From Sthenelais limicola (Eukaryota > Annelida > Polychaeta > Phyllodocida > Sigalionidae): a stretch of 64,000 nt of DNA. The notes under the pieces were generated by a model. The model worked only from the letters and a program-made list of their open reading frames with translations, made no database searches and was not told where the DNA came from. This document shows positions 1 to 64,000 of this stretch, in pieces; the stretch's first letter is position 1; each line of letters opens with the position of its first letter. Made by a program: the position numbers and the translations under genes. The stretch spans positions 118,631,374 to 118,695,373 of the forward strand of contig OW804098.1 in NCBI GenBank assembly GCA_942159475.1, written 5' to 3'.

Positions 1-206
1 TGACGATCCAGTTGACATAGTTCTGTCGGCACTGTTTGTTACAGAGGATGATCAGCAGAAGGATGAGAGCTCCAATAATGGTGAGTACAGTAAATGACAG
101 GTTCATGAAAAATGTTGGATCATGTAATCGGTTTGCTAGACTATACTCATACTCATAGTCATATGTAAGGTTATGAGTGGTATGATTCATGAACTCCATC
201 CCGAAC
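1..206 (-). CDS. First coding exon of an unrecognised membrane protein (partial)
   Basis: On the minus strand a 3' splice site (AG at 208-207) opens an exon with a 5'UTR of a few bases and an ATG at 199. The frame stays open to the window edge (66 codons). The protein starts MEFMNHTTHNLTYDYEYEYS, with two N-glycosylation sequons (NHT, NLT), then an acidic, tyrosine-rich stretch. A strongly hydrophobic run of about 23 residues follows (around residues 38-60, core VLTIIGALILLLIIL), and then a basic CNKQCRQ segment. The order fits a short glycosylated extracellular N-terminus, a first membrane helix and a cytosolic turn, as in a multi-pass receptor or a type III protein. I do not recognise the family. 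The gene continues left of the window and is divergent from the PLAT gene. Confidence 0.6.
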
Positions 207-278
207 CTACAAATTAAAAGAGAGGTAAAACATTTAATCAAAGTTATAAAAAGACATTAATGTACAAAATGATAATAT

Positions 279-505
279 GGGTGAGGTCTTCAAAAAATGT
301 ACAATCAACTTTCACCAATTGCCTCAAATAACCCAAATTTCAGACGGAAATTAGGTTCAAAATACATTTCAACATAACCAGACAGATTTATTGAATGCAT
401 AAGATACCGAATACACTCAGATATACTCAGTATTTAACATTTGTCACTCTAATTTAAGAGAATGTGAGAGTTGTGTGCAACTGTAGATCTTCTGAAAACC
501 TGACC
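279..505. mobile_element. MITE-A copy (diverged)
   Basis: The ends are GGGTGAGG...TGTACAAT and a mutated inverted counterpart ending in CTGACC. The interior matches the other A copies (TCAAATAACCCAAATTT, then ATATACTCAGTAT). The flanks do not show a clear duplication, so this is an old copy. Confidence 0.6.
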
Positions 506-3287
506 AACATTACAAAAAGACGCAATTTCAATTCACTGTTTGACAATAATAGACGCCAGATTGTCCAATTCCGAATTACTGGTATATTTATTTTGTTCTA
601 CTCATTTGCAATACCTCAAGATGAGGTTTAAAGGTCAAAGATCAAGTGAATCTCAGTCATCACAGAGAAACAAATCATAACTGCAAAAGATGGAGACCCT
701 CATCATAAATGAAATGAGGTTAAAAGGAGGCTGGCCGCAATTTCGAAAAGTCATCAATTGTCCCCCGAAATTGCTCCACTAGTTCAAAAGATATTGAATT
801 TAAATTAATTAAGTGCCGTTCCATAGTTATTTTCCCACTGTTGGTAGGTAGCTATCATAAAATGTGATAAGTCTACACATTTGTGCATATTTCATCGGGA
901 AGCAGTCTTCAAATTCTCAATTCTGATAGTATATTTTCATAACAGTTTAGATCACAAACAGTAAGTTTCTTAGTAGACAATGTTGTAACAGTCAGGTTGT
1001 AGCTGCGTCAAAGGTCGGGTTTGCCATAGGTTTTACTCTTTACATCGTTGTTTGCTTTAAGTTAGTTTGACTAGACCTAGATAATAGATAAGTTAGACCC
1101 AGATAATAGTTTACTTATCCGATCTACAACCTATACAAGTCTTTTAAATATTGACTTAACTGACACATCACAACAACCATGCTATGATACATGAAGCTAG
1201 GTAGTTCTGAAACACTAGGCTGTCGGCAAATTGTCAACAAAGAAAGTAGAGCGAGATTAATTCTAGGAGTTAAACCATAGATGTTATAACTTTACCAGGA
1301 ATATAAGAGATTATAAAAGAGACCATTTATACTTAAAACAAATTATTATAAACATGTTCATATTATATTCCTCAAAACCTATTAAGGGATATCTGTTGAA
1401 GATTATGACTGCATAATGACCTCAGAACAACAAATTCCGACCAACAAATCATGCTCTCATCCCAAAATTTGTGGTCAGCCTCAATGAATGGATATTCCAA
1501 AGAAGTTAATGTTTACAGAAATATAACATGTATTTATCTACTTTTGTTTGAAAACAAGCTTGCAATATTAGTTAGTGGACAATTATTAGAAAGGTTGCTA
1601 AATATGTTCCATAAGATGACCTTAATATGAATGTAGTTAATGCACTGTTTTGAAATTTGATACACATATTCATAAACAAGAACTTCAAAATTGAAAAATA
1701 ATTCTGACAAATATATTTTGCAAGATATCAATTTTGCAACATATGATTAATCTGTTTATAATGCATTAATAATGCTACATTTAACAAGAACAAGAGAACA
1801 GATGGAAAGAAAACGTGGACCAACAATGTATTGCTGTGAGTGTATCCAACGAGAACCAAGTATATCAGTGTCCTCCTCCTATTCCTCTCCTTGCTACGAG
1901 AATGTCATTAATGACTCCTATACAGCTGTACATATGAAGGTCAGGTCAACAGGAGTTGAACAATAGGGGACTTGCATGCATGTCTGCCATCTTTTTTTTT
2001 ATTTTGACAAAATCTTTATCCAGCGGTAAGTACAAATCAACCAGACAAACAGTCTTGTTCCTGAGAACGGTTTTCCTCAAGACCTGAACTAAATGACTAA
2101 TATTCATGGCCGAAATTAAGGTGGGTGAGAACACATTAATAACTCGTTTTTTGCAATGGTTCGAGAAATTACATTAAATATTAGTGTTAATCTTGGATCC
2201 TGATTGACATGGAATTATGGGACCAAGGGTACATTGTAAAATTCATAGGAAAAAAAACTTTGTTCAGCATGGAATATACATTTAATTTTCCCTGTTTTAC
2301 AAGACTCAGCTGTCTCCATTATGCATTTTGTATTCATCGATCAATAAAACAAGCTAAGATATTGGTCAAACATTCTTGCAATTTGTTTGTAGAAATGTTG
2401 CTAAATAGTTGCCTCTCAATCCCGAATACTTTTTTTTGTTGAAAGAAACGTTAGCGATGTTTCTTGAGGGATAATCATTATTAAAATAACTCTGTAAATA
2501 AGTTCTGTAGAATGATCATAGAAGTATAATCAATGCAGAGTCTTGTAATATATATGTATTTGCAAGACTAGAATCATTAAAAACCCAAGAAACTTAACCA
2601 CCTCTACCGGATTATTATGAAGGAAACAACTTGCCCAATATACTCTATGTGAAACATCAGATCTGATAGTATGGACGTCGATTATTGGTGAAAGTATAAC
2701 ACCATGGAGGCTTCCACTTTCCCTATTATCACCCACTTTTTATTCCAGCCAAATAAGTACATAATTGGCTGCAAGCAAAATTATCCACCCCAGTAGTCAA
2801 AGACCATGCTGGAAGACCAGGATTTCTTTTCTGAAACATGGCTCCTATTTGTACAACATATTTAGGTACAAATGAAGAGTATATTGAATTGAATTGAAGC
2901 ATAAACAGTCAAAAACGCTAGCATTTGTATAGTCAGAAGTGAAACAAGCTAAAACATGTTGTGGTTTAGCATAGATAAGAAGTGTAGAAACAAATACAAA
3001 GTTCAACAAAATTTGGAAAGACTTCTGTACCTTATGTCTTGGTTTCCTAGCTGTGACACGTCTCACTGGTGGACATACCTCCACGCATGTGCATGACACC
3101 TAATATATATTCATACTATGTAGACATGCCCTGAGGGTCTGTCTGTCCACCTGGTAGTATAACAATATGTAATGTGTAACCAAGTGCATTATGGTATAAA
3201 TGTATACCGCGGCATACACATTATTATCCAGTCATAATTATTATTTGTGCTACTCTATTCTATCATGGATAATTCTAACATGCATGT

Positions 3288-3510
3288 GGGTCAGATTTTC
3301 AGAAAATGTACAATTGGCAGCTTTACATATTTAGTAAATTCTGCTAAATTCTGCTAAAAAATGATAAATTTTGGGTCTATTTGAGTATATTTCATATCGC
3401 ATTGATTTAAAGTATCAGTTCTCTTATGTTAAACTGCATTTCTCTCTTAAATGTGGGTTATTTGAGAGGATTGGTGAAGGCGAATTGTACATTTTCTGAA
3501 AATCTGACCC
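3288..3510. mobile_element. MITE-A copy
   Basis: About 223 bp with terminal inverted repeats starting GGGTCAGATTTTCAG and running through a TGTACAATT motif, mirrored at the right end. It has no coding capacity. The flanks ATGT and ATAA are an imperfect 4-bp duplication. Confidence 0.8.
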
Positions 3511-3837
3511 ATAAGCTACAAATAGCAATCTACAGGGCTTGCCCCAAATGATGACCTAGCCATTTGCTATAAATTACTATAAACATGGCTGGCAAAGTAT
3601 GATGACCTGATACCCGAAGTAAATACACACATTAATTTTGGCAGGACTCATCATTGCAACTAATGCGTTCCTCGTATCATATTACCCTCAACAATAGGGG
3701 ACTTGTATGTATGAAGACTCAAGCACACCTGACAAGGCAGCTTTATAAAAGACTTAAAAAAGACTCAAAAGACTTAAATATATCTCAACGATAACACAGA
3801 GACACTTGGACCAGTGATACTCTTTTAATGATATTGA

Positions 3838-4022
3838 AAAGGACATGGACTACGTTTATGAACAACATTATTCGTACTTTGACATTTAAATCCTTATTCC
3901 ATATATTTACACCTTTTGTTAAGGGTTCCCTGGTAGATCTCCATTGGAGAGGGATTAATGGCCCTATTCATTAATTTATACTATGTATATGTTTACTGAA
4001 TAAAAGTTGTATAATAATGTGC
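3838..4022 (+). mobile_element. Possible LINE 3' end
   Basis: This stretch has the look of a non-LTR retrotransposon 3'UTR: a stem around CCTGGTAGATCTCCATTGG, a short spacer and a terminal AATAAAAG just before the MITE-A copy at 4,056. No coding part is preserved. Weakly supported. Confidence 0.25.
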
Positions 4023-4055
4023 CACTAAGTGTGTCAGAATAAAGGACCTGCATGT

Positions 4056-4290
4056 GGGTCAGATTTTCAGAAATTGTACAATTGGCAGCTGTACACATTT
4101 AATAAATTCTGCTAAATTAGGCTGCAACTTGGTCAATTCTAGGTAAATTTGAGTATATTTGGCATTGCATTGATTCTAGCAATCTGTTTGGTTAGGTTGA
4201 ACTGTATTTTGAAATTTATTTTTGTCTGAAATTTGGGTTATTCGAGAAGATTGGTAAAGTTGAATTGTACATTTTCTGAAAATCTGAGCT
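4056..4290. mobile_element. MITE-A copy with ATGT target duplication
   Basis: Terminal inverted repeats GGGTCAGATTTTCAG / CTGAAAATCTGAGCT enclose the usual A interior. ATGT at 4,052-4,055 is repeated directly at 4,291-4,294. ATGT is not self-complementary, so this is a duplication and not an extension of the inverted repeat. Confidence 0.8.
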
Positions 4291-4886
4291 ATGTATGCCG
4301 CCTAAATTTCCATTCCCATAGATATATGACTGTAAACGCTATAATATGTTATGTTCAGCATGGAATATTTAATAGTGATCTCTAATTATCCATGTGCTGT
4401 ACACTTTTACATAAAACAAGACATTCTTTCCAATCGTTCCAGTCGTGCTATTGGTTTCCATAGTTCGTTTATACAAGTTGTAGAGAGATTGAGGACTTTA
4501 TTGATAAAAGGTTGCATAATATTAATTTGTCAGATTTTAATTTTATCCATCACAGTATGCAATGTAATAGACATGTCAGTTTCAGCTTAACTTCTGTTTA
4601 AGAAATAAGGATCGAAACATTTGCCACTCAGGCTATTACAGCCGAGTGTTGGTGTTTTCAATGCAAATAAATAAAGTATGAATGACAGACGAGAAAAGGA
4701 GAAAACAACAGGAATGTCGCACATAATATATTCATAAAACATATTAACATATAGTCCATACACAGTTCTTACGGAGTTAAATGCACTAACATTGACATCA
4801 ATGTTAGTGCATTTAACACTTTGCATTTTCGATAAAAATAGTTGTACGTCAGATCTGAACAGAATCTAAATTGTCCATGTGTATAC

Positions 4887-5500
4887 ATATGTGATGTGTT
4901 CCAAGAAAAAGAGTCACACGTTGCTTAATTGCCATTTTCCAAAGAGTCTTTTTCACACAAAGTCTTCGTGGGAATCGTTTCATATTAGGAGTACTTAACT
5001 CTAATAGTAGCATGGACACATTTATTGAATACATATAATTTCAAATCAGTGTATTAAATATATCCATGCAGGACTAAAGTCATCTTATAGAGTATATTTA
5101 GCTACTTTACTAGTAAATGTCCACCAAAAATATTGCACACCTTTTTTTCAAGTGAGTTTGTTGTTCTATATTGATATGTATTATTGTGTCTTCACTTTCT
5201 TGTGCTAATATGAGTTGCTTTGACACGGTTTGAATAATGTTGATACATAATGTGACACAGGGAAATGAGTCACAAGTCACAATAAATAGATTTGTAATAC
5301 CATCGTATTTGAACATAAGGGATCAAGGTAATTATAATGATAGTAAATTTGAGGTCAGCTGATGTACTTCTATATTTTAGGTTTGATATAATTATTTGAA
5401 CTTTGAAATTAGCATTATTTCTTTGTGGAACATTACTAGCTAAATAGCTAATATATGTCATGCTATGACCTGAAATGCATAGATATTTAATACACATTCG
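4887..5500. mobile_element. Decayed MITE-B sequence
   Basis: GTGATGTGTTCCAAG near 4,890 and a second B-like end (GGAAATGAGTCACAAGTC near 5,260), with B-type interior phrases (TTGTAATACCATC, TACTAGTAA), indicate one or two heavily rearranged MITE-B copies. Boundaries are approximate. Confidence 0.45.
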
Positions 5501-5714
5501 TAAATTGTAGTATATGCATTCATAAGACTATAAACAACACATGTATGACGTTAATACAAGAACATGAGAAAAATTATTTCTTTCATCATTAAATGCAGGT
5601 ATAAAGGAAACAGTGACCCACGCTACTTGTTAGATTTGTTTTCTTCAGTTTTGTTTTGCTAAAATATCAATTCGAATTCAGATCACTCTACGGATATTTT
5701 CTGCTTCAAAATTG

Positions 5715-6115
5715 GCCAGCCAAGTACCCATCCTCTGGACGGTCCCCCTCTCTCCCCACATTTCCCACTCTCCCTGTTTTCCCTCCCCTCTTCTCTGTCT
5801 CCCATACCTGTTATTCTCTCCCAACCCCATCTCTGATTCCCACCCTTGCCCTCATGCTCCCTGTCCCCTCTCTCTCTTCCCCTACATCCTCCCCCTCTCC
5901 CTCTTCTTCACTCTTCCAGTCCTATACATGTAGTCGGGTCACGCTGGAAGTTACCTAGTTCCTTGTGGGATTTATAGTTCCAAACAGGGGCTTCCCCAGG
6001 ATATAGAGTGTGGAGATCCCAAATAAAAAAAGGCTTCAAATTCATATTTTCACCCCATAGACCTTCACAAACCAAATATAATTTCCTCCCGATAGGGTTG
6101 ACAGACCTGTACGGA
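5715..6115 (+). repeat. Pyrimidine-rich dispersed repeat, copy 1
   Basis: It begins with AAGTACCCATCCTCTGGACG, continues as about 200 bp of CCCTCTCTCC-type tract, and ends in a conserved segment around AGGGGCTTCCCCAGGATATA. The same order recurs near 27.3-27.96 kb and 53.8-54.05 kb, with a start-only copy at 33.06 kb. This is an interspersed element and not simple sequence alone. Long open frames here come from the tract and are not genes. Confidence 0.55.
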
Positions 6116-6450
6116 GCAGAAAAACAGCTGGGGACATAACAAATTCTAATAACATAACATCACTGATTGGATCTCTAATCTAACCTGTCAATTAATTGGA
6201 CCAACGGGACCAAAGCCAATCAGCGCAGGACCAGTGATTGCGTTGATTAATTTCTCGCCCAACTACTGACCCTGAATTATTACGAAGAATGGCCCGCATT
6301 TCTTCAATTATATATATTAAATGACCAACTTTTGATATTCAATCATTTTTTGTGATGCGGGACTTGGGGTAGATGAAAAACCCAAGCTGGGGATCCTGTA
6401 TCCCAAATATAAATGAAATCCTAAAAAAAATGTTGACGATACAATAATGT

Positions 6451-6685
6451 GGGTCAGATTTTCAGAAAATGTACAATTCTACTTTGCCAATCCTCTCGAA
6501 TGACCCACGTTTAAGACAAAAATGAGCTTCAAAATGCAGTTTAACATAACAGAACTGATACTAAAAATCCATGCGATATCAAATATACTCAGATATACCC
6601 GATATTCTTCATTTTTCAGCCTAATTTAGCAGAATTTCCTATGAGTGTAGAGCTGCCAATTGTACATTTTCTGGAAATCTGACCC
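6451..6685. mobile_element. MITE-A copy
   Basis: A full-length copy with both terminal inverted repeats (GGGTCAGATTTTCAG... and its mirror ending CTGACCC). Flanks ATGT / ATAT. Confidence 0.8.
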
Positions 6686-6895
6686 ATATAGCATTAGAGG
6701 AGGACAATGAACTCACTTGTGCTCCTATTATAGATGGAGTAACTCACTCATGTTGCACCAATATACAGCCTAATGTGAATAACCGCCACTTGACCCAATG
6801 GTCCACCCTCGCCCTAGATTGGACATGAATGCCTATTGAGCAAACATGACAAATGTTCACCCCGACTGTATATATCTACCAGAATTATATGTGAT

Positions 6896-7180
6896 GTGCT
6901 ACAGACAAATGAGTCACTAGTCGCACAATAAAAGATGTTGAGATATAATCATTTTAGAAAAGATGATTAAGCGGATTCTAATGATAGTAAACAGTAGGAC
7001 ATCTAAGTAGTGTTCTATATTTTCTGTTTCATATATTTAAAATCTTTCTGGGTGGACAATTTCCAGTAAAGTAACAGCATATACCCCATGGGATCCCTTT
7101 ATAAACACACTGATATATTCACTACACTGTTTTGAAATTTGGTATGCATGTTTACTCCACGTTGATGTATGTACCACATT
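6896..7180. mobile_element. MITE-B fragment, left half
   Basis: It starts GTGATGTGCTACAGAC and AATGAGTCACTAGTCGCA, then follows the B interior as far as a TTTGAAATTTGGTATGCATG segment. The right inverted repeat is missing. Confidence 0.55.
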
Positions 7181-8120
7181 CTATTTGTATGGGCAGGTGT
7201 ACTGTGGTAATTTGTACCAGTTTCACATGTGTGGTATGACTTCCTGTCCCTAGTAAACATAGCCATCTATAAGGTAAGCATAGCAACATGAGAGTAAATA
7301 TAGAACCTAAATTTGAATGTGGAACTGGGGACAATATTGCAATGTCCTTGATGATCAGCTTAATTGTGGGCCACGAAAAAACACACATCTTGGACGGTGC
7401 AATAGTGTCCCTTGTACCACATTCTCATCCAGTCCTATCTATATACCCAGGAAGGTATATATAGAGAGCTGTTATTGACACAAGTACCATTTAATCATTT
7501 ATTACATACATATGTGATTACACAGGGCATGATTCGGGGGTGCCATTAGAAATCTCGTATAGCATATGTACGTGATTCGGACCGAACTACTTTCAATGCC
7601 AGAACGGCCGTACGTTCCCTAGTTCAAGTGACCAGCAGCAAACAGCAAGATGTGTATGTATTTGCCAGAGCTAATATCAGCGGTGGAAGTCTTATTCTCC
7701 ATGTTGAGAAGTAATTTGAGTAATATGATATGTATTGCTTATTTATTGTCTAAATAAAGACGAACATTATGGTTTGTTGACACTTTTTGTGAACGGCATC
7801 ATGTATCGGTAACCAAGGAGAGAAGAAATAGTCCCCACTTCGAAGAATCAAAATATGGCGAGACCTACGAGAATAAACTTTAAAATCCAGAGAATATACG
7901 AATATTTAAAGAATTATTCAGTCATAGATGATCAAAATTAAAAGAATCAGTGGAAAGAAACGCCTAGAGTAGTGAACAATCTGCGTAGTAATATCAAGTA
8001 TTTCCGGGTAAATTAACTTCCGCCATGCTCGAACATCGCCTTCATGGCCAAAGATCGATGGAAATGAAGGTAAAATGCTATTAAAATTGTGTTAATCTTG
8101 CTGATCTAGTAAGAAATAAA

Positions 8121-8250
8121 TACCGAATAGCCCTCTGTCGATGTCAAATCGATCTCAACGTTGGGCCAAGCGCACTCCACCCCTTCAGGGTGTCGTGCGC
8201 TTTGACCCTCCGTCTCGATCGAATTGACATCGACATCGGGCTATTCGGTA
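8121..8250. repeat. Near-perfect palindrome P1
   Basis: Left arm TACCGAATAGCCCTCTGTCG... is mirrored by the right arm ending ...GGGCTATTCGGTA. The arms are about 60 nt with few mismatches, around a GC-rich centre (CCCCTTCAGGGTG). A strong hairpin. It belongs to the palindrome set described in the findings. Confidence 0.75.
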
Positions 8251-8633
8251 TAAAAATCAGTAAACAACAGCTAGGTTGTTCCGTCATCATTCATAATCTT
8301 TGACACATTGGTAACACAGGTAAATTTGATAGCCTTTTCCCAGCAACACCATAACAGCCACATACTTAAAAAATAGCTATACAATTGTTGGCTATTGCGG
8401 GTTGGGAATCGGTGGACCTGATTCACTGTAGCATAGAAATAGACACACATATGTGACTGTAGTTAGCGCCACAAGCTGTAGCGCCACAAGCTGTAGTGGC
8501 ATTATATATGATGTTTCCAGGGATGTATTCTCCCTCCCAGGCCTACTGTGCCGTCAAAGGCAAGAGCAAGGTCATACTTGCATAAAAACAGTGATTATGT
8601 TACAAAGAGTAAAAGGACTAAGAGAGAACACGT

Positions 8634-8864
8634 CGGTCAAGTATCGGTTTTCAGAAAATCTACAATCTACATTTCTACACATCCCTCACAATCTGCTAAA
8701 TTAGAGTGAAGTATAATAAATACTGAGTTTATTCTGTATTATATTTATTTAATACCTCTTTCTGGTTATTTTGAACTGTATTTTGAACCTGAGTTTTGTC
8801 TTAAAGTTCGGTTATTTAAGGGGATTGGTGAAGGTGAATTGTACATTTTCTGGACACTTGACCC
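8634..8864. mobile_element. MITE-A copy (diverged)
   Basis: Degenerate A termini (CGGTTTTCAGAAAATCTACA at left, TGTACATTTTCTGGACACTTG at right) with a recognisable A interior (CTGCTAAATTAG, GGTGAAGGTGAATTG). Confidence 0.6.
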
Positions 8865-9420
8865 CGCACACAGAATACATAGAGTACAATAAATAGTTGA
8901 AACATAACCATACTGTAGACAAATGTTTGATACAACCGTTGGTATTCATGCATAATTCCTGTTAATTTATTCATTTGTCTAATTCAATTAATATTGAATC
9001 AATTTGAAAATTCAATATGGGTAAAGTACTGTAATGTTTTAGAGTAGTGCTCCCCCTCCCCCCACCCTTCCTCCACTGTCCTAGCAAACAAAGTTCTCTA
9101 TTCACTTAAACCTATCCCTGAGTCGAAATTCTTCTTTATTTTCTTTTTACAGTATACTAATTATCAAATAAAACTTATAATACCATTTCGGTAGTATTCA
9201 TGTTGAATATTATTTTCGGAAGTAACCGCATTCCCCCCCTCCAATTACACAACCACGACCATTCTGTCTTCACCTAAACTCATGCCTGAATCCAAATTTG
9301 CTTTATTATTTTCCTAATAATTAGGATTTCTGTATTATTGATATTAATCATGAACAGTTATTGAGATAGTATAGCGGAAGTATTTAGACCAATTATTTCC
9401 ACAAAAGATGTTTAGGGCAT

Positions 9421-9618
9421 TTGAACTATGTTACGATTGTGTACAAGAAACTAAAGACAATCACCCCCAAAACGGACTTAATAGGGAGATCATTCATAAC
9501 AACGGTGCCGTGTTTATGGAACGAGTTGGATCCGGGGCCCCAAAACATGATTACAATTAAGGAGTTTAAAAGATTCTTGAAGTATAATTATGCTCCTTAT
9601 GAACAAGAAGAAGCATGA
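9421..9618 (+). mobile_element. LINE ORF2 C-terminal fragment
   Basis: A 65-codon frame carries the short motif typical of the extreme C-terminus of non-LTR retrotransposon reverse transcriptases: GRSFITTVPCLWNEL, then a spacer and IKEFKRFLKYNY. The usual pattern is an R-rich patch, LWN-LP and an FK..L helix. The polymerase core is absent, so this is a 5'-truncated copy. The following 800 bp or so to about 10,440, ending in AATAAAAATAC, may be its 3'UTR. Confidence 0.5.
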
Positions 9619-10489
9619 ATGATGTAACTAACCACCTAATAGATTGTATAAATATTGTAAAAACAGAAGTACCTCAAAAATTCATACTCTGACAATTTGT
9701 ATTATGATGGAGTCATGTTTACAGCGTCAGAATACAAGTATCCCTGCAGGATACCATGAGGAAACTCTGTAATACAGGGTAATATTGCAGGTGGTTGTTA
9801 TATTTATACAGATGTAACTTAGGAATTACAGATTAAAAACTACAGGAATCAATAAAGTAGAAAGACAATAGATAATGAAAGGAGTGTATGATGTCACTCA
9901 TCATTTAATTATATAATGACACATGGCTAAAACCATGGTAATCAGCAGAAGAAGAGTTAATAAACCAATGCAAATAAGTAAGTAAGAATGTCTTTAGCTC
10001 CGTAGGAGCACAACATGTATAAACTGTAGAAGAAGCCAACCTTATGCCCACCTAGTATAAGGGGGTATACCTCGCTTTATGAGAGATAGAACATTGTATT
10101 ATGTTCTTAGTTCACTACTCTAATATAATTATATATTAAGCCAGGAAGTTGGTGGAAAATGTAACAGATATCCATTTAATGTTAAACCTAAGAGATAGTG
10201 CAATTTCTTAGAGATTACTAGTTGACGGGGCAATTTGCCCATTTAATGTACTGTAATGATATTTTAAAGATGTATGTTTTTAAATGTGAAATGTAAATGT
10301 TGATCTAATCCACGTTGTTGAAAACGAATGTATTTATGTTGAAATATGCCATGGCCTCATGGGAAGAACAAAATTGCTTGACTTGAGGACCCTTTTCTCT
10401 ACAACTCTGATGTAAATGTATAAAGAGAAATAAAAATACTTATATATATAAGGAACAACTGAAATAACAAATAAAACTAAGAATGATAT

Positions 10490-10725
10490 GGGTCAGATTT
10501 TTAAAAAATGCACAATTCGCCTTCACCAATCCTCTCAAATAACCCAAATTTAAGACGAAAATAAAAGTTCAAAATACAGTTCAACCTAACCAAACGGATT
10601 GCTAGAATCAATGCAATGCCAAATATACTCGAATTTACCCAGTATTGACCAAATTTCAGCTTAATCTACCAGAATGTATTAAATGTGTACAGCTGCCAAT
10701 TGTACATTTTCTGAAAATCTGACCG
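10490..10725. mobile_element. MITE-A copy with ATAT target duplication
   Basis: Full-length A element. ATAT at 10,486-10,489 and 10,726-10,729. Confidence 0.8.
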
Positions 10726-11269
10726 ATATAACAAAGGGACGTTTATGTTTGTGGAGATGATATTTTCCGCTATTGAATGGCATCCCTTACCGTTTTTTTT
10801 CGTTTGAAAGGGGTGGGGGCAGGTTTCAATATTTTGTTCCCACTCCTCCACTGAAAATTCAGTATGGGTAAACAATAATTAGAAATTCATGTTGGATAGC
10901 TTTTACACTAGTGACCTTTATATAATGTTAATTTTATTATTATCATATTAAACGATGCAATGTCCGTCAATTGTAACTTTTTTTGTAATTTATTGATGAA
11001 ATGATATAATTTATGTACTATTCAGATCGAATACCTTTTGGGGAAGTACTCAGCTCTCCACCACCTCCTCTTTCACTTAGACTGATCCCTATATATATTC
11101 TACATGACTGCATGTTCCACCTTTTAGACTATTGATCAGTGATCGCAAACACCCATGCACTGTTTATATGCGGCGGCGACGACTTAATTAAATATTAACT
11201 ACTCAGGTGCCAGTGCTGCTGCTGTGGTAAAACCTAAGATTAAAGCTGCACTCTTGTGGCCTCCACTGG

Positions 11270-11328
11270 CTGCGGTAAGCTCTGCGGTAAGCTCTGCGGT
11301 AAGCTCTGCGGTAAGCTCTGCGGTAGGC
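11270..11328 (+). repeat. 12-bp tandem repeat
   Basis: The unit GCGGTAAGCTCT is repeated about four to five times with almost no variation. The unit gives a Gly-Lys-Leu-Cys repeat in one frame, but there is no coding context. The same CGGTAAG/CTTACCGC phrases recur in the palindrome just downstream. Confidence 0.75.
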
Positions 11329-11376
11329 CTTGCCATGGTGCTGTGTTGGTGAGGAGTGGCGAGTTCCTGCCTACAT

Positions 11377-11522
11377 CGTCATTCCTCTCCACCTACAGAA
11401 CAAGCACAAACCATCGCAAGGCTTACCGCAGAGATCACCGCAGCCAGTGGAGACCACACAGTGAGCTCTGTGGTAAGCCTTGCGATGGTTTGTGCTGGTT
11501 CTGTAGGTGGAGAGGAATGACG
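11377..11522. repeat. Palindrome P2
   Basis: Left arm CGTCATTCCTCTCCACCTAC... is mirrored by the right arm ending GGTGGAGAGGAATGACG, around a centre with AGTGGAGACCACACAGTG. Arms are about 60 nt. Confidence 0.7.
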
Positions 11523-12264
11523 AGGTCCTTGCATACATGGTCAGTGAACGATGTAGGCAAATCAAATATAGATAGACAACAGGGCCCCGATTAAAACCAT
11601 TGTTAAATGAGTTCTGTAATGAAAACAATTTGAACAAAAAAATGTATAAAGTTTAAGTAATTTGGGTCGTACTTTTGTCATAATATTTGAGTAGGCAGCT
11701 TTAATTTCAAAGGATTGTCCCATTTCTACGCATTCGAAAGCTAATCAAGGATTAAATTGCGGTAATAGTAAATATTATTATGTGATTGTGTGGCTCTCAA
11801 CAATACTTATATTAGGTTGTTAGTCTGAGTAAATAAAGACAAGTGTAACACAGTTTGGTCTGTTGGCTTGTATCCATCGATTGGAACTTAAGTAAACTTG
11901 GAGTCCATTTACATTCAATTACACAACACTCGTCCAGGCAAACTAGCCAAGTTAAAGTCAGTTACATTAAGAGTAAACCCACTGTTTGAAATGCGATCTC
12001 ACTACTTGGAGTTCCTATTGAACTAATATGGTTTATACGTGTTAAAGTTGGGTTTGGGCTACCTTACTTCACTCATTATCGCTCATCGACTTGACATGAC
12101 AGGTTTATTATTTTGATACCCATCTGATCTACGGGAAACAATGGGGGAGGAAGTGTTGATTGAAATCTCCATGTATGGATTCTGATTCGAAATTGAATAT
12201 CTAGATTATCATCTGTCACTCCCCTCTCCGTCTGTCGGTTTCTTAGTCACCGTCTTTCCCATCC

Positions 12265-12580
12265 CATCCTACCCTCTCTCTCTCTCTCTCTCCCTCTCTT
12301 TCCACTCCATCCCCCGCCTCTCTCTCTCCCTCTTTTAAAGGTGTGATGGAAGGATCACCGGAATACGTTTGTTCCTCGCTCTCTCTCTCCCTTATTCTCC
12401 CACCTCTCTCCCTGTCTCTGTCTCTCCCCCTCTCTCTCCATCTCTCTACCTCTTTCTCTCTCCCTCCCTCTCCTGCACTCACTCTATATCTCCCCCTCTC
12501 TCTCCCTCTCTCTCGTACTCTCTCCTCTCTCTCCCCTCTCCTCGTTCGCTCCCTCTCTCTCCTCTCTCTTTCGTCCAGCT
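12265..12580. repeat. CT-rich low-complexity tract
   Basis: About 300 bp of (CT)n and CCCTCTCTCT-type sequence. All long frames across it on both strands are artefacts of composition. Confidence 0.85.
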
Positions 12581-12898
12581 TATTATCCCAATGTGGTTAA
12601 TGTTAAGCTTTGAGAATAAATTCAGTTCTTTACCAGGGTGTTGGCGATGGACTAATTGGCATTGGATGGCACAAACAAGCCACTCGTTCAATTTGCATGA
12701 ATAAAACATCTAATGTATTTTACATCTTCAAAATGAAATATCTTTAGTGAAGAGTTCATGCACTAAAAAAACGATCAATTACTTGACCTAAATGTTGGCA
12801 CGAACGTGTAATTTTTATCAAGATTATTGATTCACCTGATTTATTGAATATATTATTCACAGCTTGATTAAAGAAACAATTAAATTGGCACAAGATAT

Positions 12899-13490
12899 GG
12901 GTCAGATTGTTAAGAAATCATGTACAATCTGCAGCGTTATACATAAAGTAAATTATATCAAATAAGGGTGAAAGAATAGTAGACATAAGATATATCTGAG
13001 TATATTTGTTAGCCGTCACAGAAAAAAGGGTGAAGTAAAATAAAATAAGTCTAGAATGCTGAAATTTGAGATACCATCATATTTGAAAAATGAGATAAGG
13101 TGGATCCCAACGATATTGACATTTAGACTTACTATGTCTATATTGTGTTTGATATCATTTTGTGTTCGAAAGAAAACTTTGCTAATTTCTAGTAGGCAAC
13201 TACTAGTAAATAGCTAAATGTACTTTATAGGACGACCTTAGAAACACACGGATATATACACTGTCTTGGAATTATTCATACGATTATTCCTCCAGAGCTA
13301 TGTCCGAAAAAAATAGTTTAAAAAATCTCAATCTTGCAACATATGTCGTCCTTAATCTGTAACTCTTCACATTAAATTGAGTCGATTAGAAACAATCTGC
13401 TCGGTCATGTTGAACTATATTTCGAGCCTTATACATGTATTAAACTCGGGTTATTCACGACTATTGGGGAATACCAATTGTACATGATTG
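12899..13490. mobile_element. MITE-A copy split by MITE-B-like sequence
   Basis: A left A end (GGGTCAGATTGTTAAG at 12,899) and a degraded right A end (CAATTGTACATGATT near 13,470) flank about 360 bp that reads as MITE-B interior (GAGATACCATCATATTTGAA, then CTTTGCTAATTTC and AGGACGACCTTAG). This suggests a B element inserted in an A element. All ends are diverged. Confidence 0.45.
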
Positions 13491-13829
13491 TTCTGATGCT
13501 CATAAACACACAAGTACCATTATACATTATGCATTTTAACTGTCAATATAGCATTATTCTTATACATGTAATTAGATTCCTGTATGTGTTTTTACTGAAG
13601 GACCTGGAGCTGGTGTTCGGGAGTATATATTTCCTCTTTGGCATGGGTCTAGTACAAATCAACGCACAACTACCTACATGAGTACTAATACCTAATCATA
13701 TATTAGACAGGGGGCCCTCAGGAAGACCTATGGTTTCATGGAAGAGAGGCACCCCTTTTTCGGTAAAAAATTGATTGATGTTATTGAAAGTCCGTAAATA
13801 AAGCATTATACATACATACAAGTCAAATT

Positions 13830-14371
13830 ACAACAATAGCTGGTAGTATACAAACATAGGAGCTAGTGGAAGACCAGCTATAGGAGCTGAATTAAACAGC
13901 CTGATGAAACATAACACAGCCATGGATGGTAGTATACTACCCCATGAGTTAGTGGACACACTTTTATAAGAGTAAAACTAAACAGCCTGGTAAAACCATC
14001 ATACAACAGGTAACGGTAGTATACTACCTCAGGAGTTCGTAGAAGATCAACCATAAAACTTAGAATAAACAGCCTGGTAAAACATAACTCATCAATAGAT
14101 AGTAGTAAACCACCCCAGGAGCTAGTGAAAGACTATAAGCAGCCTGGTAAATATCATACAACAACAGACGGTAGTATACTACCTAGGATTTAAAGACAAA
14201 CTGTGGGAGCTGAACTAAATAACCAGGTACAATACCATACAACATTAGATGGCAGTATACTACCCCAGGACCTAGTGGAACACCTATTATAGGAGCTGTA
14301 CTAAACAGCCTGGTGAGAAAATAATGCAACAATAGATGATGATATACTACCTCAGGAGCAGGCAGAATTTT
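13830..14371 (+). repeat. Tandem repeat, unit about 80 bp
   Basis: About seven diverged units contain AACAGCCTGGTAAAACAT, GGTAGTATACTACCCCAGGA and GCTAGTGGAAGACCA in that order. The array is interrupted at 14,372 by a MITE-B, and a further partial unit follows it at about 14,773-14,805. Confidence 0.75.
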
Positions 14372-14375
14372 ATAT

Positions 14376-14768
14376 GAGATGTGTTTCAGGAAAATGAGTC
14401 ATAAGTCGCAAAAAATGGATTTTGAGATATCACCATATTTGAAAAGATGAGATCAAGCCGATTCCAATGATAGTAAACAGTCGAATAATCTAATAAATAT
14501 TTCTAGATTTTAAGTTTGATAATTTCGTTTTTGAAAAAAAAGTTTCCAATATTTCTGGGGGTCAATAAACAGTAAGGTAACTAAATGTAGTCCATATGAG
14601 GACCTTCAAAACGAAAGATATATTACATAGATTGTCCTGAAATTTGATACATCGATTGAGATAACTATAAGTAACACACTCTCCAAAAATCAGAACATTC
14701 TAATAATGAGATCTTGCGAAAAAAATTATGACTTGCGACTTATGACTCATTTTCCTGAAACACATCAC
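14376..14768. mobile_element. MITE-B copy with ATAT target duplication
   Basis: Ends GAGATGTGTTTCAGGAAAAT and its mirror ATTTTCCTGAAACACATCAC. ATAT is duplicated at 14,372-14,375 and 14,769-14,772. About 393 bp, non-coding, inserted in the 80-bp tandem array. Confidence 0.85.
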
Positions 14769-15235
14769 ATATGGGCTGAAGTAAACAGCCTGGTAAAACA
14801 GTATACACCTTTCTCACGTTGACCAATGTTAATAGTGCACATTAACAAAGATGACATAATAACCTAGGCACAAGCTAGAGAGTTTACAGTGCACAGGCCT
14901 CCGCCTTCTCCCTCTCACTGTGCATGTGTGAGTTAGCAGAGAAAAGACTGCATCGGTGAACTATGCAAGGTGGCCTATACAGTATTACTTCATTGTAATT
15001 TATATTAATCTTATACTCTTCCATACATGGACATTTGAATTACCATTAGGGCGACTGGACGTGTAGAGAAACGTGAACGCTTCTGAAACAGGTGAATAGT
15101 AAAGATTGGTATATGGTTGTTGTGTTGTTGAGTTGAGGTATATTGTGTTGAGTGTGTGTATGATTGCTGCTTCAGGCAGGTGCGTTTGACTCAGTATGTG
15201 AGTGGCTTTACACATGGTGGTATATGGGTCAGACT

Positions 15236-15460
15236 TTCAGAAAATGTACAATTCACCTTCCCCAATCCTCTCAAATAACACATATTTAAGACAAAAATGA
15301 GCTTCAAAATGCAGTTTAACATAACAGAACTGATACTTTAAATGAATGCGATACCAAATATACTCAGATATACCCTATACTCTTCATTTTTCAGCCTAAT
15401 TTAAGAGAATTTCCTAAATGTATTTAGCTGCCAATTGTACATTTTCTGAAAATCTGACCC
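15236..15460. mobile_element. MITE-A copy with ATAT target duplication
   Basis: Full-length A element. ATAT at 15,232-15,235 and 15,461-15,464. The right flank runs directly into the TATG-rich simple repeat. Confidence 0.8.
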
Positions 15461-15464
15461 ATAT

Positions 15465-15790
15465 GTGTGTAGCATGTATACCTGTATATATTATGTGTAT
15501 GAGTATGTGTATGTGTTGTGTGCATCTGTATACAAATATGTATTTATATATCCATGCCTGCATGTATGTATGTATATATGTATGTTTGTATATATGTATG
15601 GATGGATGGATGTTTGTGTATGTATACATGCATGTATGTAAGTATGTTTTTGTATAAGCATAGTGATGTATAAAATGCTGTGTGTATCGGTATATAATTA
15701 TATGTATATATACATGCATGCATACAGGTAATTGTATATGTCTGCATGTATACATGCATACATGTATACATGCATGTGTGTGGGTGGGCG
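15465..15790 (+). repeat. TATG-rich simple repeat
   Basis: About 325 bp of degenerate TGTATGTATATATG sequence. It yields long frames rich in Tyr, Ile, Thr and His on both strands, none of which is a gene. Confidence 0.85.
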
Positions 15791-15814
15791 TGTGGGGTTG
15801 GGTTTTTATGTATG

Positions 15815-15990
15815 AGGGTCGGATCTTCAGAAAAAGTACAATCGGCAGATCTATATATATATTTAGTCAATTCTGGTAAATTAGACTTAAACTGAAACTG
15901 AAATTAGACTTTAACTGAACAATGGGCAGACATACTAGATGTATCAGAGTATTATTTATCACGGGTACAAATCACAATGATGTGAATAAT
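15815..15990. mobile_element. MITE-A fragment, left end only
   Basis: It starts GAGGGTCGGATCTTCAG with the A interior following (AATTCTGGTAAATTAG). No right inverted repeat is seen before the next sequence begins. Confidence 0.5.
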
Positions 15991-16151
15991 TGATCAGCAT
16001 GAAAACATATCAGGTTCTCTTGTAAAGATTTCTTGGAAGATACAGTAGGATTCTGATAAATCCTGCTGAAAGATTATAAAAGCTAGAGCCATCTTAATAC
16101 ACCTTTCTTGCGTTTTCTCAACTAACAGGTTATAACTGTAGAACTGTGATA

Positions 16152-16384
16152 GGGTCAGATTTTCAGAAAATGTACAATTCAATTTCACCAATCCTCTCAA
16201 ATAACCAAGATCTCAGACGAAAATAATGTTCAAAATACAGATCATTTTAGCCAAACAGATTGCTAGAACCAATGCAATGCTGAATATACTTGAATTTACC
16301 TAGTATTGACCAAATTGCAGTCCAATTTAGCAGAATTTAATAAATGTACAGCTGCTAATTGTAGATTTTCTGAAAATCTGACCC
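16152..16384. mobile_element. MITE-A copy
   Basis: Full-length, both inverted repeats present. Flanks GATA / AATA are an imperfect 4-bp duplication. Confidence 0.75.
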
Positions 16385-16528
16385 AATAGCAACCTTCATT
16401 TAGCTGCTTATGTAATCCCTTTAATTAGTGTTTGTGTTTATATGGCATTGCATAACAGGATTAACTACTTGATGAAGTAAACGATTGATCTCGCTGTAAG
16501 AAGGCAGGTGTATAAAGAGGGAGTACTT

Positions 16529-16763
16529 GGGTCAGATTTTCAGAAAATGTACAATTTGCCTGCACCAATAATAACAAATAACCCAAATTTAAGACAAAAA
16601 TAATCTTCAGAATGCAGTTTAACATAACAGAACTGATACTTTAAATCAATGTGATACCAAATATAATCAGATATACTCACTATTAATCGTTGTTCAGTCT
16701 AATTTAGTCAAATTTCCTAAATCTGTAGAGCTGCTAATTGTACGTTTTCCGAAAATCTGACCC
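16529..16763. mobile_element. MITE-A copy with ACTT target duplication
   Basis: Both inverted repeats present. ACTT occurs directly at 16,525-16,528 and 16,764-16,767. This non-palindromic duplication is decisive for a 4-bp target site. A further broken A fragment follows at about 16,831-16,900. Confidence 0.8.
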
Positions 16764-17052
16764 ACTTGGTCGTCATTACCTACCACAGAGGTATTTTAGA
16801 GTGATTAGCCAAACGTTAAACATGGTTAAAGTGTCAGATCATCAGATCGTCAGAACATGTACAATTTGCCCTCATCGATCGTCTCAAATTAACCACATAA
16901 ACACAGAAATGAAGATAAAAAAGAAGGAACTTGCAAAGGCATACATAACTAGGTACTGGCTTTGGCTGAAAGGGACAGACCGGACATTGACACCACCCAG
17001 GACAGGCTGGATCACATTGGAACAGACAAGAATAAAGAGGCGCATATAGTAT

Positions 17053-17183
17053 AGCATTAATACACAAGGTTTTGGGTGTCTGGGTGGTCTGTTGCCTGGT
17101 GGACAATTCGAGGGGCGTTAGCCCCAGAATTTCCACCAGGCAACAGACCACTTAAACCATCCAAAACCAAGGGTATTAGTGCT
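17053..17183. repeat. Palindrome P3
   Basis: Arms start AGCATTAATACACAAGG and end CCAAGGGTATTAGTGCT; the centre is GAGGGGCGTTAGCCCCAG. Its termini resemble those of P8 at 47.16 kb (AGCA-TTA-TACCC...), although the arm interiors differ. Confidence 0.75.
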
Positions 17184-17384
17184 TTTAGACCCGGTTCGGT
17201 CAGATTCAACTGTTATTTACTGACTTTTATTTACCAGTTCTTTTGACGTCTATAACCCCCATTCCTTAGCGGAAGTTGCCGGAAGTGATTGCTGTGGTCT
17301 ATTGTGACAAAAATACACCCCAGAATCTGACCTACCTGGGTCTAAGGTAGAAGAGATAAACCAGGACAGAAGGGATAACCGGAG

Positions 17385-17998
17385 ACAGACAGGGATAAAC
17401 TGGGATAGACAGGGATAAACAGGGACAGACAGGGAGAGACAGGGATAGACAGGGATAGACAGGGACAGGCAGGGATAGACAGGGACAGGCAGGGATAGAC
17501 AGGGACAGGCAGGGATAGACAGGGACAGGCAGGGATAGACAGGGACAGGCAGGGATACACAGGGACAGGCAGGGATAAACTGGGACTGACAGGGATACAC
17601 AGGGACAGACAGGGATAGACAGGGACAGACAGGGATACACAGGGACAGACAGGGATAGACAGGGACAGACAGGGATACACAGGGACAGGCAGGGATACAC
17701 AGGGACAGGCAGGGATAGACAGCGACAGGCAGGGATAGACAGGGACAGACAGGGATAGACAGGGACAGGCAGGGATAGACAGGGACAGGCAGGGATAGAC
17801 AGGGACAGGCAGGGATAGACAGGGACAGGCAGGGACAGACAGGGACAGGCAGGGATAGACAGGGACAGGCAGGGATAGACAGGGACAGACAGGGACAGGC
17901 AGGGATAGACAGCGACAGGCAGGGATAGACAGCGACAGGCAGGGATAGACAGGGAACTACAAGGATAAAAAGGGACAGACAGAGACAGACAGGGACAC
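17385..17998 (+). repeat. Minisatellite, 20-bp unit
   Basis: About 30 units of AGGGACAGGCAGGGATAGAC, built of two related 10-mers (AGGGACAGGC and AGGGATAGAC), with mostly C/T-type variation. Frames of more than 100 codons on the minus strand (Pro-Cys-Leu-Ser repeats) are artefacts. It ends about 110 bp before the acceptor of the first PLAT-gene coding exon. Confidence 0.9.
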
Positions 17999-18110
17999 GT
18001 TAAAAACCAGACAATGAAGTCTGCATTAAAGTAACCATATTATGTTTAATTTATGATCCATGTACTCTGACACATTAAGTAATTAATATGACATATAATT
18101 CTTTTTCCAG

Positions 18111-18184
18111 AAAGGTGAACTGATTCTGTTATGACCTAGGCACCAAAATGGCTTCTATCTTCAACAATATAGACAGTGATGAAG
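18111..18184 (+). CDS. PLAT gene exon 1 (start codon)
   Basis: The acceptor CTTTTTCCAG ends at 18,110; 37 nt of 5'UTR precede ATG 18,148, which sits in a good context (CCAAAATGG). Coding reads MASIFNNIDSDE, then GTAAG at 18,185. An upstream ATG is closed by TAG a codon later. The acceptor implies at least one noncoding exon further upstream. Confidence 0.65.
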
Positions 18185-21100
18185 GTAAGAACATTAGTTC
18201 CTTCGTTTTCACTCGAATTCCTTATTATGATTGATGACCTAATCAACAAGCAAAGTTATTCATAAAAGAAAGGTCAAATCAGCTACAAATAACTGACTCA
18301 GGTGAGTGATAATAAAGGAGAACATCGCAGGAAAGAATTTTGGTTTCCCCAAAACCCTGTAGCGAAATTAACCAGACATAATCCTTAAAAAATGTTGATC
18401 AAGTAAATGTGTGATGGGTTGGAAAAGGAAAGCTGAAAGAAGAGAAAATCTTAAGTTTTGGGCCACCGTTAGCTGAATATGCAGCTTGAATCTAAATACC
18501 AGCATTGTCAGACGGGTATTGTCAGGCGAGAATTCAAGGAACTAATGCATGAACAATAAGAGTAACTATATTTTTTGCAAACTTCGTCTTGAGAGAGAAC
18601 ATGGTTGGGTTAATACAAAAAGCCAAAGAAAGGATGTTATCATATTATTTAATATTTTAGGGATGACTGTAGTTTACTAAAAAAAAATCACTATGGAGGT
18701 CAATAGAAGAAAAGCATGAATTCACAGATTTTACAAGATTTACCAGATTTTAGACTAAAGAAGTGTGACAGCGATTTGTTTCTTGTAAATGTCTCCATAC
18801 TGTTTTGTCCTCAAAAATCCAAAACGTACGAAAATATTATTCAGCTTTCACTGAATGACATGAAATTCATTGGCTCTTTGAGTTCGTTCAACCATGTTCT
18901 ATCTAAATCCAAGATTTATAACAGAAATCACGATTCCTTCTTATTTGAGCGCTGGTATTTACCTTTAAGTTGGTGAAGGCTACTCATATATTGTCTGCAG
19001 CCCTGAGCCATGTGATATGAATTGATATATTTCAGTGTTTGAGAGCAGACTATGCCATCTGTGTGCTGTAGATGGGGATGAGGAACGTAGCCGTGTACGG
19101 GTAAGTCTTATGGAGGCTCTAATCCCTTTAGAGCTGCTTTAGAACATTTTCTGCTTTATTTGTCTCTTCACTTTAGCCATTACTGAATATTACTCCTCAT
19201 AATGAAGTCATGTTGTGTATACAATATAGATCTTCACCTAACGCTCTGTTTTCCTTGGCCTAATTGGCTTCACATCTGGCACTAAGACTGCCACTGGCCT
19301 GGCCTTGAATCTCATACCAAACTTGAATGCTACTGGTTATGTAACACTGGAAGTTGTCAACAGTTTGGCCTGGTTTTCAGGTCCTCTTTTGAAAAGGAGG
19401 TTATTGCGCTAAAGCCTGTGTGGCGTCACCTTAAGCTAGCTTGATATTGCAAATCTTCTAAACCCGAGAATTACTATCAATTAACTGCTATGATGAATTA
19501 TAACCCCATTTTATCAACATTGCTTGATTATTATTTCTTGTAACGTGCCTCCCTGAAAAAGGGCCCTTGAAAAATGAAACTTTGGAAACACTCAATAAAT
19601 ACCACCAAGCCTAAACACCAAACTTCTACCCTTATTGTCTTTGTGACTTGACCTCACTCATGTATTTATCTTAAGCGAATTACTGCAACGCTTGCTTGTC
19701 TTTCTATACATATTCATTACTTGTACTACAAATTCTCACCCAAAACAAGCCCCATCTGTAGTAGTGTGTGTAACAGCATCCAGAAATTTTACCTGCTGGT
19801 ACTTTTGCTTGCTGAACTTATTTTATTTTCTGTTTTTGTTCTTATAGTCACCTTGAATGACACTGTATGCCCACCACCCACCCATCCTTCACTCCTCCTG
19901 TCACATTAGAATTCATGTGTTAAGGTTTGATACCTGTGTGTAGCCTTGCCTCAAGGCTACACACACACTAGTGGGAGGCAGCGGGAAGCAGTGGCAGGGG
20001 CAGTGTGTGGTACTGGGGCGTGTGAAGCTATGTCAGTGAGTGAAGGTGCAGTGTGTGTGAGAGGTCCGAGAGGGGTGGTAGTCTAAACAAATTCTATATA
20101 TTTAAAAGTACAAGTTTGTTACACCGTATAATATATAAGTCCTCCCATAAAAAGGCTTTGTAACTAACACAAGTTTCATTGGAGAAGATAATAAGGTTGC
20201 AACTTACATGGGATAACAACAAAAGTTAGGCCATAAGTAGGGGTCGTTCATATATGGGGAGTGGACGCTAATTTATAGGGTGACAGGAGGAATTTCCGAT
20301 ATGGGATTCCATCCTCATAGAGGGCGGGTCGGTCGCGCCTCATCGAGATGTATCACTTGCATGCACACAGGCTGAAATCGCACATTACTTTATGATAACC
20401 GCCACACATAAATGAGTACTTTTTCCCTATTACAGAAGGGGTACCACCTTGATGCTAAGGGTGCCCCAGAACCCAGAACGGTGTACATCCCTGGATATAA
20501 GGAGAATGAGTACGAGGTGATCAAGGCCGACACAGCCAAGGCCAGGAAGGGCATATATCACCTCAAGGTTGTCACTGGTAACAGGGGGGACCTCGCCTGT
20601 AGGGCTAAGGTAAGTAATATTATTTGTTAATAATTAAACGAGGCGATGCGACACCCTCTAATGCTACCATGTAACTGAAGAATGTTACATTCTGCATTAC
20701 CAGGACCTCCTTAGTCCCTTGGAGATGTCATGCTGACATCAACAAGGGGTGTGCTAGTTGCTAGGAAAATTTCCCAACTGTTTTAATGTCATAATTTCAT
20801 TGTGAAAGCACATTTATATGAAATTAAAAAGGAAAACTGATGTCTGTATCCTCAAAATTTCCCCCAAAGAGAATAAAATAATATTTGTTGTTACCAGGAC
20901 TATGATGGTAGTTGTATGCTAGTACTTGGGCCAGGAGGTCATATCGCAGTTGCTGTTGGGTTGGAACCAACAACATGCAACTAATGCCCCTGAACTTACC
21001 AAGTCCTTTAGACCATCCAGCCACTTTCATCATTGTTAGAAATTATTATTATTGTTATTGTTATTATTACAAGTTAAACCGTTCTAAGATCTCCCCTTAG

Positions 21101-24100
21101 CCCCTTCTTTGTATAGACAATAGGACAATAAGTGATACGAAACATGGGTTTGCCATTCAGATGGTGACTCTCGCCACCCTTTATTAAATAAGCAATAGAA
21201 AAATTTGGTAGCCTACAACTGTAGGCCTACATGGCGCTGGCAACGGTTCCGGTTCAAATAGCATTTCAATTTGGCGGCAGTAAGAGTCAATTTATTTTTC
21301 ATCCAAGTAGGATTAGAACGATAATGACCATGTTAAAACCTGCCTCTCAGTTTGCCATGACCTCCCTGTCGCACCTTTCCCTCTCCCCCTTGCCTTCCTC
21401 TCCCCCTCCCTCCCCAAAGAGATATTGTTGAGCAGAGCCCCCACCACCCCACCTTCACCTTTCCCGAATTGGCGCGGGAAAAAGCGTTGTCAAGCACTCA
21501 GGAGTACAACGCGTATTACTAATGTTGTTTAGTCCCCGTTGGTTGGTCTGAGCTGGCCCGTTATAGACGCATAGAGGGCCAGTGGTCACTACCGGTCCCG
21601 CTGGCCCTCTAATCCTAGAGAACTTCCGGTAAAGAGCCCAACCAACGGGGACTAAAGCCATTAGAGCCTTCGTTTATTGTCCTCGCTGGCCCTCTATGCC
21701 TTCGGGAACCTGTCTCGGCCTCCGGCCTCGACAGGATTCCCGTCAGGCATAGAGGGCAAGCTCAGACAATAAACTCAGGCTCTAATTGCCCAATAAGTAA
21801 GAAGGCTTCGCGACACACATTATTGCGTTGTGGCCGGCATTAGTGAGCCTAAAGTGTCCTGGTTGTTTTCACATGTAATCCAACTTCTACTTGCTTGATT
21901 TACAAAATGAAAACATATTCTAAGAGGGAAATATTTACCCTATAGGTCGTATTATTTCTATAGTTTTACAAATATTAGATCATTTTGATTCAGCCTTTCG
22001 AAAACGGCCAAAAAACAACGGCGAGGTAAGCCATAGACATAGCCCTACAAAAAATCTTGCTGACAATTTGGTAGTTTCTCAAATATTATGCTACTCGTAA
22101 ACTGAGTAATCTTCGAGAAAGCATATGTTATACATGGTTTAAAGCCCTTTTTCTCTGCTTGCCAATGGTATAAGGCAAGCGCTGAGACTGGAAAGACCTG
22201 GTAGGCTATACAGAATTAAATAAATGGCAACTATGTCTATGTGAGGCTTCAAACAGTTTCCTAGTGAATAGTTTTCATAATAAATATATTTTGACTTGAG
22301 AACATAGTTTTTAATATTTTATTCAGTGTAGACGAGAAACCTAGTTCTCAAATTGCAAGCCCTTCTTATCTGACGAGCGGCCACATTGGAATTTTGAACC
22401 TTATAGGGAAAAAGTTCTATATTTTAATTTGATTTGTTTTCATCAAAATTAATTTTAATCGGTTTATAATTAACAAGCTTTCTAGTTTGGATATAAAACA
22501 GATTTAGTTTTCCGAATAACTTCTTTAGTTATCACTTTTTAAAAGTTTATATCATTAGTATTAAGATCTTAGTGAATTATTATTATTATTCAGCTATAAC
22601 AATTTGCAACATTCATATTTTTTAATATTCTCAGCTATAACTTACATCTAGAAGATCTCATTATAAATTGTAGGCCCTATACACAAATACATTTGTTTCT
22701 ATCAATGAAAATATCATTATGCCTTGATAGGTGTGCATTTTCACAAAATCATGGCCAAATTTTACCATTCGCCGCTTTTGGCATGCAAGTAATTTACTAT
22801 TCTAGTTTGATTGGTTGTGCTATTTTGATTGGTTTTATTGGTTGTAGTTGCGACAATCAATGACTCTTATTTCATCATGCTCATTTTTGCTCAATGTAAA
22901 TGATGATTAAATAAGGCTAAAATAATAATATAACATATCATGGCATAAAAATGAGACTCAACGAGAGATGGATATAGGGTGATGCATTCACAAAACACTT
23001 GTGCATTGTTTTTCCATCTTTCCGACAGAAAAACCACACACTCATGTTTTGCGAGTCCTTCACACTATATATCTGTTTGTCGTTGAGTTCCATCTTAATA
23101 TCACATCATGAAATGTTATTCACATTTTAAAACAAAGCATGAGCTGTTTAGATAGCTATGCATTATAATGAACCACAAAGTGTGATGATCAGTTAAAAGA
23201 TAAGTTCACAAATTATACATTTATCATTTCAGGTTTCCGTGAAATTGATAGGAGGTTCAGGAGAAACTGACTTTTTATGTCTTGAAAAACCTCGGCCCTA
23301 TTCCGTACCCTTCAGCTTTGCTGTAGGAGCGATAGAAACATTCTATTTCCAGACCGTGCCTCTCAATACCATCACTTCCTTAGAAATAAAGGTGAGTAGA
23401 TTATATTTGAATTAAAGTGTCATTAACACAAAACTCTAAGTGGGCATAGTCATAATTATGTATGTGTAAAATTAAATGATTTTAGAAATTTTGGATTTTA
23501 GAAAAATCTTAAAATCTCACCTAATTCTGGCTAAAAGGTTCATTCTCTTAGAAATGGATTGGCAATTAATGCTTGAGTTGACTTAAAAGTCAGACTCAGA
23601 CTGGAATCTGGTTGATGAATAGTAATGTTGTATTGGGTGTAGATGGGGAGTGAGGAGAAACAGCAGCTGTACCTGGACAGTTTACAGCTTTTGGATGCTG
23701 TGAGTGACATGGAGTTTAATAACAATAATAATGATCAATAATAATGAACAATAATAATGAATAATATCAATGAATAATGTTGTATTGGGTGTAGATGGAG
23801 AGTGAGGAGAAACAGCAGCTGTACCTGGAGACATTGTAGCTTGTGGATGCTGTGACTGTCATGGCGTATGATAACAATAATAATAACAATAATAATGAAT
23901 AATAATGAATAATATTATATTGAATATAGATGGAGAGTGATGAGAAACAGCAGCTGTACCTAGAGACATTGCAGCTTGTGGATGTTGTCTCTGACATGGA
24001 GTATGTCTTCCAGCATGATGACTGGCTGGTGTCCAACAAGAAGAGCACCTGTCGCCTGGTCATGAAGCCATCAAGGGTATCCAGCATTGAGAAGCCTGGT

Positions 24101-27100
24101 GAGAGATTCATTATCATACCGTTCTATACTTGTGCTCATGTATGATGAGTTTCGGAAAAATACAGTCCTGAAAAGTAAATGTATCTCAGTCCTGAAAAGT
24201 AAATGTAGTTCAGTCGCTGGCCTATACAGCCATGACTAGTCAATGTATCCGTCCTTCAAAATCAATATCACAATTTGTTAATTCATCATCACATCTCATC
24301 ACCATTTCAGCTCTATTGTTGTAAAACTATCATTTAAACTATCAATTGTTGTAAAACCATCATTTAAGTCTCGATTTTACTGTTCAAATTGTATTGTAAC
24401 TAAGCCAATCAAGATTCTAGGTATTCGCCGGAAGAACTGGCTAAATAGTTAATTATTTAACCAGACGTCGAACCACCTGTAATTGAAATAACATCATCAA
24501 TAAAAGAATCTATGAATTGAATTGAGGGCCAAGTAGAAGAATCAATATTTTAATTTAATAAGTGTTCATGATATATTGATAAGTGTTTTATTCACTTCAT
24601 GTCTGTGTGGAATGTTTTCATTTCTGCATGTGCTTAACGGTTTTCGTAGCATGAATAGATTCACTAAATTTCAAGACTGTATTCAACATATCCATGCATT
24701 TCAACAGTCATCATAATAATAAAGTATATTTTTACTTTACTAGTAATTGCCCACCCAAATCCATTTCCTGCTACTTGTGACTCATTTTTCTATTGGGAAA
24801 AAGTCCACTATAGTCGGTCCAAACCAATAAGTAGTATAAATACATATACAAAATACAATAGCAAAAAGATAAATGTGAAATAAAATAAAATGAAATAGAA
24901 TGTTAGATCCGCAACAGATTATCCACCTAAACATACTGCAAACTGTTTTTCAAGTATATTATATATAAATATCAAACTTAAAAATAGAAATACTTAAAAG
25001 ATGTCTAAATGTTTGCCATAATTAAGATTGGTTTGCTCTCATCTGTTCAAATATGATATCGAAAAATCCATGACTTAAGACTTGTAACTCATTTGTCCTT
25101 AACCCAAACACAAAAAATCTGTAAATGTGAAATAAAATGTGTTCATGATTCAAATAAGATCGAGAGACTGCGGAAGCCACTGAGGAGGAGAATGAAGAAG
25201 GGAAGAAGAAGGAAGAAATGTGTCTGTACAAGATCATAGTTGAGGAGGCGACAAATATAAAGAGCGTGAGTAGTTCAGTTTGCAACATACTCCCTTTTCA
25301 TTAGATGTACTGTTAAATATTATAGTGCATTTAAATGCTATGGTCGGCGAATCCACAGTAAGGTATTGTGCATACACAAAGGTGGTGAGAGAGTGAATGC
25401 AGTGTGCAACATAACCCAGAGACCAACGCCCAGGTCTCCATTGAATTTTCGTCGGTCTCTGAAATTGATAATTTCCAGGGCCCGACGGTCTCCAATGAAA
25501 TATCCAAGTGATAAAATGTTCAAACTGCTCTGGACCACGGGAACCCTATCTATGATCCAAACATTTTTTTGGTCTCTGTAAAATCTCCACTGTTACAATT
25601 TGGCAGAGACCGATGGTCTCTCATCTCCAAATTTACTATGTTGCACACTGTGAATGACCGACTGCCTCTGGACACTTGCCTTCCTGCCAACCACCTAAAG
25701 ACACCCTCTTTATTTGCTTTATCTCTATATTAATAAAATAAGCTTTTTGTGCCTTAAACTGCTATCTTCTCTGAAACCGCTGGCCAGATCTCCGTTATAT
25801 TTCACATACACATTGCCAAAAATGGTGCCGAGCCATTCCACTAAGTTTCATTAACAAATTAGGGTTGGAAAGGGGTTAACATAGGGTTTACATTGAGCAC
25901 CCCCATCCAGGGCCCCCAGTGCTGCCTGAAAACAAACCTATCAGTGCCCCTGCACTAGGTTTCTGGGTTACCCAAAGCATGACATCGTGGACGGGCGAAT
26001 CATTGGGGTCGGGGGGCAGTGAACCCGTCCATGTGGCATCTGATATAATTTCAATTTGTGTAAATCTTAGATAAATCAGTAGGATAGATCGGCAGTGTGG
26101 CTTTCAAAGATCAAATCTCAAATAATATCTCTCACTGAACATCTTGTCTTGCTTCTCTAGTAATACATAACCAACTCTTCATGGCTGTGTTATGTAACAC
26201 CTCTATCCACTTCTGCCCACCTCTGCCCATAAGACTGCCAACTGTCTGTCGGATTACTGTATAACCCCCAATAAAACTGGTATATCAATAAGAGTTAGGA
26301 TATTATATTTGTATACAAAAATTGTCACTTGACTACGAGTTAAACGTAACTGAAATCTGCAAATGTTTCCCTTGGAAACGGAAAAGAGGTAAACCACTGT
26401 CATATGCACTGCTGCTTTTCCAAACTTTGTCTTGAGAAAGAACATGGTTGGGTGAAAACAAAAAGCAAAAGGAAATGGATCCCACCATTTTTTTTTTCAT
26501 TGTAGGGACACCAAAGTTTAGTATTGAAGTATGTGGGGTAAATGGATATTTTCTCAGTTTTTCCAAGATTTCAGACAGATGAATTATCATTTCTCACTCT
26601 ATGTCAGTTGAAAATTCTTCTCAACATAGCTGTTAAACTGGTTTGCCCTCATCCATGAAAGAACACGCTATCAACCTACTTTGAAAGATATTAGTTAGCT
26701 TTGAAAATCTTTAATATTCCTGTTTTTAACCAATTGGGATGCGAATTGAGCTGAATAACTTTTTAAAAAAAGCTGGTGACACCCGTTTTTTATTGCTTGT
26801 AGGGGTAAAGCAATATATATGTTAGTTATGTATATAAGACATTCTTTCCTTTTCCCACAGACTTCTATAGTGAACAGGCAAATGTCTGGACTCCCTGAAA
26901 TAAAAACTAACCTGGTGACATATTCTTTTCATTGGCCTTTTGGATTCACTTAACCTTGTTCTTTCATGAGGCAAAGTTCACACAATATGTTATTTTCCGT
27001 TTTTTACCCGGACACAGGCCACTGAGTTGGATAATAGTTGTTCAACAAAAGACGATGCATAAACTTTAAAAGACATCATACACAAAAAATCCATTTCTTA

Positions 27101-30100
27101 TTCAGTTCGTCATAGAACTCCAAGGACATCTGAGGAGAAGTGAACCTACTGAACTTGTCAAGAAGAAGAAGTCGTACTTCCCAGTAGGCAAGACGTCCAA
27201 AAAGGTGGAGATATTCTTTCTGCGCAGTGGCAAACTGGGGCAATTGCAGTCCCTGAAGATTAAGGTAACATAAACATTAATATCAACCAGAAATATCTGT
27301 GTCGAATTATATATATACTTAGTTACTGTGTCTAGCAAAAGTACCCTTTTCCTTCCCCCTCTTCTCTGTCTTTCATACCTGTTTTTCCCTCCCAACCCCA
27401 TCTCCGATTTCCCCCCGCCCTTCTGCCTCCCCCATCTCCCTCCCATCTTCCTAATTGTTATCATGATTGAATTTTTATTTCTCATTAAGCATACAGTTAC
27501 ATAAAGGAGAAAAAGGGGATAGCATATATATGATCTGTCAGCAGTACTCTGAAGTGTGTTGATCTTCCCAGATTTCCTGATATATTTTGGATTACATTTT
27601 GTTTTAGTTTCTATGATGAAGTTGCTGTTACATAATGTTTTCCATATTTTACATTTGTTTTACATTTGGTAGAGTGGTAGAAACCTTTTTAATTATATAT
27701 TCAAGTTTGATTAGAAAATAATGCTCCCCCTCCCCGCTCCGACCCCCCCCCCCCCCCACTCTCCCTCCCCTCTTCCTCATGCTCCCCCTAGGTCCCCCTG
27801 GACGTAGGTTATGGGAAATGACGTAGTATCTCACAGGAGCTTTCCCAGGCTATAAATAGTGTGTGGTTATCCCAATTTAAAAAAGGATTCAAAATCACAT
27901 TTCCACCCCAAATACCTTCACAAACCACATACGACGACATCCAGAGAGGGAGGAGAGACCTCTAAAGATGAGTAAAGTGGTTTGTAAAACAACAAATTCC
28001 GAGAACACTCTGGACAAAGAAAACCTTCTTTCTACCATTTCTTTTCAACCTCCTTTCCTAGAAATCGCTCTAGCCGTATATTATATGGATATAGAATTTT
28101 TATTCAGACTAATAAAAGTACAGAAAAGGGCTCGAGCCTCTACGACTAGGTCTCGGTCCTTGAAGAACATAAATTAATGATACAGAATACAATACATACA
28201 TCTACAGAATAACAATCAGTTTGGCTACATTACATTTATTTTTAGTATGAGATTTGTAATCTTGGTTCATCCAGTCGCTCTGTTTATACCAGGGATATCT
28301 TTAACTTTATAATAGTGGATTTTCCATTGAGTTTACAGTTCGGTCAGTTTACATTACATTCTGTGCAAGTTCATAACATACTTGGAATTTGATTGCTTAC
28401 AGCGGTCAAATTTATCAATTAACAGTAGATAATACTGAATTCTAATTATAGTACTACAATATAACATAATGGATAATGTAAGACTTTTTAAGAAAAGTCA
28501 CCCCAGTTGTCTACAGTAGTACATAGCAGGATAGAACATTAGTTTTATACAATTGGTCATTAACATGTTTACATGTTTGCCGATGTCTCGGCCTTAATAT
28601 AAGAGGGGAAGTCTCAAAATATTTTAACTACATCAATCAACTATCAAGTAAGGTCGAAGTCTACCTTTAGATATTGGTCAAATGACAAATAATACTCTCT
28701 CTTCAAATAACATCTGAACTCCTTCCAAGTTTTCAACAATTGCGATTTTTGTGGCAGGCCATTCCATAGATTTGGCATACTATACAGGTACGATTTCCTG
28801 TATAACTCATTTTTTGGGTGTGGTACTACCATCTTTTTTCCCTGTGCTAGGTTTCTGGGGTTTATTTTCCTCATGTCAATTAAACATTGACATAATTGTT
28901 GTTTTAATGAAAGTATATTAAGGACCACTTAAACATGGTATCAAGTAACCTTTTCTCAGTTCAATTCGGATTATAAACAAATACAAACTGATATGTGATG
29001 TTTTATAGAAAATGAGTCACAGGTCGCAAAAATGGATTTTGAAATATTATTATATTTGAAAAGATGAGATCAAGTTAATTCTAATGATAGTGAAAATTAA
29101 GGACATATCAGAAATGTTTCTTTACTGTATATTTTCATGTTTGAAAAAACTTTGCAATGTTTCTGGGCTGGCAATTACTACACTGCAAAGGCACCGTTTA
29201 CCACAACGTATTTAATCTAAACGGGGTTGAACATGCTTGCATGTTCAACTCCGTTTACAACACATTGTTGTAGATGCTTTTTGCACTGATGACGATCTCA
29301 CAATCAAGCCCCTCGCTCCCGTCCACTGGGCTAAACGTTCTGCTACATACTTTTAACTGTTGAAGACGTTCTTCAATACTGAGCATCTTCAGTACTGCTC
29401 AGTCCAGGTTGCCATTTCCAAATGAAAAATATTTTTCCCTACAAAAATCAGGTCGCTTGGTTCCAAGGAAAATGATAAGGGAAAACGCTCAAGCAATTTT
29501 CCTATATAATAAAGACTCACCTTTTGACACTTGCGGTGATTTCTAACAATGCTATAACCTCTGTTTAAATTTTTAATCTAGCCTAAATGATATCTAAATC
29601 GGAGAAGCCATTGGTTTATTATATTCTGCTTTTTATACTTCGTTATTTCCTTTTTGAAAGTTATTGCATCATCAATTCTTAGGCAAATTGTGAGAGTGTT
29701 CCTTATGAAAGCCCTATATTTGGCATGTTTTTTCCCCTTTCCGATTCTTTTTAGGGAAAGAAGATAGCTATTTAATATTACTGGGGATTCTTGCATTCTG
29801 CCCTGAATTAATTAAACTATTATGATAAAACAATCTTAGAATAGGCCTATAATTTGAAACATTTGTGTTTATTAAAAAGAAAAATCGCTTTCATCATGAT
29901 TAAGCAAGCTTTAATAGGTTCGTTGATAGATGCTATGACTGTTTAGCTTGATATGTGCACTGTAACACTCCCCGACGGTGTTACTGTCAATGACTCTTGA
30001 AATCAACTGTCAATGAAAGGTGAAATGTACAGTTAAGAACGACCCCGGAACGACCCTATGGACAATGACAGTTTATGCAGTCAATGACCATCATAACCAC

Positions 30101-33100
30101 GGTCACGCCGTCAGGCAGGTGTGTGCATTGTGCGTGGCGCCAATGCTGTGGAACTCTCCTCACCCGGAGGAAGAATTGCATTGTTACAGCATTGTTTTAA
30201 ACACAAGATGGCGGATCCGCGGGAGCTACGAAACATGTGCATGAAGGTAAGTCCTGAATCGTTTCTTTCGTTTCATTTGAAAACCAGTCAAAGTTTTAGC
30301 TAGGATGTATGATTCTGTTAGTGTTAACACGGGAGAGGGGGCAGACAAACTGCTGAGTCCCTATGTTCAAATGTCAGTGTTCCCGAAAACCTTTTTGTGA
30401 TGCAGGCCAATGTGGCCGGCGTCAACAAGCCTCACGCAGGCTATTTGTACCTATAATTAGGTAGGATCGGCGTCGGCAATAGAATTGTTAAAAATGAGCT
30501 CTAAATATGCATCCTGAACGATTGCATCAAGTGCATGCTATCTAAAACATTCTATTGACAATCTATCATTGAATATAGACCGACTTTAGCTTGATAGCTT
30601 TCAACGAGAATGGGCAATCAACACCTCTGTACTGCATGTGTACAGCTCACTTTGCAACACACTTGGTAATGTGCGCCGAAATCAGGGAAGGGTGGGCGTG
30701 TGACTGTGTACATACTTGTATTTAGTTTACATTGAGCCGGCATTGAGCAGGAACAGTATAGGGCAGTGAGGGGGTTATTATTAGGTAGGGGGATGACACA
30801 GGACTTTAATCCAATACTCAGAATCTTTAATATGACGAAATATATTACTAGAAGAACAGTAATAGAAATAAGGTGGACATACGAATCTATCTCGAACCAT
30901 TTTGGAACAAGGTAGATATCAATTTTCGAAGTGGATGTGATAAGAAATTATAACGTAATTAATACCCATATGTCCCTAACAGACAAATACTCCCTGGCCT
31001 GAATTAAGTTTCGTACTTATACCCCCCCCCCCGCCTGAGTTGAGCCTGTGATGTCAATAAAAAGGAATCCACGTCAACAGAAAAGCTAGAAGTGTGTTCA
31101 CGCAGTGAGTGTGAAGGTGTGACAAGCCACACAACGACACTGGCTAGGCGAGGCATATTTATGAAATTCATATACTATCTACTTGCTGTCTCTATGGGCC
31201 TACATCAGGGGGAAGATGAATAACAATATAATAATGAAATAAAATGTGCCCCGACGTAGGCACATGCAGATTTTAGCCAAATTGATTTCTTTTCAAAAGA
31301 ATTAGACTACGGTACCATGAAAACTTAAAGGTCTGCCACACAAGTTTGATTTTTTTCTTTCATGAATATTATTGGCTTTATATGTATATCGTAGTTACAC
31401 CTGCTGGGGGGTAATTTTATGTATTTTTTTTAGGCTTTATTGCCCTGACGTAGGCACCCTGTGATTTTAGCCATTTTTTTAAGCAAATAATTGGGAATAA
31501 AAATAATATCTTCTATATTTTCCCCAGAATTTAATAAAAATCGCTTATTAAATGGTTGTATCCCTTATTAAATAGTCGTATTTATTAAGTAAGAATTTTG
31601 ATATAAATTCTTCATTTTGAGGGTCTACGGTCTCATTTTATTTATTTCAGTGTTTAAAAACGTCAATTTTCAGCTATATTTTCTCCTTTTTTTGTACAAA
31701 ATGCACATTAATAAACAAATTCAGATTAATAAACTACATATGGCCCGAAGGCTTGAGGTGGGATCTAAATTATGGGAATTAAAAATAAACAATCTTACAC
31801 TAAATGATTTGATTAATCAGGTTTAATATGGCCGAAATAAGGCAAAATAATAGGGAAAATATAGATATAAGAAGCATAGGTGTAGGAATCGAAATATTGG
31901 TCCCAGCCTTCCCAAACTTCGTCTGCATTATACTGATATTCCCGGCTGTATGTAAGCCAAAGATTGTAAAGATTCAACGAATTTTATTTTTTCTAAAAGA
32001 AAAAACCGTCTGAAATCAAATGCTGCCCGTTCGAGAGAATTACTCATGTATGGGGTCGTAATAAAATACATTATTACTGAATATATTAATTACAATCTAG
32101 CGTTTTTCTGATACCCTTAATACTATAGTGTCAAAACATAATAAGATAGGCCTCGTAGTTAGTCCCTGTATATTTCTATATTTCAAACAATATTTTCCCC
32201 TATTCTATACATCTCAAATTTCCATGTAGTCAATTAAGATGTTAGAAAATATTACTGATGGAAGAGAAGAGTGGCTATATTATTTTTTTTTTAATATTCT
32301 AGGGGGACAACTCAGGGCGATTTTTAAAGCTTTGTTTTGGAGTCTTTGAATGGAGGTAATTGTTTTCTGATTACATCTACTAATATAAGGGGCCTCGTCA
32401 TGACAATTGACATGTATTTATCAATTCAAGACGTTATGTTGCAACAAGATCAATATTCTTAGTTTCACCTTACAATAATTAATGTTCAAAAGTTTCAAAT
32501 AGTAGGCTATCAAATCAAAGTTTCATACCCCAACACTATATGACCATATTTGATCTTCATAAACATTATTCTTCATTCAGTGTGAATGGAGGTGACGAAA
32601 GTGTCACTGCTTAAATTATGTAATATTTAGATCTGGTGCATTTTATCTTTCAGGACAGTTGTCAGCATCCACTCTACACCTGGGATCAAGACAAAACAAC
32701 ATAGTAACTACGATTTCAGCATCTCAATACAATGTTATAATCTGTATGACAAAAATTAAGATTTTGGGTAAATGTTAAGGATTCCTGAAGTATTAACATT
32801 TACCTGTATGTGTTTATTTAGATTTAGAAAAATATTTACCGACCTACCCACATAAACCTTTAAATAATAATAATGTCCCTGATTTTGAGTTGAAGGTAAT
32901 TAATCCTATAATTTGTAGCCTAGGGGAAAACCTCTAGCTTTTTGCTCCATACATTTAAAAAGTAAATATGATATCCTACATTCTATGAATGTCAATTTAA
33001 ATCAAGGGAAAAGCATGAATATATGGTGCTATGTATATTCCCACATAGTTTATCTGAAACTAGCAAAGTACCCGTCCTCTGGACAGTCACCCTCTCACCC

Positions 33101-36100
33101 CACACTTCCTCCTCTCAAAATATTTTGCTTATGAGGTAGACAAACTGGTCGATATACCGTAGTGGCCCGTTTATAAGCCAGGACCTGTTTAAAAGCCTAT
33201 CTTGAATACAGGCCGGGTATTTGGGGCCAATTAAAACAATATAAGCTGGGGGTCTCAAATATAAGCCAGGTCTGTCTTGTTTTTCTATGTCTAATAACGA
33301 TTAATGTCAAGAAGTCAATTTCCCTTTGAAATATTATTTTAATTTAAGATGGCTATGGCATGGTTTATGCTTAATTGTTATCGAGTCATATATATAATTA
33401 TATAGTTTTACACTCTAGTACTCTCAATTACAAGCCGGGCCAAAAGGGACCTTGAAAGAATTATAAATCCAGGCTTATGAACGGGCCACTACGGTACCTT
33501 ATGGGAAAAATCTGATGAATTGACTCATTTCTTCTGTCAATTACCATGTTATGAAATAAGATTAAAGTGACTAAAGAGTTCTATGTCTAAAGCTACTTAA
33601 TAAGCAGATACCAGTGTTATGACATCTGTAAACTAAAGTCGTGTCTATGTTATATATTATAGTATATTCTTTGGCATCTACCCTGAGATGGGGGAAAAAA
33701 GACTAAGGCCAGCTCACTCTTCCTTTACCTCTCGCCCTCCTCCCTAGCCTCCTATTCCATTGATTATATGTCTTGATCATCACTCTCTCCCTTCCGCTCC
33801 CCCTATTTCCATCATTCTCACTCTTCCTTTCTCTGTCACACCTCTCATCCTCCACATTCCACTCATCCATGCCCCTTCTCTCTCTATCCTACTTGTCCTA
33901 TATTTCAATCTATCCCTCTCCCTTAAATGTCTCATTTCTCCTTGCTCCCCACCCTGCTCCTTGTTCATTTATGTGATTGTTTATTGTGATACATATCATA
34001 TATCAGTCATGGAACCAGTCATGTATCTGAACCTTTAACATTCTATTTTTCAGTCTCAACTGTCCACCTAAGAATGAGTTGGTGCTGAAAATCTGGAAAG
34101 AGAACAATTCCATAAACAGAAATGGGCGCCGGTCTGTACTTTCTGCGTGTGGAAAAGAGGTTAGTTACAATTGATATTCATTCTATAATGTTGCCATCCA
34201 CACTAATTATTAGTCGTGTATGACATTAAATGCTCTCTCTCTCCTTTCCTCCACTCACTCCATCTGTTGTGTCTTCCCCTTCCCTCTTAAATAGACTTCA
34301 TTGTGACATCAGTGAAGTGAGACAACCCCTACATCCAGGGACTAAGGGAGATATATGCATCTTGATAATTCCTGTCTCTCTCCCCTTCTCCTATCCCTTC
34401 TCTCCCTCTTTCTCTCTCTCTCCCTCATATTTCCTCTCATTCTCTCTCTCTCCTCCCTCCCTCTCCCTCTCCCTCCCTCTCCCACGCTCATACACCCTGA
34501 CCCTCACTCATACATCCCACCCCCTACTTTTACACCCCACCCTTCACTCATACATTCCACCCCTCACTCATACACTCTACCCCTCACTAACACACCCCGC
34601 CCCTCACTCATACACTCTACCCCTCACTAACACACCCCACCCCTCACTCATACACTCTACCCCTCACTCATACATTCCACCCCTCACTCATACACTCTAC
34701 CCCTCACTAACACACCCTACCCCTCACTCATACACTCTACCCCTCACTAACACACCCCACCCCTCACTCATACACTCTACCCCTCATTAACACACCCCAC
34801 CCCTCACTCATACACTCTACCCCTCACTAACACACCCCGCCCCTCACTCATACACTCTACCCCTCACTAACACACCCCACCCCTCACTCATACACCCCAC
34901 CCCTCACTTATACACCTCACTCCTCACTCATACATCTCACCCCTCACTTATACACCCCACTCCTCACTCACACACCCCGCCCCTCACTTATACACCCCCC
35001 TCCTCACTCTCACTCCCCACCTCACTCATACATCCAACCCCTCACTCATACATCCCACCCCTCACTCATACACCCCACCCCACGCTCATACACCCCACCC
35101 TCACTCACACTCCCCACCTCACTCATACACCCCACCCCACGCTCATACACCCTGACCTTCACTCGTACATCCCACCCCCTACTTATACACCCCACCCCTC
35201 ACTCATACATTCCACCCCTCACTCATACACCCTACCCCTCACTAACACCCCCAATCCTCCACTTATACACCCAACCTCCCACTTATACACCTCACCCCTC
35301 ACTCATACACCCCATCCCTCACTTATACGTCCCCACCCCTCACCCATCCACCCCACCCCTTAGTCATACATCCCTCCCCTCAGTCATACACCCCACCCCT
35401 CACTTATACACCTCACCCCTCACTTATACACCCCACCCCACACTTATACACCCCATCCTCCACTTATACACCCCATCCTCCACTTATACACCCAACCCCC
35501 CACTTATACACCCCACCCCCCACTCAAAAGGGTGTTACTCTCTATTTTTTGTGTTACATTGTAATGAGGGCATTTCCAGGAATTAACTTTTGCAACAAAA
35601 ATATGCTTGAACCCACATATGAAAGGACACCATGCCTAATATTATGGGGATATTATGTTTATGACTAAACAATATGTATACTAGAGAAGAGCTAGTTGTG
35701 TGTTCTATTTCTTGTCTGATATTATGCATTCTTCTTTTAGGAAACCATGAACTGACACAAGACTACACGTCTACACTGCATTGGTTCTGCAAAACTACCT
35801 GAATATTGCCCAATGAAAACGGATGATCCAAGATTTGTTTTGCAAAGAAGTAAAAACAGTTGTTAATATGTAATGATCAGCTATAAGAGTACTCAAATTT
35901 ATATTTATATTGTAGGAACCCAATCCCAATACATATGTTCAGAAATGTATTAAAATAACTGCCATTCTTACCATCTATAGTACTATCTCTCTTCCAATAA
36001 TTATGTTCTGTAATATATCTGATTATAAAGGTTTGGTGTGACACACTTGGAGGTTCTGAAGAATGCCAGGACATATTGAGAATTTGTTTTGCCTTTAGAT

Positions 36101-39100
36101 TTGTATAGTCGCTATCCAGTGTTACATTATTGTTACTTACCTCACTCATACACATGAAGTAAAGTAAATAATTTGAATACCTTTCTATTAAGGACACTTC
36201 AGGTCACTCTCTTTATGGTATATTTTCTAAAGGTTCAGGTGCTTTCAGGTTTAGACAGTGTCCATGTGATGTACATTGTAATGCCAACTTTGTACTCTAT
36301 TACAAATGTAATTGTTGTTTGCCTTCTTAAATGTGTTTGAAACGTGTGTACATGTATTATTTGGTGAGTGAGTGAGTGATGGTTGCTTGATGCCATTACA
36401 ACATCCAAGTGGAGTCATATTCGTGGCAGTGAGGGTTAGTGAAATCAGATAAGATGTGTTATTTGGTTATAAATAGATAATACATTATTCCCACACTTGT
36501 GAGTGTATGAAATATGTTTAAAGACTAAACCCTTTAAATGAAGTCATCATTTTTGTAATGGTTTTTAGAGGCTGGGTATCTCTGTTAAACCTAACAAGAC
36601 CTATTTTTAATGTGGTGGACATTTTGAATAGACTGTTTGTTTCTACTTCATCGCTGTGTTTCTTGCTTTATGCAACAGCTATGTGTAATAAAGAAATAAT
36701 AATTATGTAATTTGGGTTCCTCCCTTGTATTATGTACATCAACGATAATCCTTCTAAGAGAAAAAGAACTTAATTTCTTCATGTATAATTCCGACATGTA
36801 TATAGCTAGTTTCAGGGGTAAGTGTGGAAACGATTCTTGAGATACTTAGTGTAGAATTGTTTGAGATTATTTTCATAAATGTTTCAGCTCTGCTCTTTGC
36901 TGGATTGATTTTCCATTGTACTCATATTTTGTCTGGGACATTTTGATGGGAGGTTTTCAAGCCTTCTATAGCTATATTAAAACAGTAACAGTACTACTAC
37001 ATATGTACATATATTATGTTTATGTAATAAAGAACTGGTTAAAAATTACATAATTTGTGTTCCCTCCTCGTTTGTAAATAGTGTTGCCATACTGATCATA
37101 TAAACTTGATCATATTAATTTCATTGTCCCCTATCTATCCCCAAAAGAATTCTCCAGACCAAAAGGATTTCATAAATGGTCTTTTCAATCAAACATTCCT
37201 TATATATAAATATATGTTTTTCAATTTCAATCAATTTTTAAGCCAATTTTTTCAATCAATTTTTATTTGATTTTGTTCCCGATTATCTAAACGTTTTCTG
37301 ATACGCTATTGAAGACGGTTTTTAATGCCTAGACGGTAATATAGAGGCTAAACGTTTTTGAACATGGTAACGGAAAAAAACCGTCTTCTAAAAGGGGACA
37401 AAAAAACCGTCTTCAAAAACGTTTAGAACGAAGACGGTTTCACTTGCAGTGTAGTAAAGTAATTAAATATACCTCGATCATAGGACGACCTTCGAAACGC
37501 AAGGATATATTCAATACACTGTCTTGAAATTTGTTACCGTGTATGTATTCATGTGACTCAGCACTAAAACCCCCAGAATCTCGGCAATAAATCCCTTTTG
37601 AAAATATCATTTTTGTGATTTGTGACTCATTTCTACTCATTTCACCTATATTCATAACAGAATCGTAGACCCCTGTATAAAGTAACATCAATTCCCCTAA
37701 TGTAGCTTAATATGTTTAGAATGGGATGTGTCATTTGACTGAGCCAAATTACTGATTAGTGCTGCCACCTGGCGAGTATATACCTGACTTTATCTACAAC
37801 CCCTGCTCCACCTATCCCCTTTCACACACACTACCCATAGATCTACAACCATTATTCCTCTTCACCCAATCTTTCCAGATCAGTCCAGGTCAATACCCTT
37901 AGATCAGATAAGAATGGTATGTCAGTGATTGGACGCCTATTTCGCTACTCAGGTTCCTAGCCTAGGACTAGGCGTTCTGATGGGATTATAATGACACTTT
38001 GTGGTCTTAATTGAATTTCAATAGGACTTTACGGTTTGAGGCGAGAGGCTTTCCCTCTGTTTAAAGGGACTCTCTCATCTTTGGGCCAAGACGGAGACAA
38101 CAAACTCTACTACTTTCATCAAACGCCCCACCCTCTCCTTCAACTTACGTTTTAATTATACTAATTAACTAATTTTATTTCTGTTCACCGGTGTGCAGTA
38201 ATGATGTCTGTATTTCTTTCAGCGTGAATACTCAACTAACAAGCCAGTGACAGTTATTGATATGCAGAATAAAGAGTACTACTTATTCAAACCTCAGTCA
38301 ACTCACAGATCCTGGAAACCTGAGTATGTACTTGTCAGCCGTGGTAAAGCTCAAACTGGTAAGCTTTGTAATCCCGAATAAGCATGAATAAGTGATTAAT
38401 TTTCTATGTCTACGATCTTGAATTATGGTGGGTAATAAATGTGATGTGTTGCATGAAAATCAGTCACCAATCGCAAAACTCATCTTTTCCAAAGTGATTT
38501 ACTCACAAGACATTTTGGAGAATGTTTTGATTTTATTAGTGTTTAATCTTTGACTATGTATTAAATACCATAACAGTGTACTAAATATATCGTTGCTTTT
38601 CTAAGTTTAGTAATTGTCCACCAACGCATAAGTATTGCAAACTATTTTTTAAAACATAAATGAAATAAACATGAAATATATAGAAACACTTCTCAGATGT
38701 CCTTAATGGTTACCATCATTACATCACATAACCATACCCAACCACTGTTAGTACTAAGGCTTTCGAATTTCTACTCTCTGTAAAAGAAACATCTGTTATT
38801 GTAACAACCGAAAATGCAAATAAGATAGGAAGACCTGACGGTAAAGTCAGACCTGACCAACCAAATTGTAACAACATCCTCGATTGCAATAAAAGAGCTT
38901 TTGAATTTGAATTTGAATTTGAATTTGAATTCCTGTACTAATACTTGTAGAAATAAATGTTTACAGTAACACATGTATATGAGTAATTCTCCCAATAGGG
39001 CATCATTTGATTTTACAGCCTAGGGTATCTACAACTTGTATTTATGATGATTGTTCTGTCCCCAATCTGAAAGGATATGAAAAAATAAAAAAAAGGAAAA

Positions 39101-42100
39101 ATAAAAAAATATCCAAGACTTTTCTTTTTGGAATATCCAACACCTTTTAGTCAACTTTCTTTTCCTTTTTGCAAATATCCTTTTCCTTTTCGGATTATCA
39201 TTGTTTTGTCCCCAAACTGTCAGGAAAAATGTGTCATTGTGTAAAGATATATATCCAACATTTTTCTTTTTCAAATATCATTTCCTTTTCTAAGATATTC
39301 CAACACATAATGAACATGACTTGTGGATATCCTAATATCCGAAGAGGTACTATTTTGGATTCCTTTTTGACAGAAATACAGACATGTTAAATGCCTGAGG
39401 GACTCTCTCATTTGTATATACTACTATGTGGTGTTTGACTATTAGCTAGTAGACTAGCACTAAGTGGGTGAAATTTCCAGAAAATGCACAATTCACATTT
39501 AGAAACCCTCCCAAGTAACTCGAATTTAATACAAAAATGAGACTCAAAACACAATTCAACATAACTAAACACATCATTTGAATCAACTTGATGCCAAATA
39601 TACTTAGATATACCTAGTATTTATCATTTAGTAGCCTCATTTAGCAGCGTTTCCATAAATGTGATGTGTTTCAGGAAAATGAGTCATAAGTCGCAAAATT
39701 GATATTTTTCAAAGTATTTTTTTCACAAGATCATATTATTGGAATGTTCTTTTTTTTGGTGGGTTGATCACTTTCGCCGGAAGAACTGGCTAAATAGTCA
39801 ATTATTTAACCAGACGTCGAACCACCTGTAATTGAAATAACATCTTCAATAACAGAATCTATGAATTGAATTGAGGGCAAAGTAGAAGAATCAATATTTT
39901 AATTTAATAAGTGTTCATGATATATTGATAAGTGTTTTATTCACTTCATGTCTGTGTGGAATGTTTTCATTTCTGCATGTGCTTAACGGCTTTCGTAGCA
40001 TGAATAGATTCACTAAATTTCAAGACTGTATTAAACTTATCCATGCATTTCAACGGTCATCATATAAAGTATATTTCTACTTTACTAGTAATTGCCCACC
40101 CAAATCCATTTCCTGCTACTTGTGACTCATTAATGTGTAGAGTTGTCAATTGTACATTTTCTGAAGATCTGACCCAAGTACCTTAGGCTATTCTCATAGA
40201 CCAGAAATCAGACCAAAGTGAAGTTGGTGATTAATGGCTATGAGTTGATGAATTTCATTTCTACACATATATTGATGTGTCAAAAATAATGAATAATCGA
40301 GGTGCGCTAGTCTATCCATGACAGAAAGGAAAGGAGCAAAAAGAACAAATCTGATCAGTGTCATGGGATCCGATCACTGTCATGGGATTTGTGCGATGTG
40401 CAATAGCAGCAGATGACACAGGTCATGGGTAATAGGGGAGCCGTCATAATAAAAAAGACTCCTTGTAATGGGTGAAAAGATCTCTGTAATGAAGAAACAG
40501 TCGGTGCCATGAATCTATTTGTTTTGTAATAGGAAAAGGTGTCTCAGTAATATATTTTGGCTATGTGTAATATGTGCAAAAAAAGAGGAAAAGTCTGCAA
40601 TATTACATATATCATACAGATGACGACTCTGGGACACAACAATCATTTTCCTTTTAGGATGATACTTTTCCTTTTTGGAATATCTTTTTCTTTTGGGAAT
40701 ATCCTTTTCCTTTTCTGAATATCCACTCCTTTTCCAAATATCCACTCCTTTTCACCCGAATGTTCTATGATGTATTCCTATGCCCAAATGTACTATGATG
40801 TATTCCTATGCCATCTTCATTGAAAAAATAGGGGGTGCCTCAAACCGTCTGTGTTGCTATGGTGACTAGACTGGTCAGTGTGATCACTCATGCATGCAGC
40901 CGGTGGGGGGGGAAGGCATGGTTAGTACATGTGACTGACTTGGGTGTGTTATGTAACAGTGCTATACTAACACTCACTTGCCTACTCATGTATCCTTTTG
41001 TATGGGTAGAACAGGAGTGTACCAGGGAGGCCATGGATGGACAAGGTGACCAAATGTTGACATAGGTGTCAGAGCAGCCTGACATGGCTTTTCATGTAGA
41101 GGAAATAGGACATACCATAGGCGACATAGAAAAAAGGTGCAGTGACATACTTTTCTGTGGTGATTATCTAAGGGAAATAGTGGAAAAGGAGGCTGACATG
41201 GAGAAATCACCACTGACATAGAACTTTTTGTTCTGGAAATAGTAAAATCTGCCCGGGCATAGGAGGTTAGTCGTTGGAAAAGAATTTGTGAGATGAGAAA
41301 TAGCTTGTACCACAGTGGAAAAGTCTGTACAGATGTCATCATTGTATATGTCTACTTTAGGATGCAACACTGATCACACATAATCATAACCATTTTATTT
41401 GAATTCCTTGGCCAAAATCAGACTGTGGGAACCCTACTTCCAAAGTTATCATGCCAAAATCTTCATCGCTATTGGGATAAAAGTGATTTTTCTGGCTAGA
41501 AAATAAATTATAAATATGGCATTTGAATACAATACACAGGCGCATTTAGAGAATATATTACTTCTGCTGAAGACAATGGTTTCTACACATGCACACTGGC
41601 TAACCGTATCATATAAAAACGCAATATTTATGTAATCACTAATTTAAACTGATCTAGACATGGAAAATATCATTTTGGAATATTTGTGCCGCTGTTACAA
41701 CATGTATGATGTGTTTCTGGAAAATGTTTTTTCACAAGATCACATTATTGGAATGTTCTGATTTTGGGGGAGTTTATCACTTGGACTTATATCAATCAGT
41801 GTCTCAAATTTCAGGACAATCTATACATAATATCCTTTAGGCTTCAACACAATCAAATACGCCAAGAGTAAAGATTAATATTAAATTGCATTTAGATATT
41901 GTATAGGGAAGATGTATACATGTATAGCTATATAAAAAGAAAAGTTATTAGCCCACAAGATCTCTGAAACCTTTTATTATCTCACATAAAATTCCTGTTA
42001 CTGTTGTGGGAATAATTTAGGTCGTGTTACGACATGTGATGTATCTCCCAATACATCATTCATAGTTATGTAAATAGAATTTGCATTGCCAGTGCAGAAG

Positions 42101-45100
42101 GACAGTTGCTCCTAAATTATGTGGATTTACTTATACAGATGATCCTTGGGAACATAATGATGTGTTTCTGGAAAATGAGTCATAAGTCGCAAAATTGATA
42201 TTTTTCAAAATGTTTTTTCACAAGATCACATTATTGGAATGTTCTGATTTTTGGAGAGTTTATCACGTGGACTTATATCAATCGGTGTATCAAATTTCAG
42301 GACAATCTATACATAATATCCTTTAGTTTTAAAGGTCCCCATATGAACTACATTTAGTTACTTTACTTTTTATTAACCCCCAGAAATATTGGAAAGTTTT
42401 TTCTCAAAAACGAAAATATCAAACTTAAAATCTAGAAATACTTATAAGATTATTGGACTGTTTACTATCATCGGAAACCCCTTGATCTCACCTTTTCAAA
42501 CCTAATGGTATCTCAAAATCTTTTTTTTGCGACTTATGACTCATTTTCCTGAAATACATCACATATTGGCCTTAATCCATCATCTTGGGCATAGTTCGAG
42601 TAATGCAGGTTTGTTTGAAAACTTCAATAACCTTCCCTTAAGGTGTGCCAAGTCCCTCATTATTTATTTTCTCACATTGGCTACATTGTGAGAGGTGAAG
42701 GTGGCAGAAGCATTCCTGACACCTGTGTGATTTGTCGCTCACTGCAACACTAAAACACAAACAGAAATGCTAGCCAAAAATTCATTATTCACTATCATAA
42801 CTTCTACCCCACGCCAATCTTTTTGCATTCAGATATCATTTGGTTAGTTCAAACATTTTTTTTTACCAGTTTAGTTATAGTAGGAGTGGTCATGATAAGG
42901 GCGGTCATGACAAGACCAACGCAATTTTAGCCCACCGCCTCCCGTTGACGTCAGGCGGCGGACAATCATGATGGGCGGTCCTGGTATAGGGTGGTCATCA
43001 CTTGTACCCCAGGCCTCGGGTGTCCCTAAACGCGCAGACGCCCAGAACAGCCACAACCTCAGGTTCTAATCGCTCATTAGATTTTCATGGGTAGCTATGG
43101 ATCAATACAAAATACCCTATGTGTGAATATCAATACTTACATGTATTCCGGCGTATCCTTGGATGGATATGTGGTGACTTGTATAGTCAGAAACATGGCA
43201 GAGTTGGCTCGTTATAGTATTTATTTTGTGCATTTCTGACGACGATGCGGTAGGAAAAACAAAATGGCATCAGCTTTTTCAGCTAGTTCATGGCACCACC
43301 AGCAGGGGTTAAGACACTGCCGTTATCCACAACTGCCAGAGGGCGCTGCATTAGTAGGCTATATGTGAAACTATAGGATCGTTGGTATAATGAGGTTACT
43401 AAACACCTAGCTTTGAAATAGCTTTAAATTCTATATCATAGTTAAAAGATTATTTAATTTTATGATATTTCATTCTCGTAATGGTTGACAATGCAGTTCA
43501 AAGGATCTATTATAAATAAACATTTATACATTTTAGGGAATATCTTACAATATATTATACACTAATCCCATTGTATTATAATTGTAGAGATGAATGTGGA
43601 GGTGGTGACTGGTAACTACCCGTATGCAGGTACAGACTGCCACATACAGATTGTGTTGTTTGGCCTGCTGGGCAGGAGTAAACCTATTGTAGCATGTGGC
43701 CACCAGGAACAGCGCATTCTGCAGAGGGCATCATCCAAGACCTTCAACATAACCTCTGATGTTGGGCCTGTACAGAAAATAAGGTGAGATAGTAAACCAT
43801 GTAATTATTGAGCTAATGTTGGGCCTGTACAGAAAATAAGGTGAGATAGTAAACCATGTAATTATTGAGCTAATGTTGGGCCTGTACAGAAAATAAGGTG
43901 AGATAATCTACCTTATAATTATAGAGTTAATGTTGGGTATGAAAAGAAAAAGGTGAGATAATGAACCTTAATAATTATTGCATTGATATTGGTCCTGTAC
44001 AGAATAAGGTAAGATAATGAACCTTATGATTATTGAACTGATGTTGGTCCAGTACAGAATAAGGTAAGATAATGAACCTTATATTGAACTGGTGTAGGTT
44101 AGGCAACTCATTAGAACATCTGTGTATGATAATGCGTTTTTTATTGTTGAACTTGTATTAAATATGATATTGGCCTAAAATGAAATAAATAGATGGAACT
44201 TAGCAAGGGGGAAGTCTGTACACTTGTTATTGACCGAGGGAGCGCGGGAAGATAGAGGGCGTTAGCCCGAGATCTTCTGCGCTCCCGAGATACACTATAC
44301 AAGTGTACACTATACACTATAAAAGTGTACAGACTTCACCCGAGTTTTGTTCCATATTTATTACACCCCATTAATAAATAAAGAATATAATTAATTAAAA
44401 ATAAAAGAAGTAATTTAAGTTTTTGGTGGACCTCCTTGTTGTATGCGCCAAGGGTGACATAACTCACATGTTATGCACCACTTTGACCAAGTGTGACATA
44501 CAATGCTGAAGGTATAGGAAGCAACATCACAGGGGTGTAATAAACCAGGCAATTTACTCCTTACAATGAATCTATAAAGAGAACTACCCAAGATTGAAGG
44601 CATAATAAGTTGATAGGCTTGTTGAGTCCTATACAAATGTTAATTAATTGTTTGTTTGGTTCAGATTCATTTCATTAATACATGTATTCAAAATCAATTT
44701 GTTTTGCAGGATAATCAAGGACGCGAAGGGTGAGAGCCCTGATTGGTTTTTGGAAAAGGTATGTGAGCAAACCTACGAAGCAAACATGAATATTTAAAAT
44801 GTCTGAAGTCAGGCATGATTTAAGCATTATTTCTTTGCCCGTTTAGCCTGAGTGAGGTCTATGGGGTCAAACAAAGAGGGATATGATGTCTTTAAGGGGT
44901 CTCTGGTCCAGTTTTATCCCTAAATTGCCCTTGTAACGGACAATCCTAACAGCGGATAGAGTCTGTGGTCGACCCCTAAAGGACTTGGAAGGTTGTGGTT
45001 TGGAGGGAATAGCCTTATGGACATGTGATAGAGAACTCGCTATCGCTCGTCGTCTATCACAAGCCATAAGACTCTTCCCTCCAAACCACAGTCCATAGTA

Positions 45101-48100
45101 TAGGCCCAATTCACACTAGCACAACCTTTAAACTAATTTAATGTCTTCATCAATAGCCTTAGTGTTATACTGTGAAAGCGAGTTATCATTAGAAAGAAAA
45201 TTATTCAAGCTTTCATTTTAGTATGTTTACATATGCCTATTCTTCAAGGCAGAAAAGCATGACCAAAAGACTCATTTCCTCACGATTTCCCTTTTTGAAC
45301 AGTTATTACTTTTATCTATTATTCTGTAGGTGGTACTAGATGATAGACAGGGACTGGATGATAGACAGGGACTGGATGATAGACAGGGACTGACGGTGTT
45401 CCCCTGTTGTAGGTGGATCCCCAGTGATCTGGAGAAGGACAGTGACTGTGTCTACCTGGATATCTACCCTGGTGAATATGACCGTAAGCATACCTTTGAT
45501 CCTTCTTCAAAGTGAACTTATTTTAATCTTACCTTAAACGTACATATTGTGTTACCATGTCATAATATCACTGTATATACTGAAGTCCATGTCAAAGTGA
45601 CCCTTTCTTCTTTTATCTGTCAGTTTATATTATATTTTTAAATACATTGTCACCAGACCTTGAGTTGATGGTATAATTTAATTGATTAGCATTATCCTAA
45701 ATTACAATTACTCTCTATTGAGTAAAAGGTAGCGGCTGGGAGAGCTGGATCCTATCTAGATGTCGACGTACCTGTTCTATCTGGTTTTTTCTGTTTTGAT
45801 TCGCATTGCCAACTCTATTGATGTACACTGTGAATCTCGATGAATAAAGTAGTATCTTATCTTATCTTAACGTTGATTGTAATGAGAGAAGTCAAGTTGT
45901 AATGAGGAGTCCAGGCCTTTTAAGGTTTTCCACCAATATGTTAAAACGAGGGTTACACAAGAAGTAGCAAAGTTATGATGTTTAGATGTATTTATCTGTG
46001 GTACAGGTCTATAACATGTTAGACGCGATTTGATCAGATTCTGGGAGGTATTTTCTTACCTATAGACCACCTGTGTATCGACGGAAGTCCCTGAAGTGTG
46101 GACTATAGAGCGGCAGTGTTAAAACTCCATAGAGGGTGGCGCCACCTATAGTACCTGGCGGAGTTGAGTGGTAAACTTCCGGCGTACTTAAAGCCGAAAC
46201 ACCATGGGTATACATGTATACATTTTCTAAGCGGGTGAATCATATATAACAATCCTGTATATTTATTTTATGTAATACTCATCTGATAAGGAAGAAGAGA
46301 GCTATTTTACATGGACTTTAATCATAGCAGACACCTTGCATGGTCAGCGCCATTGCTATAAGTCACGTGACTGGGAGTAACGTCACATACCCACAACATA
46401 AACAATAGCCTGCAGTGCCTGAATGGGCACACTCCTATTTTCCTCAATTGATTTGAGCCATATTCATATATAAATGAATGATGCACTATATAAAAAGGTT
46501 AGGCTGGGAAAATATATTCCATTGATAAATGCAGGGAAAGGTGTTAAAGCTACTAAGGGTCAAGACAGGGAGTGGAACTGTAAAAACAATCGCTGTCGCC
46601 GACGCCAAATATAATATAGGGGTCGGCACTAGCTTGCCGTATATATAATTATTCAGTTTCAGGGTAGCAGGGGAGAGAGGGTGTACTTATAATTGATTTA
46701 TACGGCATATACTTCTCACTCTATATATATTCTATATTTATGTACATATCAATGCCTGAAATAAACCTGTTCTACTAAGATCGGTGTTTGTTTTCATGAG
46801 ACAATCCTGCATATGTATTCAGACTGAGAGGGACAGTGACGTCATCAATAATTGTAAATTACCACCAGTGGCGCTGTTGCTCACCAATATGTCTGCCTCC
46901 TTGAAGAGGGGAGGTGACCTCTTTTCTTATGGTTTTGTTGGTAAATAATGATAACGATCATTAAATATACTGCACAAGTACTCCTATGACTACAATGTTT
47001 CTGTTATTTGCAAAAAAAAATCTTTGGATTCCTATATTGTGTTTCGGCTTTAATACCTGTTTTGCGAGGCATATTTGATTAAAATAAATAATTGTACAGG
47101 TTGGTAAACTTTCTATTTTGGTATTAATAAGTTTATCTGATCAAATCGCGTCTAAAAGCACTATTACCCTCGGTTTGGTGGTTTGTTGTGGTCTGGGTGG
47201 TTATAGACACTCTCGGGCAAGCCCTCGGGTGTCCCCAGACCACAACAAACCACCAAACCGAGGGGTAATAATGCTATAATGGTATAACAATAATATATCG
47301 GTGTTATTAGGTAGGTTACTAATTAATCAATGGCTTGAAGGCCCCTTATATGGGAGCGAATGAAAAACTGTTCATTAGCCATACCTGTGATTGGACAGGT
47401 CGTGGCTAGCCAATAGCAAGGCTGCACTGGGCCATTTGGCATAGGGTCGCCATAGGAGTAATATGAAAGGTATGGACAAATGAAAATGTAGTAAGCTAGG
47501 AAAAGTATACAATCATGTATATGGGTCAGATTTTCAGAAAATGTACAATTGGGAGCTGTACACATTTGGTAAATTATGCTGAATTATGTTGCAATTTGGC
47601 CAATACTAGATAAATTCAAGTATATTTGGCATTGCATTGATTCTAGAAATCTGGTTGGTTAGATTGAACTGTAGTTTAAAGTTAGTTTTCGTCTGAAATT
47701 TGAGCTATTTGAGAAGATTAGCGAAGTTGAATTGTATATTTTCTGAAATTCTGACCCATATGACACCAGGATGTATAACAATATGAAGGTTTTAGATCAT
47801 ATGCAGAATATTTGCAATTCCAGCATCAAGTGAACCCAGAAGCGACACATTCTATGATGTGCTAGTAAAGACTGGTGATGTAGATGGGGAAGGAGGTACA
47901 GATGCCAATGTCTACATCACTATAATTGGTACCAACCAGCAGACAAGGCAAATCCCTCTTGTTAATGGAGAAAGCAACTTTGGAGCTGGTGCAGCTGACA
48001 ATTTCACGGTATGTAGCAATGGTTTCTAATATGTTTACATAACTCTACACACATAATCTTTAGTTCAAATGTCATGAGTTTCAGGGAAATGAGTCACAAG

Positions 48101-49943
48101 TCGCAAAAAGTGGTTTTGAGATATCATTATTTTTGGAGAGACAAGGTCAAGCAGATTCCAATGATTGTAAACAATAGGACATTTAATATGTATTTCTATC
48201 TCTAAGTTTGGTATTTTAAGTCTGTGATATCTCTGAGTGCACATTTACTAGTAAAGTAGTTAGATATACTTTATAGTATGAGCTTGGCAGTGCTTACATA
48301 CATTCAATACACAATCTTGAAATTTGGCACATGTATTAATATGACTTGGAGCATTAGCTACCCACAGATTGAAATTATCTTGTGAATAAATCACTTTGAG
48401 AAATACCAGTTTTGCGATGTATGACTGATTTTCGTGAAACAAATCATAAATACCATGAGGTAAAACACACCATGGTCTGACGAGAGTAGAATCAATTCCC
48501 GGCACTCACCGACTATACCTATAGTAAGACGATAAGATGAGCCAGAAAATCACTAGGAGGGTCAGGGTTTCAGAGAATGTACTCCATGATGTATGATGTA
48601 ATACATGCTAGATAGTCATGTTTCTCATTTTGAATGTAACCCGGAGAGTGAACACAAAAAGAAAAATGTAATCATCATGATTGTTATCAAGCATTGAAAC
48701 AGGAGGCATAGCGCTAGAGAGCGCTGAGAGAATTGCAAATAGGAGATGGAGAGGGAGAGAGGGAGACATGTATTGGTAGAATAACAAAAATGACATTTAT
48801 TCATTTATTTATGTATTTATTTATTTATATGTTTATTTATTCATTTATATATTTATTCGCTTCCATTATAGGTGAAGGCTGAGGATGTCGGGGAGGTGAA
48901 GGCCGTTTATATCAGACATGACAACACAAGTCTTAAAAGAAGCTGGTTTTTGAAAAACGTAAATATCACTTTAGTTACATCAAAGTTTTTCATTTTCAAA
49001 AAATGATTTCTAGATGGTTATTCACTACAATACTATCTAGAAATTATTACTCTCAAATATCACTGATATCGCATATATAGTGTCTTTCCCCCGAGGCATT
49101 CAAAGCAGTTATATGAGATCTTTCGCAGAAAAATGAGTTACAAGTTGCAAAAAAATGGATTTTAAGATATCCCCATATTTGGAAAGATGAGATGAAGCAG
49201 ATTCCAATGGTAGTAAACAGTAGGACATCTAATAAGTACTTCTAAATTTCAAGTTTGATATTTTTATTTTTGAAAAACAAGTTTGCAATAATATCTTGGT
49301 AGACATTCACTAGTAAGGTGACCTTAAATGTACATGTATGCGGCACTCGGTGGAAGAACTGACTATTCGGGATAACTGTTTACTGAGAAAGTTAAATTAC
49401 CTATTTATAAAAAACATCAGCAAATTAAATGATTCTTGAATCGAATTGAATTGAATACGCTTTAATGAAATTCGGTAAATGTATTCATACTACAAATGTA
49501 CAAATACTACAAATGTATTCATACTACTTTGGAAAATATCAATTTTGCAAACTGTATTTCATTTCCTGACTTTTCCATCTCATATAGTATAAATAAAGTC
49601 CACACCTACCTTTCCTTTGCAGGTTTCTATAAAGAAGTACATATTAAACGAGGACAAAACACCAATACCTACTGATAGCTCAGGGCTGGAAATAGGGCAA
49701 AGGAGGAGTAACTCCGAGCTGGAGAGATACACAGGAGGGGTATACAAGGACTCCACCCCTAGTAGGACTCCCTACTTCACCAAGTACTCCTTTAGAGGCA
49801 ACACATGGCTCTCTGAGGAGGAGGGTGATGGAGAGGTGTTTGTCACCCTGGAGCAACCCAGGAGCACCCTGTACTATAAGTGTACCAACCATGAACATAC
49901 ACTACACGAGTGTACAAACTGTTTGCAAATGGAGTTGGACTAG
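18148..49943 (+). CDS. Four-PLAT-domain protein (LOXHD1-like), whole gene span
   Basis: Fifteen exons join in phase from ATG 18,148 to TAG 49,943: 37, 65, 174, 159, 169, 107, 159, 87, 136, 196, 49, 142, 185, 87 and 321 nt, total 2,073 nt, 690 residues. Four PLAT/LH2 domains lie at about residues 75-179, 224-345, 366-476 and 503-655. Each shows the YxVxVxTG start, a FxLxG strand in the middle and a WFLExV...F...WL end; the last two are the best preserved (TGDVDGEGGTDANVYITIIG in domain 4). PLAT beta-sandwiches bind lipid, membrane or protein partners. LOXHD1 proteins are strings of such domains, so a membrane-cytoskeleton adaptor role is an inference. There is no catalytic lipoxygenase domain, signal peptide or membrane helix. 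Residues 1-74 match nothing I know. Exon 8 is uncertain, and a two-gene model remains possible. Confidence 0.7.
19036..19100 (+). CDS. PLAT gene exon 2
   Basis: Acceptor TTTCAG, donor GTAAGT. Completes phase 1 from exon 1 and ends in phase 0. Encodes residues 13-34, with a CHLC pair. Confidence 0.65.
19250..19615 (+). mobile_element. Possible LINE 3'UTR in intron 2
   Basis: The stretch ends GTGCCTCCCTGAAAAAGGGC, GAAACTTTGG and AATAAA, which resembles the stem-plus-polyA end of CR1-like LINEs. No coding segment is seen. Tentative. Confidence 0.25.
20436..20609 (+). CDS. PLAT gene exon 3
   Basis: Acceptor TATTACAG, donor GTAAGT, phase 0 at both ends, 58 codons. The first half (residues 35-74) is a linker with ARKG at its end. 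From residue 75 the frame reads YHLKVVTGN, the first strand of PLAT domain 1. Confidence 0.8.
21519..21664. repeat. Palindrome P4
   Basis: Arms CTAATG..TAGTCCCCGTTGGTTGG and CCAACCAACGGGGACTA..CATTAG, with GGCCCTCTAAT/AGAGGGCC matches inside. It is immediately followed by palindrome P5 and overlaps its CATTAG end. Confidence 0.7.
21660..21787. repeat. Palindrome P5
   Basis: Arms ATTAGAGCCTTCGTTTATTG and CAATAAACTCAGGCTCTAAT, both with TAGAGGGC..TATGCC matches, around a nested GGCCTCCGGCC centre. Directly adjacent to P4. Confidence 0.75.
23233..23391 (+). CDS. PLAT gene exon 4
   Basis: Acceptor CATTTCAG, donor GTGAGT, 53 codons, phase 0. Encodes VSVKLIGGSGETDFLCLEK and ends NTITSLEIK, the central strands of PLAT domain 1. 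Confidence 0.85.
23612..23717 (+). pseudogene. Decayed duplicate of exon 5, copy 1
   Basis: An AG acceptor context (GTGTAG) and about 80 nt closely matching the 5' half of exon 5 (MGSEEKQQLYLDSLQLLDAV, then SDME). The match dissolves into an AATAAT repeat, with no donor and no 3' half. The frame stays open until the repeat. Confidence 0.75.
23779..23872 (+). pseudogene. Decayed duplicate of exon 5, copy 2
   Basis: A second match to the exon 5 start (MESEEKQQLYLETL), with an in-frame TAG directly after and the same run-out into AATAAT repeats. With copy 1 and the true exon it makes a triplicated unit of about 145-150 bp. Confidence 0.75.
23930..24098 (+). CDS. PLAT gene exon 5
   Basis: Acceptor AATATAG, donor GTGAGA, 56 codons plus 1 nt. 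Contains the end of PLAT domain 1: QLYLETLQLVD, then EYVFQHDDWLV. The basic linker that follows (NKKSTCRLVMKPSR) leads to domain 2. This is the only one of three copies with its 3' half and a donor. Confidence 0.85.
24424..24790 (+). repeat. Interspersed repeat, near-duplicate of 39,777-40,132
   Basis: About 360 bp starting CGCCGGAAGAACTGGCTAAA and ending ACTTGTGACTCATT matches 39,777-40,132 almost base for base. The first 100 bp look like a LINE 3' end with a GAATTGAATTGA tail. The rest is the right half of a MITE-B. The two copies are therefore the same composite element, multiplied recently. Confidence 0.7.
25159..25265 (+). CDS. PLAT gene exon 6
   Basis: Acceptor AAATAAG (weak pyrimidine tract), donor GTGAGT. 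Joins exon 5 in phase. A charged linker (EATEEENEEGKKKEE) is followed by CLYKIIVEEA, first strand of PLAT domain 2. Phase and homology support the weak acceptor. Confidence 0.75.
25400..25650. mobile_element. MITE with CAGTGTGC termini
   Basis: Inverted ends CAGTGTGCAACATA and TATGTTGCACACTG, 251 bp, flanked by TGAATG on both sides (25,394-25,399 and 25,651-25,656). Inside, GGTCTC/GAGACC motifs recur in both orientations. The CAG start would fit hAT-like or related families, but a 6-bp duplication does not settle which. Confidence 0.65.
27106..27264 (+). CDS. PLAT gene exon 7
   Basis: Acceptor TTATTCAG, donor GTAACA, 53 codons, phase 0. Encodes FVIELQGHLRRSEPTEL, then VEIFFLRSG and ends LQSLKIK, the same place as SLEIK in exon 4. 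Central strands of PLAT domain 2. Confidence 0.8.
27330..27965 (+). repeat. Pyrimidine-rich dispersed repeat, copy 2
   Basis: CCCTCTTCTCTGTCTTTCAT and related tracts, a second tract at 27,725-27,790 with a run of 14 or so C, then GGAGCTTTCCCAGGCTATAA and the same 3' segment as at 5,970-6,110 (CACCCCAAATACCTTCACAA). Confidence 0.55.
28644..28928 (-). mobile_element. LINE ORF2 C-terminal fragment
   Basis: A 94-codon minus-strand frame has the non-LTR reverse transcriptase tail: YRKSYLYSMPNLWNGLPQKS, then WKEFRCYLKREY. Only the end of the protein is present, so the copy is 5'-truncated. Related in kind to the fragment at 9,421. Confidence 0.55.
28992..29185. mobile_element. MITE-B fragment, left half
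   Basis: GTGATGTTTTATAGAAAATG, then GTCACAGGTCGCAAAAATGG and B interior. It breaks at CACTGCAAAGGC near 29,190, where unrelated sequence with AACGG...CCGTT matches begins. The same kind of junction (TTGCAGTG) is seen at 37,445, suggesting another element inserted in B copies at both sites. Confidence 0.5.
30208..30246 (+). CDS. Possible alternative first exon inside intron 7
   Basis: ATG in a strong context (CACAAGATGG) opens 13 codons (MADPRELRNMCMK) that end at a perfect donor, GTAAGT, in phase 0. The local sequence is richer in CpG than its surroundings. Its phase would allow splicing to exon 8 or exon 9 of the PLAT gene, giving a shorter isoform, but it could equally start an unrelated nested gene. 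No transcript evidence. Confidence 0.3.
30247..34053. other. Intronic stretch without recognised genes
   Basis: AT-rich sequence within the 6.8-kb intron 7. Apart from the inverted-repeat element at 33.16 kb and a short copy of the pyrimidine-rich repeat start at 33.06 kb, I see no coding or repeat signal I can name. Confidence 0.4.
33157..33494. mobile_element. Inverted-repeat element with CCGTAGTGGCCCG ends
   Basis: Ends CCGTAGTGGCCCGTTTATAA and its mirror TTATGAACGGGCCACTACGG, 338 bp, flanked by TA at both sides (33,155 and 33,495). ATAAGCC/GGCTTAT phrases repeat inside. TA flanks would fit a Tc1/mariner-type non-autonomous element. Non-coding. Confidence 0.65.
34073..34159 (+). CDS. PLAT gene exon 8 (uncertain)
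   Basis: Using the acceptor CACCTAAG, 29 open codons (NELVLKIWKENNSINRNGRR...) end at GTTAGT, phase 0 at both ends, like exon 14 (also 87 nt). The stronger acceptor TTTTTCAG 19 nt upstream (34,053) would put the join out of phase with exon 7. KIWKENNS resembles the IRHDNTS stretch of PLAT domains, but the expected WFLEKV end appears only in the +1 frame (GAGLYFLRV). So it may be a cassette exon, an exon with a 1-nt frameshift, or a decaying copy. Confidence 0.4.
34500..35525 (+). repeat. Minisatellite, about 20-bp unit
   Basis: About 50 units of CCCCTCACTCATACACYCYA type. Between 34,560 and 34,870 two variants alternate (…CATACACTCTA and …AACACACCCCA), forming a 40-bp higher-order unit. A CT-rich tract (34,235-34,490) precedes it. 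The long plus-strand frames here are artefacts. Confidence 0.9.
35741..36720 (+). CDS. Possible alternative terminal exon and 3'UTR
   Basis: Acceptor CTTCTTTTAG ends at 35,740. Joined to exon 8 in phase 0 it adds ETMN and a TGA at 35,753-35,755. AATAAA at 36,687 and again at 37,026 could end a transcript; the sequences around the two signals are themselves alike (TGTAATAAAGAA). If used, this would end a shorter protein with only two PLAT domains. Confidence 0.3.
36687..36692 (+). terminator. Candidate polyadenylation signal AATAAA
   Basis: AATAAA followed by a T/G-rich stretch; a second one lies at 37,026-37,031 in a similar context. It would serve the alternative terminal exon at 35,741. 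Confidence 0.3.
37440..37655. mobile_element. MITE-B fragment, right half
   Basis: B interior (TAGGACGACCTTCGAAACGC) and a degraded right end (TTGTGACTCATTTCTACTCA). The left part is replaced at a GCAGTG junction by sequence with several AACCGTCTTC/GAAGACGG motifs in opposite directions (37,280-37,440). Confidence 0.5.
38223..38358 (+). CDS. PLAT gene exon 9
   Basis: Acceptor TCTTTCAG, donor GTAAGC, 45 codons plus 1 nt. Encodes the end of PLAT domain 2 (PVTVIDMQNKEYYLF) and a basic linker. It starts in phase 0, so it can follow exon 8 or, by skipping, exon 7. Confidence 0.75.
38437..38700. mobile_element. MITE-B fragment, left half
   Basis: GTGATGTGTTGCATGAAAAT, then CAGTCACCAATCGCAAAAC and B interior. 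The right end is not recognisable. Confidence 0.5.
39466..40175. mobile_element. MITE-A copy split by a composite MITE-B
   Basis: Left A end GGGTGAAATTTCCAG and right A end CTGAAGATCTGACCC are flanked by AAGT on both sides (39,462-39,465 and 40,176-40,179). Inside lies a MITE-B left end (GTGATGTGTTTCAGG at 39,661), then the block shared with 24,424-24,790, ending at ACTTGTGACTCATT. The A element is therefore the older insertion. Confidence 0.75.
41706..41838. mobile_element. MITE-B fragment
   Basis: GATGTGTTTCTGGAAAATG joined directly to TTTTTTCACAAGATC, lacking about 35 bp present in the full copy at 42,159. The rest is nearly identical to that copy up to ATAATATCCTTTAG. Confidence 0.6.
42159..42562. 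mobile_element. MITE-B copy
   Basis: Both inverted repeats present (GATGTGTTTCTGGAAAATG and the mirror ending ACATCAC), about 404 bp, with AT-rich flanks. Confidence 0.8.
43588..43783 (+). CDS. PLAT gene exon 10
   Basis: Acceptor ATTGTAG, donor GTGAGA, phase 1 in and phase 2 out. Encodes MNVEVVTGNYPYAGTDCHIQ, IVLFGLLG and ends GPVQKIR, the first two thirds of PLAT domain 3. Its last 27 nt or so are the head of the tandem array that follows. Confidence 0.85.
43757..44100 (+). repeat. Tandem repeat built from an exon end and its splice donor
   Basis: About six units of 50-62 bp. The first is the real exon 10 end: GTTGGGCCTGTACAGAAAAT, then AAGGTGAGAT. Later copies keep the exon-like part and a donor (AAGGTGAGAT or AAGGTAAGAT), while the spacer between them diverges. 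Confidence 0.85.
44184..44365. repeat. Palindrome P6
   Basis: Arms AATAAATAGATGGAAC...GAAGTCTGTACACTTG are mirrored at the right (CAAGTGTACA..., GTGTACAGACTTC, GTTCCATATTTATT). The centre contains GAGGGCGTTAGCCCGAG, the same loop type as P3. The right arm has a small duplication (ACACTATA twice). Confidence 0.7.
44710..44758 (+). CDS. PLAT gene exon 11
   Basis: Acceptor GTTTTGCAG, donor GTATGT, 49 nt, completing phase 2. Encodes IIKDAKGESPDWFLEK, the signature WFLEK of PLAT domain 3. Confidence 0.85.
44993..45090. repeat. Palindrome P7
   Basis: Arms TTGTGGTTTGGAGGGAATAG and its mirror CTCTTCCCTCCAAACCACA, with TGTGATAGA/TCTATCACA matches towards the centre (CTCGCTATCGCTCG). Confidence 0.7.
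45330..45471 (+). CDS. PLAT gene exon 12
   Basis: Acceptor TTCTGTAG, donor GTGAAT, 47 codons plus 1 nt. Residues 447-449 (VVL) are followed by three exact copies of DDRQGL (45,339-45,392), then TVFPCCRWI, the closing strand of PLAT domain 3. One copy is the normal strand-loop; the extra two are an in-frame 18-nt expansion. Confidence 0.85.
45725..45870 (+). mobile_element. LINE or SINE 3' end with ATCTT tail
   Basis: Ends AATAAAGTAGTATC followed by TTATCTTATCTTA. A short repeated tail after a GC-richer body is typical of the 3' end of non-LTR elements. No coding part. Confidence 0.4.
46019..47155. mobile_element. Non-autonomous element with TTAGACGCGATTTGATCAGA ends
   Basis: Terminal inverted repeats of about 21 bp (TTAGACGCGATTTGATCAGA and its mirror) bound 1,137 bp. 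Subterminal inverted phrases AAAGCCGAAACACC and GTGTTTCGGCTTTA lie about 180 and 110 bp inside the left and right ends. No long coding frame. The right end touches palindrome P8 at 47,157. Confidence 0.6.
47157..47275. repeat. Palindrome P8
   Basis: Arms AGCACTATTACCCTCGGTTT and AAACCGAGGGGTAATAATGCT, each about 52 nt, around CTCGGGCAAGCCCTCGGG. Very strong hairpin. Confidence 0.8.
47523..47757. mobile_element. MITE-A copy with ATAT target duplication
   Basis: Full-length A element in intron 12, about 65 bp before exon 13. ATAT at 47,519-47,522 and 47,758-47,761. Confidence 0.8.
47824..48008 (+). CDS. PLAT gene exon 13
   Basis: Acceptor CAATTCCAG, donor GTATGT. Joins exon 12 in phase. Encodes YDVLVKTGDVDGEGGTDANV and YITIIG, the canonical first half of PLAT domain 4, and ends GAGAADNFT. 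Confidence 0.9.
48071..48449. mobile_element. MITE-B copy (diverged)
   Basis: Ends GTCATGAGTTTCAGGGAAAT and a mutated mirror (TTTCGTGAAACAAATCAT) with full B interior, in intron 13. Confidence 0.65.
48872..48958 (+). CDS. PLAT gene exon 14
   Basis: Acceptor CATTATAG, donor GTAAAT, 29 codons, phase 0. Encodes VKAEDVGEVKAVYIRHDNTS and ends SWFLKN, the WFL signature of PLAT domain 4. Confidence 0.9.
49112..49575. mobile_element. MITE-B copy, rearranged
   Basis: Left end with GAAAAATGAGTTACAAG and B interior; a right end (ATATCAATTTTGCAAACTG) near 49,540. In the middle lies a fragment (GGAAGAACTGACTATTCGG..GAATTGAATTGAAT) related to the LINE-like tail at 24,424. Confidence 0.5.
49623..49943 (+). 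CDS. PLAT gene exon 15 (stop codon)
   Basis: Acceptor CTTTGCAG, phase 0, 106 codons and TAG at 49,941-49,943. It finishes PLAT domain 4 (VSIKKYILNED, then YSFRGNTWLSEEEGDGEVFV) with a polar insert of about 45 residues between the two strands. The C-terminus carries a Cys/His cluster (KCTNHEHTLHECTNC) that I cannot assign. Confidence 0.85.
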   Translation, partial: VSIKKYILNEDKTPIPTDSSGLEIGQRRSNSELERYTGGVYKDSTPSRTPYFTKYSFRGNTWLSEEEGDGEVFVTLEQPRSTLYYKCTNHEHTLHECTNCLQMELD

Positions 49944-50036
49944 TTGAACTTTTGTTATTTTATTCAGATGTATTTTAAAAATGATATCAAGCATATACTG
50001 GCTTAAGATATGCAGGACACACATTTTATTACCATG

Positions 50037-50300
50037 CGAATGAGAGAGAGTCACTAGTCGCAAAAATGGATATTGAGATATCATCATATTTGAAAAGATG
50101 AGATCGAGCCGGTTTCAATGATAGTAAACAGTAGGACATATACTATATTTACATACTTCATATTTTTATTTTTGAAAAAAATGTGTTTTGGGAGCATACT
50201 TACTGGAAAGTAGTGAAAAATACTCTATAAGATGACCCTAGAAAAGCAAGCATATATACTCATACACTGTCTTGTAATTTGGTAAATGCATGTATACTAT
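50037..50300. mobile_element. MITE-B fragment, left half
   Basis: GAATGAGAGAGAGTCACTAG and TCGCAAAAATGGAT followed by B interior, in the 3' flank of the PLAT gene. Confidence 0.5.
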
Positions 50301-51189
50301 GATAGGATTAACGAGGTCGGTTTCTGACTTTGTGTACAGTAATTCAGAAACTAACGGCGTTACATCCAATTTTTATACCACAATCTCATATTATAAAATA
50401 AAATGAATAAACAAACTATTTATTTATCCCCCTTCACTCCAATGACCTGCCATATTGATTTTCGATACCTAAGTGCTAGACAAGCGTATTTCGGATTGGC
50501 TAATCAACGATGGCGGGGAGGGAATATGACTTCACAAGTAGGCGTGACGTCATGAGCGAGCATGAAGTGAACCAATAAGAAAGCTTCTTATACGTAGGCA
50601 AAAAATATTGCGTAATATTTTTCACACATTGATGCCTTCATCAAAACACGATAGTATGTATCCACCCATATGCAGTGTGTACAACCCCCAATCATGGTAT
50701 AAGACTTCAAACAATACATACTCCAAAAGTTAGAAGATTCCTAATATTATTGATTACGCTTTTTACAAAATACACTATTGACAACACTATTACAATGGAG
50801 GACAGTTTGATGTGTCAACACTTTTTGACTTGAAGACGATTTAACTCCTAAACACTTTTTGACTTAAAGACGTTATACCTCCTAAACGTTCTGGAAAACG
50901 TTTTTGGAAAATAAGCGTGGTGGCAAAAAAAGCGTCTTCATGAATGTTTAGAATGAGGACAATTTCATTTTCAGTGTAGATAAAATGAAAAATAAAAGAG
51001 CAAAGAAGAAGAAATCGATTTGATGGATTAAGCTTTAAACCAAGGAAGAAATAATAAGAAATCGATACAAAGATCCTGCTACACCTGGTAGCTACCAAGG
51101 ACCAAATGAGACATTGCAAAGTATAAAAAAGGATAAATAAACAGGCATGTTTCATCACAATTCCCTAGAAATCATGTTAACATTGACAC

Positions 51190-51546
51190 AATTGATCAAA
51201 TTTGGGATTCTGGTACAGCCAATATGTATATATTAAGAAAGAAAAATGACAACTTTAAATGTTATCTCCTTGCAATTGATTTATTTAGTCGATTTATATG
51301 GGTGCAGCCCTTAAGTAAGTAAGTATGAGGTGAAAAGAGATTTTACTACAATATTTGCAGAAGGTAGAAAAACCGCAAGCACTTCGCACTGATATGGGTA
51401 GGGAATATAATAATGTAAAACTGAAACGATATATGAAACAGAAAGTTGTTTTTATGTACTTTACGAACAACTCTACACATGCAAACTATGCAGGCAGGCA
51501 GTTAATCACATTTCTTATGAGCTGCCTGCTCCAAAACAGAATATAA
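51190..51546 (+). pseudogene. Integrase-like fragment, Polinton/Maverick or retroelement type
   Basis: Two frames joined by a frameshift at an AAGTAAGTAAG run. The first reads CYLLAIDLFSRFIWVQPL (the D64-type Asp of an rve integrase core). The second reads QALRTDMGREYNN (second Asp) and later NYAGRQL, where active enzymes have A-E-R: the third acidic residue is Gly here. The zinc-binding N-terminus and the rest are absent. The pattern suits Polinton-like integrases best, but a retrotransposon origin is possible. A dead fragment lying between two convergent host genes. Confidence 0.5.
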
Positions 51547-51761
51547 TGTGTGTTGTCTATGTGAACCAACCCTGCCACATATTTGACCAGAACTCATCGT
51601 TAAACACAGGTCCACATTACATTATGTATTACAAAACATCGCCTCAGGATTATACACCACACACTGTATCAGCAGTCTTCAATATCAGTCATTAATTCTT
51701 TTAGTCTGAGTTTTTTTTTTGGTATGAACATCAATCAGCAAAAGAAAATTTAAAAAAGTAG

Positions 51762-51767
51762 TTTATT
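51762..51767 (-). terminator. Candidate polyadenylation signal, minus-strand gene
   Basis: AATAAA on the minus strand, about 115 bp after the stop codon at 51,882. Confidence 0.45.
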
Positions 51768-51881
51768 TCTGCCTGTAATGAAGCCTTTTAAAAACAAAAG
51801 TGGATAACTTTTATGGTGGATCTATATTCCCACAGGTTTATCCTCTAATTCAGGTTCAGCCTCTAATGCAGGTTCAGCCTC

Positions 51882-52052
51882 TTATTTTAAAGCAGTGAGA
51901 CCCATTCTGTCCATCTCAGTGATGAGTTCCAACTGTGTTGCAAACATGTCCTTTAGATGGCGATGCATGTCCAGGTCAAAGTCTTTATGCAACAGTTTGT
52001 ACATATCTTCTTTGAGACAAAGTACTTCCAATAACTGATCTGTGTCCCGGGC
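51882..52052 (-). CDS. Last exon of an unrecognised minus-strand gene
   Basis: Acceptor TCTGTTAGAG, then 56 codons and TAA. The protein segment (ARDTDQLLEVLCLKEDMYKL ... ELITEMDRMGLTALK) is charged and probably helical, with heptad-like leucines. It joins the exon at 62,700 in phase 0. I do not recognise the family. The gene is tail-to-tail with the PLAT gene, 1.9 kb apart. Confidence 0.6.
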   Translation of the reverse strand, partial: ARDTDQLLEVLCLKEDMYKLLHKDFDLDMHRHLKDMFATQLELITEMDRMGLTALK

Positions 52053-52137
52053 CTCTAACAGAAAAGGACATGGTATTGTTATTAATTACTTTATGCAGCT
52101 TTAATTGGCATGCAAATAAAGAATGGTGGTGACATAT

Positions 52138-52545
52138 GTGATGTGTTTTAGGAAAATGAGTCACAAGTCGCAAAATTGTTATCTTACAAAGGGATTTATC
52201 CACAGGATATATTTGTGGGAATGTTTTAATTTTTGGGATGCTTAAAGCCTCTTGTAGCCTGAATACATGTACCGAATTTCAGGACACTGTACTAAATATA
52301 TCTATCTATTTCCAGGGTTGTCGTAATAAACATATTTAGGTACTTTACTAGTAATTGCTCACCCCAAAGTACTGCAAACTTTGTTTTCAATAATAAAAAT
52401 ATAACACTTAAAATATAGAAATGCATATTAAATGTCCAACTGTTTACTATCATTAGAATCGGCTTGATCTCCTCTTTTCAAACAAAGTAATATCTCAAAA
52501 TCCATTTTTTGCGACTTAAGACTCATTTTCCTAAAAACGGATCAC
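52138..52545. mobile_element. MITE-B copy with ATAT target duplication
   Basis: GTGATGTGTTTTAGGAAAAT at left, mirror ending GGATCAC at right, 408 bp. ATAT at 52,134-52,137 and 52,546-52,549. Confidence 0.8.
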
Positions 52546-52878
52546 ATATTACTATTGCTATAATGGGTTACTATGTATTGGCATACAGTCAATAGGGTTT
52601 GTATGAAACTGTCAGTAGGAACCAAACTATAATACATACTAGCGAATAAAAGAATTATTATACCAAATGGCATGCTGCAGGTTTATAATTTGGTTGAAAC
52701 AAGATTAAAGAAAGGAACAAGTCTGATCTTCAGCTTGTTGATACCTGGTTATTAAGCTACAGAGAACCATTTCATTAGTGTTACATACTGATTTGTCAGC
52801 TTATTTAGTATTTACTTTACTTGTATGCTAATTACAGTATTTCTGGCCATAACAACGATTGAATACTTTGCATTATTT

Positions 52879-53290
52879 GTGATGCGTTTCAGGAAAATGA
52901 GTCATAAGTCGCAAAAAAAAAGATTTTGAGATACCATTATATTTGAAAAGATGAGATCAGGCCGATTCCAATGATATTAGTAAACAGTCTAATAATTTAA
53001 TAAGTATTTCTAGATTTTACGTTTGATATTTTCGTTTTTGAAAAAAATAGTTTCTATTATTTCTGGGGGTCAATAAACAGTAAAGTACCTAAATGTAGTC
53101 CATATGACGACCTTTAAAACGAAAGGATTTATTATATAGATTGTCCTGAAACTAAATACATCGATTGATATAACTATAAGTGATAAACCTCCCAAAAATT
53201 AGAACATTCGAATAATGTGATCTTGTGAAAAAAACACTTTGAAAAATATCAATTTTGCGACTTATGACTCATTTTCCTGAAACACATCAC
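52879..53290. mobile_element. MITE-B copy with ATTT target duplication
   Basis: GTGATGCGTTTCAGGAAAAT at left, mirror ending ACACATCAC at right, 412 bp. ATTT is repeated directly at 52,875-52,878 and 53,291-53,294, showing that the target duplication is 4 bp and not part of the inverted repeat. Confidence 0.85.
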
Positions 53291-53570
53291 ATTTGCATCA
53301 TGGGTGTCTATTACAAGCATTATTACACACGTGAGCAGTTAGAAAGGTGCCGTTTGGGGATGCCGTTCGGTTGATACGAACCGCTCACGTGTGCCGTTCG
53401 GCCAAAGACGCAATTTGATTGGTGCAGCGTAGGCCAGATGACGTCGTCCCGACCGCGTAACCTAGCCTACAAATTGCGGTGAATGAAGCCTCCTCGAGCT
53501 AAACTATAGGCTTAACAAGTTAAATTTATTTTTTAACATCCAAATAGAGTGTGTAATAAATAGCAAATGG

Positions 53571-53691
53571 CCCTCTGTTCGGGTTCAAACTGATCTCGAC
53601 CCATCAGAAAACGGGAACTCATCCCTTCGGGGTTCGTCCCGTTTTCTGATGGGTCTCGATCAGTTTGAACCCTCCATCGGGCCATTTGCTA
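53571..53691. repeat. Palindrome P9
   Basis: Arms TAGCAAATGGCCCTC..GGGTTCAAACTGATC are mirrored at the right (GATCAGTTTGAACCCTC..GGGCCATTTGCTA), around CATCCCTTCGGGG. About 55-nt arms. Confidence 0.8.
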
Positions 53692-53815
53692 TAATAACAG
53701 CACACATGAGTGATTATGAAAAACTGAAGCCACCCCAATCAGCACGGTAATAACTGATCAAATATGTAATAATACCATAAGTGCTGCTCAAACCTTTCTA
53801 CCTATTTATACTTGT

Positions 53816-54050
53816 ACTAGCAAAGTACCCGTCCTCCTGACGGTCAACCTCTCTCCCAACACTTCCCCCTCTCCCTCTTTTCCCTCCCCCTCTTCTCTGA
53901 CTTTCAAACCTGGTTTTCTCTCCCTACCCCATTTCCGATTTCACCCCCCCTCTCCCTCCCCTCTTCCTCATGCTACCGCTCCCCTCTCCCCCTTCCCCCA
54001 CATCCGCTCCTTCACCTCTTTCCCCCTGTTCATGGATGGTCACTTCCTCA
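53816..54050 (+). repeat. Pyrimidine-rich dispersed repeat, copy 3
   Basis: It starts CTAGCAAAGTACCCGTCCTC, followed by the same CCCTCTCTCC tract as at 5.7 and 27.3 kb. Confidence 0.55.
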
Positions 54051-54402
54051 TTATATGAATATAGAAAATATCCCTGATGAAGATCACTCCACAATTGTGA
54101 TGTGTTTCAGGGAAATGGGTCATAAGTCGCAAAATTGATATTTTTCAAAGTGTTTTTTTTACAAGATCTCTTTATTGAAATGTTCTGATTTTTAGAGGGC
54201 TTAGCACTTATGAATCCATGTAACAAATTTCGGGACATTGTATTAAATATATCATTACGTTTTGAAGGCCTTCGTATGGAGTATATTTAGTTACTTTACT
54301 GGTAATTACCCTTCCAGAAACATTCCAAACTTTTTTTTTCAAAAATAAAAATATCAAACTTGAAATATGGAAATACTTATTACGTGTCATAGTGTTAACT
54401 AT

Positions 54403-55452
54403 TAGTCCAGGGGCTGGTTTCAAAAATAGGGTTTTTTGGGCTTTAGGGTATAACAAAGGTTTTATTACATCAAATGAAAGCTGAGACTCTGGGCTTTCCA
54501 GCCTTATAGGTAAAACATTCTAAAAAGTGTCCATTTGACCTTTGACCTCAGGTCAAAGGTCAAAAAGGAAGAAAATCAGGCCCATACCTGAAAAATCATG
54601 TTTATAAGTCTAATTTAGTGAGAAATTGGTTGATCTTCTTCATTTTTTGTGTGAGCATTTGGGCTAGGGTGATATCAATTTTGTATCTAGGAAAACATTC
54701 TTTAACAAGGTCAAGGTCAAAAAATGGAAGGAAAACTGACCAAAAGCCATGAAAGTTAAAGATATGACCTTTTCCAGTTTCTCTGTAGAGAAAAATATGT
54801 AGTCGTGATAAAAGTTATATAGTCTTCCATAAAGCTGTTGTCATGGCTGCCATTCCTCCTAGGTATCAACTTCCCAGCATGCATTGTTGTTCCACAATCA
54901 GGTCAAAGGTCAAGGTCATGGAAATTTTGGCAATACCCAAAAAGAATGGGTTATCAACTGCTGCTTCTTTGTTTTTTATTTGTTTGTGTTCTAATTACAC
55001 ATGTTTGTAGCCCTCATAGAAACCTTCCATCTGGCAAAAAATATTTGACCTTGAACAAGGTCAAGGTCAAAAGGTCAAGGTCAAATGATGAAAATCAGCT
55101 GCAATTTATAGTACTTACCTTAAATTACTGTCTGCTCTCTTGGTCCTGACAATCCCAAATGATTCAAATATTGATTTATTTCATTCAATACGTCACTGAG
55201 AAAATAATTTGGCATTTTGCCAATTCCAGCATGCATTGTTCTCCTATAATGAGGTCAAAGGTCAAGGTCATTGATATCATGGTAACACCTAGAAATCATG
55301 TGTTATCTAATGTAGCTTCATTATTTTTTATTTGATTTTATTGAAATTACACATGTAAGTAGCTCTAATGGAGACCTTCCATCTTGAGTAAAGGTTTTGA
55401 CCTTGAACTAGGTCAAGGTCAAAAGGTCAAGGTCAAATCGTGAAAATTATCA
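54403..55452. repeat. Left terminal inverted repeat of the 8-kb transposon
   Basis: It contains two tandem subrepeats of about 330 bp, each with CAGCATGCATTGTT, GGTCAAAGGTCAAGGTCAT and ACCTTCCATCT in order. AGGTCA half-sites are frequent, singly as TCAAGGTCA, as AGGTCAAAGGTCA direct repeats, and as a symmetrical block at 54,535-54,564. A 103-codon frame at 54,838-55,149 is part of the repeat and mirrored in the right end; it is not a gene. Confidence 0.85.
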
Positions 55453-55584
55453 TGAAACGAACAATAGTTTTTGCATTTCATGTTTTTGATTGTATTGTAT
55501 ACTTTTTCTTAATGCTTTTTTTGATCTAAGACCTTCCATCTTGAATGAAGGATTTGATAGGGATAAAACTTGATGTAAGAAGAT

Positions 55585-56826
55585 ATGGCTTCTGGGGACA
55601 GCAAATACAATTCATCTTTTACCAAACGCAAGCATGAAAATTCGAACTGTTTTAATGAAGAAAATTCATCATCTAAACGCCTAATAAGGTCCTCGAGCAT
55701 CAAAGCAGATTTTAGCCTGTGCATATTTTGTCAGGATGTAAAGAGATGTAGAAAGAATCGCCGTCAATTAGAGCCCCTTTCAGAATGTAGAACTGTCCAA
55801 GTCGGTAATACTATCTTAGAAGCTGCTAAGCAAAGGGGAGATGAATACCTTTGGCGTAGCATAGCTGTAGGGGATGTGGTATCACTTGAAGTTAAATATC
55901 ACTGAACTTGTATCCAGGCTTATGTTAGTGAAAGAAACATCAAAAGCGCGAAGGTCTCCTCAAGTGAATGTGATCTTAACATACAATATCTGGTGAACAT
56001 TGTACAGCAGGAAGTCTGTGATAAGGGCCATGTGATGTCTATGACCGATATTATACAGAAATATATGGATGTCATCCATGATCTAGGGGAAGGTGGTAAT
56101 CCTGCCAAGGCATATAAAGAACATCATTACCAGAATATGCTGTCAGCCCATTTTGGTCATACAATTGAGTTCTGGCAGTGCACTGGTGGTGCCAGGACTA
56201 CAATTGTTTTTGCAGCTAATTTACCAAAGGGTGCACTAGCTGAGCAGCTTTTTCATGCATCAAGACAACAGCCCATTGAGGATATCACATCTCAAGTCTC
56301 CAGTCAACTTAGCAATGAATGCAATTTGATTCAACAGGTGGCAAAATTGATACATAAAGATGTTGGTTCAATTAATGATCTCCCCTGGCCAACGGAACCC
56401 CATCACATTACTGAGGAATGTGCACATCACATGGTTCCAAATAGATTGTACAATCTGATAGCTCTCTTGGTAACTGGAGGTGATAAAAAGGAGGACTTGA
56501 GTATCACAGAAGAGAAAATTAAAGTCTCAGAGTCTACTGATGTAAAAATTCTATCCCTTGCTCAGGATATCATCTATGCTGTCCGCCATGGTTATGTAAA
56601 GATGCCAAAGCACATTGCACTTGCGATGAGTATCCGTCAGATGACTGGAAACATGACTCTTTTGACAATGCTAAATAGATTGGGTCACTGCATATCAAAA
56701 TCCAAATTACAGGAGTTAGAGACTGCACTGGCTGAGAAAAGGCTCTCAGAAGAAAATGTCTTTACAGTTCCCAAAAATATTCGCCTACATGTGCCAACAA
56801 CATTGACGGTCCCTACAAAATATTGA
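55585..56826 (+). pseudogene. Transposon protein, N-terminal part
   Basis: ATG 55,585 opens one frame of 413 codons broken only by TGA at 55,903. A CIFC pair at about residue 48 and KYH-x-TC around that TGA make a CxxC...HxxC zinc-finger-like segment of about 60 residues. After it come an acidic/helical region and segments such as KEHHYQNMLSAHFG, MPKHIALAMSIRQMTGN and LLTMLNRLGH that I recall as typical of large uncharacterised proteins common in aquatic invertebrate genomes. Near 56,785 the likely continuation (NNIDGPYKILNSHYLSMG) is in another frame and ends at GTAAGT, so a frameshift and an intron follow. Family assignment rests on recall. Confidence 0.6.
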
Positions 56827-57035
56827 ACAGTCATTACTTGAGTATGGGTAAGTTTTAGAATAATATCTTTTTTCAGTTTTGTGAATTGTAAACCAAGGAA
56901 ATTCAAAGCAGTTAAGCTATAAGTTGTCCTCAACCTGCCAAACTCTTAAAAATAGACAAAAAATTTGGATGACTTTCTTAACAATCCATGACTATGCCTT
57001 AACTAATAAGTTTTCCATTTCTTTATTCAAAACAA

Positions 57036-59090
57036 AGATCTACCAGCCGAGTTGGGCCCAAACAAGTACAGAATGCGATGGCATTAGTGCAAAGTCTATC
57101 TGCTATTGAAGACAAACATGTGTGAATGAAAGATAAGGCTTGGTTCCTATCTAGATTCCTGAATGATTACCACTATGGTGAAGATAACCAGCAAAATGTG
57201 CCTGGCTGGTTTGGTTTCAACCATGCTTTAAATCAGAGTGACACATCACCAAGCCCACATAGAATTGCATATCTACCAGTCATCAATGCGTCTCCAACGT
57301 CCATGTCCTCTGTCTACACGCTGATGTCTCGTTCAGTTGAGATGTGCAATGCCATCCATGAGGTGACTGATGAGGATCGTAAAAGACCACCTACAATCAT
57401 AGTGTTAGATGAGGCCATCTATGCAAAAGCACTACAAGTCCAATCTTGATGCAAGGAGTTTGACAATGTTATCCTCAGAATGGGTCCTTTTCATATAAAA
57501 ATGAATTTCATGGCTATCCTAGGGAAGCGATTTGGATCTGCTGGTTTACGTGATATCATGATTGAGTCAAACCTGCTAGCAATGGGGTCTGTTGATGCTG
57601 TCTTATCTGGGCGCCACTACAACCCTGGGATTAGATGTCATCGCTTAATGTCTGAAGCACTTGAAAGGTTGCGCTGGTTGGAGTTCATGAAATCGATGGA
57701 CAGCAGTGATACCTTGAACTTTGAAAGTTTGAAACCGTATCTAATAAAAGTACAGGATGAGATGGATAGGGAATCATTAGAACAACTTGTATCTTGCAAT
57801 GAATTCGTTTATCTCCAGGATCGTTTTGAAGAGTTTTGCAAAAATCTTGGACCAAATGGCATATTTTGGTCTTCCTACATATCTATGGTTGATCTACTCT
57901 ATGTTCTGATGCGCACTGTTAGAGAAGGTGATTGGGATTTGCACCTCAAGTGTATCCATGAGATGATCCCATGGTACTTTGCCTATGACAGGCAGAACTA
58001 TGCTCGGTATTTAACTGTATATCTGATTCAGATGCTGTCTCTACCTAGTACCCTCAGGGAAGTAGATTTTTTCATGCATTCTGGGAGATTTGGAGTCCAG
58101 TTGTCTGAGCATAACAAGTTTGGAAGGGTTGCGGAAGGCCAAACAATAGAAATGACAATAAATAAGGACACCAAAACAAGAGGAGGCATCATTGGTTTTA
58201 GCCTTAAACCTGAAGCAGTGATGAAGTGGATGTTGCTACATAGCCACCGGGCAGAGTACAGAAATATCTGTGCTGGGTTAACAGGGGCAAGCAACAGTGA
58301 TTATTCCTGCCATAAAGATGCAACTCCCAGGAGAATAGAGCTTGATGAAAGCAGCGTTCGTTTTGTAATGACCTGCATCCAAAACTGGATAAATCCCTTC
58401 AGCAATGATGAGCAAATAGTTCACTTGGCCTCAGGAAGAACACCACCTGATGGAGCCGCTGATCATCTAATCGGAGCATACCAGCTGGGATCTGACGCTG
58501 CTAAAGCTTTTATATATGACCGATTCGATGCAACAGGACAAGTTGAATTGTACACACCAATAAAAAGGCTTGGACTCCTTACTTTTGCTTCGATACTAGA
58601 AAAATCAGCCAAAAAGAAGTATGTTCACACAACCCTTGACATGTTTGGGCGTTTGCTTGCTATTGGAAGGACTCGAGACATACCTTTAGAGAAACTCTTA
58701 TCGTATGAACTAACAAACTTGCCTCTTGCCATTGCAACACCTGAAGGTAGCCTTGTAAAGACAGTCAAGTCCAAAATTGTTACTCAGTTGGAATTGAAGT
58801 ACACCAACACTCCTAGAGGGACTGCCCCAAGAGCCCTTATTTTTTATGGGAATGCTATTCTCCACACAACCAACTTTAAGGAGGGGATGACTTATGCTAA
58901 TCTAGCGGAAATGATTTTTGACAGGATCATGGCTTTCTGCCCAAACAATGGGAGTGTACACTGGGTTGCAGACATGTATTCACCTACATCAATAAAGTGC
59001 ACAGAATTAGAAAAGAGATGTGCAAATGCTGGCGGTCATGAAATAGTATATCATATCAGGAAATCAGAAAGTCTGCCATCAAATCAAAAA
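57036..59090 (+). pseudogene. Transposon protein, central part
   Basis: One frame is open from about 57,003, with TGA at 57,123 and 57,447 as its only breaks, up to an A-run at 59,088-59,093 where the frame shifts. Notable segments in order: WFGFNHAL; PTIIVLDEAIYAKAL; VILRMGPFHIKMNF, then GKRFGSAGLRDIMIES; FAYDRQNYARYL; TIEMTINKDTKTRGGIIGFS; LELKYTNTP. The Asp in VLDEA, the His in GPFH and the acidic residues of the TIEMTINKD motif are candidates for a transposase-like active centre, but no known DDE pattern is clear to me. Confidence 0.6.
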
Positions 59091-60114
59091 AGCACTTTCG
59101 TCATCAATATTCAAAGAGACATTGACTTCATTTTTCATTACAATCTGGTCCTCAGATCTCTACTCAAGTCGATATTCAGGGCGCATATTATATGCTACAA
59201 ACAAAGGCGAGTGCATCCGCATTTGTGAGACCGAAACAACCAAGGTAGCTCAGCTTACTTCTAACCACCTAGAAGCAGACACCAGAATGTTTGTTCACGC
59301 TCATCATGAAGCCAAACAAGGAACAAAGGAGATCATAATACACAGCCCGGACACAGATGTCATCATAATAGGGTTATATGCGGCCAGATATATCAATGCT
59401 AAACTAATGGTCAATGCTGCAAAACCGGGTAACAGGTATATAACTTCCTTTGCTATATTAGAGAAAAACATTCTGCAAAAGATCGCACTGACTAAATTAG
59501 ATCATCATGTTCTGATACTTTTCAAATCTCTTCAAAAGTCCTTTCATAAATACATTTTAAGCAAATACATATGACTTATGCCCCTAATGCTTTTTTGCAG
59601 ATTGATTGATCTTTCCAATTCTGCCGAAAATCTTGGGGAGAATGTATGTGAAGCAACCATTGGATACCATGCTTTAACCGGTTCCGATTCAACAAGTGCT
59701 TTTTTGGGGAAGGGCAAAGTTACTGGTATGCGGTTGCTGAAATCAAGCCCCAGTTTCCAAATGAGCATGGTGAAAATAGGACAAGAATTTGACATGCCAG
59801 ATGACATTTTGTCAGCGGTGGAGACTGCTGTATGTCAGCTCTATGGATATGCTCAGATAGAGAACATTAATGAAGTGCGGTACAAAATGTTTGGGAAATC
59901 TACCAGTGATTCAACCCGTTTACCTCCATCTAAATTACCACTTCAGAACCATATCAAAAGAGCAAACTATCAGGCAACGCTGTGGAAGCTTTGTATAGTC
60001 CCAGAACCAACACTTCCAAGCCCATGTGAGCATGGCTGGAGGGTAGAAGACAATGCCCTTAGTGTTGAGTGGATGGCCATACCTTCAGCACCTTCACAAC
60101 TAACACAGCAATAA
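59090..60114 (+). pseudogene. Transposon protein, nuclease-like C-terminal part
   Basis: After the A-run the frame continues (KKALSSSIFKETLTSF ... NKGECIRICE) to HLEADTRMFVHAHHEA and IIIHSPDTDVIIIGL. The exon ends at CAG|GTATAT (59,435); a 165-bp intron ends at TTTTTTGCAG (59,600), and the frame resumes LIDLSNSAENLG, GYHALTGSDSTSAFLGKGKV. EAD, SPDTD and the GSD...GKGK helix-turn occur in the order and spacing of FEN1/XPG-family nucleases (EAEA, SEDSD, GCDY...GIGPK). That is an inference from motif order. It ends WMAIPSAPSQL and two stops at 60,112. Confidence 0.55.
59436..59600 (+). other. Intron in the transposon gene
   Basis: GTATAT...TTTTTTGCAG, 165 bp. Removing it joins KPGNR to LIDLSNS. 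It is a multiple of three in length, but reading through adds unrelated residues and a TGA. An intact intron supports cut-and-paste (DNA) transmission, since retrocopies would lack it. Confidence 0.7.
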
Positions 60115-60229
60115 TAGATGTGGATGCAAGAAGCAGGGCCTTGCTTGCACTGATGCCTGCAAGTGTGGTGATAACTGTTCAAATCAGCAGAAAAACATTA
60201 CTCCATGTGAATCTGATGATGAACTTTGA
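60104..60229 (+). pseudogene. Transposon protein, Cys-rich tail in a shifted frame
   Basis: In the +1 frame relative to the previous segment: RCGCKKQGLACTDACKCGDN, then CSNQQKN, an acidic end and TGA at 60,227-60,229. The pattern C-x-C-x6-C-x3-C-x-C-x3-C is a compact zinc-binding or CXC-like tail. One frameshift near 60,105 separates it from the preceding frame. Confidence 0.55.
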
Positions 60230-60556
60230 GAAATATGAAACAAGGAGCACTTCAGGCAAATAAATGCTGTGGATTTGTCTTTGCTAGATTAAAAAAGATA
60301 CCCGGAAATATGATAATTGTTGGACCAATATGAAAAGATAATTTGTACATAACATGTGTCACACACAAGAGGTAAAAATATCTAAGCTGTATTCATAAAT
60401 ATGTATAATGTTCAGGCTACCCATTTTTAAGATGAGGAACCTATAACCTTTATGGGGTTCACATTATAGTTCATTACTTTTTGACAGCAACCTCCAAAGC
60501 TGTGTATGAAATGTTCAAAAGTGTATATTAATTGGACGAAAAACATTTTTACTGAG

Positions 60557-60562
60557 AATAAA
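60557..60562 (+). terminator. Candidate polyadenylation signal of the transposon gene
   Basis: AATAAA about 330 bp after the Cys-rich tail, before the right inverted repeat. Confidence 0.4.
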
Positions 60563-61229
60563 TTTGGACATGAATAAATCAGATATCTGACTTATTAGAT
60601 TTAGTACATATTGGAAGTAGCAAAATAGGGAAATATCATTGTGTTAAAGGTGTCGAAAAGTTATATCTTGTAACCAAGGAAACACTATGAGGATAGACTA
60701 TGAGTGTCAGTTGAAGGGTCAAATCCAGTGAAGCATACCGCACAACAATCAATATGCTTCGTACAATCAAGATTTTGTATGTGTTATAGATAATTTGTCA
60801 ACATGTTCAGGACATAACTAGCCCACTTTTTCATTGATTAATTCATTGATCCCTTCCCCACTTTTCTAAACAAACATTTTTTCTCAACGCCGCCATGTGT
60901 GCGGCACTGAGAGTAAAAATGGAAACAAAACATCATTGTAAGCATAAATCCTAAGCTCAAATGGACCTGCAAAACATTGCAAAAGATATTTCAGTAGGCG
61001 CAAATGGTTCTTGATTTATGTCTATGTGGTCTTATGGGGGCAACATTTACCCTGCTTAATACTTTTGAACTTGACCCCATTAACAGACAGCTGGGAATGC
61101 CAAAACGTTTAAATATAATCTAATTGACATAATTATTTGATAGAATAATTCAATATTCAGATTATTAAGGATTGTAAGAATCCAAGGAGCAGGCAGCAAT
61201 TCCAGGTATGTACTACATATTACAGATAA
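60563..61229. other. Unique 3' part of the transposon
   Basis: AT-rich noncoding sequence between the gene and the right inverted repeat. Nothing further recognised. Confidence 0.4.
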
Positions 61230-62419
61230 TTTTCACGATTTGACCTTGACCTTTTGACCTTGACCTTGTTTAAGGTCAAAACCTTTACCCAAGATGGAAG
61301 GTCTAGAGCTATTTACATGTGCAATTTCAATGAAATCAAATGAAAAATAATGAAGCTACATTAGATAACACATGATTTCTAGGTATTACCATGATATCAA
61401 TGACCTTGACCTTTGACCTCATTATAGGAGAATGATGCATGCTGGGATTGGCAAAATGCCAAATTATTTTCTCAGTGACGTATTGAATGAAATAAATCAA
61501 TATTTGAATCATTTGGGATTGTCAGGACCAAGAGAGCAGACAGTAATTTAAGGTAAGTACTATAAATTCCAGCTGATTTTCATCATTTGACCTTGACCTT
61601 TTGATCTTGACCTTGTTCAAGGTCAAATATTTTTTGCCAGATGGAAGGTTTCGATGAGGGCTATATACATGTGTAATTAGAACACAAACAAATAAAAAGC
61701 AAAGAATCAGCAGTCGATAACCCATACTTTTTGGGTATTGCCAAAATTTCCATGACCTTTGATCTTTGACCTCATTATAGGTGAACAATGCATGCTGGGA
61801 TTGGCGAAATGCCAAATTATTTTCTCAGTATTTTCTCAAACAAATAAAAAACAAAGAAGCAGCAGTTGATAACCCATTCTTTTTGGGTATTGCCAAAATT
61901 TCCATGACCTTGACCTTTGACCTGATTGTGGAACAACAATGCATGCTGGGAAGCTGATACCTAGGAGGAATGGCAGCCATGACAACAGCTTTATGGAAGA
62001 CTATATGACTTTTATCAAGACTACATATTTTTCTCTACAGAGAAACTGGAAAAGGTCATATCCTTAATTTTCATGGCTTTTGATCAGTTTCCTTCTATTT
62101 TGTGACCTTGACCTTGCTAAAGAATGTTTTCCTAGATACACAATTGATTTCACCCTAGCCCAAATGCTCACACAAAAAATGAAGAAGATCAACCAATTTC
62201 TCACTAAATTAGACATATAAACATGATTTTTCAGGTATGGGCCTGATTTTCTTCCTTTTTGACCTTTGACCTGAGGTCAAAGGTCAAATGGACACTTTTT
62301 AGAATGTTTTACCTATAAGGCTGGAAAGCCCAGAGTCTCAGCTTTCATTTGATGTAATAAAACCTTTGTTATACCCTAAAGCCCAAAAAACCCTATTTTT
62401 GAAACCAGCCCCTGGACTA
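61230..62419. repeat. Right terminal inverted repeat of the 8-kb transposon
   Basis: Mirror of the left repeat but about 140 bp longer: the block with AAATAAAAA-CAAAGAA, CAGCAGT-GATAACCCAT and TTTTTGGGTATTGCC occurs twice (about 61,690-61,830 and 61,840-61,900), a local duplication. The same AGGTCA-type motifs are present (as TGACCT on the plus strand). The 97-codon minus frame at 61,522-61,815 is the counterpart of the left-end frame. Confidence 0.85.
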
Positions 62420-62699
62420 TATCATTGGAATCACCATTTTCTCCTCTTTCTAAATATGGTGATATCTGAAAATCCAATTTTTGCGACTTATGACTCATTT
62501 TCCTGGAACACATCACAATTGATGGGTATAAGGTGGGCATAACACTAAATATAATTTGGTGTCCAGAGGGTACATTTAAATTGTGGAAATGTCATTCATA
62601 CAAAATTTGTTTTACAATATCTTAATGAAGCCAATAACTATTTTTAAATTAATAAAATAAATAAATGAATGAATATCAATTGAAATAGTTACTTTGCAC

Positions 62700-62797
62700 A
62701 GGCACAACCACCATGACAGGGGATTGTCCGACTGGTAGCAATAGCATCTTGGCAGAGTCAGCTAAATCATACTTGCCATAACTTTCCATAGGTGAAT
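62700..62797 (-). CDS. Penultimate exon of the unrecognised minus-strand gene
   Basis: Acceptor TTTTTCACAG; 98 nt read (D)SPMESYGKYDLADSAKM, LLLPVGQSPVMVVVP. The donor CCT|GTGCAA is weak, but the phases on both sides fit. It joins the exon at 63,086 (phase 1) and the last exon at 52,052 (phase 0) across a 10.6-kb intron that holds the transposon. Confidence 0.55.
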
Positions 62798-63085
62798 CTG
62801 TGAAAAAGAAGTAAAATGTAGTATGTCAAAGAAAAATGTGTTTTTCGGTTGTCTAAGTTTATTCAATGTTGTATATTTGGCTACTTTACTAGTAATTGCT
62901 CACCCAAAGATTCAAACATTTCTTCAAACATAGAAAGTAGACAAATTTAAGAACTACTTTTTATATTTAACTAAATTTTATCTGCAAAACAAGTTTGGGT
63001 CTGGCAAAATAACAAATAATATATTAGTGATGGAAAAAGGATTACTAAAGTAATGAATCAATTAACATAAATATGAATTTCTTAC

Positions 63086-63331
63086 CAAATAATTTCCTAT
63101 GCCAACCTTCAAACTTCTCTATTAGATTAGAAGTATTCCCTTTGAGAGGTAATGTGGGGAACCCGGATTGTACGACAAAGTCCTCATAATCAATCATAAT
63201 CTCAAAAAAATCTGTTAAACCGTTGATTCGTCCATAGTTGTCATAGGATTGCATCATATGGTGGTAGAATTTGTTGAGAAAGGCTGGAGGAGCCTTCATT
63301 AGCTTGGCCAAGTCATCAATACTCTTCACAT
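63086..63331 (-). CDS. Internal exon of the unrecognised minus-strand gene
   Basis: Acceptor CCTGAGCAG, donor GTAAGA, 246 nt. Encodes VKSIDDLAKLMKAPPAFLNK, FYHHMMQSYDNYGRINGLTD, FFEIMIDYEDFVVQSGFP and ends EGWHRKLFG. The composition is that of a folded, largely helical domain; I do not recognise it. Further exons must lie to the right of the window. Confidence 0.65.
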
Positions 63332-64000
63332 CTGCTCAGGTGTGAAAAAAGAAAACGTTAAAAGGTCTCTAAACCACAAAATATTATGAGAAATTCTAAT
63401 TTCCTGTCATCATTCAAATGCAAACACCACATTGGTACTGAATGCAACCTGACATTTTGTGAGCACTTTTTTTCTTTGGTGAAATGAATAAGCGTCGGCC
63501 CTGAAAACAAGCCAGGTCTTTCTCCAAAACTGTTCACTTTTGTTGTTAAATTTGGGTTGTGTGGATAGTTGATGCTGAATTGTACATTTTCTGGCAAACT
63601 AAGCCATAAGAGCATAAGATTAAATTTCAGCTAAAATGTCATTGTGGCACTGAGCAAACATGAACAGGGATACATTCCTTTTCTTATCACTTGAATAGTG
63701 CTTCAGTATGGGTGGTATTGTGATATTTGTTCATGCTTTACTGAATAAAACAGAGATGTCCAAATTGTCTATGTATACCCATTGGGGGTCATATGCCACA
63801 GATTTAATCGGGAAAAAAATGATTGTGGTAATCTGAAGCTGTAACAGAAAGCAGAACTGTAGATATTGAAATGTGTGTACCAAGATAAGACCATCTTAAC
63901 TTATGATTTAAATATTTAAAGAATAAAAAGGCACTAGTTGGCATCCATTTTGATGTTTGTGGATACCTTTAAAAAAAAGCTTGTACACTCACTATATAAG
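63332..64000. other. Intron of the minus-strand gene
   Basis: No exon seen. A single MITE-A terminus (AATTGTACATTTTCTGG) lies near 63,578-63,600, with A-like interior (AAATTTGGGTTGTG) before it; the left end is missing. Confidence 0.4.

Follow-up and report, generated by a model that had tools for sequence, protein, structure and literature searches.

A coding-defective transposon copy in the annelid Sthenelais limicola, assigned to AcademX by its features and carrying AGGTCA arrays in its ends

Academ elements have, to our knowledge, hardly been studied at the bench. They carry a Cys8 module, and the nuclease of the AcademX group is XPG-like. AcademX is a lineage (Kapitonov and Jurka 2010; Kojima 2020) of the Academ superfamily (PMC4455052, citing Kapitonov and Jurka 2010), which is listed among the DDD/E superfamilies (PMC9587614; PMC4455052). 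As excerpted, PMC10045372 attributes 3- or 4-bp target-site duplications, a D-D-E triad, and a nuclease to AcademX; for AcademH it gives a helicase and longer duplications, of 9 or 10 bp. In bivalves, Academ is abundant as judged by transposase profiles, and curated consensus elements average 5,565 bp (excerpt of PMC10294476).

Here we describe an element within a 64,000-nucleotide stretch of the S. limicola genome (the window). We consider it, with a probability of about 90%, to be a cut-and-paste DNA transposon of the AcademX type whose coding sequence is defective in this copy, an assignment made by described features.

Element structure, insertion site, and genomic copies

The element (family A; positions 54403–62419, plus strand) is 8,017 bp long, begins with TAGTCCAGGGGCTGG, and ends with CCAGCCCCTGGACTA; its paired ends read TAGTCCAGG / CCTGGACTA. 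The ends, length, and inverted arms given in the initial annotation were borne out. The 5' arm of ~1.05 kb (54403–55456) and the 3' arm of ~1.19 kb (61225–62419), both of which contain AGGTCA arrays, pair in four inverted-repeat blocks, two with 98% identity (54403–54734/62088–62419 and 54733–54986/61837–62090) and two with 96% identity (54912–55367/61304–61759 and 55372–55451/61225–61304). Both arms are built of repeat units ~350 bp long (~347 bp in the 3' arm).

The trinucleotide TAT lies directly outside each end (54400–54402 and 62420–62422), and the element separates the left part (54092–54402) from the right part (62420–62524) of a MITE-B copy. When these flanks were rejoined with a single TAT, 10 alignments with further MITE-B copies in the window crossed the junction, the best four being 75–79% identical. 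The copy at 14375–14769 has the uninterrupted empty-site junction ACTATCATTGGAATC. Most of the remaining copies carry at least one substitution at the junction, and the best-scoring match (52871–53295) has a 3-base gap adjoining TAT. No aligned MITE-B copy of the window has the doubled TAT seen at the element flanks, in agreement with the earlier statement that TAT occurs twice at the element and once in MITE-B. Insertion into a MITE-B copy with a 3-bp duplication is confirmed at this site. MITE-B copies are ~400 bp long and numerous in the window; those at 52871–53295, 14375–14769, 42158–42568, and 52137–52532 are 75–79% identical to the interrupted copy.

A search of the same genome (1.13 Gb) with the 5' arm gave at least 98 match rows, 40 of 172 candidates having been scored. 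Both ends were read for eight family-A elements at eight different sites, comprising the window element and seven full-length copies. The eight share their termini, each contains portions of one and the same gene, and each is flanked by an exact 3-bp duplication (in turn tat, ata, taa, tta, aaa, att, tta, and tag), so that 23 of 24 duplicated bases are A or T. Five further loci with only one recognised end were left out of this count. The initial annotation had proposed searching for the termini and comparing the flanks of several copies, and had held that differing ends or duplications would point to a chance composite; in the eight copies, the ends and the length of the duplication are uniform.

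The gene and its protein

Three copies (C1:78955706–78966197, C8:31553571–31564416, and C2:122645125–122655495) share an open gene of three exons that counts 4,470 coding bases with its stop codon and has no premature stop. The coding sequences of the other two are 99.87% and 99.78% identical to that of the C1 copy, in which the introns measure 190 and 165 bp. There is good evidence that family A was recently active. The joined protein of the intact copies has 1,489 amino acids. Its exon model is supported because P0013, a single-frame homolog of 1,558 amino acids, aligns with residues 46–1480 (32% identity).

The protein comprises an N-terminal Cys/His motif that is probably zinc- and DNA-binding, a putative D-D-E domain (D410, D593, E840), a nuclease part with a predicted XPG/FEN1/EXO1 fold, and a C-terminal Cys-rich module. 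The triad is near-invariant among the 49 homologs aligned, and the order of strands and helices in the structure model is compatible with an RNase H fold plus a helical insertion. For the D-D-E part, structure searches listed no convincing match to a solved transposase, the transposase rows being RAG with E values of about 1 and worse, in listings that one domain filled. The nuclease part, predicted to adopt the XPG/FEN fold, carries the acidic motifs IFDG, VADMY..SIK, LEAD, SPDTD, and TGSD..GKG. Near the C-terminus, each of nine cysteines is present in at least 37 of the 39–40 homologs aligned there (9–10 of the 49 have gaps). A PDB sequence search with a 592-amino-acid piece from the window returned nothing at E ≤ 10. 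Pfam scans covered six window pieces and six homologs. In this element, DUF6589 (PF20231) matched the middle of the protein at 17 bits against a cut-off of 27 (E 0.0025), and in the homolog P0005 the same family matched with an E value of 0.00074, below the curated cut-off. Sub-threshold matches to MIS13, HipA_C, SAWADEE, and DUF488-N3a were taken as chance.

The gene of the window copy lies on the plus strand and is damaged. Exon 1 (55585–56847), which encodes the Cys/His motif, lacks the stretch with the catalytic D410 and has a premature stop at 55903–55905. Intron 1 (56848–57037; 190 bp, GTAAGT...AAAG) is followed by exon 2 (57038–59435), which encodes the D2 region, the helical insertion, the E, and the first part of the XPG-like nuclease and is interrupted by stops. 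It contains the codons for the second catalytic Asp (D593 of the model, 57408–57410), the catalytic Glu (E840, 58149–58151), and the first XPG Asp (D1072, 58845–58847), the last of which encodes Tyr in this copy. Beyond intron 2 (59436–59600; 165 bp, GTATAT...GCAG), exon 3 (59601–60229) encodes the last XPG motif, LTGSDSTSAFLGKGK, and the Cys-rich tail, with damage near the exon end. In total, four premature stops interrupt the frame of the window copy, and 180 coding bases are missing (runs of 143, 5, and 32), among them the D410 codon. The initial annotation had reported one large plus-strand gene with at least one intact intron. This gene is present, and both of its introns retain their GT/AG borders and length; its damage had gone unmentioned. 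Judged by its sequence, the window copy no longer encodes a functional protein. Because both of its ends are intact, however, it could probably be mobilised in trans by protein from the intact copies.

The Asp-to-Tyr change at D1072 is common to the window copy (58845–58847), C7, C5, and C8b, all of which are defective in other respects too; Asp is retained in C4 and in the three intact copies. It is possible that the D1072Y copies represent a defective sub-lineage that spread in trans. The stop counts of C4, C5, and C8b (10, 26, and 16) are overstated by alignments forced through regions that those copies lack; the counts for C1, C8a, C2, and the window copy do not suffer from this.

Related proteins extend beyond family A. 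With P0013 as query, the same genome yielded at least 37 match rows (30 of 1,987 candidates were scored). Open frames of more than 1,300 amino acids for related proteins, with no stop in the match, are present at 16 or more loci that do not belong to family A; frames of neighbouring matches seem to be summed in these lengths, and C8:31476568, one of the sixteen, is apparently a case of this. In a separate lineage with TAGGCC...GGCCTA ends, the two copies read have the 3-bp duplications taa and gta, each read one base inside the alignment border. The initial annotation had expected relatives to be known only as hypothetical proteins of aquatic invertebrates. The organism-named homologs among the matches listed are indeed labelled uncharacterized or hypothetical, but they come from a fish, an octocoral, a parasitoid wasp, and a stick insect.

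AGGTCA arrays and the sister family B

The conserved AGGTCA array in the ends is the unusual and least expected feature of this element. Counted over its first 1,150 bp, the 5' arm contains 23 AGGTCA motifs (18 forward, 5 reverse); in 200 dinucleotide shuffles, the count averaged 0.6 and never exceeded 4. The last 1,150 bp of the 3' arm contain 20 (5 forward, 15 reverse), and there are 29 in the other 55,983 bases counted in the window. Of the longer form TCAAGGTCA, the two arms hold 9 and 5 copies, and the remainder of the window holds 0.

Family B, a sister family with ends TAGTCCTGGGGC (also given as TAGTCCTGGGG), has arms that are ~66% identical to the window arm over the first ~680 bp, the best-aligning part. 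In comparison with four family-B arms, the motif bases of the window arm are 83–89% identical, whereas its other bases are ~55% identical. None of 1,045 circular shifts per arm reached the observed motif identity, in a control that ignores homogenisation between the repeats of one arm. The four arms, taken from 15, are close relatives and do not amount to four separate tests. AGGTCA occurs 13–16 times in nine of the 15 and 5–9 times in the other six (L033, L034, L036, L037, L039, and L041), which match the reference family-B arm over only part of its length. The arrays are not general for the protein family, given that the one further lineage examined, with TAGGCC...GGCCTA ends, has 1 and 0 in its two ends.

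Two of the three family-B elements with both ends read have 3-bp duplications (ttt and gtc). The third, L040, has both ends recognised, with flanks ttg/taa and no matching 3-bp duplication, and is perhaps made up of two ends from different copies. The protein had no match in any of 14 family-B loci, most of them covered for ~10 kb from one end, in a comparison that used the window element as positive control; autonomous family-B copies may exist. One family-B element (L029+L030+L031, G000:C1:49849618–49870438) is 20.8 kb long, has the duplication gtc/gtc, and gave no match to the Academ protein. It contains reverse-transcriptase and tyrosine-recombinase-like frames, and those of L034 are similar; by their motifs, the frames resemble those of a DIRS-type retroelement nested inside.

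On the plainest reading, the AGGTCA motifs are subterminal transposase-binding repeats. The recognition sequence of ERR/NR5A-type nuclear receptors, TCAAGGTCA, recurs several times in the element arms; in the excerpt of PMC8451941 it is the Esrrb consensus, while Nr5a2 favours a single-base variant. A rather doubtful extension is that the element, besides using its own protein, has co-opted a host nuclear receptor of this type, either for germ-line promoter activity or as an accessory end factor.

Relation to AcademX and to other explanations

The Cys-rich module near the C-terminus recalls the Cys8 of Academ, and the large protein combines a putative D-D-E triad with a nuclease, here of predicted XPG/FEN fold. 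The 3-bp duplication in 8/8 family-A copies falls within the 3- or 4-bp printed for AcademX (excerpt of PMC10045372). AcademH, placed in the same superfamily there, differs in its 9–10-bp duplication and helicase. No helicase family appeared at E ≤ 1 in the Pfam scan of six window pieces and six homologs, and the three intact copies have no frames of 150 amino acids or more besides the three exons. XPG/FEN1/EXO1/XRN nucleases are alike in predicted fold and acidic motifs; what sets the present nuclease apart is that it is part of a transposon protein, joined there to a D-D-E transposase-like domain. The weak, sub-cut-off DUF6589 match links the middle of the protein to a family of unknown function. 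Literature searches joining Academ with XPG nuclease, and on DUF6589, found no report among the papers listed. The kilobase arms of ~350-bp units with AGGTCA arrays and the two short introns are described here as the element's own features, outside the comparison with AcademX.

Several other identities were weighed against this assignment. KDZ, hAT, P, piggyBac, Kolobok, and Tc1/mariner elements make 8-bp, TTAA, or TA duplications, unlike the 3-bp duplications of varied sequence in this element. The earlier placement of this DNA transposon outside the superfamilies named in the initial annotation is supported. PIF/Harbinger is the best-known animal group with 3-bp duplications, which have the form TWA and accompany a Harbinger transposase. 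Three of the eight family-A duplications (taa, tta, tta) fit TWA, but five do not, the six window pieces and six homologs gave no Harbinger-type Pfam match, and a protein of 1,489 amino acids with an XPG-fold nuclease is at odds with this group, making such an origin hardly credible. Equally hard to credit is a chance composite of two unrelated repeats around unrelated coding sequence. The damage to the window copy, taken alone, might suggest one, yet it is refuted by the other copies, since the eight agree in their ends, each with portions of this gene and with an exact 3-bp duplication.

A separate superfamily with an AcademX-like layout of D-D-E domain and XPG nuclease, either independent or split early enough to deserve its own name, is unlikely, though less so than these. 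Consistent with it, no transposon name appeared among the matches listed in three protein searches (12; the best 120 of 295; 26), the only Pfam link is the DUF6589 match below cut-off, and a precomputed PF20231 label was present in 3/120 and 3/26 homologs among the matches listed. Against it, the 3-bp duplication and the nuclease are printed AcademX features (excerpt of PMC10045372), and Academ is abundant in bivalves, so that elements of this name are widely catalogued in animals (excerpt of PMC10294476). The proposal of an undescribed class is not supported: a D-D-E triad, nuclease, and 3-bp duplications are already in print for AcademX, in the same excerpt of PMC10045372. Placed by description of Academ features, the element is very probably a new family of AcademX, a known kind rather than an unknown superfamily.

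As an AcademX-type transposon, the element would depend on its D-D-E domain both to cleave the two ends and to insert them into target DNA at a 3-bp stagger. During excision or the repair of gaps, the XPG-like nuclease may trim branched intermediates, overhangs, or flaps, and the AGGTCA motifs of the arms could act as subterminal binding sites. The three intact copies at different sites are natural, probably active templates for studying the role of an XPG-type nuclease in transposition, and the conserved AGGTCA arrays offer a concrete way to test how the ends are recognised or whether the element depends on its host. Beside these copies, the genome also offers at least 16 loci for related proteins for studies of Academ.
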